From Bryum argenteum (Eukaryota; Streptophyta; Bryopsida; Bryales; Bryaceae), in assembly GCA_037043015.1 (NCBI GenBank), contig CM073325.1, positions 1,924,501 to 1,988,500 of the forward strand: a DNA stretch of 64,000 nucleotides, in the 5' to 3' direction. Made by a program: the position numbers and the translations under genes. Under the pieces are notes generated by a model, which saw only the letters and a program-made list of their open reading frames with translations, did no database searches and had not been told where the DNA came from. Of this stretch, positions 1 to 64,000 are shown piece after piece; position 1 is the stretch's first letter; the number at the start of each line of letters is the position of its first letter.

Positions 1-1685
1 TGTGATTGTAGTGCTTGTTTGAAGCTCGGGGCCCAAAAAATTTAGTGCCCCCTTTTCATCAAATGCATGAATCTTACAATTTGTAATCTGAAAAAAGTCT
101 AATCTTTTGGTGGAAATTTTGATCTTAATGCCAAGCAAGATCCTATTGCTACAATTTCACAAACTATTCTTGAAAAAACTTGAAAACTCATGGAGTGACT
201 TGCTCATTTTGAAGGAAAATTGAAGTTTGCTACCTTGTTTGGCATTTAGGGCTCAAACTAAAATTTGAAAATTTTAAGTAGAGAATATTGCTGAAGAGTG
301 TCTAATCATTCTACTTTAAAAATTGTGTTGAATTAGATTGTATACTTCTTTAGAGATATTCATTATTTGTAGAAACAACATTTCTATTTGACTCAAAACA
401 CTCAAACGGATTTTTTTTTCTTTTTCTTTTGGGGTTAATGTGGATGTTTTACAACTGTAGTTGCTTAATAGTTTCAAAATTATTTTCTTATATTTTATGA
501 TCTGAATTTTTTTTTTGATGGTATTTGTAAGATAATCTCTTTGGACATATTATTGCTTGATTATGGAAATTTTTATTTTTATTTATTATTGATTATTTCA
601 TAAATTTAAATTTTGTTCCAAGGATATAAGGGGATTAACCACGATTTAAAGAAGCTATCTCACAAATAGCACCAAAACATGTTATTGCCAATGAAGGTTA
701 GCCACATATAATGATTATTTTGGAATGTATATATTGATAGTTGGCTCTATGCGGTATGACAAATAGTGTGCTCTACAACAACAGTATCTCAAAGTGATAT
801 GGCTTAAGGTAGTACCACCTATCATGGAATAGTTGGAGCAATAATTATACTTGAAATTGACATGTGTTAATCTATAGTTTTCATTGGTTAGCTATTAAAA
901 AAGACAAAGTTTATGAATACTTGTGGCATTCTAAGCACTTACATAAATACTCGCAAAGCTTAGAAGAGACTAGTATAACCTACTCCATGTACTCATGAGG
1001 TACATGCAAAGGTAGGAAATCTAGCAAATTTGAAGAATGTAGAGTATCAGGTTCAAGGAGTTTTGCTTACAAGTACTTCTACCTTTATATTATATTCTGA
1101 ACGCTTAATTGAACCCTAAAGCTAAATAGCCTTAAAACCGCCAAAATCCCTCATTGATGCAAGTTGATGAAAATTTCCAATCATTAACATGGTTTGAGGT
1201 ATATAATTGTGGTTTTAATGTTCAAGGTAAAAAATTTTAACCAAGTTCTTTCACTTTGGCAAAAAGAGACTAAAGTATTCTATGAGCTAAAAGAACTATT
1301 TTTAAAATTAAATTTGACATGAGGCTCTTCAATTTCTTGTTTTTACTGGAATTCGTTACATCTTTACATAATTCTACCCTCATAGGACCTCTAAAACATA
1401 TAGAAATATTTATTTTTCAATTAGACGTATTTTGAACTTCAAATGCAAAGGCCGGTCATTGAGTTAAAAATAGAAATGGTGAGGTCATGTCGTAGAGCTT
1501 TATTTACATTCACAAAAACCAAAACTTGAAAGAAAGTCAAATCTTCAAATTTGGTGAATTATTCTAGTTTCTTCAATTCAATTGATCTTGGACAAATTCT
1601 AAAGATTTATGATTATATAGTGCAAGTTTGGGCATATTTCATCATGTCCTATTAGTGTTTTCTAACTTTGTTTGTAAATATCTCC
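1..1685. other. AT-rich intergenic DNA, no gene seen
   Basis: No open frame with protein-like composition and no terminal repeats could be defined here. The stretch is AT-rich with short homopolymers. It ends at the TTAA that begins the nested transposon cluster at 1686. Confidence 0.5.
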
Positions 1686-1696
1686 TTAACCCTTAA

Positions 1697-2058
1697 CCCT
1701 TAAACGCCCTTGGGGTCTGAAATGGGCAGCCCAAAATTGGATCACAACATCTTTTGGACTTGGGCATCATGAATAGTGCACTTTTTGAACTTGGGCATTG
1801 TGAATGAACCAATCAATGATGAGCTTGCAACCTCCTACAAGGTTATGTACCACCCCAACCTACCTACCACAATCCCTTCAAAGCACAAAATCACTCATAC
1901 AAATTGTGATTTGAATTGTCAAATCTCACTTTTTCAATACATCAGAAGAAGGTGACCAGTTTGACATCAAAATATAAGTGAAAAGTTGAGTACAATGAGA
2001 GCTACAGTGAAGATTCTGTTGGAATCAAGCCCCTCGGGCTTGCTTGGGCGTTTAAGGG
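1697..2058 (+). mobile_element. Family A TTAA MITE, copy A1
   Basis: 362 bp with perfect 13-bp terminal inverted repeats, CCCTTAAACGCCC and GGGCGTTTAAGGG, flanked by TTAA at 1693-1696 and 2059-2062. Full relatives are at 19032-19393 (inverted), 21425-21790 and 60289-60650, with a deleted copy at 10474-10783. It has no coding capacity. The target TTAA is the one inside the terminal repeat of family B. Confidence 0.88.
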
Positions 2059-2098
2059 TTAAACACCCACGATGTCGAAAAACAACATTGTGGATGTA

Positions 2099-2535
2099 CA
2101 GTCGGGTACAGAAATAATTCGAATTGCATTTGAAGGCAGTTTTTGAAAAAAGTTTGAAATGTGCCCGTATACTCAAAAATGTTCGGAATTGCAATCCGTA
2201 AAAGGCATTGGAACCACATAGGACTGTTTTATACTATTATTGCAAAAAATTGCTTCTTTTTTGTAAAATTGTTCAAAGAACTACAACTCTACATGTTCCA
2301 TCCAAAATTGACCACTGTCACTTTGTGCTTCAATTACGATGTTCATTTTCACTTGCAAAATTAATATGAGTGAAATTTGTTCTTTAGATACTCTAAAATT
2401 AATAAAACAGTCCTATGTGGTTCCAATGCCTTTTACGGATTGCAATTCCGATCATTTTTGAGTATACAAGCACATTTCAAACTTTTTTCAAAAACTGCCT
2501 TCAAATGCAGTTCGAATTATTTCTGTACCCGACTG
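2099..2535. mobile_element. Tc1/mariner-type MITE with about 133-bp inverted arms
   Basis: 437 bp starting CAGTCGGGTACAG and ending CTGTACCCGACTG, flanked by TA (2097-2098 and 2536-2537). The two arms (2099-about 2233 and about 2404-2535) are nearly perfect reverse complements around a loop of about 170 bp. The paralogous element at 7907-8883 has the uninterrupted site with a single TA. CAGT ends with TA duplication are the Tc1 signature, and a DD34E transposase relic lies 4.5 kb away. Confidence 0.85.
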
Positions 2536-3475
2536 TACATTTAGAAACTTTGAAGAGCCATATCTTCTTCATCCAAGGTCCGTTTTGGATGAAATCACTT
2601 GGGTTATGTTCCAAATCAAGTCTAGTTTGTGTTGTAAAATTTGCAAGCCCATACAATAAAGTATGAATTGATGGAATGCACTTTAGTGAAGACAGCTCTT
2701 GTTTTTGGGATTCCAAGCATGGGGCATGTATTACCATTGCAAGCCAATTATGTGAAATTAAAAATAGTCATTCATGATTTATTTATTTTCCATGGTCATG
2801 ATCTTAAGGTGATTCTTAACAACTTTGTAGTGAGAAGTTTTTTGATCCAAATGATTTTGCTATTGGATTTGCAATGATGTTTTGTCAACAGAAAAAGTGA
2901 GAAAATGGATGATATTTGAGGAGCTATATCTCCCTCATCCACCGTTGGATTTCAACTTAATTTTTTGGGATGGCCTCCAATTAGAGTCTAGTCTAAGTGG
3001 TAGAAACCTTAACAAGATCGAAGATGTTTTGAAGATAAGGCATGAAATTGAATGCAAAGGGTCTAGTTTTGGAATATTTTTCCTTTGTAAAAACTTCGGC
3101 ACTTTTTACCATTGCATGGCTTTTATTTGAGCCAAGAAATTTTTTTGATGAATTTTTGTTGGGTAAAGGACTTATTAAGATGAAGGTGAACATCTTTCTA
3201 GTTGGTGATTTTTTCATTGCAATAGGTATATTGGTAGCATTTCCACCTCAAAGTGAAAATGATGAAATTTTGCAGTTTGTTTTTGATATTAATATGGTAT
3301 GATCTCCCGATCTATAAGGCCTCATGACTCAAATTTTGGTCCACATGATCTTCGATAAGTCTATTACAAATTTGTACGGTTAAGATCTTAATAGCTTCTC
3401 TTGATTTTCATCTATGACGATTTTTAAGGAAATGTGCTTTTCTGCTAAAAATAGGCTCGGGTGTTTAGGGGTTAA

Positions 3476-4415
3476 CCCTTTCATGACCAATCAACCAAAT
3501 ATGGTCGCTGAAGTGTGGTTATTCCATGATTGAGTAGAATCAGTGTAGAAACAACAAAATGTTAGAGAACAACGCCAGAAGAGGAGTGTGTGGTGGATCT
3601 ACTACACAAAACAACGATGCATTTGGACTCGTACTCCGCCTGGTAGAGCTGTCTATACATGGTGATGAGTATGAGATACGGTAGCTGGTTTGGAAAGAAG
3701 TGAAAAAGATTAAGGAAATACGGCTATCGAAGACACATGACACCAATTCTAAGGGTCCCTTGGGAACATGGGAACATGGGGGTACTACTCAATTGGCTCC
3801 GTCTTCAACAGAAGAGTTGATTTCTTTTGGCAACCCTACGCCGTCTATAAAAGCGTATACGTTTGTACAACATGAAATCCTCCCCAAAAAGAATCAACAC
3901 ATGTTGTTTGCACACTGATTCTACGTCAAGGCTCAACATCTGATGAATGTGACCATGTCTGATTTTTCAATCTGACCATATCTGCTACGATATCCCATGT
4001 ATTTCTCGTACGCTACCGTATACAAGGAATTGGATTCTTGGTCTCTTTTCACAATTTCGGTTTCATAAATGCTCGAAATGCAACGCTCATGGTGTGGTCG
4101 GATAGATCTTCAAACTCTCTACAATATTGACCACATGTGTTTTGCCCAAATCTGGATATTCTGGTCTCTAATCCTAGTAAAAAGCTTCGAGGTCATGTAT
4201 ACGCTATGTACTACACCTGACTCGGAACATCATAATACTCTAGTTCATACGGTAGATCTGACCCATGTTTGGCCACTAGCATGTATATGAAGTTCACTAC
4301 ACATTTATACGGTCGGATCTTAATTTTAACCCTTCATGGGTTCGATGCACTCCAAAATACATCCAGACACCTCAAAAAAACCTCGACTTCCAAAACATGA
4401 GTGGTCATGAAAGGG
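3476..4415. mobile_element. Family C TTAA element (piggyBac-like), 940 bp
   Basis: Perfect inverted ends CCCTTTCATGACC and GGTCATGAAAGGG, flanked by TTAA at 3472-3475 (shared with element B1) and 4416-4419. The interior is less AT-rich than the surroundings. It contains plus-strand frames at 3700-3918 and 4069-4290 and a minus-strand frame at 3540-3746, none recognisable. It could be non-autonomous or carry captured DNA. Confidence 0.8.
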
Positions 4416-4679
4416 TTAAGTATGAGAAATTTTGAAACTTGAATGGTCTTTTTGAAAAAATATAGAAAAAATCTACAACTCGCATAAGCCTTCAACTTCA
4501 TTAAAATTAATTTTAGTAACTTGGAAGCTGACCGATCACCTTCTCAATCACCTTCATGTTTAGGGTGATTTGAAAGCTACCCACGGTTATAAGTCCAAAC
4601 CACCTTATATTTCCATGTAATTCTTTAGGCTCTCATGCATTGCAAACTCACAAGCTTACACTGTGAGGGTCACCAACGA

Positions 4680-5397
4680 GCAACTTTGTTTACCATTGCA
4701 AGCAAATTTTGTTAGTGAAACCGCCAAAATTTTGCCAAAATTAGTCTTTGTGTTAATTTCTAAATGATTATGATCTTAGGATGAAATATAACATCTTCTT
4801 ATATGGAATTATTTTAATCCAAATGACTTTGGTGTTGGATTTACAATGATGATTCTAAGCTGAAAATTGAAGAATTCCATGGTTTTTTCATAGTTGTAAA
4901 ATTAATTTATATTTTGGGATGAATCCCTATTAGGTCTAGTTTTAGTGGTAAAAAAGTCAACTTGATTGGAGGTGATTTGAAGACAAGACGTGGATTTGAG
5001 TGCAAAGTGTCTAATTCTAGGCTATTTTTCCTTCAAAAGATTTTTGGCAATTTTCACCATTGCATTGCTATCATTGTTCCATGGATATATTTTGATGTTT
5101 TTTTTGGTATAAAGATAATTTTAAGATGAAATCAAAGAACTTTCTAGTTGGAGACTCTTACTAGGATTGTTAGTAACATTTATCAACCAAAAGTAACAAG
5201 ATTTCTTAGTCTATTTTGAGTACTACTATGTTATAATGTTGCAATATGTAGGCTTCACGACATGAGATTTGCTCCACATGATCTACAATAAGTCTATATA
5301 AGACTATACAATTTAAATATAAATAACTTATTTTTATTTCCAATTATGACAATTTAAAAATATGTTTTTGGGTTAAAAATAGGTTGGGACACCAGGG
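4680..5397 (+). mobile_element. Diverged family B relic
   Basis: The order of short phrases matches family B throughout, including 'taccattgcaagc', 'ccacatgatct' and the final 'aaaaataggttgggac...GGG' followed by TTAA at 5398-5401. The left end is missing or too diverged to place. The region 4420-4679 just upstream shows nothing else recognisable. Confidence 0.6.
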
Positions 5398-5401
5398 TTA
5401 A

Positions 5402-7011
5402 ATATGAAGTAACTTTTATTACTCTCTTTGCATCTTTCTAAGCAAATACATGGGTTCTTACACTAAAACTAAATAATGTCCTTAAAAAACTTGTTGACTA
5501 CCCTACACAAAGTGATTCACCTACAACTTAATTTACTCATTAAGTCACTATAACAAGTCATAAAAACACCACTTTATTTTGATACTTAATTCTAAACCAC
5601 TACCTCAAAGTCAACATCAAAGTCAACATTGGTAAAACAAATTTTTTAAAATTAAAAAATAAAATATACAATGACGGTCAAAACTAATCAAACATTGGAT
5701 AATTAGAACTTCAATTGTCATTAAAGTGCAATCTTGCAAGTGACATGCTCTAGTTTACAGGCCAATCACCTTTTATTCAAGGTGAGATACTTATAAACAT
5801 AATTGTATACATGGCAATGCATTTCTCTTGATGGATGGCTAGTGACCATCTCTCTTATTTGATTACTTTCAACGATCCATGGAATACAAAACTCATGAAG
5901 TGATGTGTACAGATTTGTAAGAGATCTTCCATTGGCACTCATAGAACTTTGAGTTTTCTGGTCTCTAGTACTTGTGTACACAATTATCGCTATTGTTTAG
6001 GCATTCTTCAATATTGTTTCAAGATGCCCAAAGCATTATCTCGACAAACTGAAGATAACGTAGTTTTGATGCTCTAGAGAGGATGTTCACAGAGGGAGAT
6101 AACAAATGCTTTGCATGTGAGTCTGGGAAGTGTTCATAACCTCCGTTAGGTACATGTTTCAGATGTAAATAGCTTGCGTGGAGGGAGACCTCAAAAGGGT
6201 AATTATACACTAAACCGGACCCAAAATGGGCAAGTATGCACAGTATATTTTTATCTGGGTTGTCCTCAACTTTAATATGGATTTATAGGTGATGAGGTTA
6301 CCCCTATGACCATGGACTAGCATCCAATCTTGACATTTCAATCCAAGATTTTAACATAAAGTTGGACACGTGTAGCTCTCCTAGGCTACCTACACAACTA
6401 AGTATATGGATGTAGTTCATATACAATATATACTTAAAACCTGTCCCCATCACCATTTTGAGATTTGAGGTGTTCTATGCAAAAATGATATAAATTATTC
6501 TCTAGAATTAGTGGCCCACCTAGATGTTGTTCACATTAAATAGTACCTGTAGAAATTTCAACCAAAAAAACTTATTGACTTGCTTTTTTTTTGTGCTGAC
6601 AAAAACAAGGCATTTCTTTCTATAAATGACAATTTACACTCTAGGTTGCAAATTGGCTGAAGTATTGTAATTAGAGAATATGTATACATTATATATTTGA
6701 TGACTTGAGCTTAGATTGAACAATATTTCTTGCCCAAAAAAGTATATATTTGTCAAAAACAAATCTGTGACAAGTATATGCTGGTATATAAATATACTTT
6801 TTATGTTCATTTCAAGGACATTCTAAAAATAAAACCATCAAACATAGGTAATAAATTGTGTCTACAACCATATTATTGTATCCTAAACCCCTATAGTTTC
6901 CTATAATTTATTTGACATACAATTTTGTGCAACTCACTCCTGAAGTCTACCCTGTGACTACAATTTTGTACTAGTTTAGTGTACATGTGCCCAAAAGTTG
7001 AATAGAGCACA
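5402..7011. other. AT-rich intergenic DNA
   Basis: Minus-strand frames at 5766-5981 and 6019-6210 (71 and 63 codons) look faintly protein-like but match no family I recognise and are not linked by clear splice sites. The rest to about 7010 is AT-rich with no repeat boundaries identified. Confidence 0.4.
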
Positions 7012-7898
7012 GGAATGAAGGTGTGTTAGAAATGGTGAGGAGAAGAGTGGGTACTTGTGCAAATTTAGCAAGGTCTTTGCATCAAGTACTAGAGAGTGAA
7101 AGTGAGCTCTCATACTATTAAACCTGGACTTCATAGAGCCCGTTCAAGTTCGGAAATAAAGGTAAAAATGCGACATCTTTCTCTCATAAATGTAAAGGCA
7201 TGTTTAGAGTTCACTAGTGTCCACTCGTTGATAGAGGATTGTTTTCGAGTCTACTTCTTAGACAAGTGTAAAATCAATCGCTTCAATTTAGATGGAAGGG
7301 TTTAGTGTTGGGTATGAGAGGCGATGCCGCTTTGAAACTAACTACCAGTCAAATAATGAAATATACGAGTTGTGGGGATTATTGTATGGGGTGAATGTGC
7401 ATGCATGCACGTGGATTGCTATGCAAAGAGGAGGGGCGCATCATTCAGAAAATTTATTGTGGCACTCTAGAAGAAGATGTTGATAGGGTAATTTCCAAGT
7501 TCAACTTAGACAGTTCTCGTGTTACTTTCCAACAAGACAATGCTCCCATTCAAACAACAAAAATGCTTCAAGAGTGATTCTCACGGCAATCTTTTGCTCT
7601 CCTATCTTGGCTTGCTCAATTGCCCGATTTGAATCCCATTGAACACCTTTGCTTAATTCTCAAATGGAGACTCAATTAATATGAGAGATCTTCAAAATGA
7701 ATTATTAAAATCATGAGATCGTGTGGTAGAAATTTTCCATACAATTACACCAAATGATTATAGGAGGCTTGTAGAAAGTATGCCGCATAGAATTGCAATT
7801 GTAAAAGCAACAAATGGAAGGTGGACAAATGATATTTCATGGTTTGGCAAAACTGATCAATTGCCTATGCGGACTTTGGATTCTCTCAATCTTTTTTG
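7012..7898 (+). pseudogene. Tc1-like (DD34E) transposase relic
   Basis: Translated fragments spread over all three plus frames match a Tc1-type transposase in order. Around 7210-7290 comes the first-aspartate block (FLDKCKINRF). Around 7535-7560 comes 'QQDNAPIQT'. Then 'LPDLNPIEHL' follows, with exactly 34 residues between the Asp of DNAP and the Glu of IEH. Around 7740-7850 is the C-terminal 'TPNDYRRLVESMPHRIA' block. Stops and frameshifts break it throughout, and the DNA-binding N-terminus is missing or beyond recognition upstream of 7012. DD34E is the animal/fungal Tc1 pattern; classical plant mariner elements are DD39D. It cannot encode an active enzyme. Confidence 0.85.
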
Positions 7899-7906
7899 AG
7901 CTCTAA

Positions 7907-8883
7907 CTCCTAAACGCCCGAGCCTATTTTTAGCAGAAAAGCACATTTCCTTAAAAATTGTCATAGATGAAAATCAAGAGAAGCTATTAAGATCTTAACC
8001 GTACAAATTTGTAATAGACTTATCGAAGATCATGTGGACCAAAATTTGAGTCATGAGGCCTTATAGATCGGGAGATCATACCATATTAATATCAAAAACA
8101 AACTGCAAAATTTCATCATTTTCACTTTGAGGTGGAAATGCTACCAATATACCTATTGCAATGAAAAAATCACCAACTAGAAAGATGTTCACCTTCATCT
8201 TAATAAGTCCTTTACCCAACAAAAATTCATCAAAAAAATTTCTTGGCTCAAATAAAAGCCATGCAATGGTCAAGACTACTGAACATTTTACAAAGGAAAA
8301 ATATTCCAAAACTAGACCCTTTGCATTCAATTTCATGCCTTATTTTCAAAACATCTTCGATCTTGTTAAGGTTTCTACCACTTAGACTAGACTCTAATTG
8401 GAGGCCATCCCAAAAAATTAAGTTGAAATCCAACGGTGGATGAGGGAGATATAGCTCCTCAAATATCATCCATTTTCTCACTTTTTCTGTTGACAAAACA
8501 TCATTGCAAATCCAATAGCAAAATCATTTGGATCAAAAAACTTCTCACTACAAAGTTGTTAAGAATCACCTTAAGATCATGACCATGGAAAATAAATAAA
8601 TCATGAATGACTATTTTTAATTTCACATAATTGGCTTGCAATGGTAATACATGCCCCATGCTTGGAATCCCAAAAACAAGAGCTGTCTTCACTAAAGTGC
8701 ATTCCATCAATTCATACTTTATTGTATGGGCTTGCAAATTTTACAACACAAACTAGACTTGATTTGGAACCTAACCCAAGTGATTTCATCCAAAACGGAC
8801 CTCGGATGAAGAAAGTATGGCTCTTCAAAGTTTCTGGATGTACATCCACAATGTCGTTTTTCGACATCGTGGGCGTTTAAGGG
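7907..8883 (-). mobile_element. Family B element, intact inverted copy (B2)
   Basis: 977 bp, reverse-complement of the element at 1690-3471 without either nested insertion, so it serves as the empty reference. Ends are CTCCTAAACGCCCG on the left and GGGCGTTTAAGGG on the right. Both flanks read CTAA (7903-7906 and 8884-8887) rather than TTAA. Open frames on both strands are conserved between the two copies because the DNA is nearly identical, so this is not evidence of coding. Confidence 0.82.
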
Positions 8884-8887
8884 CTAA

Positions 8888-9885
8888 TATTGAATGCGTT
8901 TTTCCTCTGATATGTATTATATATTACATATTTGTTATTAAAATTACCTACTCCATTTTCATGTGTTCATTTTTCATCCACAAAAGATTGAATGAAGTGT
9001 TTGCATATGTTTGATTAGTTTTGGACAATCACTCTCAATATATTAAAAAAATAAAATAATCCAACATCAAACGCTGAGTCACTTTTACTAGACTTCTTCA
9101 TGCAACACCAACTTCATCGTTTACTTATAAGTAAAACTCACTTAAAGAGGTCGACTTTGGGTTGACCGCAATGCCACGATGAAGTTTTCTATTGAAATCT
9201 TTGCATAACGTACAGAGACATCCCAAGACAGGTTGTTATATATGATTGTATATTCTTTGAAATAAGTAAAAAAAGTACAAACATTTCCTTGGAGCTGCAA
9301 GTGCGAAAACCCTGAAATAGTGTGACGCTGAAGTATCGGTTCCTTATCCTCTACATATCAGCCGGTGGCGAACTTGACTCCGGAATCCAAGCCACCTAAC
9401 TTCTAAACTCCATTTCATTACTTTAAACGAGAGGCTGAAGTCAAGCAAGTGAGAAGGTAGGTGAAGCTCCTCTTCAATGCCCCATCCCACTCCAACCAGG
9501 AAATATGCATCACTTTCAACCAGGAAATATGCACCACTTTCTCAATCGATTAATTGTTTCAGCAGAAAACAAAAGGGGAAATATGTTATGCATGACTTGT
9601 TTGTGACTCACGTTGAACAAGACTGCTTGGCGCAGGCGAGCGTCCCTACTCCGCCCCATGCACGGATCCTTCCTCCTTTCCACATCAAAAATGTTCGATG
9701 CATGCTGCATGTATCATGAATATTGTTGTTGCAGGTGGGTGTACTGATTCAATCGAATCATGTCACACATCTTGCCTTGTATTTCCTGCAGTATCGATAC
9801 GATATACATGTCGATAGCAGCTCCGAAAGATCCGCAATGTGATTAGAATACTGTTTTGTGCTGAACCCTCGATTTTGTTAACCCC
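8888..9885. other. Intergenic DNA
   Basis: No gene, transposon boundary or RNA gene recognised. A short direct duplication, 'caaccaggaaatatgca', lies near 9497-9531. Confidence 0.4.
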
Positions 9886-9888
9886 TAA

Positions 9889-10393
9889 GAGCATTCCCAC
9901 CCATGGAAAACTGAACTGTAAACTAGATGAACAGTAGTTCAGGTCAGGGCGGAAATGCCCCACCAACCGGCAAAACCCCTGAACTGAACTACTATTCATC
10001 CATATTTCTCAGTGTGACCTGCAAAAGCGAGCCCTTTTGCAAGGAAGAAGGCTAACTTGAACTACGAATAAGACAAAACTAATTTTTTTCCGGAGGAAAC
10101 TATGGGGCTTGGTTTTTGCCCCGCAGGGTGAATTAGATTTGCCGAGATGCTGACTTCATGGCGGCCCTCATCGCCGATGCTGACACGGGATTTGGTGGAA
10201 CCACGGCCACCATGGCTACTTCAACCTCCTTTTTCACCCACCACAACTACTTCAACCTTCTATTACACCCACCACAACTCAATCATGAGTTCATGGGTGG
10301 GGCTCCTCCTCCGCCCTCACTATTCAGGGTGATGGATTTCAGTAAATGCGTATGCTAGATTCAGTTCACGGCACCCTATGGGTAGGCATGCCC
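9889..10393. mobile_element. Candidate Harbinger-like MITE
   Basis: Imperfect inverted ends GAGCATTCCCACCCATGG and (reverse complement of the right end) GGGCATGCCTACCCATAGG are flanked by TAA at 9886-9888 and 10394-10396. A 3-bp TAA duplication is typical of PIF/Harbinger. An internal inverted pair, 'gatgaacagtagttcag' against 'ctgaactgaactactattcatc', lies near 9927-10003. The interior is GC-richer than the surroundings and has no recognised gene. Confidence 0.5.
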
Positions 10394-10473
10394 TAAAGAA
10401 GAAGCTCTACAGTAACCCTCCAGACGAAATCAGTAAACAGTTTTAGAAAATCCAACTGTAGGATCTTGTTTAG

Positions 10474-10783
10474 CCCTTAAACACACAACAGAATCTGCGC
10501 TGTAGCTCTCGTTGTACTCAACTTTTCATTTATATTTTGATGTCAAACTTGTCACCTTCTTATGATGCATTCAAGAAGTGAAATTTTACAATTCAAATCA
10601 CAATTTGTATGAGTGATTTTGTGCTTTGAAAGGATTGTGGTAGGTGGATTGGGTTGTACATAACCTTGTAGAAGGTTGCAAGCTCATTATTGATTCATTT
10701 GGTTCATTCATGATGCCTAAGTCCAAAAGATGTTGTGATCCAATTTTGGGTTGCCCGTTTTAGACCCCATGGGCGTTTAAGGG
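10474..10783 (-). mobile_element. Family A TTAA MITE with internal deletion, copy A5
   Basis: About 310 bp, inverted relative to A1. The left end is CCCTTAAACAC and the right end GGGCGTTTAAGGG, followed by TTAA at 10784-10787; the left flank is eroded to TTAG. It lacks about 50 bp present in full copies (the 'caagttcaaaaagtgcac' segment). Its flanking DNA is homologous to the DNA around copy A2 at 21425-21790. Confidence 0.8.
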
Positions 10784-10787
10784 TTAA

Positions 10788-11734
10788 TTAAAAGTGTATA
10801 ATTAGTTTACCTGCCAATTTATTTCAAATTTCACCGTATGAATCATCATATATATTGAGTCAAGTATCAGTTTTTGTAAAGAGAGCACAATCATCTATTT
10901 GAATCAAATCGACTTCTCTCCTTTACAGGTTAGCTTGACTGATGATAATTAGGGACAAGAAAAGGGAAAAAAAAATACTTTTAGAGTAGAGAGCGAACAG
11001 GGGAAAGAATCCTAATGTAGTTCATGATAAGAAAGAGTTGCACAATGGTTAAAAATTGGTATGAATGATATTGCAAACCAAAAAATTATGGTGAGAATGA
11101 GCAGCTCAAGAAATAACACAAAGCACACCTTACTGATCTAATTCCGTATGACTTCATGTCACAAACATATAATTGCTGATTTGATGATGACATTGAGGTT
11201 GATGGAATTATCACAGCAGACTAAGCAAACCTGCGAACTCACCGACTCAAAACTCAAGAACTTGCTACGACCATGACTACTGATCTTGTCTATTGGCCTT
11301 CAGTGGAAGCGAAACAGAGTAGCTTCGGATAGAAACAGGGGTCATCGACAAGTTACTCCCAATTTGAGAGTGCAACAGAAAATCAAAACTGTTTTGTGAT
11401 GGCTCGCATGCGTGGAAGAGTTTGAACAAGAGGATTTGATTAAAATCAGTGTGCTTGTGTATCTGTCAAAATGTACAAGGCCATTGAATCTCCAGAGCTC
11501 ATGTGAACCAAAGGAATTTCTCGATCAATTCTAAGATGGACTAATCTACGCTAACTGTTGTACAGATTACAACACGGCAATTGTAATGACGAAGAGCCCC
11601 TTGAGGAGGCCGTTGAAGGATATTGATCATCATGTGGTACTATCGAGATAGTGTGCTAATTCACAAAATGCAATGAAGTGTGTCTATTCTACAAAACTCT
11701 GTGCTAATCGTTACAGCAACACCGACAACTTGGG
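10788..11734. other. Intergenic DNA and likely 3' region of the gene at 11735-12436
   Basis: The left 130 bp are the right half of a dispersed host repeat (also at 21795-21900). No coding potential was seen. The part adjoining 11735 probably contains the 3' untranslated region of the minus-strand gene, but no poly(A) signal was fixed. Confidence 0.35.
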
Positions 11735-12436
11735 CTAGCTCGCGGACTTCCGCAGTTTCCGAGAACTAGAGAAATTGAGCCCAGAAAGAAGGCCAGTGAG
11801 AAACGACTTCTTCTTGGGCTTCTTGTTTCGACTCGAACCAGCCGAAGCGGCAGTATCACCAGCGTGCCACGAGTGAGGCGCGGGATGGACATTGCGAACA
11901 GGTTTCACATGCTCAGTGCTGGTGTCCTCCCAAAGCGCCAGGTTCTGATCAAGGTCCTCATCTCTCCGGAAACTGAGCGACATGGCGAAGCTGTTGGTGG
12001 TGGTGGAGTCCAGCGCACTCGTCTGCTCGTACCGCTTTCGGAGCTCGCGTCGGTAGGCCATGTCCGTGCAGCACGCCGTGCTGTGCCGCTTCGGCGCTGG
12101 GTACGCTACATCCAGGCTCGCCGCACGGCTAGCGAATTCGAGCAGAACTGAGTCGTCGTCCGTGCTGCTCGTCGTCCGTGTGCTGCTCGTTGTCCGTGTG
12201 CTGGCTGTGAACACCGAGCTCACATAGCTGAAATCGTCATCGCTAAAAGAAGGCTCCAAAGGACCGTCTAACGGCAAGTCCCTGTACACCTCCCCGAGGT
12301 TCTTCGGCCGCTGCGATTTGAATGAAGTGCTACCATTTCGTCCCTTCGGATTCAGTGACTCCTGTACTACCTCCGGTATTGTGAGTCTGTACACCCCCAT
12401 TGTCTGCTGCTGCGATACCAATGGCCTCCCTGGCAT
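11735..12436 (-). CDS. Uncharacterised 233-aa Ser/Thr-rich basic protein
   Basis: Single uninterrupted frame, 233 codons, starting at an ATG preceded by a plausible leader. I do not recognise the family. The N-terminal third is polar with a 'PSFSDDDFSYVSSVF' acidic-serine patch (about residues 63-77), followed by a short TRTTSS tandem. The middle holds the basic stretch YRRELRKRYEQ. The C-terminus is strongly basic ('NKKPKKKSF', then a hydrophobic 'LTGLLSGLNF' and 'SSSRKLRK'), which could be a nuclear-localisation or membrane-contact tail. No transmembrane segment or enzyme motif is evident. GC content is well above the surrounding AT-rich DNA. A TATA/G-box pair about 450 bp upstream and a repeat-bearing leader support a real transcription unit. 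It is probably a plant-specific regulator or adaptor, but function is unknown. Confidence 0.65.
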   Translation of the reverse strand: MPGRPLVSQQQTMGVYRLTIPEVVQESLNPKGRNGSTSFKSQRPKNLGEVYRDLPLDGPLEPSFSDDDFSYVSSVFTASTRTTSSTRTTSSTDDDSVLLEFASRAASLDVAYPAPKRHSTACCTDMAYRRELRKRYEQTSALDSTTTNSFAMSLSFRRDEDLDQNLALWEDTSTEHVKPVRNVHPAPHSWHAGDTAASAGSSRNKKPKKKSFLTGLLSGLNFSSSRKLRKSAS

Positions 12437-12621
12437 TCCGAATCAAACCTCCTGTTCTCTCACCACGTCGCACATCTAGCACCCACTCAGGCCAGTACAA
12501 TCGCTCCGACCGATTCTCAAACTCAGTTCCTACTGCAACTCTTCAACGAAACTTAATGTCTGCATACACATACTGAAACTGCAGGTCCCCCCAACAACTT
12601 CGATGTTGACCACCAGTATGA

Positions 12622-12764
12622 TCGATAATGAGAACCAGCGGAGCCGTTCGAACCGAAGCAGCAGTTCGATCGATACTGAGGACCAGAAGGAAGCAAATTG
12701 ATCGATACTGAGGACGAGAAGGGAGCAAATTGATCGATACTGAGTACCAGCTAGAGGTGCAGTT
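12622..12764 (-). repeat. Short tandem repeat in the leader of the gene at 11735-12436
   Basis: Four 'gatcgata(c/a)tgag(g/a/t)a' blocks start near 12622, 12669, 12701 and 12733. The last three are 32 bp apart with 'aga agg gagcaaatt' linkers. They lie within the presumed 5' untranslated region. Confidence 0.65.
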
Positions 12765-12883
12765 TGAAGGTTTGAGGTTACTGTTGAGGAGACTAGAGAA
12801 CTCGCTGTAATGAGGCTCGTGAGAGAGGGGGAGTAGGGGATTTAGCAGCTGCAGTGGCAAGTGGCAACTTGAAGTTAGAAGGT

Positions 12884-12913
12884 GGTTTATATGAATCTTT
12901 GGCGTCACGTGCA
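12884..12913 (-). promoter_or_regulatory. Putative core promoter: G-box plus TATA box
   Basis: On the minus strand, CACGTG (12906-12911, in the context GCACGTGACG, also ABRE-like) is followed about 15 bp downstream by CATATAAACC (about 12884-12892). The spacing to the ATG at 12436 leaves a leader of about 420 nt. Confidence 0.5.
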
Positions 12914-12929
12914 TCGGCCTACCGTTTCC

Positions 12930-13560
12930 CCGCGGTAGCGGCGGGAGTAATGAGGACGCAGTTGTGAGAGCTTCCGTTTCACACTCCCAGGGCACTATCT
13001 TTGGATCTCGTCACCCACAATTCCATTCCAGAACTAAAAACTCACGGCGTCGGGCACTCGGTCCTCAGGGTCCGCCCCGTCCCGTCATTGGATCGGTCGA
13101 TCGCCCCGTAACTTTGCCTGGCTCTGCAGTGTCAGTAACTGCTGCACGGGGCCTCGATACTGGTGCAGCGTGAATGAGTCAAGGCTGCTTGTGGAAACTT
13201 ACCATCGCGGATCCAAGCCGGTTACTTGGGTCTACTGTAGTGAGTTGGGCGTTTTTTTTAGTCAAAATGGTGTGGAATACATGTGTGTATCAGTATGTGT
13301 GAGAGGGAAAATCATTTTTTATACTATTTTTCTGGCCTGATTATTTGAAAAAACGTGTGGCCGCAATGGGAACTGTGAAGGTTTCTTTCCGTTATTCCAA
13401 GGAATTATTTGGAGGTTGGTGTGAAGAATATGTCTTCACTTTGTGAGGTTTAGACGTATCAATCTAACTTTCTGCAAGTTTTTATGATATTCGTCTTTAC
13501 TTGTACGAAGGAAAATTCCATGGAGAGGAAGTCAAACCTTTTAGAAATTAGAACGAAAGT
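12930..13560. other. Intergenic DNA, GC-rich then AT-rich
   Basis: About 12940-13250 is GC-rich and may be a distal promoter of the gene to its left. The ORF-like stretch at 12964-13173 has no recognisable content. The remainder shows nothing. Confidence 0.35.
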
Positions 13561-13570
13561 GTTTGTTTTA

Positions 13571-13786
13571 GGGTAAGTGTTCGTAGCAGCTACCAAGGAG
13601 GATGGAGGAGGGGTAATGAGTCCCCTAATTTTTTAATGTATAGACATTTACCGCCAAGGAGTAGGCTTCCAAGGGTTACTTCGGATCGCAGACCTCAAAT
13701 TTGAATTCAAAATTATCAAAAAAGGCCTTCGGAGGTCCCCACAGATTCTAGGGTGCCTCCTTGGTAGCTGCCACAAACCATTGCCC
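13571..13786. mobile_element. Mutator-like MITE with 9-bp target duplication
   Basis: 216 bp with about 30-bp inverted ends containing GCAGCTACCAAGGAGG, flanked by a perfect 9-bp duplication TTTGTTTTA (13562-13570 and 13787-13795). The size of the duplication is diagnostic of Mutator-like transposition. It sits inside a family B relic. A relative lies at 63100-63319. Confidence 0.8.
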
Positions 13787-13795
13787 TTTGTTTTA

Positions 13796-14065
13796 GCTTC
13801 ATTTTGGTTGCAACTAAAATATCTCCAACCAAGAAGTTGTTTATCTTCATCTCGAACTTCGGGACAAATATCTTTTGGGGTAAATATTGGCCTTGCAATG
13901 GAAATACATGCTTGAAATCCCAAAAACAAAAAATATTTTCACTCAAATGCATGCCAATAATTTATACTTTATCATAATTATGGGTTTGCAAGTTTTACCA
14001 CACAAATAAGACTTAATTTGCAACCCAACCCAAGCAATTCCGTTGAAAGCATGATTATCGCAATT
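13796..14065 (-). mobile_element. Diverged family B relic
   Basis: The order of phrases matches the inverted family B copy at 8630-8810, for example 'gcaatgg(a/t)aatacatgc', 'gaaatcccaaaaacaa' and 'tatactttat'. Ends are not preserved. The Mutator-like MITE at 13571-13786 interrupts it. Confidence 0.55.
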
Positions 14066-14181
14066 TGAGAATTACATTGAAACTCATAAAGACACTACAA
14101 CTTAGAGAAATTCATTCGCGCGTACTTGTTGCCTAAACCCAATATTTGCTACAAAATTTGGAAATTCCAAAACTCTACTAA

Positions 14182-14515
14182 GAGCTATATAGGTTTGAAT
14201 CAAACCACCAACTATTCCTTTTTTTTTTTCTTTTTTTTTTTGGAACAAGTGGTGGATTTCCATTGGATGAAGAGAGATACACCGATGCAGAACCAGGCTC
14301 GAGTATGATTCGGGCCGGCGGATACCTATTTTTGGAGATTGCTACCTGATAAGAACTGAAAACCCTGTTGGGACCTAGTACCCAGATGGAAGGCCATCCA
14401 ACTATTCCTTTTCATAGGTTCGTAAATTGGAGGGAGTAGTTGGTGAGCTATATAGGTTTGAATCAAACTACCAACTATGCCTTTTCATATATTCGCAAAT
14501 TGGAGGGAGTAGTTG
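14182..14515 (+). repeat. Tandem duplication of a 73-bp unit, first copy interrupted
   Basis: The unit starting 'gagctatataggtttgaatc' and ending 'ggagggagtagttggt' occurs twice. The first copy (14182-14222 plus 14413-14443) is split by the retroposon at 14223-14397; the second copy runs from about 14444 to 14515. Confidence 0.75.
14223..14397 (-). mobile_element. Short retroposon (SINE-like) with oligo(A) tail and 15-bp target duplication
   Basis: A 175-bp insertion begins on the plus strand with a T-rich tract, which is an A-tail if read on the minus strand. It is flanked by the perfect 15-bp repeat CCAACTATTCCTTTT (14208-14222 and 14398-14412). Target-primed reverse transcription explains tail plus long variable duplication. 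Weak A-box and B-box-like motifs exist on the minus strand but spacing is not convincing, so a tRNA origin is unproven. Confidence 0.75.
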
Positions 14516-14519
14516 GTGA

Positions 14520-15902
14520 TTTGATTCCTAGTTGCGAATTTTTTTTTTATCAAAATTGTTGCACCAAGTTGCACAAAAAGCAAAGTTGTCCCAAACCTCA
14601 AAGATTGGTCACTTACGGACCAGTAGAAGATGCCTACAAATTCGCTTTTAATAACATGGCATCCAACCTAATTGACAATCAAAGCAAACTGATGATTAAT
14701 TCAACATCAACTTGCTGCAATGCAATTTACAGTGGGATCTTTTAATAATTGCTAAGTTAATTGCATATTACCAACGGTATAGTGATCTCTCTCATTTCGA
14801 CAATTTGTGGAATGTGGATCTTTACTGATAGCTTAATTATTTATACCAACGGTACAGTAAATTCTCCTGTAGATTCTCCATAGTAAATGGCAGTCCATAT
14901 TGCATTGGTTCTATTTAATAGTAAATTGAATAGCTAGTTATGTTTGACCGTCAGTAGATTTTCTGCACATTAAATTTCATCTCTAAGTGAGTTATGAAAG
15001 AATAACGGTATTCTGTATCTAGAGCTCTAGATATTTCTAAGAGTTATTACAATCGTTATAGGAGTTGAGGATTTAGACCATGGTATTGAAATATGGTCGA
15101 AGTACCCATAACCACCAACATAAGAAAATTCGCCCATTTGTAGCTGGTCTATTTGTAGTGGGTAATTTTTTTTGGGTGGCAAGATACTTTTTAGGAAGGT
15201 TTGCAATTTTTTTATATTTTTTTGTAAAACACACGAATTAATACAAATTTTCAAACAGTAAAGTACCGCAGGACCCGTAATCAACATATAGGGTATGCAA
15301 AAACCACCTTAGCTGGTACAAATTTCCATTCATGATTCGACCCAAAACCACCAGCTTTTTAATTGTTTTGATTGGTCAGTTTGAATTGAGTGTTCTGACA
15401 ATGCTAGTTCAGGCTAGGTGCAGTTATTGGGAGACCTACATGTTGATAGTGGGGGTGCTGGTGGTTTTAGGTACTTCTACCATATCTGTATGCACACAAA
15501 TGCCATTTCTAAGAGCACTTTGGATAATATTTTTACTTATTTTTGAGATATTAAAGGTCGTTTCAGTATACTACGGATCATGAAGATTGACGATGGCATG
15601 CTAAAATATGTGATTGGAGAGTAAAGTCCTCTGGTCTCATTTGGCTTTGAGTCTACTACCTTGTGAAAAAGGAGAATGATTACTATGAGGTCCCCTGAGT
15701 AAGGTTAGCTAAATTTTCCATAGTGGATAATGTTGATTATAGATGAGTCGAAGTAGATGCCTTTTAAGTATTAACCATGAGGCTCAAAAATCATTGATTG
15801 GTGTTTTATCATTAAAAAAAAAAAAAGAAGAAGATGATAAAGGGGAGGGTAAAAGAGAATGATGAAGATTTACATCTAATAATTGACGCTTTTAAAATGC
15901 AT
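14520..15902. other. AT-rich intergenic DNA
   Basis: ORFs at 14440-14745, 15027-15287 and 15332-15583 are not protein-like and match nothing I know. Homopolymer runs occur near 15167-15225 and 15815-15830. Confidence 0.4.
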
Positions 15903-15906
15903 TTAA

Positions 15907-16487
15907 CCCCTAAATCTCCTTGGTGTGTTTTGGGAGCTTGCAACCTCAAAACTGCGATTCTCTACCTCTAAGTACTCGTGGGGGTGTGAACCAATTTTTT
16001 TTCCTTTTTTAGAACTTCCAACCGTAAGATCTTGTACCTAAGAATATGCTTGATTACTCTTACAAAAATTTACCGTCGGATGTTTACCACTTGAGAGATC
16101 ATAACATCCAAAGTTTATCTCCCAAGTTTTATTGGGCATTGCGAAGATTGGTTTTGAAATTTTTGGAGGCTGCCCTTGTAAAATTGGTTAACTTTTTGAC
16201 TTGAGTCACTTTGAAATTTGAGTAGTGATTTAGTAATGAACATGTCTCAAAAAAAAAAAATCTTAAAAAGATTTACTTTTTTAAGTTGCCCCATCTCAGC
16301 TCGCAACCCAAGGATTGTCCTAGAAGACTCAAAAATTGGAATTTGACTTTGCAAATTTTACCGAATACACTTTGCAGTATAAGGAGAACCCAATAAAAAT
16401 CTTGGGAAAAAATATTACTTCTAACCCCTTCATCTAGGCTGCCCAAAATTGCAAAAACCCATTTCGGGCTTCAAGGAGAGTTAGGGG
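15907..16487. mobile_element. Family D TTAA element (piggyBac-like), 581 bp
   Basis: Flanked by TTAA (15903-15906 and 16488-16491). Ends are CCCCTAAATCTCCTTG and, reverse-complemented, CCCCTAACTCTCCTTG. There is no coding capacity. The internal sequence is unrelated to families A to C, but the end design is the same. Confidence 0.75.
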
Positions 16488-16750
16488 TTAACATTAGAAG
16501 AGTGACCAAGCCACTCAAAATTCCATTTTTGAATTGTCATGGTCATTGCTCTTAGCCAAAAGTTATGACCGCAAAAATGATATTAATTTTCTTGGTCATA
16601 GCTCTTGATCCATAGTGTAAAGGGACCTTAAATCTCATAACAAAATTAAAATGAGCCTTACTCCGAAGTCAACTACCTAGCCACAAATTTGTCCTCTCTC
16701 GGCGTAAGGTGGTAATTGTCAAATTTTGACGTGATTCAAGTATGTAACTA

Positions 16751-17035
16751 TCACTACAATAGATCCGAGGTCTCATGACTATAAGAGTCATATTGACTAT
16801 GACCAAATAGCGTCATATTGCTAAGAGTAAATGAGTGAAAATATGACTATTGATAGTCATCTTATTGCCATGTTTTGATGGTTTATAGTCACATGTTATT
16901 ACAAACACGTATAACATGTGAATTGTGACCACAAACTATCATAACATTACTGTAAGATGACTACCAATAGTTATATTTTCAGTCATTTACTGTTAATCGC
17001 TCTCAACAATATGACGCTATTTAATGTTCAAATGT
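16751..17035. mobile_element. Foldback (hairpin) MITE relic, possibly CACTA-like
   Basis: Two arms of about 110 nt (16797-about 16905 and about 16925-17035) pair as an imperfect hairpin; each contains 'aaatagcgtcatattg' and 'tagtcatctta'. The left flank begins TCACTACAATAG, resembling CACTA-type ends, but no matching right terminus was found. Confidence 0.6.
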
Positions 17036-17126
17036 TCAAAATTAGAAAAGAAGTGAAACGGGTAAGCAATAGTTTGTGGGCCAAAAGAATCATATTTAAT
17101 CGTGAAATTGACTTGAGGCTCTTTAA

Positions 17127-18068
17127 CCCCTAGACGTCCCCAATGTCGTTTTTCTACATTTCAGATGAAGGGCAAAAACTTTGAAGAGCCATAACTCCTT
17201 CATCCAAACTTTGTCTCAGATGAAAGTACTTAGGTTGGGTTCCAAATCAAGTCAAGTTTCTGTTGTGGAGTTTAGAGACCTATACAATGAATTATGAATT
17301 GATAGCATGCTTTTTAGTGAAGAAAGCTTTTGGTTTTGGATTTCCAAAGATTAAGCATGTTTTACCATTGCAAGCCAATTAGGAGAATACAAACATAGTT
17401 TTTGATAAATTTTTTCACATGATTATGGTTCTAAGATGTAATCTAACAACTTTATGATGTTTCCATAATGAAAAAAGTCAAAAATGAATGATTTTCAATG
17501 GATGAACATGATGTTCATCCATTGTTAGATTTCAACTTTATATTTTGAGATGGATTCCATTTAGGATCTAGTCTTAGTATAAGAAATTAAAGTTCTTTTG
17601 TAGATGAGGTGTAGATTTGAGAGGATTGAAAGAGTATAATTTTGGACTATTTTTTTTTAAATATCTTTTTTGTCAATTTGTTGGCAGATTTCACTATTAC
17701 ATGGCTATTTATTTTGAGCCAAGATATTCTTTTGCTGATTTCTTTTATACAAGGGTAATATTGAGATGAGGGTGTACAGCTTTTTAGTTGAAGATTTTTA
17801 ATTTTTTTAAATTTTTATAGAGTAGCTTTGTTGGTAAAATTTTCATTCTAAAGTGAAATTGATGAATTTTTGTAGCTTGTTTTGTACTAACATGTTAAAA
17901 TCTTGTAATGTATGAGGCATTATAACTTAGATTTTGTTCACATCACCTACAACAACTCTGTTACAAGTTTGTATGCTTAAGATGTAAATAGCTTATCTTT
18001 ATGCTCATCTATGACACTTTTTTTGAAAATGTGCTCTTTTACTAAAAATAAAATAAGACATGTAGGGG
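17127..18068 (+). mobile_element. Family B TTAA element, diverged full-length copy (B3)
   Basis: Flanked by TTAA (17123-17126 and 18069-18072). Ends CCCCTAGACGTCCC and GACATGTAGGGG correspond to those of B1/B2. The internal phrase order is the same as B1 with many substitutions, so it is an older insertion. Confidence 0.75.
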
Positions 18069-18109
18069 TTAAATTCTTGTTCCGAACGCATGAACATCCC
18101 AATTCATTT

Positions 18110-18660
18110 CTAGCCAACAAAGACACTCTAAAAAAAAATGTCATAAATGCAAATGAAAATAAGCTATTTAGGTCCCAATCATATATTCTTGTAGTAGACT
18201 TTGTAGATCATGTGGACTAGAATTTGAGTCATGAAGGCTTTTGAGATAAAGAGATCAAAATGTAAACTAGTCAATTTCATCATTTTCGCTTTAGAGTGGA
18301 ATTCTATTAACAAAGCAACTACAATGCCAAAATCTTCAACTAGATAATTGTACCCCTCCATCTCAAAAATACTCTGATACCAAAAAAATTCATCAAAGAT
18401 TTTCTTGGCTCAAATAAAGACCTTACAACGGTGAAGTCCGTCAAAAGGTCACGAAGGAAATATCATTCAAAACTACACCCCTTGCACTTAAATCCTTGTC
18501 TTATTTCCATAAGACCTTCGATTGAGTCAAGGTTTCTACCACCAAAACTAAACTCTAACTAAAATTCATCCCCAAAAAATAAAGTTGGAATCCAATTGTA
18601 GATGTAGATTGAGAGAGGGCTCCTCAAAAACCATGTTATTTTTCCAAATTTTTCAGTATA
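18110..18660 (-). mobile_element. Diverged family B relic, opposite orientation to B3
   Basis: Matches the inverted B2 copy in phrase order ('gatcatgtggac(t/c)a', 'tttgagtcatgaaggc', 'aagatgtt/ccctccatctc', 'tttcttggctcaaataaa', 'gtttctaccacc'). It follows B3 within about 50 bp, forming a tail-to-tail pair. Its 5' third (relative to B) is missing. Confidence 0.6.
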
Positions 18661-19027
18661 GGATCCAATATACTAGTGAAAATCTAATATCAAGGTTTTT
18701 AAAACTCATGATTTCGCACTGAGAATACCACCGTTGGGTTTTCATTGTCGCTACATACCAATCATCAATCATATATTGTCACTTATTAAAAGTCTTTGAG
18801 TTTTCCAACAATTTTCTTGCGGGGAGAATTCCTTATCCAATTGTAGTTTCTAGCCTCATTTTCCTCAAGTATCATTGCATCAAGAATGTCTCATACTCAC
18901 TCTTGCCATCACTACGCAAGAGTTGTTTATTAGTGTTACGTGAAAATTAGCGTAGCGTAATAGGTAACTTTTGGTATTTCTCAACTCTCTTAAGATTAGT
19001 TTTCACTTCTTGGGCGGCCACTGCAAT
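18661..19027. other. Intergenic DNA
   Basis: No gene or repeat boundary recognised. Confidence 0.35.
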
Positions 19028-19031
19028 TTAA

Positions 19032-19393
19032 CCCTTAAACGCCCAAGCAAGCCCGAGGGGCTTGATTCCAACATAATCTTCCGTGTAGCTCTCATTGTAC
19101 TCAACTTTTCACTCATATTTTGATGTCAAACTGGTCACCTTCTTATGATGCATTCAAAAAGTGAAATTTCACAATTCAAATCACAATTTGTATGAATGAT
19201 TTTGTGCTTTGAAAGGATTGTGGTAGGTAGGTTGGGGTGGTACATAACCTTGTAGGAGGTTGCAAGCTTATCATTGATTGGTCCATTCATGATGCCCAAG
19301 TTCAAAAAGTGCACTATTCATGATGCCCAAGTCCAAAAGATGTTGTGATCCAATTTTGGGCTGCCCGTTTTAGACCCCATGGGCGTTCAAGGG
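19032..19393 (-). mobile_element. Family A TTAA MITE, copy A4
   Basis: 362 bp, inverted copy of A1, flanked by TTAA (19028-19031 and 19394-19397). Ends are CCCTTAAACGCCC and GGGCGTTCAAGGG (one substitution). Confidence 0.85.
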
Positions 19394-19561
19394 TTAAATG
19401 TCCCTAGTCTTTTCTTCAATTAACCAATTGCACCACTTCCAAGATACTCTTACACTAACAAGAAAGCGTGCTTTGCTTTCTCATTTAGTGTTATAATTTG
19501 ATGATTAGTGTGTGACAGTATGGTGACGTGTGATAGTGAGTGTTGCTTTAACGGTTCGCAA

Positions 19562-19990
19562 TTAACTTACAGTTAGTGTTACACTTAGTCTTACAGTTAG
19601 AGTTAGTGTTACAGTTAGAGTTAGTGTTACAGTTAGAGTTAGTGTTACAGTTAGAGTTAGTGTTACAGTTAGAGTTAGTGTTACAGTTAGAGTTAGTGTT
19701 ACAGTTAGAGTTAGTGTTACAGTTAGAGTTAGTGTTACAGTTAGAGTTAGTGTTACGGTTCGCAATTAATATATAGTTAGTGTTACAGTTTGAGTTAGTG
19801 TTACAGTGCAATTTTCGCAATAAGGTAGAGTTAGTGTTACGGTTCGCATTCGCAATTAAAGTAGAGTTAGAGTTAGTGTTACGGTTCGCAATTAACGTAG
19901 AGTTAGAGTTAGTGCGGTTCCCAATTAACGCAATTAATGTAGAGTTAGTGTTGTGTTGCGAACGGTTCGCAATGTAGAGAGTGTTACGGT
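19562..19990. repeat. 18-bp minisatellite with degenerate tail
   Basis: Nine perfect tandem copies of AGTTAGAGTTAGTGTTAC at 19594-19755 are followed by degenerate GTTAG/GTTACGG-rich repeats to about 19990, which include 'ggttcgcaatta' spacers. All six frames stay open through the array, so the long ORFs here are an artefact of the repeat. The plant telomere repeat is TTTAGGG, so this is not telomeric. Confidence 0.9.
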
Positions 19991-20016
19991 TTGTATATGT
20001 GTTCACTAATTAACAA

Positions 20017-20171
20017 CTCTTGTGTAGTAGAAATGCAGCTTGAGTATACCACATGAATATACTCCAATTAAATGCAAATGTGGCTTTTTACACCTACCTT
20101 GTGTGTAAATCACCACGTGTGGTGTTATGCATGGTATTCTCAAGCCACTTTTTCTTCTATTACATAAGCTA
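20017..20171. mobile_element. Small foldback MITE candidate
   Basis: About 150 bp with imperfect inverted ends: 'ctcttgtgtagtagaa...gcttgagtataccac' pairs with the right side 'ggtattctcaagcc...ttctattacataagctagag'. No target duplication could be assigned. Confidence 0.4.
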
Positions 20172-20639
20172 GAGTATCTATTGGAATTTGTCTGATTCTC
20201 CCTCCCCACATTTCTATTCTAAGGAAAACATATTCCCTCCTTTATACTGCAGGCAATGTTCAAAATTCAACTTCTGGTTCTGTTTGAATTTCAGGCTAAA
20301 AAATTGCGGAAGGAAATTTTCAAAATATACCAAAAAAACAAATGTAGAATCTCGAGAGAACAAAACAAAAAGTGAGGCTTTGGCATCTTCACCAATGATC
20401 ACTCACAATCAATGAGATGCTGTTGACCCACCTGCTTTCCCGTCCAAACCATGGCTTTATTCTAACCGGCAAGCAAGGTCAGATCTGCTCAACATTCGTT
20501 GCTGGAATTTCCACTGGCACAAGCTTATCCATCCCTCATTTGTTGCTTGTCCATAGCCAGTTAGCCATTGCCTACTCCAACAATCTAGACCCACTTTTCC
20601 CAACTTAGTTGTACTCTCCTCCGAAAGTTCCCTTTTCCT

Positions 20640-21300
20640 TGCAGCATGTTGCGGTTCATTAAATCCATGAAGAATTACCCTGAATTTGTACGACGCTGCA
20701 ATGAATCCACTGCAGTAACTGTATTCCAGATAATCGCTATCATTGTTCTTGCATATTTGGAAATTAAAAGTGTTGTGAGATCCACTTGCTGCAGGGTTTC
20801 ATGTGCATGCAACGATGTGACGATTCCGAGTTTCCGCATGGAAGTGATCGCCTCTAATGATGATGTTGTTGCAGGGCTTCATGTGCAGGTTTGACATATT
20901 TTATGTTGCAATGAAAGTTGACAGCAAGCTTTGCGCTCAGGTTGTTGAGAAAGTTTCCATGTTTCCCACTCTACGTGCATGTATCTCTGCTTTGGAACCT
21001 GAGTTGCAAGAGATCCATCAGTTTGTAATGAACCATTATCGAACACCGACGAAGTTTGAATCCTCACTGAACCACCTAACTTTTTTTAAGCACATTCAAG
21101 GACGAAGGCATCAAATCTGACTCCGAAAAGGCTCTGACTTCATAACCTTTGGTCCTGTAGAGGTTGATCAGTGCTGGTCTATGATCTCCTGAATGCATGC
21201 ACATCTCCATCTAGGACTGCGAGGTACTAAGCTGGTTCAAGGGTACATCAACATCTGAGAACTGAAAGCGTACTTGTGAAGACTGTTTCAACTCTAGGCA
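20640..21300 (+). pseudogene. Protein-like relic of an unidentified helical-domain family
   Basis: Plus-strand open stretches at 20646-20894 and especially 20857-21120 read as a plausible alpha-helical domain ('LCAQVVEKVSMFPTLRACI', then 'ALEPELQEIHQFVMNHYRT'). This resembles the four-helix N-terminal regions seen in front of some bryophyte TKL kinases. No start, splice structure or kinase domain is attached. The neighbouring phrase 'gcagggcttcatgtgca' recurs in the relic copies at 23.7 kb. It is best treated as a gene fragment of uncertain origin. Confidence 0.35.
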
Positions 21301-21424
21301 GCCACATCGCTGCAGGCCCTACTCTGTTTTATCGTAAATTTGAGAGTTTCTGTTTTAACTCCGGAATCCATGAACAAAGTTTTTTGGAAAATTTTGGGAA
21401 ATCCAACTACAGGATATAGTTTAA

Positions 21425-21790
21425 CCCTTAAACGCCCTTGGGGTCTGAAATGGGCAGCCCAAAATTGGATCACAGCATCTTTTGGACTTGGGCATCATGA
21501 ATAGTGCACTTTTTGAACTTGGGCATTGTGAATGAACCAATCAATGATGAGCTTGCAACCTCCTACAAGGTTAGGTACCACCCCAACCTACCTACCATAA
21601 TCCTTTCAAAGCACAAAATCACTCATACAAATTGTGATTTGAATTGTCAAAATAATCTCACTTTTTCAATACATCAGAAGAAGGTGACCAGTTTGACATC
21701 AAAATATAAGTGAAAAGTTGAGTACAGTGAGAGCTACAGGGAAGATTCTGTTGGAATTAAGCCCCTCGGGCTTGCTTGGGCGTTTAAGGG
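21425..21790 (+). mobile_element. Family A TTAA MITE, copy A2
   Basis: 366 bp flanked by TTAA (21421-21424 and 21791-21794) with perfect CCCTTAAACGCCC/GGGCGTTTAAGGG ends. It is inserted in a copy of the same host repeat as A5 but in the opposite orientation. Confidence 0.88.
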
Positions 21791-22259
21791 TTAATACTGT
21801 CCAATTAGTCTACCCACCAATTTTTATCAAGTTTTACCGTACTAATCTTGAATTATATGCTGTGTCAAAGTTTCAGTTTTTGATTTTTTTACGATCGACA
21901 ACATTGTGGTCGGTTTGGACTTTCGGGATTAACAATTTTCATGAGGTCTACACCTTAGCCCGAGTATTTACAGTTGAACTGAAGAGTCCAAATTTTTCAT
22001 CTTGCCATTCTGAAAGGATACGATCAAGTCAAGCGGAGAGAATTTCGTTGTGCAGGTTTGAATGTCCAAGGAATAGACAATTTGTAATAGTGGTAGCCAA
22101 TGCAATTCGAGCAAGTTAGATACAAAAAGTGGTCCCACAGCAAACGTATCCGTACAGTGGCGATACTAATGATCATTCCTTATTAATGACAGTCACCCAT
22201 TTGACCCACTATTCGCGCTAATACCAGCTTTTGAAAACCAATTGACAGTTGATACTATA

Positions 22260-23140
22260 TATAACCAGGAATGACAGATGTGCTATTTGTGTGCCGGAAC
22301 ATGAACCGGTGATGAATGTGGTTCGACTCGATGCTCCGCTCGCTGCGACCGGCTCTTGAATGGTTCCATGTGTTGTGAGTCACGACTGCACTGCAATGAC
22401 TCATAGCTTACATCTTTCCACACAATAATATAAGAAAGTGGTGCGATGGCGATTGAACTTGTGGACCTCGAGCATGGAGGCGCTATGCATTTGCTCAATT
22501 GATTGATACATTAATTGATTAAAACTATCCAGCGGAAGTCGAGGAAACGAGGAGCCCTGCAGTCTCATTTGACGGGCGATTGCCTGGCCCACGATCAGAA
22601 AATAACGAGCACCAATAGGATACTAAGCGTACCGATGGGAATAATGCCTCAGCTCGCACCGGAACTGAATGACTCGAGAAGAAGTAAATGAACACCATAG
22701 CTGAAGTGAAGCACAAGACAATGTAAAACACATAGCTGAATCGAATCAAGATATCCTCCCATGGAGCATAAACATGCAAGTTCGATCATATTGTCTTGGC
22801 AACCGCGCTTGCTCAATCCTTTAACCTGCTGAAGGCTATCTCTTACAGGCACTAGCTACTCTTGGATCGGAAGAGCGGCATCATTAGTGCAAATGTCATG
22901 TTGTGACTTTTCCGCTGATGTATGCAACGTGATCTCTAGAAATCGCTTTCAATATTGATTGACCAGAATATGATTCATGCTTGGTTTTTATGCTGCAAGA
23001 GAAGCTGCACATCGTGCATCCATGAACAGAAATCGGCCGACAGTCCCTGACTTATCGTATCAAATGCTTCCTGATAGTGGAGACCCATGATCGCTTCCAC
23101 TTCAGTACATCACGTATTATAGTTACGTAAGATAGTCATG
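22260..23140 (-). pseudogene. Relic copy 1 of an unidentified multicopy gene family
   Basis: Minus-strand translation shows pieces that recur in other copies: 'LHYQEAFDTISQGL' near 23050-23100, a hydrophobic segment near 22690-22740 ('FYIVLCFTSAMVFIYFF'), and 'SIEQMHSASMLEVHKFNRH' near 22440-22500. The nucleotide phrase 'gaacttgtggac(c/g)tcgagcatggaggcg' recurs at 22456 and 23589. No complete frame exists. Orientation is judged from the longer open minus-strand stretches. I cannot name the family. Confidence 0.45.
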
Positions 23141-23229
23141 TTTTTTCGAGATTTCGGCATCCGATGCTTCGTAGTTGAATAGATTAAGAAAAATTGCGAG
23201 GGACATGATCACATGCTGATATCTTCAAT

Positions 23230-24392
23230 CTCCTGAGCCTTTTCTAGGTGTGAGATTGAAGATGATAATTCTCATTGCCCCAAGTCGTTGGTTTAAATCT
23301 GGAAAAAGCATAATAGCTTGCGCTTATTCGAGAACAAACAAAACAACAACTACTCCCAGGCATAGCATTGCTCATCACCTACGAGATGCAATTTACCCAC
23401 TGTTGCGCTACCGGCTAAGATTACAGAAATGCAGTGCAAAAGGTCAACGAAATATGAACGAGTGATAAATGTAGTTCGATTCCATGAAGTCAGATGTAAG
23501 TTGCTTCGTCGAGACCGATCGGCTCTCGAATGGATGTGTGTTCCAATGAGGTTGCATCTATCCTGACAAAGTGATGATAACTAAATGAACTTGTAGACGT
23601 CGAGCATGGAGGCGTTTTGGCTCATATAAGTATCCTTTTGCTCAACTCGAGTTCATACATTTGTTGATTCAAGGTAAAAGAAGAACTTCTGAGCTTTGCT
23701 ATTGAAAGCCACCAGCATCTCTGCAGGCTTCATGCGCACCTCCAATGAAATTAACAGCAAGCAGACGAGGATTGGAATCATCGACGATCAATGAAAGTAT
23801 AGTTCTTTAGAAACGTAGATTGCAGTAGCTCTGTAGAGTTGCAATCAGCAATGAATTTACATGCAACGAGCCATCTATTCTTTGATTTAACAGATCCATC
23901 AATTTTTTTGACATCAAAATTTCCGTTATTGTTACTGGCTGTAGAACATGAAGTATATGCTAGCAAGGTGAGAATCACTATCTTCACTGATCGGAAGAGT
24001 TGTCTCCATCGCTCTTTCTACTGGCGGTCAATTGGTTGGGCACGATCGTTCCTCACGTAGAGATAAAGTAACACTACAGTAGAACAGACGCAAAGATGCA
24101 GAAAGGATGTTGACATTGCAGAAGTACACAATAGTATGAGGATAGTGTTCAACCCCAGAATTGAAGAGATGAATGCCTTTGCAGGCACTTTTACTTCCAC
24201 TTCTAAAATTAATTTCGAGTATTCTTACGTCCTAGTACTATGATGAATCCTTGTGAAGCTTGCTCGAAGTTTTCTCCTGCTGAATGCTATCTAGCTCCGT
24301 GTGAGCTTCTTTGGTAATGTGCTACACTTGGTAGAGTGCGATCCTTTTAGGTAGCAACGTCGATGGAATACTGATCGCCTCATGTTCCAAAG
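23230..24392 (-). pseudogene. Relic copy 2 of the multicopy gene family, split by a copia insertion
   Basis: This corresponds to relic copy 1 in order: 'ASMLDVYKF' near 23600, an open stretch at 23778-23987, and a hydrophobic stretch at 24018-24200. It breaks at 24392 where the Ty1/copia element begins and continues beyond it at 30014-30200. Comparison with the unbroken copy at 41530-41840 ('gatcgcctcatgttcca...') places the copia target precisely. Confidence 0.45.
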
Positions 24393-24632
24393 TATTGAAA
24401 ATGTATCCATTCTTTACTGCACATACAATTCTTCATACAGAGTGTCACTTGGCAGCAACGTGTATTTGACAGTGTTCGAGAGGTGATGAGGTCACACTCG
24501 TCAACCACCTACTGAGGTCTTTATCGCCAGCTACCTACTCATTCGTTATTGTCAACCACCTACCGAGATCTCTCATCACAACTAACTGGAAGATGAAACG
24601 ACACTGAATGATATGTCTTTGTTCATTCAATA
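24393..24632 (-). repeat. 3' LTR of the copia element
   Basis: On the element's strand it begins TATTGAATGAACA and ends TTTTCAATA. The ends form a TATTGA/TCAATA inverted pair, not the usual TG/CA. Immediately upstream on the element strand is the purine-rich GAGTGGGAG (plus-strand 24633-24641), a polypurine tract. Confidence 0.88.
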
Positions 24633-27130
24633 CTCCCACTCAGAGACATTATCAAAGACCATATCTCGTATACGTTCTCATTCTCCCACTTCTTTGACAA
24701 TCTGAGACATGTTGAGAGAAGAACGAAGCATGTGAAACTTGGCTGATGGTAATGCTTTGGTGAAGAGATCGGCTAACTGTGCTGCAGTGGAAACATACTT
24801 GACCTCAATCTCCTGATTAGCTTGGTATTCACGAATTACATGATAAGCAACTCCTCTATGTTTGGTTCGTCGGTGATGCTCCGGGTTGTGAACCAGACGA
24901 ATTGCGGCTTGATTATCGGTGAAGAGAAGCGTTGGTCCGGATTGAGGAAAGCCAATGCTAGCCAACATACATCTCGCCCAGTACGTTTCTTTGCTAGCAA
25001 GAGAAGCTGATACATACTCGGCTTCAATTGTGGAACTCGCCATACATAACTGCTTCCGAGATAACCACATCACTGGACCAGAGTTCAGTAAAAGAACGAT
25101 GCCACTCGATTTCCGGTCGTCAGTATCGCTGGCGTAGTCAGCATCTGCATATGCGACAAGCTGATGTCGAATTGGTGAACGCGAATAGGAGATTCCAAGA
25201 TTAATAGTCCCGCGCAAGTACTTGAAGATCCGAGTTAGTGCAGTATAGTGTATCTGACGGAACTTGGATAAGAATTGGGCCACCTTTGAAACCGCAAAGA
25301 GCAAGTCAGGGCGTGTAGACGTAGCCAAATATAGGCAGCAACCCTCCATTTCTTGATAAGGAAATACTGGAGAACGGTCATTGTCATGTGCACGGACGCT
25401 TTCAAGATGCACATTCGAATCTGCAGGAGTGGAAACCGCATGGGAGTCTTCGAGACCAAATCGAACGAGAATCTCCAAGGTAAATCTACCCTGATCAATG
25501 GTAAGCTCAAAAGAGAGTCGATGTCGGCAGATTCTGTAACCGACGTATACATCAGCTGGCCCATCAGTAACTTCAAATGCTTGCTTAAGATACACTATAA
25601 GCTCCTTCTAACGCTCCATCGACTTAATCACGACAAGGCCATCATCAACGAAGATTGTTGTAATCAAACGAGGGGCTGATTTTGAAACATATACACACGG
25701 ATCCTCCGGAATTGGATGCAGATCAAAGTGTCGTAAGAAACGATCAAACTTCAAATTCCACCCTCGAGGTGCTTGTTTCAAGCCATAGATGCTTTTCTTC
25801 AGCCTGTAAACACCACCACCAGGAACTACATAACCTGGTACCTGATTCATATATATCTCCTCAACCAAGTCCCCATGAAGAAACGCAGTCTTAATGTCGA
25901 ACTGAAGCATCTCACAATCTTCGGCAGCCGCTATAGATAGAATAGTTCTGAGGTTGTCTGCTTTCGCAACAAGCGCATATGTTTCAGCATCGTCAAGTCC
26001 TGAAATTTGCGAGAAGCCACGAGCAACCAAACAAGCCTTAAAGCGGGAAATGCTTTCGTCCGCATTATGCTTGAGCTTGAACAGCCATTTACACGAAATT
26101 GGCTGACGATTGGGGGGAGGAGGTTGTAATTGCCAAGTATTGTTTGCAACAAGGGAACGAAATTCATCGTCCATTGCTGCTTTCCAGAGATCACACTCGG
26201 GTGATTTAAGTGCCTCGTCATAGGTTCTAGGTTCCTCAATGAGCATCGAATGAGTAACAAGGTTGGCCGAAGAGGCTACAACAGGCAAAGTACGCATAAG
26301 CTCATGCACTGATCGTGTTCGAAGTACAGGGTTCAACTCATCTGGAGAGTCAATAGACGTTGGAACCGAAGAGATACTCCCACTCAGCGGTACCGAGGAA
26401 ACATCCCTCCCACTGGTCGATGAAGCATCCCTCCCACTGGCCGAGACATCGGATGCTTGTGATGGTGCGAGAGACGCATCAACTCCAGAAGATTGAACGC
26501 CAGGCTCACTAACTGATGTTGTCTTGGGATTTGGAAAAAGAGGGTCCAAGTAGACCTCACGGTCAGAGTCCACATTGACATACTCGAGGGAGTCTTTATC
26601 AAAAACAACATCTCACGAAATGATGACCTTCTTCTCGTCCAAGCGCCATAGACGATACGCTTTCGAAGTCTCACAGTATCCCAGAAATAGACATTCAAAG
26701 GTCTTACTGTCAAGCTTTCTACGAAGCTGCTTGGGCACATGTACATACGCAATACTTCCGAATGTAGGAAGATGATCTACCGATGGAATCTCACCAAAGA
26801 AGCGCTTGTAAGGCGTTACACTCTGAATTGTTCGTGAGGCTACACGATTTAATGTATAAATTGCAGTAGCAATAACCTCTGCCCAGAATTTTCGGTCCAG
26901 CCCTCGAGCGTGTAACATGCAGCGAGCTGCTTCCACTACAATTCTATTATCTCGCTCTGCCACTGAGTTTTGCTCTGGTGTGTATGGAGACGAGAACTCG
27001 TGACGGATACCATGGTTCAAACAAAATTCTTGAAAAGCTTTGTTTCTGTACTCTGTACCGTTATCACTCCGGATGGGAGTGATTCGCCGATCAAGAGTAG
27101 AGTGAATGAAACGGGACTGAATTCTCTCTT

Positions 27131-27594
27131 TGGTCACAACTCAAACACTGCTAACCTAACAAGATCTGAGAAAACCGGACTAAACAAGACCGAATAGACT
27201 TGAACAGAACAGAACAAAGCAGAACTAAAGAAGCAAAGTACAAACCAAAATTTACTGAGAGAGAGGGACTAAGGCGTACCTGACCGAATGCCTCCAAATG
27301 GCCCCGGCCAGTTCTATTTATACTCTGCCTAACCGCCCTTGGAACTTTCTAGAATGTTCCAATGGCGGGCCCCACCATGGAACTTTCCGGAAGGTCCTAG
27401 AGGTGGGCCCCACCTAGATAACCGCCCTTCTAGAAGACTCTAGAGGTGGGCCCCACCTTCTCGAAGCTTCTATGGTAGGTCCCACATAGGCCATCTACCT
27501 CAAATTCTAAAATTTTCTAAAAACTCCTAAAATGGTTTCAACTATCTATCTACTTTTCTAGCAAACACAAAAATCTAGTTCTTGCCCTGTTACA
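27131..27594 (-). mobile_element. Nested LTR-like insertion with heat-shock-element promoter
   Basis: About 464 bp interrupt the integrase frame between 'FQALYTYV' and 'KERIQSRF'. On the minus strand it starts TGTAACAGGGC, as plant LTRs often do, and contains a TATA box. It has no coding capacity. The composition (repeated GTGGGCCCCAC palindromes, HSE array, TATA, then a T/A-poor leader) is that of a promoter-bearing LTR, so it is probably a solo LTR. The right boundary and target duplication could not be fixed, which keeps the class open. Confidence 0.6.
27314..27470 (-). promoter_or_regulatory. Heat-shock-element array plus TATA box
   Basis: On the minus strand TATAAATAG lies at 27314-27322. 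Upstream of it come a perfect four-unit HSE (GAA-TTC-GAA-TTC with 2-bp gaps, 27341-27360), a three-unit HSE (27379-27397), a two-unit site (27427-27436) and a three-unit HSE (27458-27470). Between them are three GTGGGCCCCAC-type palindromes that also fit TCP-binding sites. The proximal HSE is 19 bp from the TATA box. Confidence 0.75.
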
Positions 27595-28654
27595 GTGAAC
27601 GTAGGTGTACAACGCTTGGAACTTAGAAAAGACTTCACTCTTGTGAACCAAAAAATAGACAAATTGATAATGGCTATTATCATCTTTGAATATCACAAAG
27701 TAGCGATGGCCACCCTAAGAAATTAATTCCAGCGGTCCAGATACATCGGTGTGAAAAAATGCTCCTGGAGATCGTGCTTTCTTTACATCACGATCTACAT
27801 CAGAACTTTTTGGAAACGGCAGCCTATGTTGCTTGCCTGCCAAGCAGCCCTTGCAAGTTAATATCTCACTCTTTCGAGAAAGAGTGAGACCCGAAACAGA
27901 ACGATGGCGGGCCATGTACTGAATGATGGGATAATTTGCATGGGAGAGTCGCTCATGCCAGCGCTTAAGGTCACGACTGGAATGCGTAATCTTCTTCTCA
28001 TGGACAGAAGTATCAGAAGAAACTAGACTCACTGAAGATTGAAGTTCGCAAACTTCAAAGTCCATTCGTAGGAGACCTTGCACCTTGTGCGCAGTGAAAA
28101 GCAATCTTCTAGTTCCATGGTTTGCAATCATCTTACAATAATCATGGAGAAAAATGATCGCTAAACCGGCTTCCATAAGCTAAGGAATGGAAACTAGATT
28201 ACGCTGAAGGTTGGATACAAAAAGAACATTGGAAAGCATTTCCGTTGTTGTACGACCGCGTATGGTTGAAGAAACTAAGATATCACCAATACCTCGAACA
28301 TGTAACTTATGATCATCTGCGACCAAGACATTCCATGAGCCTTGTGGAATAGGCTCAAAGAGTACGAACTAGGAACGATTATTCGTCATGTGTTCGGTCG
28401 CAGCGCTATCCGCGAACCAATTACTCACATCCACAACATTATTGTTCGATCCATGTTTAGATCGAGTGCAATATGCTTCACTGTTTAACTGTGATGATAC
28501 ATCAGAATGACAAGTCTCAGACTCAGAAGACAATGTCGAGCTCTTTGAAGCATGAGCATGACTGCGATGCTTGAGTTTGAGGTTTTTCTTGTTCTGACTC
28601 TTGACATTCTTCCGGTCATTGCTATCATCACTCACCGTCTCATACGGACACTCT

Positions 28655-29452
28655 TTACTCCAATGATTTGGTTCTCCACAATTGTGGCATACTGAGTGTG
28701 CGTGCCTTAAGCCGCTCAAGCCTTTTTGCCTTTTCTTTCTGTTTCAACTCTAGACAAGAATCTCGAGTACGTCCTGATCGAGAGGACTTGGACAAAGAAT
28801 ATTCTGCGGAGTGACTAACCTGACCTGACGTGTAGAATGCTTGATCAAGCTGATGATCAGACTTGCCAGCACGTTCTTGCATAGACGCTTCTTGCCTGAT
28901 AAGTCGAGACTGAAAAGAGCGGAGTGTTTGTTCAGCAGGAGGAACACTATCCCATGCTAACAGAAGAGGTTCAAAGCTAGGAGGGAGTGAACATTTGATT
29001 TTGCTCAAAATTTGAGCATCAGAAATGTGTTCACCAAGATCTACAAGTTGCCTTGCAAGATGTTTAATCCTCGTGATAAACGATACTATGGACTCTTTCT
29101 CTTCTAGCTTACAGCGATAAAACATCTCTTGCAAAACAACTACACTCTCTTCAGAATATTGAGTGTGGTATGATGCAAGTTGCTGCCACATTTCTGCTGA
29201 CGTATTACACTGAAGAACCTCATTTCTGTGGTTTTTGTCAACGGAGTTGAGAATAGCCACCACTGCGGTTTTATCCTTGCGCTCCCAGGCTCCCGGATCA
29301 GGCGCCACTTCCTTAGACTCCTTCCCCGTAACAATGTCATACAACTCCTTTGATTTGAAGAGAAACTGCATTTGGAGCTTTCACACCTGATAGTTTGTAC
29401 CATCGTATTTTTCAACAAACGCCATGTCACGACTCTCCAGTCCTTCTGCCAT
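28655..29452 (-). pseudogene. Decayed copia gag
   Basis: The likely start is the ATG at 29452, giving 'MAEGLESRDMAFVEKYDGTNYQV' followed by TGA at 29383-29381, exactly where the copia gag motif has tryptophan (YDGTNYxxWK). The frame then stays open for 238 codons with the UBN2-type gag domain ('SAEMWQQLASYHTQ', 'LLAWDSVPPAEQT'). It runs off into a stop at 28655, while the CCHC knuckle continues in another frame from 28719, so one frameshift separates gag from the knuckle. Confidence 0.88.
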
Positions 29453-29565
29453 CACAATACTTTGGTGAAAAGTTTACAAACTCAGAATTCGGATAGAAAC
29501 AAAGGTCTGATCGGCACACAACCACCGAATCAACCTGCCAACAATTTTCAAGAAAATCAAGAACT

Positions 29566-29725
29566 GAAGGTACCGCACTGATAAGCGGACTACTCCTGAA
29601 GGTACCGCACTGATAAGCGGACTACTCCTGAAGGTACCGCACTGATAAGCGGACTACTCCTGAAGGTACCGCACTGATAAGCGGACTACTCGTGAAGGTA
29701 CCGCACTAATAAGCGGACTACTTCT
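29566..29725 (-). repeat. Five tandem 32-bp hairpin units in the copia leader
   Basis: Units start at 29566, 29598, 29630, 29662 and 29694. Each contains the palindrome GGTACC and the inverted pair CCGC-ACTGATAA-GCGG. The first four are nearly identical; the last has changes. They lie between the primer site and gag. Confidence 0.9.
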
Positions 29726-29737
29726 CTCAAAATTCAC

Positions 29738-29772
29738 CGCAGCGGAGAAGGCGTAAGGTGGCACCCATAACC
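29738..29772 (-). promoter_or_regulatory. Primer-binding site matching the 5' half of initiator tRNA-Met
   Basis: Directly after the 5' LTR the element strand reads GGTTATGGGTGCCACC. The plus strand CCCATAACC is the anticodon arm of plant initiator tRNA-Met, and the match continues upstream with small gaps (CGCAGCGGA-AAG-CGT-GGTGG). Priming from an internal half-tRNA is the Drosophila copia mode; typical plant copia elements use the tRNA 3' end. Confidence 0.75.
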
Positions 29773-30009
29773 TATTGAAAATGTATTCATTCTTTACTGC
29801 ACATACAATTCTTCATACAGAGTGTCACTTGGCAGCAACGTCTATTTAACAGTGTTCGAGAGAGGTGATGAGGTCACACTCGTCAACCACCTACCGAGGT
29901 CTTTATCGCCAACTACCTACTCAGTCATTATTGTCAACCACCTACCGAGATCTCTCATCACAACTAACTGGAAGATGACACTGAATGATATGTCTCTGTT
30001 CATTCAATA
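29773..30009 (-). repeat. 5' LTR of the copia element
   Basis: 237 bp, aligning along its length with 24393-24632 with few differences, including a missing 'aacg' and an extra 'ag'. On the plus strand it starts TATTGAAAATG and ends TTCATTCAATA. Confidence 0.88.
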
Positions 30010-30013
30010 AAAG

Positions 30014-30200
30014 GTGTCTGCCACGCTCTCAGTCTTCGAATTTTGGAACCGTACATGAATAATGCTTGCTGTTCAAGGGAAGTTGAGAAGCTGTAAGTAA
30101 GATCGAGCATCCATGAGGAGATGAAGTGCCGACAGTTCTGGAAATTAGAAACCCATCGCGTTCCAGATCACTTCGATATGGAGTAGACCCGTAAAGCTTC
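30014..30200 (-). pseudogene. Continuation of relic copy 2 beyond the copia element
   Basis: It shares 'catgaataatgcttgct', 'gaagtgccgacagttct' and 'acccatcgcgttc' with the uninterrupted paralogue at 41690-41850 in the same order. It therefore belongs with 23230-24392. Confidence 0.5.
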
Positions 30201-30235
30201 GTTGGCACTACGGGTACAAATGGTTAGTTTGCTGC

Positions 30236-32377
30236 TGTCGAAGAAAGACGTCCGCTCAAGACCACTTGTATATCGTACATGTATTAATTAGTTGTTATTA
30301 CTTACCTATCATAATTGCTCATTACGAACCGCCATGGTGTGGAGTGCCACTCATCCATTTTAGTTGAAGGTGCACTGCTCCACCTCCTTCTAGCAATGTA
30401 TATACTTATACTTCAGTCTTCTATCTTTCAATATAGTAATTCATTGCACTTGTGATCATTTGATTGTTTCAACATGGTATTAGAGCAATTGTTTGAGAAT
30501 TGAGAGACATGTTTTGAGTAGAGTCTATATAGAATATTGATCAGCTCACCTACCTTGGTGTAGCATTGCTCCCAAGGATCATCTTTGTATTTGTTGCCAG
30601 TTCCTGATAGGAGAGAAAGATGATAGAGCCCGAAAGCATGAGGAAGAGTAATAAGCTCAAGGGATTGTCTAGGTACTCTCTATAGGGTTTGAAGACTCAA
30701 ATTAATCTTTGTGCTAATGGTCATTGATTGATTGTCATTGGTTGATTACCAAAACCAAACAAAGTGGTACCCCAGCGTACCCTGTAACGATTGGTGGAAA
30801 ATTGTATGAGTCAGTGGAGTATCTTAACGAGAGAAAAGCAATGGCGTATAGGTATAGATTCTTGGTCAATTCAATTTCTCATGAGTATGGTTATAGAGTC
30901 TTGGTCAATTCAATTTCCCATGAGCTTATTAACATGGTAGCTGAACATACACTACTAGAATTTTAAACGTAGTCTCGGGGAGTAGCTTAAACTACGTTCT
31001 AATATATTTTTGTTCTAATATATTTTTGTTGATATGTAGCTTTTTAAACTATGAAAACACGAACGCATCAAATGAGGTCAAATTCTCGGAAAGATAAAGA
31101 GCGAGCTAATATTTGGAAGATGGAAGATCCTACGAGATCAGTTCCCGTGACAAGACGTTGAAGAGAATCAATTCAAGATATTGAAGATATACAAGGGAGG
31201 TTCCATAGAAGGGTTTACTAGAAAAGCACGAGAGGTGAAAAATTGCTTGAGTAGTATGGGAGGAGAAAGTGTCCCTGAGCAACATGAATTAGGTGACCAT
31301 TGTTGACTAGAGCACCTTGTTTATATGATGGTATTGTACAAACCCTCACTTTTCTTGATGATACAATGTTCTTTGAGAAGCTTTGTACAAATCTTTGTAC
31401 ATAGCAATACAGACAAAGGATAACATCGCTTGCAATAATGACCTCCAAAAGGCAAGGACGACGACGTTTGTTCCAAAGAGGGTATGGGTCTAGAGGTTTC
31501 TACCGTAGGTAATTATTGAGGTATTTCAAGGAAATCATGTCGTTTGGCATATTTTTGACTTTGGATAATTCTAGTGTTTTCCACTCATTTACAAATGCTA
31601 ATTGAAAACATGATATTGATAGTTAGGCTCAACCACGGGAATCATCCACAAGCTTGGCAATGCAAACCATTTTTTGGTTTACAAAACTCCAGCCAACATG
31701 ATCTCTTTCTTCAAATTTCTTCAACTAAAGCACAATTATATCATGTTCCCTCACATGTAGCCAAAGACATCTTCTATTTGCGTAGACTACTTTGTGAGCT
31801 TGGAGTAGAGATGAACCATCCGACTACATTTAAAGGTGACCAGTTTTGTATTCGACTTGTTCAAAATCCCATCTTACATAGTAAACACAAAGCACATAGG
31901 GAAACAATCTTATTACAAAGCATATAGGGATACAATCTAATTTCATTCGAGAAATCAACGTACATAAATTGAAATTAAATTGAAATAAGCATTGAAATTA
32001 AATTGAAATAAGCAATAAGCAATTGACATTCCTACATATGAGTAGGAGGTTGAATTTCTTACCAAGCCATTTATTTAGAATATGGGAAGTTATTTGCAAA
32101 TTGAGCTGCTGCTGGAGTTATAATATCTTATCAAGCTAAATATTGCGAACTATGAAGTTTGATGTACAAGAGGATGTCGGTAGAAGACGATGCTGGAGCA
32201 ATACGCTCTAGCCTACCTTTGGATACACCGGACAATGTTGAAGAAAGACATTAGCGAAGTTGTATGTAGTCTGGAGCGAGGGAGGGAGTTTAAGAAACTT
32301 AAGACATTTTCTCCACCTCCCTCTCATTTTTCAATATGGTAATTTGTTGCACTTGTAATCATTCGATTGTTTCAACA
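30236..32377 (+). mobile_element. Second, deleted Ty1/copia element
   Basis: The 5' LTR (30236-30474) begins TGTCGAAGAAAGAC and ends TTTCAACA. It is followed by TGGTATTAGAGC (30475-30486), the standard plant copia primer site against initiator tRNA-Met with one change. The 3' LTR (32236-32377) begins TGTTGAAGAAAGAC and ends TTTCAACA but is about 100 bp shorter. The roughly 1.7-kb interior keeps only scraps of coding sequence. Flanks GCTGC and CTTGC are not an exact duplication. It is clearly older than the element at 24393-30009. Confidence 0.8.
31574..31927 (+). pseudogene. Copia RNase H remnant
   Basis: The open frame contains 'FYLRRLLCELGVEMNHPTTF' and 'RLVQNPILHSKHK', matching the C-terminal RNase H region of copia pol ('LRRLLxELG ... 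SAIRLxxNPxxHxRxKH'). Preceding words are frameshifted. The region 30487-31570 has short internal duplications (for example near 30862-30925 and 31000-31030) but no recognisable gag. Confidence 0.65.
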
Positions 32378-34074
32378 CTTGCAACAATATTACTCTTCTT
32401 ATATAATATTATCGACAAGTGTAGCCATAGCGTCGCTACACCCACATTAATACTTAATCATGCCCGTCTTTGACTATTTGTCCCCGCACCCACATTAATA
32501 CTTAATCATGCCCGTCTTTGACTATTTGTCCTTGCACGATCATCCCTGCATCTGTTAAATTATCTCCAGACTGCAACTGTTTAATTATCCCCAGAATCGT
32601 TTGCATTGTCCCTAGAAACGGTTCTATAGACCTCGCAAATGTTTTTTTCTCTATTATCATCCCCGTCTCCGCTACAATCCTCTAACAACAAGTTTCTAGG
32701 CTTAAAAGTTCATGTTTCTATTATGATTAACCACTCTAGCTCTTTATCCAAAATGAAGTCATTTTTGTGATTTTTGCACAATTGGGTTTCCCTTGTTTTC
32801 CTGCACTATCCAAAATTAAGTCATTTTGCATGATTTGTGCTATTTTCCAAGATCACAAATACTTTGGAAGTTCAATATCTTAGATGTGCTACAAGTCCGA
32901 TCCCCCAATCCAATTGTTTCCCACACCGCTACAAAACTATTTGCTTTCAAAAACACCCGTTGCTCCAATCTGACTCGCGGTCCCCATGATCGTGTCAATG
33001 AAACAAACAACCAATACAAACACCCACCTTAAATATGTAGATTTTTATTATATCACCTTCAAACTTTTCTAATGTCACCTCCTCTGAGGACTACTATCCT
33101 CAAGTGTTGGCTCAAATTCATATGTTTCTGGAGATTATTGTTTTAGCCCCCCTACCTCAACCTGTACTGGCTCAAGTTGCATGTTTTCATTCTGTTGTGT
33201 TTTGAATCCACCCACCATAATACTGCCATTTTTTACAAATTACGGCCATTTTAATGAAAGTTTGACGATACTGCGGTTAGAAGAAAGTATGTATGATCTC
33301 AAGCTTTCGTGTGACCATTTCATTTTCTTTTTTGTTAAATGAGGATTTGTATGAATTTCACAAGATTCAAATTTGAGTCAAATTGGATGTTCTATATATA
33401 AGTTAGAAGCATTTGTATGGAATTATGAAGAGGTCTCAAAGCTATAGGCATGAGTTGTATGCAATTCTAAATACAAAAGACTTTTGAGAGAGGCAATTAT
33501 GTTGGCTTTCAAAGGGGAAACTATTGCAACTATTAGTACAAACACTTTCGCATAGGCGTCCACATTTTCAAAAGTTGTAGGTGATGCAATAGCTCTTCTA
33601 AATTCCATACAAAGTACCAAATAGTATGTCCTTCCATACAGCATCCATCATGGCTTTCGGATTATGATAGAAAATCATGATCCAAAACATCATATCTAGA
33701 AATTTTTTCATGTAGGGGAATTTTTTGTAAAATATTTTTAGATACTTAGAGGAACAATCCCAAAATATATGCATAAAGGGGAAGGAGGACAATCTCAAAA
33801 TATTTGCAAAAGGGGGAAAGCTAAACGTCTTACTATTATTTTGGAAGTACAAAGAAGAAGCTAGCTATTAGCTTCAATCTGCTAAAATGTCAATCTTCTT
33901 CTACTAACTTCAATATGTATTCTAGTGATGGGAAATTACTAGAAATTAACTATTCGCTCACTTATTTGAAATTATTTTACAAGAATGTTCCCCTTATTTT
34001 TGATACCACTACTAATCAAAATTTCTTGACACATTTCTTACTCGATGCACTAGAAACAGTACTAATGGGTGAAT
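32378..34074. other. Intergenic DNA with a short tandem duplication
   Basis: A 45-bp unit, 'cccacattaatacttaatc...', is duplicated at about 32441-32530. The rest to 34074 has no gene or repeat I can define; ORFs at 32826, 33423 and 33598 are not protein-like. Confidence 0.45.
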
Positions 34075-35460
34075 TTTGGCCATGAAGTTTCGAGCATGGA
34101 GGTGATTTAACTCATGCTCAATCGATTCATACACTTAATATTGGCTTAAAGAGAAAAAGAACTTGTGGACATCGCCTTCGATATGCCAGTAAGACTTTGG
34201 AGGCATCGGAGAGCAAGCATACAAGATTGGACTCATTGACGATTGATGAAAGTACAGCTCGTTGAAAAACCATCACAGAACATGGCAGTCGCTTTCTCAA
34301 TTTGGATTTTACGTGCGTCGTACGAGCAAGAATATTATAATCAACTGAACATTTCAAATCCTTCGACAGACCCATCAGTTCGTTTGTAATCGATTTTTGT
34401 CACTGGCTATGGGACATGAAGCTAGAATGCTCGCAAGGTAAGAACCGCGTTCCTTGATCAGTGATCCCAGAATAATAAAACAAAAGAAATCTTGTTCTTC
34501 TTTCTCGAAAGCTACCATGCTGGGCAAACTCGATCATGAGGTCTCTGTATCACTGGAACCCACCCCCGTTCGCTGGATCCTCGAGTAACAAAGTATCACT
34601 AAAGCTGAAGTAGAGCTGAAGTATGTATACAACCAATTCGGATCTCGAACGTGCAGGAAGAATCTTCATTAACTGATAAGTGAACATCAAAGCTGGGCAG
34701 AAGCATACAGTACGTCCCTTGAGGTGATTATCTGAGGATCACTCTTCAATAAGAGATAGATGAACAACGAAGCTGTGAAGAAGGTTAGCACAACAGTCTC
34801 ACGGGTATCAGTACATGTACCGGAACCTGCACCAACACAATCATCCATATTCGAGATTTCTAAGGATCTGCTACGATAATTATCTGTGAAGCTTGCAGAT
34901 GAGTTTTTCGTGACTGCTGAATGCTATCTCCGTTCGATCGCAGCGTGTTCCACCGATGCTTGCAAAGTGCTCTATGGACACATATAACTTCGAATCCTGA
35001 GGCAATGTTTGCAAGCTTCTTATGCTGCTGCAAGGGAAGGTGAGAAGTTGCATATTCAAGGAAGTGAAATGCAAACAGTAACTTGTCGTTTACAGTTTCA
35101 TATGCTTCCTGAAAGTTGGAGAGTTTTCCAGTTGTTTTCCCTTTTGTGTTCCAGTTGAGGTGAGTATGATGATCTAACATTATTAAGACTTGAACGTTCG
35201 GCTATTGATCGATGATTCGCCGTTCAAAAGAATCTTGTGAGGGAGTTGCTGACGTATTGAGCAAGTAAGTTTTTGGATTTGACCTATCCCTACTATGATA
35301 ACCACGAGTACGTTACCTTTTGTAATGGAAAACACAGCTCACGTATCTTGGTAGTCAATCAATAAGATTTAAACTAAGCTTCTTGTTGCAACATGGCAAT
35401 ATGCTTCGGAAAGTTGGAGAGGTCGTTCCACTTGGTGAATCATAGATCACAACATATTTC
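34075..35460 (-). pseudogene. Relic copy 3 of the multicopy gene family
   Basis: Minus-strand open stretches at 34860-35180 (106 codons; 'LSNFQEAYETVNDKLLF', 'ATSHLPLQQHKKLANI') and 34127-34375 (82 codons) are the longest survivors of this family. The order of nucleotide phrases matches the copies at 22.3-24.4 kb and 41.2-41.9 kb, including 'gaatgctatctccg' and 'tcgagcatggagg'. No initiator, splice pattern or known domain was identified. Confidence 0.5.
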
Positions 35461-36038
35461 AAGATAAAGTTTCAAAAATGGTTGTTGATACTTGTTTGCA
35501 AATGCAATTCGATCTTGTATCCTTCAGATGAATATTGTAAAATGTACCCCATGCTTTGGAGTGGTCAACTCCATGTGGTAAAATGGGGCCTTGGGGCTTC
35601 AATTCTAAAATCATAACCTCATTCTAAATAAGAAACAAATAAGGTCAAGACACCCATATCTGACCACATACCCATAATCAACTAGTAGTAGAGTATTCCA
35701 AATCCACTCACAGAAAATCTCCTTGCTGAGTAGCTATGCTTTTTAGGTTCATGATTGTATTTCTCTCAATTGATGGGTTACATTGATTGATTCTATAAAA
35801 ACTTCAAAAAAGTATTAAAAATGTAAGCTTCTTCATTATCGGTTTTAGGTGAACCTACATATCGGTTTAGTGTATGAGTAAAACTTTGGCCTTCAAAACT
35901 CATAATCATTTATATATATTGGAGAAAATATAAAAATTAAAGTTGCATTCCTTGTGATATGTATTTCTCTATGAAGGAAAAATCACTCTCCAATGATACA
36001 CCTCCCCTTTTGGTAGGATTTCTCTTAAGTGGTCGGTT
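35461..36038. other. Intergenic DNA
   Basis: AT-rich with no gene. It contains 'ggttttaggtg' phrases near 35850 and 36037, the latter being the SINE target. Confidence 0.35.
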
Positions 36039-36049
36039 TTAGGTGCGTC

Positions 36050-36567
36050 TAGATAGATAGAAACTCCGGTTCCTTTCTAAGGGGCGGGCGTGAATGAAGT
36101 GTCCGTTCGTAAAGCTAATATCCCGATGGCCACCGGACAAGGGGAAATTGGAACAATACTACTTCCAATTTTCAAGGGTGGGCACTATAACTACGCTAGT
36201 TTCTAGCCTAGTTGCTAATTCCTTGAAGATACTTGACATCGTATTCCCCCAAAGGGCTTTAAGGTACCCATACAACAAGGTCCAAAGACCCCCACAATAG
36301 TTGGGTCGACTAAAGTGGTGAGCACCACGCCGGCATGGGGAATAGAACGACCTCCTCATTGGGTGCCTAAGCCCTAACCACCAAGCGAAGAACACGTAAT
36401 TCGTTATAATGGGAATATTCAAATTATCAAATCGATGACAATTGAGCTTAAGTTGAGTCAAATGTACTCTGTGGGTACATTTAGCTCGACTCGAGCTAAA
36501 CGCCCGTTCCTCGAAATCAGTGAATGTTACCATTATAACGAATTACGTGTTCAAGGCTTGTGGTGCC
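36050..36567 (-). mobile_element. tRNA-like SINE, copy S2, with nested MITE
   Basis: Same family as 53680-54041. An 11-bp duplication TTAGGTGCGTC flanks it (36039-36049 and 36568-36578). The 3' end on the element strand is a TATC-type simple repeat. The 5' part is split by the MITE at 36390-36552. B-box-like sequence is preserved but more diverged than in S1. Confidence 0.8.
36390..36552. mobile_element. 163-bp MITE nested in the SINE
   Basis: Inverted ends of about 23 bp start GAACACGTAATTCGTTATAA and end with its complement. Comparison with the uninterrupted SINE at 54020-54030 shows AA on both sides of the insertion against one AA in the empty copy. Superfamily unassigned. Confidence 0.7.
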
Positions 36568-36584
36568 TTAGGTGCGTCGACCTT

Positions 36585-36900
36585 ATAACAGCACATAAAA
36601 CTTCGATAATAGAGTGGTTTAAAATGGAGCAAGTACATAACAGCTTGCCCATACAATAGTATCATGTACTCACTACAAACATCATAGGGTGTCACTATAG
36701 GACAACAATTTAAAAACACCAACATATCCAACTTCAAAAACTCATAACTCATTGTAAAAGAGTCCAAAAATGATGATTCCACTTGCTCTATTTGTCTACT
36801 AATTTTTCCTCATGCACAAAGGTTACTTGCACTTGTAATACCCCTATAATTACCCGTGCTGAAAATTGAGCCATTATTGAGCACCTTAATTTAACTCTGA
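36585..36900. repeat. Dispersed repeat R, inverted relative to 54150-54430
   Basis: The reverse complement of this stretch aligns with 54150-54430 ('aattttcagcac', 'tagagcaagtggaatcatca', 'gacaccctat(g/a)at'). Ends and class unknown. In both places it lies next to a SINE. Confidence 0.7.
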
Positions 36901-37050
36901 ATTAGAGGACGGATTTTGAATGAACGGGCTTCGTACTTCATACAGTTTAAGGTACAGGTAACTTCTGAATGGGCTTCGTACTTCGTACGGTTTGCTTGAC
37001 TCATATGCACACTTCTTCCGAATGGCGTTACTCTGTACATGTTCGAATGG

Positions 37051-37131
37051 GCGTACAGATAGATAGATAAAAACTCCGGTCCTTTTTCAAGGGCCAGCGT
37101 GATTAGAGTGTCTGCTCGTCAAGCCAGCGAC
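37051..37131 (-). mobile_element. SINE 3'-end fragment, copy S3
   Basis: Begins with the same ATAG simple repeat and 'aaactccggtcctttt' block as S1/S2 but diverges after about 80 bp. It is therefore a 5'-truncated copy. Confidence 0.6.
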
Positions 37132-37864
37132 CTAAAGCCTAAAGATCTGAAGTATAGTACCATAAGCTTTCTTGAAGGAAATATCTTCTCGAAGGTCAAA
37201 TATATCTTGTGAAGAACATTAACGTGCAACGGGGAAACTCTACACTGACCTTCAACGGCCTTATTTGAAATCTGTAGACAAAGTTTTTTTGAATTCAATT
37301 TTGGAAAATTCAACCGTAGGATCTAGTTTTACAACTATCTAATTGTTTTTATCATCGATTTTCTATAAGTTTCAGTGAACGGATCTTAATATTTATCCTG
37401 TCAACGTTTTGGTTTTTGCAAAAACAACATATCATTCTTCTGCAGTCGATTTTGGGCAATATTGACTTTAGGAAATGTAGACATACGGTACAATCATAAT
37501 GATTGATTTTTAGTAGATTGTTATGCCAAAATGTTTTTACAAGCGTCTTATCGTATTGTAGGTGCTACCGAAGTTAACACATGTGCATTTCATTACCGAA
37601 GTCAACACATGTGCATTCCATTCTACAGCAACTTCAAGAAATGAATCTATGAGAGTATTTGATATAGAAAAGTAACATTGTAGAGAGTATGAAGGATCAA
37701 AGCAATAAATTTTGGACATGAAATTTTGAGAGCAAGAAGTATTTGACAATCTTAGGAAAATTATGAAGAAATTGCCATCAGATTAAAAAAAATAAGTAGT
37801 GCCAAAGTTGACTATGTACTTAGACTCTTTTTTTTGTGGCAGTATATAGAGAGTGGTCAAATCT
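37132..37864. other. Intergenic DNA containing an empty host repeat
   Basis: Around 37265-37350 is a third copy of the host repeat that carries A2 and A5, here without a TTAA MITE. No gene seen. Confidence 0.45.
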
Positions 37865-38885
37865 TGTTCACTTTCCATGAACAACCAAAACAACTGCAAT
37901 TTCATCTGGCATTCTACATTACAATCTTTGACATTGTTCTGTAGTAATCATCTAATAACTCCCTTTCACGCGCTCGCATAATTGCAAAAGGCCAGGAGGA
38001 GGAGTTTGATAGGATTGCAAATAATGTTTGAAAATTGTCCAAACATACTCTATGGAATTTAGGTTTGGGGATTGAGCTGGCTACTATAAAAAAGTGAAAG
38101 GTTGTTGTAAAAACCATTTCCGGACAATATATGTCTTATGTATGGAAGCCTTATCATGGAAATGATGTTATCGAGGTTCAAGTATTCTGATCTCTCTAAA
38201 CTCAAGTACAAATCTTCATGCAAGATTGGAATATATTCCTTTGCATTTAAATACCCATCCACCTTTTGTAAATAACCTACACCTCTTGCTATCATACAGC
38301 TCCATATCATCAAAGAGCCTTCACCATGCTTCACTATTTGCTTCACCGCACTATCTAATAAGCTATTTTTGTCAATAACCCATCATCAGCAAGTCCTTTC
38401 ATCTCAATTGAAATGATTTATCTTCCTTTCATCGCTAAATACAACTCTCTTCCGATCCTCTACTTCCTCTCTTTATAAACTCTTGCAAATTTATAAACTC
38501 TTGCAAATCGTAGTCTCTCTCCTACATTTTTCTATGACAAAGAAGGCTTGGAAATCTTCTCACAAGCACTCATTCCAGCATCTCTTAAAGCAGATCGCAA
38601 AGTGCTATGACAAAAACCTACTTCTTTACTCTCTCTCAATACTTCTGCTTGTACTGCCGTTTCTAGTCTTCCAATTGTGACCAAACGCACACCACACCCT
38701 TTCTGTGAAGTAGTAAGAATCTCCGGAGCACCGTCTAACTTACTAGAGTGTCGTTTCTACCTCACTGTATTCTGTATTCACCGTACTCGTGAGAAACCCA
38801 AAGACTTTGCAATCACTCTTGTACTTTGACCTTTCATCAAAAGAGCAACAATATCTCTCACTTTGTTTCTTGAAACTGGCTTCAT
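37865..38885 (-). pseudogene. Tc1-like (DD34E) transposase relic 2
   Basis: It reads from an ATG at 38885. An N-terminal helix-turn-helix region (VSRNKVRDIVALLMKGQS ... RVIAKSLGFS) and 'VGFCHSTLRSALRDAG' come first. Then a first-aspartate block 'VVFSDERKINHF', then 'KHGEGSLMIWSCMIARGVGY' (long open stretch 38059-38346), then 'DKASIH' and 'SPNLNSIEYVW', with 34 residues between Asp and Glu. Several stops, a duplicated hexapeptide (FARVYK) and frameshifts inactivate it. A near-complete set of domains survives, but no terminal repeats were found. Confidence 0.88.
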
Positions 38886-39293
38886 CATACAAATTATAAT
38901 TCCTATTTTTCATGGTATGCTCTACAAGAAGGACGAGAAGAGAAAATCACAAAAGAAATCACAAAAAAAAGTCAAGTTTCTATCTGTTACTATCTGTTAC
39001 TCATATGAAGATCTATTACCGAAATGAAAACCAGAGAACATTTCGGTAACCTTGCACAGTTGCACACCAAGCCAATTCTTGAGTATGTTGCAAGTGTACA
39101 GTAATGATCAGAATGTTGGCAAAAACATACATATTTGGCGCTACATATCAAATGCTACATAGAAGAGGTCTGATCGAGCACTCACAACAAAGCTCGCTCA
39201 GGCTCGACCTGTAACAAGAAGTAATCAGTGACTGATTGCAGGAACCCAAAGGATTTCGTGGGAGTACGTAAGTTGCAGTAGAAGCTAGCTTAC
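38886..39293. other. Intergenic DNA
   Basis: Nothing recognised apart from a possible decayed last exon of the receptor-kinase pseudogene (minus strand, acceptor-like 'ttgttacag' near 39210). Confidence 0.35.
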
Positions 39294-40427
39294 CCTCTTA
39301 ATCAAGTTGTAGTCTTCACCTCGCGAAACTTGATCAAAAACTTTCCGGCCTGTCAGAAGCTCAAGGAGCACCACTCCAAAGCTGTACACGACGCTGGCGG
39401 TGGTCAGCTTCTGCGTGGCGAAGTGCTCCGGATCGAAGTAGTCCACCGTGCCGGCCGGATGGGTCAAGACGTGCGTTTGCAGCTCGGGTGAGTCCTTGAA
39501 GATGCTGAAGTCTGCCACCTTGGCTACCAGATTGTCCAACAAGATGTTGCTTGGCTTCACATGTCGGTGAATCACGGGCGGATCCTACACAATCAATCCC
39601 TTTCATGTAATGGATTCGGTTTGAAGGTGTACTTACGATTCTACAACTGATGCTGAAGTGCTCACTTCCATCTGAAGCAAATGAGTCTCCATGCAATCAT
39701 GCCAACCAAAGTCTGAATGGAGCGAATGAATCTTATGCAGATTGCAAAAGCGTAATATATGTGGACAAAAAGAATCTGAGATTCTTCGTTTGTTCGAAGA
39801 GCTACAGGCAGCTAATTAAGTCGACTGAGGTTCACATCCTGCCGAATAGTTTCTTCAAACTTCTACTTTTATTTGGAGCATACAACAACTTGCATCGCTT
39901 TGCTCAAGAACTCGCCCACATCTGATGCTAACATGGCAACCAAGAAATGAAATCTCTCCTAAGCAAATCACACAAGCATTGCATGAGTAAGATTATGATT
40001 CCAGGCAGCTAATCAGTCGTACTGGTTCAAGACTTACAGCTTAAGAGTGGAGGTACTCGAGGCGCCTTGAGCTATTTGTGCCGCTATTTCCAATTGCTTA
40101 CACCAGTCCAAGTACTTGCCCCCACTTTTCCCTACACCAACAATTCCATAAGTTTACGGGGAAGACCACATTGATACAGATTCTCACAACAACGATCGCT
40201 AAAGGTAATGACCACAACTTACTGAAGAGGTGCTTGTGAAGGTTTCCATTTCGCATGTACTCGCACACCAGTATCTGCTGCAAGCATCGATTCAGTGACG
40301 CATTCAAAACGAAATAGGGTTACGAATGCTACTTCGTAAGCTGGAGCTCACCTTCAAATTCTCCTCATCGCAGAATCCTTCCAGACGAACCAGAATTTTG
40401 TGGGTCCAATCTCCTCGGTAGCAGAAC
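39294..40427 (-). pseudogene. Receptor-like kinase fragment, decayed
   Basis: Four minus-strand exons with GT-AG borders can be placed: 40427-40352 (HKILVRLEGFCDEENLK), 40277-40223 (ILVCEYMRNGNLHKHLF), 40132-40038 (KYLDWCKQLEIAAQIAQG) and 39584-39294 (VIHRHVKPSNILLD ... DVxSFGVVLLELLTG type end). Together they are plant receptor-kinase subdomains IV-IX. The third exon has a frameshift before the expected 'LEYLHS' and an in-frame TAA. The catalytic HRD reads HRH, DFG reads DFS, and SDVYSFG reads ASVVYSFG. No extracellular domain, transmembrane segment or P-loop is present. It is not a working kinase. Confidence 0.8.
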
Positions 40428-41219
40428 CTACGAACACACGCTTGTAAGCATGTGATTCTCCAAGCTCCTAACGTTTAGGGTTTGAGGGTATCGAGGTGTA
40501 CCTCGTTGCGAAAATTGAAGCTTGAGCACCGATCACGGCCTGAATGCACCCCGCAAAACGACCATTCGCAGGACGATGGCTGCACATTGAAGATGCTCTA
40601 AACAACTCTGTGAAATGGTAGGCAGGGTCCATTACAACACATGGTAAGTTACTCCACTCAATTTGAATCTGACTTTTGTGCGTGATGCCTTTACTGCTAA
40701 GAGATTGCATCTATGGAAGGCATCTTGACATTCGCATATATATGAAGGTCATGTGATATCTTACGTTCTTTCATCGAGAATGGTATCTGCGGTCTTCACG
40801 TGCACACTGACAATGAAACAGCTAGCACACAATGTGGGATTCAATGTAAGAACCTTCTTTCTATTGAAAAGTTTCGAGCAAATTTCTACTGCTATTATGA
40901 CGTTTCAGCAGATTTATCCGTTCTATTTACAACTAGCGCTATCAAAATGACAAATACCGACTGCGGTATGAGTGGTCAACAATTCAATATCCGGCAGCGC
41001 GAGTTCCCGCAGTCAGTTGCACTATTGGCTATGGAAAATGACGAATGCCCTGCGATCTCAATATTACAATCCGATGTCGGCCTTCTCCCTGCTCGTCTCC
41101 GTCGTAGTAATCAAGCTTCTTCGAACGGTGGTGACTCGCTCAATTCTGGTCCATCGATAAGCCACACTACTGAAATCCTACTCCTGAGGGTGTGGTGACG
41201 GTGGATTGGCTAGCGAGCC
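40428..41219. other. Intergenic DNA
   Basis: A 132-codon plus-strand ORF (40800-41198) and a 80-codon minus ORF (40468-40710) exist but match nothing and have no supporting signals. Confidence 0.35.
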
Positions 41220-41900
41220 ACGATTTCTAATACTTCGTGTAGAGAAAACCGAACACTGAAACTAAGCAGAAGCATACTACCAGTGATTGTATCATAGTCT
41301 GTCGAGGAGTAAGCTCCAGGTAGTGATGAATGAACAACAAAGCTGTACACAAGCATATGTCCCTTGATGATATCGCATAATTACTCTTCAGTATGTGAAC
41401 ACCGAAGCTGAACAAATGTACACCATTCCCGAGACTCTCGGCGTGAGTATATAAATCACACTCATATCCATTTTCGAGTATTCTTAGCATCTACTATGGA
41501 CGAAAAAACCTCCCGGAGCTTGCTCAAAGCTATAACGTACTACTAGATGCTATCTCCGTGTGAGCTCTCTGATAAACTGCTATGTTTGCAAGGGTGAAAC
41601 CATCGGTGTACTTACGACATCGAGTTCTGATCGCCTCATGTTCCACTGGTGCATGCAACTGGCCGGACATCACTTCCAGTATTGACCATGACATGAATAA
41701 TGCTTGCTCCTGATGTTGCAAGGGAAGGTGGAAAGCTGCACACCTTATCGGGCATCGAGGAATTGAAGTGCCGACAGTTCTTGTCACACATCCCTGGCTC
41801 TTCGTATCGTATGCTTCTTGAAAGAGGAGACCCATCGCGTTCAAGTCCCGCTCAAATTGCTTAAGTACAAATCCTTTAGCATAACCTTGCTACAAGAATC
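41220..41900 (-). pseudogene. Relic copy 4 of the multicopy gene family (uninterrupted)
   Basis: Minus-strand open stretches at 41530-41844 (104 codons; 'QEAYDTKSQG', 'FHLPLQHQEQALF') and 41227-41490, the latter with a hydrophobic tail 'LVVCFCLVSVFGFLY'. They follow in the same order as the other copies. It lies immediately 3' of the kinase gene and keeps the region where copy 2 was hit by the copia element, so it documents the empty site. Confidence 0.5.
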
Positions 41901-41913
41901 TCATCTAAGTAAT

Positions 41914-43314
41914 CTAGTTAAGCAAGTAGCAGCGATAAGTCTGTTTTAAATGACGTAAAATGTGCTCAAATGTAGGCCTCTTTGAAGGCTCAGAGTCCCA
42001 ACACCGTCCAATCAATTCTTGAAGCTCAGGATCCACATGATCTGGCCATGGAGGCCTCTCACCCTGAATGACACCATCATAATCATTTGCAGCACGATCT
42101 TCAAAAGGGATGCAACCTGTTAAAACCTCATAGCATGTCATGGCATAACTGTAAACATCTGCTCCCATTGTCCATACTCCTTGAGTTGAATCGATATCCC
42201 TTTCCTTGTTTTCTAAAGCAAGAAATATCTCCGGGGCCCTCCAAAATCGAGTACCCATCACTCCCTCACAACTTTCATAATCTGCTACCAAAAATCTATT
42301 ACTATCATAGTCATAAACTTTAGGGCTTTTCAATACAAGGCAGTTTGCTGCTTTCAAATCCCTATGGCAGATGCCTTTCTCATGTAATTCCTTCATCCCC
42401 TTAGCGATATGAAACATTATTCTCACTCGTATACTTGTAAGTTGTTCTCTCACTGGTATCCTTGTAAATGGAGGAATGTTGTGTGTTTTACTTTTGACAA
42501 TTTCAAGGTCGATGGCTGTACGTAAGTCGCCCCAACATCTCTGTAAAACAAATGCAAATCGTTCATCGTGCAGTAGTGTACAACGATAGATACCACAACA
42601 ATTTTGATTCATTTTTCCATCAAAATTTGGCTTGCGTTCTGTACTTATAATGCCCCTTGTCCAAGTGCTTTGGATGTCTGCAAGAAGTTGACCACTTCCA
42701 AATACTTTCAGCACAACCCCATCAACTACACTTCCATCAGAATAGATTAATTCATGTATATTAGCTTGACCTCCACCACCAATCTTCCGCCCTACCTCCA
42801 TGTTCCCCCCAAGGTTGATATAAAAAGGGTATAACCGAATGGGTATCTCATCTCCAAGACGGAGACCATCAGAGGAAGTAGGATGTCTGTCAACAAGCTG
42901 CTGGAATTGGAGTCGGTTCTCCTCACGGATGCGCAGCAGCCTTGCGGGTGACGGACCAGATGGCGCGTGTGATGAGGCGCACGATGTAGAGGTCAGTTGT
43001 GTCCAAAGGGGTTGCGACCTCACAGCCTGGAACTCGTCCTCGGTTGTGCACTCTCTTCGTTGCCTCTGCAGCCACTCCACGCGTGCCCTCCTGGCTTCCT
43101 CCACTCTCTTGTTGTTGTCCCAGTGGCTGCTCGTCTCCGCAATCTCCAACGGCGACACCTGCTCATAGGCGATGGCTGGCACCTCGCTCGATGCCTGGAT
43201 CTCATAAACCTCTCAGCCGTTTACTGGACCGGTTCCACCATCCTTTGTCTCTGCAGATTCCGGCTCACTTCGCCTGTACGCTTTTCGCCGTTTGGAGGAC
43301 ATGGCTGCACCCAT
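41914..43314 (-). CDS. TKL-type protein kinase, N-terminal frame broken by one TGA
   Basis: From GTG 43182 the frame is open for 422 codons; in that numbering the glycine loop GRKIGGGGQANIHE is at 131-144, Lys159 is in VVLKVF, HRDLKAAN at 273-280, DYE (for DFG) at 301-303, APE at 316-318 and the conserved Arg at 402. The domain is complete and ends near the C-terminus. The same frame extends upstream to ATG 43314 (MGAAMSSKRRKAYRR...), interrupted only by TGA at 43215-43213 (codon 34). No other ATG precedes the kinase domain except that in 'GGNMEV' (residue 128). I infer the true start is 43314 and the TGA is a mutation, read error or unrecognised splice; a 30-nt GT-AG intron there would be too short. 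Likely a cytosolic or membrane-anchored Ser/Thr kinase (N-terminal MG plus basic patch). DYE is an atypical metal-binding motif but keeps the Asp. Confidence 0.8.
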
Positions 43315-44189
43315 GCTGCCTGCTTTACCAAGCGAGATCCGCCACAAGTCTTGCCTGCACAGAAAATAGATTCGATTCGAGCTCGCTAAAGGAAGCTAGA
43401 CCACAGTGCTCAGACGAAAATTTGATAGATACTAGTCCTGCAGTAACGTAAGCAAATCCGACGCAACACACACTTCACACGGCCGTGAGTCCGTTGCGGC
43501 TGTGAACACTGCTACGATGCAAGGGTCCGCCGCTCCTTCGCCAAACGCTCACGCCCAAGATCGAGCTTTCCGACTGTTGCCACGAACTAGGAGCTTGCTA
43601 AGCACTTCGGAAGGAACTAGTCCAGACGGAACCGAGGGTATCATGCAGGAATATGGGGTAGTACAATTCCATGACGCCATGCCTTACTCAGTTCTAGCTT
43701 GCAAGTTGTGCAAGGGAATACCGGAAGAGAATCCTTGACCAGCACCACCATATTCAATTAACAGTGAAATCTTCATAAGCCTTGTTTCGAAGTGAGTGGA
43801 ATCCTTAGAGCAATCTAAATAATCCTTGTGCACAAGCATGTAGATGTTCAAACTGCATACAAGATGAGTATCGAAGCAGGGGAAGAGGCTCTGAATGATC
43901 ATTCTACCGTCCCGAAATTGGGGCTTAGAAATTTCTTAATTTTCTAGTAGTGATCAAACTAGATTGGTCAGAGCATTCAAAGAATGCTTTGTGAATAGAA
44001 AGTCGGATTATATGAACAACTGCTCAGGGGCAAGCATTGAAGGTTATTCAAATATGCAGCCAGATGTACCAATACTGTGTTGCTTTCTCTCATGAACTCA
44101 TTTGCAGAAAGGTAGCGTTTACAATTCACAGATTGTTTGGATGTCAAAAACAACAATCTGAATGAAGGGCTTAAATCACGAAGGGATAT
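43315..44189. other. Kinase 5' region and intergenic DNA
   Basis: The first 150-200 bp presumably hold the kinase leader and promoter. A 78-codon plus ORF (43502-43738) is unrecognised. Nothing else seen. Confidence 0.35.
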
Positions 44190-44700
44190 TACTTCTTCTT
44201 CATCCGAGTCCGATTATGTTGATGGGTTAAATCCCAACTCAGATCTTGTTTGTGTGATAAAAATCATAAACCCATCCAATGAAGTATGAATTAATTGTTG
44301 CATGCATTTTAGTGAAAGGAATTTGTTGTTTCTGAGTTTCAAACATGGGGTGTGTTTTGCGAGAAAATTTCCAACAACTTTATAGTTCGAAAAATTTTGT
44401 TCTAAATAATTTTTTGCTGAATTTGTAGTGATGTTTCTACATAATTGGAACATAAATATGTTTCTTTTGTACTGATGTTTCTTTTAGAAGATATGGTTCT
44501 TGTGAAGCTATCTCGCCTTCTCCCATTGTTGGAATTCCAAAAAACAAATTGGAATAGATTCCCATTTTTTTTACTTTTAGTGGTAGAAACCATGACTCAA
44601 TTGAAGGTGATTTGAAAATTCGGCTAGTTTTGAATGTGAAGAGTCTGCTTGCTTCTGGACTATTTTCCTTTGTAGAGTTATTATTTTAGAGTTTTCTTTT
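44190..44700 (+). mobile_element. Diverged family B relic
   Basis: Phrase order matches family B: 'caactcagatcttgtttgtgtg', 'aaacatggggtgtgttttgc', 'gtggtagaaacc', 'attttcctttgtagag'. A short internal insertion or duplication lies near 44430-44480. Ends lost. Confidence 0.5.
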
Positions 44701-46320
44701 CTTTCTTTCTTTTTCCTTTAGTCCACAATGTATGATGATCTTTAATCTCTAAGATCATAACCCACCCTTTGCCCTCAGTGGATGAAGAGTTGAGCAAGCC
44801 CAACCACAACACTCTTTGATGGTAGGATTTTGTATCTTCCCAACTTTGACCATGCCCAGAAGCCATTTTGCATCAAAGAGCCGTAATAATGACCTTCCCA
44901 CCTCTCCATGAACTATTCACACTTTGCCATAATTGCCTTACATCTTCCCTATTATGGAACCCTTTTCCCCAATTTGAGCTTTTTGGAAAAACAGCCTTAC
45001 TACCTTAGCATGCAAGAATGGATAATGCATTTTAAGTTCACAATATTTGACTTATGTTCAGTGATTTTAAATATGAACATGCGAGGCAAGAATAATAAAC
45101 TTAATCTAGTAGAAAAACCACCATCATCACCAACAGATGAGCTTGATGTCTATATCCATACTTATCCATACTCAATGCAAGATAGCCAACAAACCTATTT
45201 GTTGAATGTAAATCTAGTACAGAATGAATGTTGGGAAACGGTGACATAACATCACTTGCCTTCTGTACTATGGGCTACCTCGAAGATACCACATCGTTTG
45301 CCTTCGTAGTGCCAAAAACAACAGCTTTTATACCATCTCTTCAGCCACTTCACTTCGAGAGATTCGTGGCATGCATGAAATTTCTGAGTCATTCGTAGCT
45401 CCTTCAAGACTTCGCCCTCCAAGTAAGACAGGAAACATCGAAGTGATGTGAGATTGAATCGTGATGTTCACACCAATGCTAACTAATGTGAACATACCTT
45501 CTACTAACTTGATCTCCATGCAGTTCTTATGCACCGTGGCAGAACACGAAAGTTCACCTCTCTCAAGGGGGCATAATCGGTAGAAGGTACTTCCACTTTA
45601 TGGAGCTCTGTGAAGGAAGACACATTGTCAGTACAGAATAGAATTGCGAGGCACAAAGGTTATTGTGAAAGTAGGAAAGCTTTGATTTCATCCTGGGGTT
45701 TCCTCTTCACTTGATACAATATATCAATATCATTTCAGCACCAATCGTGAAGTGAAATTAGTGAGATCGATGAAGTTCACACTACCTTCTTCCATAAGCA
45801 ATCCGACTTTGTCAAGCAGCTGCAAGTCGAAGCTGCAGTACAGCATGTGGATGAGCATGTGTATGGAACCACATGAGTACACCGTTCAAGAGCGCCGATA
45901 AGGTGAACCGACGAGAACCGTATCCAGACATCACTTTCAAAGGAGTTGTCTCGGAGTTCCATCGTGGTTGAGAGAACAATCAATGAACTCAACCTCGTAA
46001 GAAAGCAGCCTCCTTACCTGCATCAGGTGGTGGTTTGACATTCATATGAGCCACAACAACAGCACAATGTTCTACAAGATCTAGAGGAAGTCCTTAAAAG
46101 TTGGTTTCAACTGCATGAAAATCAGTACTAACCTGTATAAGTTCCAAGCGAAATTGTGATTTTCATACAGTAGGTACACCCACTTCACTGCCCTGAGCTC
46201 TTCCCAACCAACCCGAATCCTACCCTTCCATAATTCTTAAAAGTTGCACCACTGCCCATGGCGATGACTGCAACAGGATTCACCAACAATTTGAAGGGAA
46301 AACGTTTTTACCTTCATAAT
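44701..46320. other. Intergenic DNA with minus-strand open stretches of unknown nature
   Basis: Minus ORFs at 45328-45534 and 45777-45992 look faintly protein-like ('GVNITIQSHITSMFPVLLGG') and might be linked, but stops and frame changes lie between them and I recognise no family. The part next to 46321 should contain the 3' untranslated region of the PPR gene. Confidence 0.35.
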
Positions 46321-48801
46321 TTACCAGTAATCGCCGCATGAACATGCGCCATTTCTGAAGTGGTGAAAGCGAGTGGCGTCACGGGCGATGATCTCCCTTC
46401 CAGTCAACTTGGAAATAAATTTGGAGGCAGAGTGACAATCCGTACACACACGCAAATTCTTGTAAATATGGATCGGTGTTGAAGGGGGTGTGTTGATGAT
46501 CCCATACGCAATGGCCAGTTTCTCACTGTGGAAGCTGACGGCTTCTTCCTTCTGCTGCAAACCCACATCATGTAGTACATTGTGCGTCAAGGGGACATAG
46601 CCTGCTCTCTTCATTTCCCGCATCAAACGCGCCAGCTCCGTGTAGATCTCTTTCGCTTGAGGGTGTGACCTATCCTCTGTGACAAAAGTATGAACCTTTC
46701 CATCAATCTGAATCCAGGTGCAGCCCTGCTCCTTCTTCACACCTCTGTCCTCCATCACTTTCCTCACTTTCGCAACATTCTCCCACATACCAGCTACGGC
46801 ATACATGTGCGACAGTTGTACATACGCGGCACCGTCGTGAGGATCAATACTAAGTATCTTTTCAGCTGCACATTCCGCAACCTCTAAATTACCATGGATT
46901 CTACAAGCACCCAGCAGGGAACTCCAAACCGTGGCGGTTGCTTCCATTGGCATGCTGTTGATAAACTGCTCTGCTTCATCTAAGTGCCCAGCACGCCCAA
47001 GCAGGTCCACCATGCATCCGTAGAGCTCCATTGTTGGGCGAATCCCATAGTCTTGAAGCAAGGATGTGAAGAAGAGACGACCCTCTGTCACCAGACCTGC
47101 ACGGCTACACGCAGAAAGCACGCCAACAAACGTGACTGGATTTGGCCTCACGCTCTCCTTCAACATTCGCTCGAAGAGATCGAGAGCTTCTCGAGCGTAT
47201 CCATGCTGCGCATATCCTCCGATCATCGCATTCCATGTGATAAGATCTCGTACAATCATCGCGTCAAAAACTTGGTGTGCACCGTCGATGCTGCCGCACT
47301 TCGAATACATGTTGATCAGAGCATTTCCGAGAGGCACATGGGACAGAAGACCTGCTTTCACTGCTTGAGAGTGCACCTCCTCCCCTAAGTTAAGTGCTCC
47401 TGGATTCGCACAAGCATTCAAGATGTTGATGAATGTGACCGCGTCTGGCTCCGGCCCCTCGAGTTTCATTTGCTGGAAAATCTCAAAGGCCTCTTGAGTA
47501 CATCGATTCTCAGTGTAGCCCCCGATCATCGCACTCCATGACACAACATCTCGCTTCTCCATTTTTTCGAAGACTTGACGTGCGTCTGTGACTGCACCGC
47601 ACTTGGCATACATGTGAACGAGAGCTGTGCTTACAAGCAGATCAGTCCCGAATCCAGCTTCTTCTACTTGGGTGTGAATCTCTCTCCCATACTCCACATT
47701 TGCACATGCGTTGAGGATATGCATGTAGGTAACTTTGTCTGGCCGAATGCCTTCTTCTTGCATCATGGCGAAAACACCAAAAGCATTCTCAATGTCTCCG
47801 CTCTCCGCGTATGCTTTGAGCATGACAGTCCAAGAGACGACATCCCGTGCAACCATTGAGTCAAAAACCTCACGTGCAGCACTAATGCTCCCGCAATTCG
47901 TATACATGCGGATGAGAGCGGTGGCTACGCGTACATCATGCAAAACTCCAGCATCCATGCATTGAGCATGAACTGCCTTCCCCCATGCTAAACCTTCCGG
48001 ACCCGAGCAAGCCTCCAAGATACTCAAGTAGGAGATTTGGTTTGGCTTCACCCCCTCCTGTTGCATAATGTGAAAGGCCTCAAAAGCCTTTTCACCATTG
48101 TCACTCTTGGCATACCCCCCGATTAATGCATTAAAAGCACCGACATCTCGTTTCCGCAACTCATCGAAAACGCGACGTGCATCCTCCATGCTCCCACCTT
48201 TGACATACATATTCACGAGGGCAGTTCCCACACGGAAATCGGACACGAGACCGTCCTTAATAGCGTGAGCGTGAACCTCTTTTCCCCATGGCAGAGCCGC
48301 TGGACTGGAACAAGCATCGAGAACGGTCAAATACGTGATCGTATTCGGCTCCAAACGCTCCTCAAGCATCTGGTGAAACAGCGAGAAGGCTTCCTCGCCA
48401 TGGCCAGACTGAGCATAACCTGCGATGATTGTGTTCCAAGAGACCACGGTCTTGTCCACAATGCTGTCGAAGACGTGACGCGCGTCCTCCAAACTTCCAC
48501 AGAGTGCGTACAGCTTCATCAGGGTGTTGAGTTCGTAATTGTTCAAGTGACGACCACTTTGAATGATGTGATCACGCACCTGTTGGCCCAGGGACACGTT
48601 CCGAAGCTCCATACATCGCTGGAAGAGCTTCACGTACGTCCGAGAATCCACGCCCTTACTCTGGTCACGGAGCCTGCGTGACACATACTCTGCTCCAGCT
48701 CCAGTAGTATGATTGCTCAAATTACTTACACCATTAATTGCCTCTTCTACGCGCACTGCAATGTTCGTAGCAGCGCGCGCTGACAGCCGCATTGTATTCA
48801 A
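46321..48801 (-). CDS. PLS-class DYW pentatricopeptide repeat protein (organelle C-to-U RNA editing factor)
   Basis: Intronless, 826 codons, start at the first ATG of the frame. The N-terminus (MNTMRLSARAATNIAVRV) is Arg/Ser/Ala-rich and suits an organelle transit peptide. By eye there are 17 PPR motifs (about residues 55-630) in L-S-P triplets ending in L2-S2, then E1, E2 and a complete DYW domain. The deaminase signature is intact: HSEK at 758-761 (HxE) and CTDC at 786-789 (CxxC), and it ends GDYW. Known proteins of this type bind one RNA site, one base per motif, and deaminate a C four bases downstream. Length and domain order are full, with no internal stops, so it should be functional. 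Residues 5 and last of each motif allow a target prediction (see findings). Typical of bryophytes and other early land plants. Confidence 0.96.
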   Translation of the reverse strand: MNTMRLSARAATNIAVRVEEAINGVSNLSNHTTGAGAEYVSRRLRDQSKGVDSRTYVKLFQRCMELRNVSLGQQVRDHIIQSGRHLNNYELNTLMKLYALCGSLEDARHVFDSIVDKTVVSWNTIIAGYAQSGHGEEAFSLFHQMLEERLEPNTITYLTVLDACSSPAALPWGKEVHAHAIKDGLVSDFRVGTALVNMYVKGGSMEDARRVFDELRKRDVGAFNALIGGYAKSDNGEKAFEAFHIMQQEGVKPNQISYLSILEACSGPEGLAWGKAVHAQCMDAGVLHDVRVATALIRMYTNCGSISAAREVFDSMVARDVVSWTVMLKAYAESGDIENAFGVFAMMQEEGIRPDKVTYMHILNACANVEYGREIHTQVEEAGFGTDLLVSTALVHMYAKCGAVTDARQVFEKMEKRDVVSWSAMIGGYTENRCTQEAFEIFQQMKLEGPEPDAVTFINILNACANPGALNLGEEVHSQAVKAGLLSHVPLGNALINMYSKCGSIDGAHQVFDAMIVRDLITWNAMIGGYAQHGYAREALDLFERMLKESVRPNPVTFVGVLSACSRAGLVTEGRLFFTSLLQDYGIRPTMELYGCMVDLLGRAGHLDEAEQFINSMPMEATATVWSSLLGACRIHGNLEVAECAAEKILSIDPHDGAAYVQLSHMYAVAGMWENVAKVRKVMEDRGVKKEQGCTWIQIDGKVHTFVTEDRSHPQAKEIYTELARLMREMKRAGYVPLTHNVLHDVGLQQKEEAVSFHSEKLAIAYGIINTPPSTPIHIYKNLRVCTDCHSASKFISKLTGREIIARDATRFHHFRNGACSCGDYW

Positions 48802-48822
48802 ACAAAATCTAAGCCATTGGCA

Positions 48823-49023
48823 TCATCGATCTTGAGAGCTCCACCAACAAGAATGACCTAAAACCCTAAAAACTAAAGAATCTGAAATCCGCCATGAACC
48901 GATTGCCAGCGATCCAAGAGAAAAGCCGCTAATTTCTTCGAACTCCAATTCCCGTTTACCATCCAAATTTCGCAATCTTCTTCCTCTTTCGCATCCTGCA
49001 ACTTCGTGATAGCAGACCACCAA
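48823..49023 (-). other. Possible upstream ORF in the PPR leader
   Basis: A 66-codon minus-strand frame ends 22 bp before the PPR start codon. Nothing shows it is translated; if it lies in the mRNA it could dampen PPR translation. It contains a telo-box-like AAACCCTAAA context (see next entry). Confidence 0.25.
48857..48872 (+). promoter_or_regulatory. Telo-box-like motif upstream of the PPR gene
   Basis: AAAACCCTAAAAAC lies 60-70 bp upstream of the PPR start. AAACCCTAA telo-boxes are common near transcription starts of plant housekeeping and organelle-biogenesis genes. Confidence 0.45.
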
Positions 49024-51233
49024 CTGTAGGAAAAGTTACTTTATCAAATTCTTGTTCGAGACGACCATTGAAGCATGAAAACAAGCTTCTCAAAACCTCA
49101 ATTTGTTACAGAGCGTGAAGACATCTATCTGATGATGAGATTCCAATTGCAACAGAAATTTGGGAAACGATAAGGAAGACTCGATTTCGTGTCAAATTCC
49201 AGTCCGAAACGAATTGGATGTTCAGTGAAGCATCAAATCGAGCTTCTCCGACCTAAATTACAATCATAAGGTGATCTCCTTAATGTATCTCGTGAAGAAA
49301 AATTTCCTTTTGCAAATTCAAATGGAAAGGAACAACGACCGGGAGAGTACAGAGAATTTCTTCCCGCAGCAGTCTGTTGAATTCTGGTGATACTATTTGC
49401 AACTGAAGTTCAACTAAAGGCTATCTAAGGGCTAACTGAGATCTTTGAACACTCAAAAGAAATAAAATTTGGAATGTACATTACATATGTAGTATACCTC
49501 ATTGTTGGTTTGCGTGTAATATGTTTTGTTCTTCACTTTTTTTGAGAAGTTGTACGATTCTAATTTTCATTTGATAAATTGTGCATCATACATGAGAGTA
49601 TTAATAAGACTCATGGAAATAGGAATCAAACATTGTTCTCAAAGAGTCAATCATAATCTCTCAACTCATGACTTCTTAACCATGAAAGTAAGCAATCGTT
49701 TAACATGCAAAATGCACCGAAAAACACCAATAATCAAGATATTTGTGAAAGATATTCAGATACTAAATTCAAGATATATCCACATATATTGATATCTTCT
49801 AAAATATCTAAAATGAAGAACTTTGACCAATTGATCATGAAGTTCTTGAAACACATTCATAATGTCTTCATATGCTGAACTTCTATTCTTACAGAATCAA
49901 GAGACTAAAAAACAAGTCTTTCACGAGCCTTCCGCAGCATGTAAGTTACACTTCAATCGAGCACATTCAAACCATTCGTTTGACTATCTCATTAGCCTTT
50001 GTTGAAACAACATACACCAAGACTTTCGTTACCAATACAATAATCTCAACCAATCTTTGTTAACATTCAAATTGATAAGTTCCACTCAATGCACCAACAA
50101 GCATTCCAAGAAAACATTGACAAGACTACACATTGTGCATCGAGAGCTCAAACAAAAATTCCTTTCTCATTATATATACAGAACTAAAAGAACCAAATCT
50201 TCACACAATCTTTCTACCTACTGACACTAGAACATATCTCTGCAAGTCTAATCTTAACCGTAAGCATGTGACCACAACTATGATTAACAACATAAGCAAC
50301 CCCGTTTTTAACATAAGTTTACATAAGTTATCCTTTTGAAGAGGACAAGAGCTGAAACAAAAATTCCTTTCTAAATAGAGATAGAGAACTTGAAGAACCA
50401 AATCTTCGCACAATCTTTCTGCCTATTGACACTAGAATATATCTGCAAGTCCAAACTGAACCATAAGCAACCCAATTCTTTCTAGAACTGCCTGATGGGT
50501 GTTTTCAAGCCTCGGCATTATTCGAGAGAGAGAGAAAGGCAGTGAACAGTAACCTAGTCTCTTAAAAGATTCAAAAGCAACCATTGTTATTCTTGAGGTG
50601 AGCAAGAACGACAGCAGCAGAACACGTTAAAACACAACGATTTGTGCAAGATTTTCTTCCAATTAAAATCAGGTACAGTGGTACGCCTGCACTCGGATGA
50701 GCCAGAATTCCAAAAGATGCTGCCACAAGATAGATTCGACCGTCCCATTCACATCAAAATATAGACTAGGCGCACATGGGGAGCTTCATTACAGATTCCT
50801 CCTCCACCCAATCGGACCACACTGTCACGTGGGTAAAGGTTCATCGAATCTGAGCACTACTTACATCATTAAAAATAATAATCAACATTGACTCCAGCAG
50901 CAGGGTGCAAGTAAGAAGAAGAAAATTATAGCACGCATACCTACAGTCAGGTTGCTGCTTTTTTTGCTATAGAAGAAATCCTGATACAATTTCACTGAAG
51001 CAATCGATTTTGGTGTTTTCTGTTTGATGTTAGTTAGCAATGACAAATAAGAATCTAACTTCGTGTGTGCACTAGCATCATCATCATCAGCAGCAGCATC
51101 TTCATCACCTGTTTGTTTCCTGTGCACTAAGTAATCACTGTGATGGGAAAAGAATCACATCATGTACACTATTATACATCAATCTACAAAATGTACTCGC
51201 AAAAGTCAGATTACATAATATTGATGTATCGAT
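49024..51233. other. Intergenic DNA with a direct duplication of about 120 bp
   Basis: 'caaacaaaaattcctttct...cacaatctttctacctactgacactagaa' at 50147-50275 recurs at 50352-50470 with about 85-90% similarity by eye. No gene recognised. The last part lies 3' of the NAC gene. Confidence 0.55.
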
Positions 51234-51319
51234 TCAGAGATGGATCACCTGTTTGTTTATGTACAGTTTACAGGAGGTGATCGCAGCTTCTGAATTGATA
51301 CAGGGGAATGGGAGAGGGA

Positions 51320-52885
51320 TCAGTAAGCCCACAGAATCTCGTGGCTGTCGACGGGAGCGGGATGGTCCGGCTGGCGGTACTTGAAGGTGAAGCTCTCGCT
51401 GCCGCTGCAGAGGCTCCCGGTCAAGCACGAGCTTTGAGGGTCGGTGCCGGAAGCGGGATCCTCGTCGACGTTGTAGAGGGAGCCGTAGTCGAAGCCTTTC
51501 GGGAGGGACTGTGCCTCGTCTTCGCCTTCGGGCTCGGTTTTCGGTCGGTGCAGGCTCGGTGCGCTCAGGTTGTAGGGGATTGCGGGGACCATCGGTAGCT
51601 CCATCGGCTGGGAGAGCCAGGAGAGTACGTTGTGTGAGGGGTCTTTGTCTCCTGGCACGCAGTTGTAGCAGGACATCTGGTCCGTGCCTGCACAAGTCTC
51701 GCAGTCTGTGCACGCTCCGTCGTCTGTCACTGTTGGATTCGGCGAATTCTCCACCATCATTGGCAGTGACGACCGCGCGTCCTCCATGTATCCCCCGTGC
51801 AACTGCTGTGCGTGGGAGAACAGAAAACTCCTCTTGCCTCCGGAGCTTTTCTGGAAAATGCGACACACCACCCACTCGTCCTGCACCACGCCACGCACAC
51901 CAATGTCAGTGAAAGATGGTTGATAAACAAACCAATACAGACAAATCCGAAAGTACCAATGTCAACAAACATAAGACATCCGACTGTTTATGTGACCTAT
52001 CCTTACATGCTGATTGTGCCAAGACATAACATTAATGGTGAAAGACTACCAACCCACTAATGTCTAACAGACGACACACATGCATGGTACGAGTTTGAAG
52101 CCATTGCGGTCCAAATCACAGTCAACATACATTACGAGAACCCTAGTCATGTCGAAACATCTGTAGTATATTCTGAGAATATACTGCGAGGTTTAATATA
52201 AATGAGAATATTCTGATATAAATATACACGACAGACATTTGATCAGGAAATGCGAATGTGAAGTGGCTTTGCTGATGACGCTGTATGATTCAGTGGGGGG
52301 AAAGTGAATAGTACCTTGTTGGCACGAGCAGGGAGACGGTGGCCGCCTTCGCCCTCGAGGCGATATTCATGCATGATCCAGTTGGTCTTCTCGCCTTTGG
52401 GAGCGCGGCCGCGGTAGAACACGAGCGTCTTCTTCATGCCGACCAGATGCGCCTGCGGCCGATGAGTCACGACATCGCGGTCCTTCCCCGTCGCCTTCCA
52501 GTAACCCGCGTCCGTAGCGCGGTTGGTACGCATACCCGTCGGGTACTTCCTGTCACGCAAACTGAAGAAGTACCACTCCTTCTCCCCCATTTTGGCTCTA
52601 TCTGCACGGATCAGCGAAAGAATCAGCACCCATGTCACTTCCCACAAGAAGAAACTTTCAAGACTCTTGAATTGCACTGACATCGCCGTGGGGCTTACCA
52701 GGGAGGTCCCAAGGCTCGCATTTGTTGAGGTCCACTTCGGAGATGGCATGGACGGCAAAGCTGCTGTCGAGAACCTTCTTGGTGAGGTAGTAGTTGACAA
52801 GCTCCTCGTCTGTCGGGTGGAATCGGAACCCGGGCGGCAGGTAAGGCTCCTGCTGATGATTCTCGTCGACCTTGGTCGTCGCCAT
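51320..52885 (-). CDS. NAC-domain transcription factor (NAM/CUC-like), three exons
   Basis: Exons 52885-52699, 52601-52315 and 51880-51320 join with GT-AG introns (97 and 434 nt; phases 1 and 0) into 344 residues. The NAC domain spans about residues 14-172 with all five subdomains: [19 protein letters not shown] (A), [19 protein letters not shown] (B), [20 protein letters not shown] (C), [20 protein letters not shown] (D), and [12 protein letters not shown] (E). Intron positions match classical NAC genes (after WDLP and after the RxNK block). The wording is closest to the NAM/CUC branch. The C-terminal half is acidic, Ser/Pro-rich and carries [13 protein letters not shown], a plausible activation region. 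It would bind CACG-core promoters as a dimer in the nucleus. I saw no miR164-type target site. GC content is high relative to the surroundings. Confidence 0.95.
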
Positions 52886-53302
52886 GGATGTCGATGGTAC
52901 TGACTCACAACGAGTAGACTGCTGATGATGATGAATCTCGTGGGACTGACTGTTAGCTACAACAACAACAAAGTATGATCTTGGACATCGGTTGGCGTGA
53001 TGCTATGAGGATCCCCCCACGGAAGCGTCCATGACGAATTCGCTCGTGACTCTCCGTTACTTACAAACTGCTGCTACTGCACACCTTCATGACAAAATGC
53101 AACACTCTCTAAGACTCCGCAAACCCAAGCGCGCAAACGAACACGGAGACCTTACAATGCGAGAAAACACACACTTCGCACCAAATTAAGAAGCAAACTG
53201 CTCGAAAAAGAGCGTCCGGACACTGAAACTGAAACTGAAAGCTTCGAATCACACAATGGAGTATACAAAGAGCGAAAAGGTCGATTGAGAGCACCAAGAC
53301 TA

Positions 53303-53314
53303 GTGATATATACG
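53303..53314 (-). promoter_or_regulatory. Putative TATA box of the NAC gene
   Basis: GTATATATCAC on the minus strand lies about 420 bp upstream of the NAC start codon. It is preceded by GC-richer DNA. A leader of about 390 nt would result. Confidence 0.4.
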
Positions 53315-53679
53315 ATTGGAGAGAGGGAGGAGAGAGGATTTGGAGCGAGCAAAGCAAAGAGGGAGGTGCGCGCAGCACTACAGGGGGGAGGTGAAGGGAG
53401 TATGAGAGCCGGAGTGGGGCCAGTAGGAAAAGGTTCTCTTTCCGTTCAGGCTATATTGGGGCGATTATTTCGTCCGCGGGCAGCTGTTTCGCGGGCAGGG
53501 TGGTGGGCCCCCGATTGCGGTTCGGACCTTTTTTGCGGCGCGGATCCCAGACTGGGGACAAGGACCCCTAGAGGACCATGTACCTACCCATTTATTTACC
53601 CCCTTCTCGAGGGGTCCCCTACGTGGGTACCCTTTTGACATGGCTACACCCCATTGTGCATTTATTACTATCCCTTTCA

Positions 53680-54041
53680 GATAGATAGATAGAAACTCCG
53701 GTCCCTTTCTAAGGGGCCGGCGTGAATGAAGTGTCCGTTCGTAATGCAAATATCCCGATGGCCACCGGACAAGGGGAAATTGGAACAATACTACTTCCCC
53801 CTCTCGAGGGTGGACACTATAACTACGCTAGTTTCTAGCCTAGTTACTAGTGCCTTGAGGATACTTGACATAGTATCCCCCCAAAGGACTTTGAGGTACC
53901 CATACAACAAGGTCCAAGGACCCCCCACAATAGTTGGGTGGACTATAGTGGTGAGCACCACGCCGGCATGGGGAATGGAACCCACAACCTCCTCAATGGG
54001 GGCCATGAGCCCCAACCACCAAGCCAAGGCTTGTGGTGCCT
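53680..54041 (-). mobile_element. tRNA-like SINE, intact copy S1
   Basis: 362 bp flanked by a perfect 12-bp duplication CTATCCCTTTCA (53668-53679 and 54042-54053). On the minus strand the 5' end has an A-box-like TGGCTTGGTGG, and about 35 bp later a B-box GGTTCCATTCC, the pol III promoter layout of tRNA-derived SINEs. The 3' end is a TATC simple repeat. Relatives are S2, S3 and S4. Confidence 0.85.
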
Positions 54042-54149
54042 CTATCCCTTTCACATTGAATTCGTGAGTCCTTGAAGCTCCTTGTGTGATGACAAGTGTG
54101 ATATGTCATGTTCAAATGCTTTTTCAAAAGGCATGTATATGGTAAGGTG

Positions 54150-54430
54150 TCCTATAATGGCGCAATTTTCAGCACAGAAAATCTACAGGAATGTTGCAAG
54201 TGCAAGCAATTTTTGTGCATGGGGAAAATTAGTAGAAAACTAGAGCAAGTGGAATCATCATTTTTCGACTCTTCTACAGTAAGTAATGAATTTTTAAAGA
54301 TGGAAATATAGGTGTTCTTAAAATGGTACCCTAAAGTGACGCCCTATAATCTTTGCAGTGTGTACATGGTATTGTTGTATGGAAAAGCTATTATGTACGT
54401 GACACTGCAGATTACTAGGGCTCCATTTTC
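54150..54430. repeat. Dispersed repeat R
   Basis: Reverse-complement partner of 36585-36900. No coding content. Confidence 0.7.
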
Positions 54431-54620
54431 GGCACTGCGCCATTTTTGGCTACTCTACCATAATGGAGTTGCTTACAAAATATTGTGATAAATGGATAAG
54501 CTTTAACGTTCATAAAGAAGCTAAGGAGATATGTATCGTGTGAAAAGGAAGGTGATGATTTGTACTTTTGACACATGCTTACATGGAAATGGAACATCAT
54601 AAGATAACAAGGTTTTCAAG

Positions 54621-54626
<6 letters not shown>

Positions 54627-54661
<35 letters not shown>
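54627..54661 (+). repeat. Poly(A) tract of about 35 nt
   Basis: Uninterrupted A run after 'caagaattt'. It might be a retroposon tail, but no matching target duplication was found. Confidence 0.85.
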
Positions 54662-54664
<3 letters not shown>

Positions 54665-54865
54665 ATAAATCAATGTTAGATAGCAAAAGTTACACCACAT
54701 ACATTTGTAAGGTTTACACAATCAGTACCACAGCTATCACCTTCAGTTCTCGATGCTCTTACTATCAGTATAATGTCGTTCTTCCACAAACTCACCATTT
54801 ACAACACATCAGATGGAGATATATGGCAAATAACTACTAGCCAAAAGAACCAACGTCTTATCCTA

Positions 54866-54990
54866 CCTAAGGGCTTCAAGGTACCCATACAACAAGTTCC
54901 CTCATCACATTTGAGTAAATTTTAGTGATGAGTACCACGCTGGCATGGAGAAACAAACCCACAACCTTCTTAACTCCTCAAGGTCCAAGA
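54866..54990 (-). mobile_element. Diverged SINE fragment, copy S4
   Basis: 'ggcttcaaggtacccatacaacaag' through 'gtaccacgctggcatgg' and 'aacccacaacctt' match the middle of S1 with many changes. Both ends missing. Confidence 0.6.
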
Positions 54991-55029
54991 AAGCGAATTG
55001 TGTTCTTTGCAATTTCGGACGACCTAGAT

Positions 55030-55565
55030 GAAGGAGTTTTGACTTGATCCTCCTTGTGATGCAATATGTATGTGGTGGAAAAATTTCAGATATGAATGGG
55101 TTTAAAATTGAGTTTCATTCTTTTTTTTCTTTTCGTTTTTCTTCAACCACACAATGTATCAAACGTTTGAGAAATACATCAAGAACCGTTCTTATTTTCT
55201 GGATAGATCCTGCAAAGAAACCATCCTAACCATTTCACCAGGCCGACCGAAACATGTCCTCAGATTCCTCAAACACTCACAAAAATGCCAAAAGTTGCAG
55301 TCGATCACCACTAACCAGGGTCAGGTTCAACGGACGATACAAATTTAGAATAGCAAGCGATGCTCACTCCAAGCTTGATCATCTTGAAGAATCTCCCCGC
55401 AAAGGTTTATGAAGCAGGGTTCGGGAAGTTTTTTGACTTGTACTGGCTAATAACCGGCAATATCCAATCGGTTTTTCACATATCTCATCTGGCGATTGTC
55501 TTATTTTATACTGAGAATAGAAATTTACCCGCTAGTGTGCTAAATCCATAGGCCGATAATGAACT
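55030..55565. other. Intergenic DNA
   Basis: ORFs at 55044, 55154 and 55360 were inspected and show no recognised domain. 'FGKFFDLYWLITGNIQSV' in 55360-55551 is suggestive of nothing I can name. Confidence 0.35.
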
Positions 55566-55628
55566 AAGTTAGCCGTCGGTTCTTCCCGATCATTTGTGTT
55601 AGCCGTCGGTTCTTCCCGATCATTTGTG
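55566..55628 (+). repeat. Tandem duplication of 31 bp
   Basis: 'ttagccgtcggttcttcccg' plus 'atcatttgtg' occurs twice in a row. Confidence 0.9.
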
Positions 55629-55629
55629 T

Positions 55630-56300
55630 TGTTTACACTACCGGCCAGCAGTTTCGGCAGGCAGCCACCAGCTGCAATCTCGTTCCCACATCGTGCTGAC
55701 CTGCTGTCCAATGAGAATCAATCCTTGCGGGTCCCTATTGTGTAGGAGGTGGAAAAATGGTCTTGCCTGCTGTGCCTGTTGGTTGAAGATGGCTGTTCCG
55801 GCCTACTAGGCGATCTGCTGGGCGCGAAATCCACTTGCCTAACTCAAACTAAATTTGGGGCTGCCCTGCAGGCGTAGCAGGGAGTGTAAACGCTCTAATT
55901 GTTATGAAGTGGTGGTGGGAGGAATTGTGAACCCACCATGTGCACCGCTTTGGCAGGATATCCCCCACGCTGGGCCTTTACCACGCGTGGGGTACATCCA
56001 TCATCCGCGCCGGTGTGCCCCCCAGCTCATCCCTCATTGCTTGTGTGCCTGCCCTCGCTGCCCGCCCCAGCTCGTGCCCGGCCAGTTTGCTTTCCTCGCG
56101 CCTCCGCACCTGCTCCGGCTCCGCTCCTGCGGCGGCTTCTCTCCTGCTCCGGCTCCACTCCTGCGGTGGCTTCGCTCCTTTGACGGTTGTGTTTCCTGCT
56201 GCCGCTGCCGCCCCATTGCTCAGCGTTCAGTACCTGCCGCGGACTCCCAAACTGAGCAAATCCCCTCCGCGCACTAGGTTTATAAACCCTAAACCCTAAA
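55630..56300. other. GC-rich block with short tandem duplication
   Basis: All plus frames stay open over 55855-56299, producing Pro/Ala/Arg-rich low-complexity translations that are not protein-like. A unit of about 36 bp, 'ctgctccggctcc(g/a)ctcctg', is duplicated near 56108-56180. Part of it (55925-56000) is related in inverse orientation to 59700-59770. The block may be a CpG-rich promoter region for the PYL-like sequence. Confidence 0.45.
56283..56300 (+). promoter_or_regulatory. Double telo-box
   Basis: TAAACCCTAAACCCTAAA directly precedes the PYL-like fragment. Confidence 0.6.
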
Positions 56301-56306
56301 TGTTCG

Positions 56307-56466
56307 AATTTTCAAGCGCTGCTCGAAGGGCAACAAGACCTGATTTGCCGCTTCCACAAACACGAGCTCCAACCGCACCAGTGCGGCTCCATCTTGTTGC
56401 AGCAGATCAAGGCCCCCGTGGAAACCGTGTGGTCCGTCCTTCGCCGATTCGACAAACTACAAGTTT
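56307..56466 (+). pseudogene. PYR/PYL-type ABA receptor first-exon fragment
   Basis: One plus frame reads 'FQALLEGQQDLICRFHKHEL', then 'QPHQCGSILLQQIKAPVETV' and 'WSVLRRFDKLQ'. This matches the N-terminal helix-strand-helix of PYR/PYL/RCAR START-fold receptors (HxLxPNQCGS ... APVxxVWSxVRRFDxPQ). It breaks after RRFDKLQ where YKxFIxxC should follow; a GT (caa|gtttgt) there could be a donor, but no second exon was found before 56830. No in-frame ATG precedes it because the upstream frame hits TAA in the telo-box. A truncated copy or exon remnant is the simplest reading. Confidence 0.65.
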
Positions 56467-56829
56467 GTAACGCCCCTTATTTTCTCTCTTACACTTGAAA
56501 CTACATATGACTGGTGATATGTATGCATGGACTCACAATACCATATCCACTTTGATACCATTCTGAACCTTGTCTATGACCAACGCGAATTCAAACCGGA
56601 GCGCTTCCAGGACACAAGCATTGGAAGTTGCAAGCCGTGGGCGAAGGCATGTGAAGCTTGTGTCGATGCAAGCAGTAAATGCTAGTCATGTGTTGACATT
56701 ATTGAATATTTCTCCAATACTACAATGCTTTTGATATGAACTCTAATCCTCTTGCTTGTGTCCTTGCTAGGTTAACTTAATTTGATCTCGAGATCAACAA
56801 GCTTGCTTAGAAGATTTTGATCAATCACT

Positions 56830-57988
56830 ATGTTGGAGCCAATCATTTCGGAGAATGAAGATGCGAGTTTACGGTCCGAGAGTGAGACATCTGATACCGA
56901 GCGATCACAGATGCATCTTCCTCCAAATATGAGGACAAATGGTACAAAAATTTCAATTTATAGTTACAAATGTATAATACTTGGTTATTTTAAATGTCCT
57001 TTTATATTGTAAGTATGTAGTGATGCATATTTCTTAGATTAGTGATTTTATCACCTTTTGATTCTAAAATGGTAATTTATTTCTTCTATGGTGTAGAGGA
57101 TGGTTTTCCCATTGCGGATTTTGAAACTCATTATTGGTTTCCTGAAGATCGAAAGGACCGAGAAGGCATTTCTCAAGCCTTTGAATGTCGTTATGAAGAA
57201 TGCACTTGCAAATACAAAAATTTGAAGAATCTTCGGGGTCATATGAAGAAGAAACACAATCTCTTCATAGAGAAAGCAGAACCGGGGCGGCCACGAAAAA
57301 GTCATCGCATTCGAGTTCAAGACCACAAAAAAATGAATTCCAAAATCATGGGTGATGTGGAGAAACGGCTACGAAAAATTCACCATCAACAAATGGAGGT
57401 ATGGAGGCAAAAAACATTGTCTTCTTGGAGTGAGATTGAAAAACATGCCCAAGATCGTGAGCCGTTTCCTAAACCTCTCCTTTGTAGCTTTCTTGATTCA
57501 AAGAAGATAGAAATTCTTGGAATTAGTGAATGGGGGGTTGGTTTGATTAATTCCCAACTATGGACTTCATTGGAGTCAAATGATGTATTCCTTCGAAAGC
57601 TCGCAACTTCGAGAGCATCAAAATATGCGCATGTGGTCAAACACTTTTCGAAGAATCACATTCCTCAAGAGCGAGAATTATTGAAGGAGGAATTGCTTGC
57701 GTTTCACAAAGACCAAGAAGTATTTTATTGGTATGTTCTTTTTAATCTATATGCGTTTGAATGATTTCTTATATCTTTGTATGTGGGCATCTTATTGTTT
57801 AATTTATACTTAACATTTAAAATGTTTTTCTTGGTGAAAGGTACAATCTTGGATGTGAGAAGTATGAGCAAGAGACGCTCAATGTGGAAGAGATTTTGTG
57901 GAATATGAAATCCACATCAACTAGGGTTAAGGTTGAGGAGAATGTAGAGGATTATCGCGGTCGATATCCTCATTACTTCCATGAGTAA
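56830..57988 (+). CDS. C2H2 zinc-finger / AT-hook protein of unknown function, three exons
   Basis: Exons 56830-56941, 57097-57730 and 57841-57988 join by GT-AG introns of 155 and 110 nt into 297 residues; both junctions keep frame (MRTN-EDGFPI and YW-YNLGC). The N-terminus is acidic (SENEDASLRSESETSDTERS). One C2H2 finger, C-X4-C-X12-H-X4-H, uses Cys68, Cys73, His86 and His91. A GRPRK AT-hook follows at 101-105. The rest is mixed helical with Trp-rich segments (MEVWRQKTLSSWSEIEKHA) and ends RGRYPHYFHE. DNA binding in the nucleus is inferred from finger plus AT-hook. I do not recognise the wider family; a domesticated transposase-derived protein is possible since BED/C2H2-headed hAT and KRAB-like proteins look similar, but no catalytic domain is present. 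AATAAA follows 53 bp after the stop. Confidence 0.75.
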
Positions 57989-58040
57989 AGGCGTAGCGTA
58001 GTTTTCTTTTTTAGCTTATGATGTTGAATTCAAATAATTC

Positions 58041-58046
58041 AATAAA
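58041..58046 (+). terminator. Poly(A) signal of the C2H2 gene
   Basis: AATAAA, 53 bp downstream of the TAA at 57986-57988, in an AT-rich context. Confidence 0.6.
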
Positions 58047-58249
58047 GACCCTTTTTGTAAAGACTATGAATGTTGTGTCTTTTGAACAATCCTTACCTAT
58101 GTGAAACATGATCCATAAAGATTGCAATTCAAAGACTACACACCATGACTACTTATACTCTTATGTTTTTAAATGTATACAATACCTTGAAAACAATGCA
58201 CCAAATAATACAAGGCAAACATCACTCTCTCGGCACTTAAACAGATGCT

Positions 58250-58350
58250 TTGTAACACAGTGTGGCATAATATGCGCGGCAGGTATTGCTTTCCCACTGT
58301 TCTGTTCTGAGTATTTCTCACACAGTGTGGCAAGATATGCGCGGCAGGTA
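58250..58350 (+). repeat. Short direct duplication
   Basis: 'cacagtgtggca(t/a)(a/g)atatgcg' plus 'cggcaggtatt' occurs at about 58257 and 58320. A related 'gcggcaggtattgc' lies at 59652. Confidence 0.7.
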
Positions 58351-58389
58351 TTTCATTTTCTTTGTATTTGTAGAAATGCAAGTGTCTAA

Positions 58390-59060
58390 AGCAATGATAT
58401 GAGAAATGACATCAACAAATTATATTCATATAATTTGTATTCAATGAACATAGATAAATAACATACAAAATAAATGAAATTAAAATTTTACGATAGAATC
58501 TGATGTGTAGCTTGTTTGAAAATACTTATAAAAATTAAACTTGCATGGAAATCAATAAGAATAATACTTATAAAAACACATTGAAAACATAGTATATAAT
58601 AAGTATCTTATACCTGTACTATACTACTCACCCCTATTCTTTCTTGCTCTCCGGTGTTCCCTCCCTATGTAAATCTCCATATGGTCTCTAGTCCGCTTGA
58701 TAGATTTTGAAGTAATATCCGTCCTTTCTTCAAAACGTACATTAGGGTGAAGTGAACCAACCGCATTTGATCTTCACTGTACAAATAGACGAGTCTTTTG
58801 TACCGCGTCTCGTCCCTTGAGTCCATACCAAATCTTCGTAATGAATAGGACCTTCACTTGGATATTGAATACATGGTATCTCTTTTTTTTTGCCCATGGT
58901 ACTTATCTTACCTTACAAAACCAACAAAAAATAATGTTAATTGAAACTTCAACACACTCGGAAACTAACATGGCCATGAATTCTACATTACATTCAATCA
59001 ATCCATACAATAGGCTTCAAACATTCACATTTATGGAAAACATAAGGAAATCAATTGTGA
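58390..59060. other. AT-rich intergenic DNA
   Basis: No gene or repeat boundary recognised. Confidence 0.35.
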
Positions 59061-59063
59061 AAC

Positions 59064-59233
59064 AAAAAAAGAACATATTTTAAACAATAAAACATAAACT
59101 TTAAGAAATTCAGCTAAATCATACAAAGAAAAAACATTTTATATGTGAGCTATAGTGTTATAATTGACCTACACAAATGTGTTTTATTGTTTATTGTTTA
59201 TATTATGTTTTATTGTTTAAAATATGTTCTTTT
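59064..59233. repeat. Inverted repeat, possible small MITE
   Basis: The arms AACATATTTTAAACAATAAA (about 59067) and its complement (about 59206-59228) are separated by about 110 bp. No target duplication assigned. Confidence 0.5.
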
Positions 59234-59235
59234 AG

Positions 59236-59567
59236 TGGTTTGGGGACGCGTAAATTAATTCCACAAACACATTATGAAAAGTAATCACATCAACTATGCA
59301 ATACCTGGCACAACATAATATGCTATACAGTCTTTGGACACCTTCCATGCTTGCTTAAATGAAGGACACGGAAGATAATGCAATACCTGTCGCAAAATAA
59401 ATGTGCCTTGGATCTCGTTTCATGCTCCAAGTTACAAGTGAAGAAAGGAACCCTAAATCAGTACAAACATGTTATATAGTTTGTTCCGTAGTTTCGCATC
59501 CTAGGACCCACATTCCACATCCATCCATTTCATAAAGGAAAGAGTGGTTTGGGGACGCGTAAATCCT
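59236..59567 (+). repeat. Direct repeat bounding about 290 bp
   Basis: AGTGGTTTGGGGACGCGTAA occurs at about 59235-59256 and 59546-59567. The segment between is unremarkable. It could be a duplication scar. Confidence 0.6.
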
Positions 59568-59669
59568 ACACTCGCACCTCCTTCAAACCCTAACCTAGTT
59601 CAAACTTTGGGCAGCCAAAAAAATAAATTCTATTGGTCGTAGCAAATATTGTGCGGCAGGTATTGCAAC

Positions 59670-59735
59670 ATGAGCGACACTTCGCCGTTGGATGTGAACT
59701 TCGACGGCATTCATCCACGCAAGCGGCGTGGTAAG
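59670..59735 (+). other. Candidate orphan first exon
   Basis: An ATG in good context starts MSDTSPLDVNFDGIHPRKRR and runs into a strong donor (GTG|GTAAGT) near 59730, with a telo-box (AAACCCTAAC) 80 bp upstream. No downstream exon was found, and part of the block is repeated inversely at 55925-56000. It may be a promoter-plus-exon copy rather than a gene. Confidence 0.3.
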
Positions 59736-59849
59736 TCCCAGCTTGGGGGATATCCTGTCCACGCCCCATGTGCACCCCATCAATTACCTCATGTACACAG
59801 GAGCACCCTCTTCACTCTGCGGCAGCCCACAAGGGGCAATAAATCTTAA

Positions 59850-60284
59850 CTTACCAAGTTAAGGTTAAGTACCTTACCATTTAGTGGAAGAGGCCCCATT
59901 TCGTGGTGGAACTGGCCCCTCCGCCTTGTGTCAGTTTGACTAAAGTTATTTAACTGGGGTTAAGTTACAGGGAGTGAGTGGGGTGGGGAAGATTCCCCCC
60001 ACCACCACGGAATCGTCAACCCATAGCACCAAAAATAATCCAGCTAAGCGAGAGAGTGAGGTAGAGAATAAAATCTTGTTGCAAATCGCCTTTTGCTTAG
60101 TGCTAATGTTCTGTGCACATGGGCCATGCCTTTCGTGGGTTCAATACCGATGCTCTCAGTATAACATTACTTCTTCCCCTTTGAACTAGTTGCATGCCCA
60201 CCCCCGCACTGTGGACCGGAGAGTGGAGCCTTGTTTCTTTAGAGTGTGAGGAACCCCAGCCCACGTGGTATCCTTCTAACCCGG
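59850..60284. other. Intergenic DNA
   Basis: No feature recognised. Confidence 0.35.
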
Positions 60285-60288
60285 TTAA

Positions 60289-60650
60289 CCCTTAAACGCC
60301 CATGGGGTATGAAACGGGCAGCCCAAAATTGGATCACAGCATCTTTTGGACTTGGGCATCATGAATAGTGCACTTTTTGAAAAAGGGCATCATGAATGCA
60401 CCAATCAATGATGAGCTTGCAACCTCCTACAAGGTTATGTACAACCCCAACCTTGCTACCACAATCCTTTCAAAGCACAAAATCACTCATACAAATTGTG
60501 ATTTGAATTGTAAAATTTCACTTTTTGAATGCATCAGAAGAAGGTGACCAGTTTGACATCAAAATACAAGTGAAAAGTTGAGTAAAGTGAGAGCTATAGA
60601 GAAGATTTTGTTGGAAGGTGAACCCTCGGGTCACCTTGGGCGTTTAAGGG
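60289..60650 (+). mobile_element. Family A TTAA MITE, copy A3
   Basis: 362 bp with perfect 13-bp ends CCCTTAAACGCCC/GGGCGTTTAAGGG, flanked by TTAA (60285-60288 and 60651-60654). Slightly diverged inside from A1/A2. Confidence 0.88.
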
Positions 60651-60654
60651 TTAA

Positions 60655-62035
60655 GAGGGTTGAAGTTTCGTAAATATTAGTACACCGTAACTCAAAGTTA
60701 TCTTGTGTCTCCACTCACATTTTCGCGTCCCCCTTGACCAATGGGAGAGTGACATGTGGTAGAGATTTTGATGGTAGAAAATAATTTCTACCATAATCCG
60801 CTCGTTAGAAATGTGATTGGTGAGTGGCCTTTTCTTCTACCGTGTCTCCTGGCCTGGGGTGGCGTTGCGACGCCCGTTCCCCCGAGTGCCGCCTGCGAGC
60901 ATTTACAGAGCCCACGAGCCCGGCTTGGACCACAAGGCTGGGCATGCTTACCCCGCCCTCCACGCGAGGGTTTGAGTCAATTCTACCAAGTCAGGTTCCC
61001 CAACCCACACAGCAACCCGGTCAGCTGGATGGACGTCCCCTAAATTTTTGCTCGTCATATTTACAACTTTTGTCGTGGCTTCTGTAAGATTTGAGCTCAA
61101 CAAATTGTTGAAATACTAATGTTATTTCTAAATTAGCCGCTTTTCTTATATCCATATGATTGATAAAAGTGGATTGAAGTTATCTGTATAATACAACTAG
61201 ATATTGGTTGTATTTCAGTTGTAATAACTGTGACCATGTATTATTGTTATTATTAGTATTATATATTGTTTATTTAGTTAAGTTTAAGATCCATGTTCTT
61301 TTATGAATGGAAGAGTGACACGTGGCGACCGGTAGATTGCGGCGGCCTTATGGTTACGGCGGTGCCCCTAAGCTCCGAAACACTGAGCTTTGATTTTGGC
61401 TAATGTTCATAGCCCCCATAGACCAGTGCCTGCGCGACATAGAGTCCGCTTAGAGTCCCAAACAACGCGGAGGGTAGGGCTTGCTCTTAACCCCTCAGGA
61501 TCATGGTGCAAAGTTGCCTAAATTACAAATTGACCTCTCTCTACTTCAGGTCTAAAAATGTTCCATCTCGGGATTATTTAGAAGATCTAACGCTAGGATC
61601 TTAAATTTAACTTGACATACTATTTGCATGCCAAAATGAACCATTGATTCTTCTTCATTTGTGAGATTATAATTGTCAAAGTGAACTAAAACTTGTTCCT
61701 GCGAAAACCCTCAAAATGTGTTTATGATTCAAAGGTACTTTAGCGGTTAAGATTTGTTGTTTTGAGCTTGGAATGAAGCATTGTCACGGGCTCAGTGGAA
61801 TGCAACTATTGTGTATGCAAGCACTTGGATAGAGAGTCACCGTTCGCGTGTATATATGTATAAGAACTCGTAGGAGTTTGTGACTTATTACTTTTTATAA
61901 TTATATAATAATATATCTAACTAGCAATGTACTCGTCGTCCCGACGGGTAAGCTCTTTATATGGTACTTTTATACAATTATCCCGTGTCTACCATTTCCT
62001 CATATTATGTTTATTATTTTTATATATGTCCGTGT

Positions 62036-62075
<40 letters not shown>

Positions 62076-63090
62076 TAATCCAAAAAACATAAAAGAAGGT
62101 GGTAGTTAGGTAGGTAGGTTGGTAAGTTTGTAGGTTGGTACGTTGGTGGGTAGGAAGGATCACCGTACATAATTTTATTATAGAAGTAGATAACACACAT
62201 CTAGTAACAAGACAACAAACTTCTTAAGTATTGTTGCAAAAACTACATTGATTGGTGTCCATGACACTAATAGTCAACTGTTGATATCTATAAGAGTACC
62301 AAGGTAGGTGTGTGGTTTAAAAATTTGTGACAATAATTGTATTTTACAATGACCTAGCAAAGGACATTCATTTACTTCCTCTAATACTTACAAAATTCAT
62401 TCTACGGTGAAACTCGATACTATTTATGTTTCTACACTAATTTTTTTACATTTCATTGGACACTATTTGTGGTGGATCACGAATCACACTAAGTCTACTA
62501 AAGGCACCCCTTACGAAAACGACAGGTGCTCCCGACAATGGCATCAAGCAAGAAGGTGGCCCACAGTGGTTTTCGCATTCCTCCCTCCACATCCTGCCCT
62601 CTCGTTACTTCAGGTCCGCTCTCGGCATAGAAATCTCCTCCAACACGAGCAATTCTGCTTACGTTAAGAGCATGAGGACAAGCTGGAGAGAGAATCACAA
62701 GACTTTTTGAGCGAGGAAAAGCAAGGGAGGCAAACCACACTTCCACGTCACGTTCCGTCCACAACAAACCAGTTTGCAACTTTCATCACTTGGCAAGTGA
62801 AGAAGCTCCTTGCTCTTTGCCTTTGCAAAGCACAAATAGTAGCAACGTTAAACAAATGCCCTCAATTCTCCAAATTCAAAACTAACGCGAACTTCACCAA
62901 TAAGCTTTTCTACGCGCACTCAAATTTTACCTCATGATTCCACCATGGTATAAGCCTCAAAAAAGCATCTCAATTAGTCACTCTCTCCCTATAAAGCTCT
63001 ACACTCTCTTGTCTCCTAAACCTTTAGTTTTAGGATCCTATTCTACTCAAAAGTCAAGGGGGAGGGGGAAAACTCGGCATCAGATAAAGG
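60655..63090. other. Intergenic DNA, mixed composition
   Basis: 60830-61080 is GC-rich without recognisable coding. 61100-61300 and 61850-62350 are AT-rich. A degenerate GGTA/GGTT-rich stretch spans 62098-62156. A TTAACCCC at 61488-61495 could be one end of a TTAA element, but no partner end was found. Confidence 0.4.
62038..62067 (+). repeat. Poly(T) tract of about 29 nt
   Basis: Uninterrupted T run. No retroposon structure was found around it. Confidence 0.85.
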
Positions 63091-63099
63091 CAATTGTTT

Positions 63100-63319
63100 G
63101 GGCTAAGCGTTCATGGCAGCTACCAAGGAGGATGGGAGAGGGATAAAGGAGCCCCCTATTTTTTAATGTATTGGTTCAAGTTGCCAAGGAGTATGTCCCA
63201 GGGGTAATTTGGGGCCGCAAACCCCATTTTTGAATTCAAAATCATCAAAAATGGCCTTGGGGGGGGGGTCTCCACGGATTCTAGGGTGCCTCGTTGGTAG
63301 CTGCCACGAACCATTGCCC
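63100..63319. mobile_element. Mutator-like MITE, copy 2
   Basis: 220 bp, same family as 13571-13786. Ends are GGGCTAAGCGTTCATGGCAG and, reverse-complemented, GGGCAATGGTTCGTGGCAG. Flanking 9-mers AATTGTTTG and CGTTGTTTG match at 7 of 9 positions. It contains a run of about nine G. Confidence 0.75.
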
Positions 63320-63329
63320 GTTGTTTGTA

Positions 63330-64000
63330 TCCTTGAAAAAAGCCTCTTTAACTTTCCGATTGTACAATGTAGCCCTTGTGTCAAGCAGCATGTATTATTT
63401 ATTTATTGCCACTGTAGTACGTAGTACTATCAATTCCTTTTTCCTTTTTGAAACCATCAGTACAGGAGCCCTTTACATTAAAGTGCTGCCAAAAGGTCAA
63501 TTGGTTAACCCTGGAACGTCGGAGCGGCCATTTTATGTCCGATGAACAGAACATTTTCACTGTAACCTATTATTGCGGGATGAATTTCATTCATGATTTT
63601 TGTAATTGGATTTATGAATGATAATAGCATATCATGGAATTCATTTGAGGTCATTTAGGGTATTTCCTAAGATCACATGTGGTATGAAAGTTGAAAGAAT
63701 GGTTAAAAACAAATCACCACAAAGTGCATTTCTGCAACTTTTTCCTACTTTTATTAAGTCTCAAATTTAGGCAACTAAATGATCTCTTTTGAGTTCAAGC
63801 TCAATTCATAAAATGAATCTTACCAAGTCTTGTTTCTACTCCAAGTTAGAATTTCAAGAAATTCCTAATATCTAGTGATTGACTGACACCTTAAGTTTAC
63901 ATGCCTATAGGGTCTCTTTCTCAATTTTCAAATATAGCATGACACGAAACCATGGATTACACCATGCTATTCTTCACTACAATGTCCCCTTATTCTAAAA
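63330..64000. other. AT-rich intergenic DNA to window end
   Basis: A TTAACCCTGGAACG at 63505-63518 might be the left end of another TTAA element that continues past the window; not provable here. No gene seen. Confidence 0.35.

Follow-up and report, generated by a model that had tools for sequence, protein, structure and literature searches.

A solo Ty3/gypsy chromovirus LTR in Bryum argenteum carries an array of perfect heat-shock elements upstream of its TATA box and is a candidate heat-responsive promoter

The window analysed here is the whole stretch of 64,000 nucleotides from Bryum argenteum contig CM073325.1 (positions 1,924,501 to 1,988,500), and in it a complete solo LTR of 488 bp occupies positions 27107-27594 on the minus strand, within an older copia element. 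The features of the locus are given below in window coordinates, with positions in the LTR in brackets.

24393..30009, minus strand: older copia element hosting the LTR insertion, bounded by flanking direct repeats 24393-24632 and 29773-30009
27102..27106, unstranded: one copy of the target-site duplication GTGAA, read at the LTR edge
27107..27594, minus strand: solo LTR of a Ty3/gypsy chromovirus family, with TG...CA ends, GTGAA flanks and 488-bp genome matches
27314..27322 (LTR about 273-280), minus strand: TATA box TATAAATAG, 19 bp from the four-unit heat-shock element (HSE)
27342..27359 (LTR 236-253), minus strand: perfect four-unit HSE, 4P type, from the scan for HSE runs
27347..27458, minus strand: direct repeat of 31 nt in three copies (27347-27377, 27385-27415 and 27428-27458) at spacings of 38 and 43
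27380..27392 (LTR 203-215), minus strand: perfect three-unit HSE, 3P type, from the scan
27428..27440 (LTR about 158-168), minus strand: degenerate HSE, two perfect units and an imperfect third, read from the sequence
27458..27470 (LTR 125-137), minus strand: perfect three-unit HSE, 3P type, from the scan
27595..27599, unstranded: second copy of the target-site duplication GTGAA, read at the LTR edge

A sequence-only reading had described an LTR-like insertion with an HSE array at its promoter position, and this is borne out by the TG...CA termini, the 5-bp GTGAA target duplication on both sides and the placement of the HSEs before the TATA box; the interval then proposed, 27131..27594, has the correct end, while its start falls 24 bp inside the true LTR edge at 27107. 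The same reading had placed the promoter inside the integrase gene of another copia element, and indeed the LTR is surrounded by minus-strand copia domains (Retrotran_gag_2, gag_pre-integrs, rve, SH3_retrovirus and RVT_2) with rve interrupted. The ORF that flanks the solo LTR on one side begins at rve profile position 65, which places the insertion in the copia integrase core. The two direct repeats of the copia element are 93.8% identical. The LTR has the same orientation as its host, so transcription starting in it would proceed into the copia RT in the sense direction. Other repeats in the window include an inverted repeat whose 941-nt arms, at 2534-3474 and 7904-8844, are separated by 4.4 kb and complementary at 98%, a tandem array at 19494-19871 with 18-bp (and 12-bp) steps and 15 overlapping register copies listed, and five 32-bp tandem units at 29564-29723, the first four identical, in the copia region near the 29773-30009 repeat.

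Scanning the whole 64-kb window for alternating GAA/TTC units at 5-bp spacing, in runs of at least three perfect units, returned three runs, every one within the solo LTR. Together with the degenerate site these make up the four HSE clusters that had been claimed, including the perfect four-unit site 19 bp from TATAAATAG, and on the LTR strand all four lie upstream of the TATA box. Three of the four belong to a direct repeat in which an HSE stands beside a GGGCCCAC-type motif, each 31-nt copy consisting of an HSE adjoining a GGGCCCCAC motif, and the outer copies show 71% and 84% identity to the middle one. The GGGCCC motifs take the form GGTGGGCCCCACC at 27402-27414 and 27445-27457, GCGGGCCCCACC at 27365-27376 and, in degenerate form, GTAGGTCCCAC at 27475-27485; the palindromes reported beside the HSEs are thus real as GGGCCC motifs, but they are near-palindromes and none is perfect. 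We take the GGGCCCCAC motif to resemble the class I TCP site GGNCCCAC.

We compared the array with shuffled sequence. Among 5000 dinucleotide shuffles of the LTR, 47 held any run of three or more units, with neither a four-unit run nor three runs in any of them. Shuffles of the whole window (n = 40) averaged 1.275 runs of at least three units and 0.025 of at least four, so three HSE runs per 64 kb are unremarkable in number; the remarkable part is that three perfect runs stand within 129 bp beside a TATA box. Since the array is partly a repeat, its sites are not independent of one another. Across the genome (258.8 Mb, 25 contigs), a four-unit HSE with a TATA box 10-38 bp away occurs at 176 sites and the reversed pattern at none, and all of the matches listed (100 of the 176) lie within the sequence of this same LTR family.

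A genome search with the 488-bp LTR gave matches, as singles or pairs, at 99-100% identity, and the 40 of its 190 candidates that were scored all span the whole query at 99-100%. Twenty loci, containing 22 of these 40 places, were taken with their flanks: solo LTRs bordered by identical 5-bp duplications make up 11 of them, and the other nine have an internal region. Two complete elements, of 5585 and 5574 bp, have LTR pairs that differ at 1 and 3 of 488 sites, respectively, and in both TTGGTATCAGAGC stands after the 5' LTR. In a set of 23 LTRs, chosen for similarity, each copy departs from the majority base at 0-4 of 488 positions, and this near-identity, with the small differences within the two pairs, indicates recent movement.

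A further sample of 97 LTRs was drawn via the primer-binding site rather than the HSEs, using 57 genome-wide matches with up to two mismatches allowed, and leaves out 17 of the 57 3' LTR regions. With strict ends 88 of the 97 were used and B-type starts were lost; with relaxed ends 94 were used, the others being one that ran off the end of its stretch, one truncated and one without a match. Identical target duplications flank 25 of 32 complete LTR pairs under strict ends and 28 of 37 under relaxed ends, and some of the complete pairs without them belong to tandem arrays, such as those on C2 at ~2.18 Mb and on C5 at ~13.48 Mb. The heat-element proposal had been tied to the existence of LTR pairs in the genome, and paired LTRs with matching duplications are present. 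Arrays of the form LTR-body-LTR-body, with shared LTRs, were observed on C2 at 2.175-2.191 Mb and on C5 at 13.473-13.483 Mb. All three perfect HSEs are kept in 83 of the 94 LTRs, the four-unit HSE and TATAAATA each being present in 91; eight LTRs have the four-unit site and one three-unit site, two have two three-unit sites and one has three three-unit sites.

Domain searches identify the family. ORF pieces of two copies (L009 and L010) matched Retrotrans_gag, Ty3_capsid, retroviral proteases, RVT_1 and RNase H, and also Integrase_H2C2, SH3_Tf2-1 and Chromo, in the order gag-protease-RT-RNase H-integrase, with the chromodomain of L010 (PF00385 Chromo, E 2.7e-14) following SH3_Tf2-1. The integrase core (rve) had no match in the family pieces searched, and the integrase was recognised via its Integrase_H2C2 zinc finger. 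With an LTR pair, a primer site and a 5-bp target duplication also found, this LTR family is a Ty3/gypsy chromovirus. Its size and short LTR presumably fit the Reina clade of chromoviruses.

Apparent divergence between copies amounts to several percent internally, compared with less than 1% in the LTRs chosen for similarity. When eight copies were compared with L009 in four internal pieces, 1066 substitutions were counted alongside 598 indel events; single-base events account for 467 of the indels, and 350 of 370 distinct indels shift the frame. Among the nine copies with internal sequence (L009-L011, L014, L015, L020, L022, L023 and L027) the number of indels exceeds half that of substitutions. 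The differences cluster, with 33% of substitutions and 32% of indels at CAG/CTG ±1 (background 9% and 10%, respectively), and no indel enrichment at homopolymers (17% vs 18%); likewise, of the 57 LTR columns that vary often, 34 are near CAG/CTG, compared with 65 of 488 in the background. At nine of 12 checked sites, uniformity is commoner in whichever LTR of the two has the site closer to its own unique flank, although sites 284, 471 and 481 break this rule and a binned distance table for 3' LTRs shows no steady rise. Nanopore calls are described as suffering from base modifications absent from training (PMC10687267, as cited), and the divergence more likely stems from methylated CHG sites that were miscalled and put right only where reads were anchored in unique flanks. 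Dating or pseudogene calling in the repeats of this assembly is therefore unsafe and, because assembly error seems to account for much of the frame damage, we leave the broken gag-pol and the internal divergence uninterpreted.

The two LTRs of a pair also differ in a patterned way, with the outer parts uniform and the inner parts variant, and an order test over 25 pairs scored 406 of 531, where 20000 permutations averaged 265 and never exceeded 373. In many copies of the series L029-L125, the 5' and 3' LTRs of one insertion differ at the same places, namely LTR sites 8, 33-34, 269, 284, 314, 339 and 373-390. At sites 33/34, allele A is found in 53 of 55 5' LTRs and allele B in 25 of 39 3' LTRs (12 with A and two with neither). 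Genome-wide, the matches listed include at least 35 A/B, 14 A/A, 4 B/B and 2 B/A combinations of 5' and 3' LTR, and at least 37 A and 3 B among unpaired sites. Recombination of circles or cDNA into solo LTRs was considered as a source of this asymmetry, recombination into solo LTRs having been reported for Tf2 of fission yeast (in the portion of PMC7175516 cited) and integrase-independent retrotransposition likewise (in that of PMC12786077); it was demoted, as the CAG/CTG clustering, the frameshifts and the flank-distance pattern favour base-calling error. Such error is also the likelier explanation of most of the asymmetry, although sites 33/34 are not CAG/CTG.

Within the 94 LTRs the four-unit HSE has a mismatch of 0.18%, compared with 2.35% for the whole LTR, and its variability ranks 15th lowest of 471 18-bp LTR windows and 3rd of 150 in the array. 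Taken as a set, the HSE letters do not vary significantly less than the rest of the array, as 2546 of 20000 randomly drawn sets of positions scored as low. The array at LTR 96-262 (window 27333-27499) contains no CAG/CTG in 167 bp, where shuffles average 5.5 and 1 of 5000 was as low, a figure that the repeat structure makes optimistic; five CG remain in it. The array is thus free of the CAG/CTG error source and we make no claim of purifying selection from its low mismatch. Furthermore, in a young family with error-like differences, intact HSEs may only reflect recent copying. The ONSEN promoter reportedly lacks CG and CHG sites, and the parallel suggests that the CAG/CTG-free array may escape CHG silencing.

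From the sequence features above, we think that the solo LTR at 27107-27594 comes from a Ty3/gypsy chromovirus that was active recently, and that its U3 promoter is probably organised to work as a heat-shock enhancer. HSF trimers activated by heat would then occupy the array in full-length copies, and transcription starting in the 5' LTR would supply genomic RNA, whose reverse transcription would yield new insertions mobilised by heat, with a second factor possibly acting at GGGCCCAC; recombination between the two LTRs of such a copy would leave a solo LTR like the one here. Plant HSFs act in other stresses too, so heat need not be the sole trigger. Provided that HSFs can reach it, an LTR that places one 4P, two 3P and one degenerate site directly before its TATA box would be expected to respond strongly to heat, by analogy with the HRE classes of which the four-unit type is described as strongest and the three-unit type as moderate (cited portion of PMC5059998), and with the ONSEN HRE, which in the account cited binds HSFA2 and couples ONSEN to HSFA1 and HSFA2 (PMC3907296).

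It is unlikely, on balance, that the array is mainly an enhancer for another factor, such as a TCP-type protein at GGGCCCAC, with the GAA/TTC units a by-product of repeat duplication and of no special role in heat. A GGGCCCAC-type motif does recur in each repeat copy, the HSE letters are no more conserved than the rest of the array, and PhTCP20 binds the PHRE1 LTR in a yeast one-hybrid assay (as cited from PMC8656106). However, the four sites differ in sequence and linkers and yet three of them keep perfect 5-bp phasing, and the HSE at 27458-27470, beyond the three repeat copies that were aligned, is perfect as well.

We consider it rather improbable that the family was once heat-driven and is now silent, surviving as methylated, decaying copies and solo LTRs with no present heat response. 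The longest stop-free stretch in the nine internal regions (seven of them partial) does not exceed 436 aa, solo LTRs account for 11 of the 20 loci taken with flanks, and the clustering of differences at CAG/CTG may mean dense CHG methylation, all of which would accord with silence. Nevertheless, the frame damage is of the kind attributed above largely to the assembly, and the near-identical LTRs and the two complete pairs speak for recent movement.

An ONSEN-type copia element, as the sequence-only reading had it from the HSE-driven LTR architecture and the location inside a copia element, is refuted. The copy here consists of the LTR only, and the full-length copies that bear this LTR belong to Ty3/gypsy, having a chromodomain and RT before integrase, whereas ONSEN/ATCOPIA78 has integrase before RT (RVT_2); copies carrying this LTR matched no copia model.

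Returning to the heat-shock enhancer, we put forward only tentatively, and with more doubt than confidence, that this chromodomain Ty3/gypsy family independently reached the ONSEN strategy, in which a composite enhancer of repeated HSE and GGGCCCAC motifs, depleted of CAG/CTG, would let heat-activated HSFs override the silencing of an otherwise CHG-methylated element and so power a recent burst. If this LTR responds to heat, one genome of 259 Mb would contain up to 176 dispersed promoters of the same design, and it could be tested whether a heat promoter helps an otherwise silenced element to spread.

Among known systems, heat-responsive gypsy elements are already on record. PHRE1 and PHRE2 of moso bamboo, described in the cited part of PMC8656106, are Ty3/gypsy elements of 4980 and 5515 bp whose 5' LTR promoters are more active under heat, and PHRE2 has its TATA at 280 and a 3' LTR of 465 bp, close to the 273 and 488 found here; PhTCP20, which binds the PHRE1 LTR, is itself lowered by heat. 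The cited account names no HSE for either, and the likeness is drawn at the level of description. Ty3/gypsy elements of Cryptomeria and Pinus are likewise raised in expression under heat in the portion cited of a review (PMC9780303), which mentions no HSE array for them, the likeness again being drawn by description. In open-licence papers we found no report of a multi-HSE or 4P HSE array in a chromovirus LTR. In its promoter the present LTR, with HREs of the 4P and 3P types upstream of the TATA box, resembles ONSEN/ATCOPIA78 of Arabidopsis, for which the cited accounts describe a short LTR (440 bp) with four nGAAn units as HRE, binding of HSFA2 to the LTR and transcription driven by heat (PMC3907296, PMC5059998); unlike this family, ONSEN is Ty1/copia, and of the four HSE sites in the LTR here three are repeated together with a GGGCCCAC-type motif. 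In the Brassicaceae, COPIA37 and TERESTRA gained 3P or 4P HREs in their LTRs on their own, and differ in being copia, with HREs that are species-specific and elsewhere in the LTR (PMC5059998, as cited). The HSE-bearing, heat-activated plant LTRs in these sources, as far as cited, are thus copia and, if our reading is true, the same promoter solution would have been gained in the chromovirus branch.
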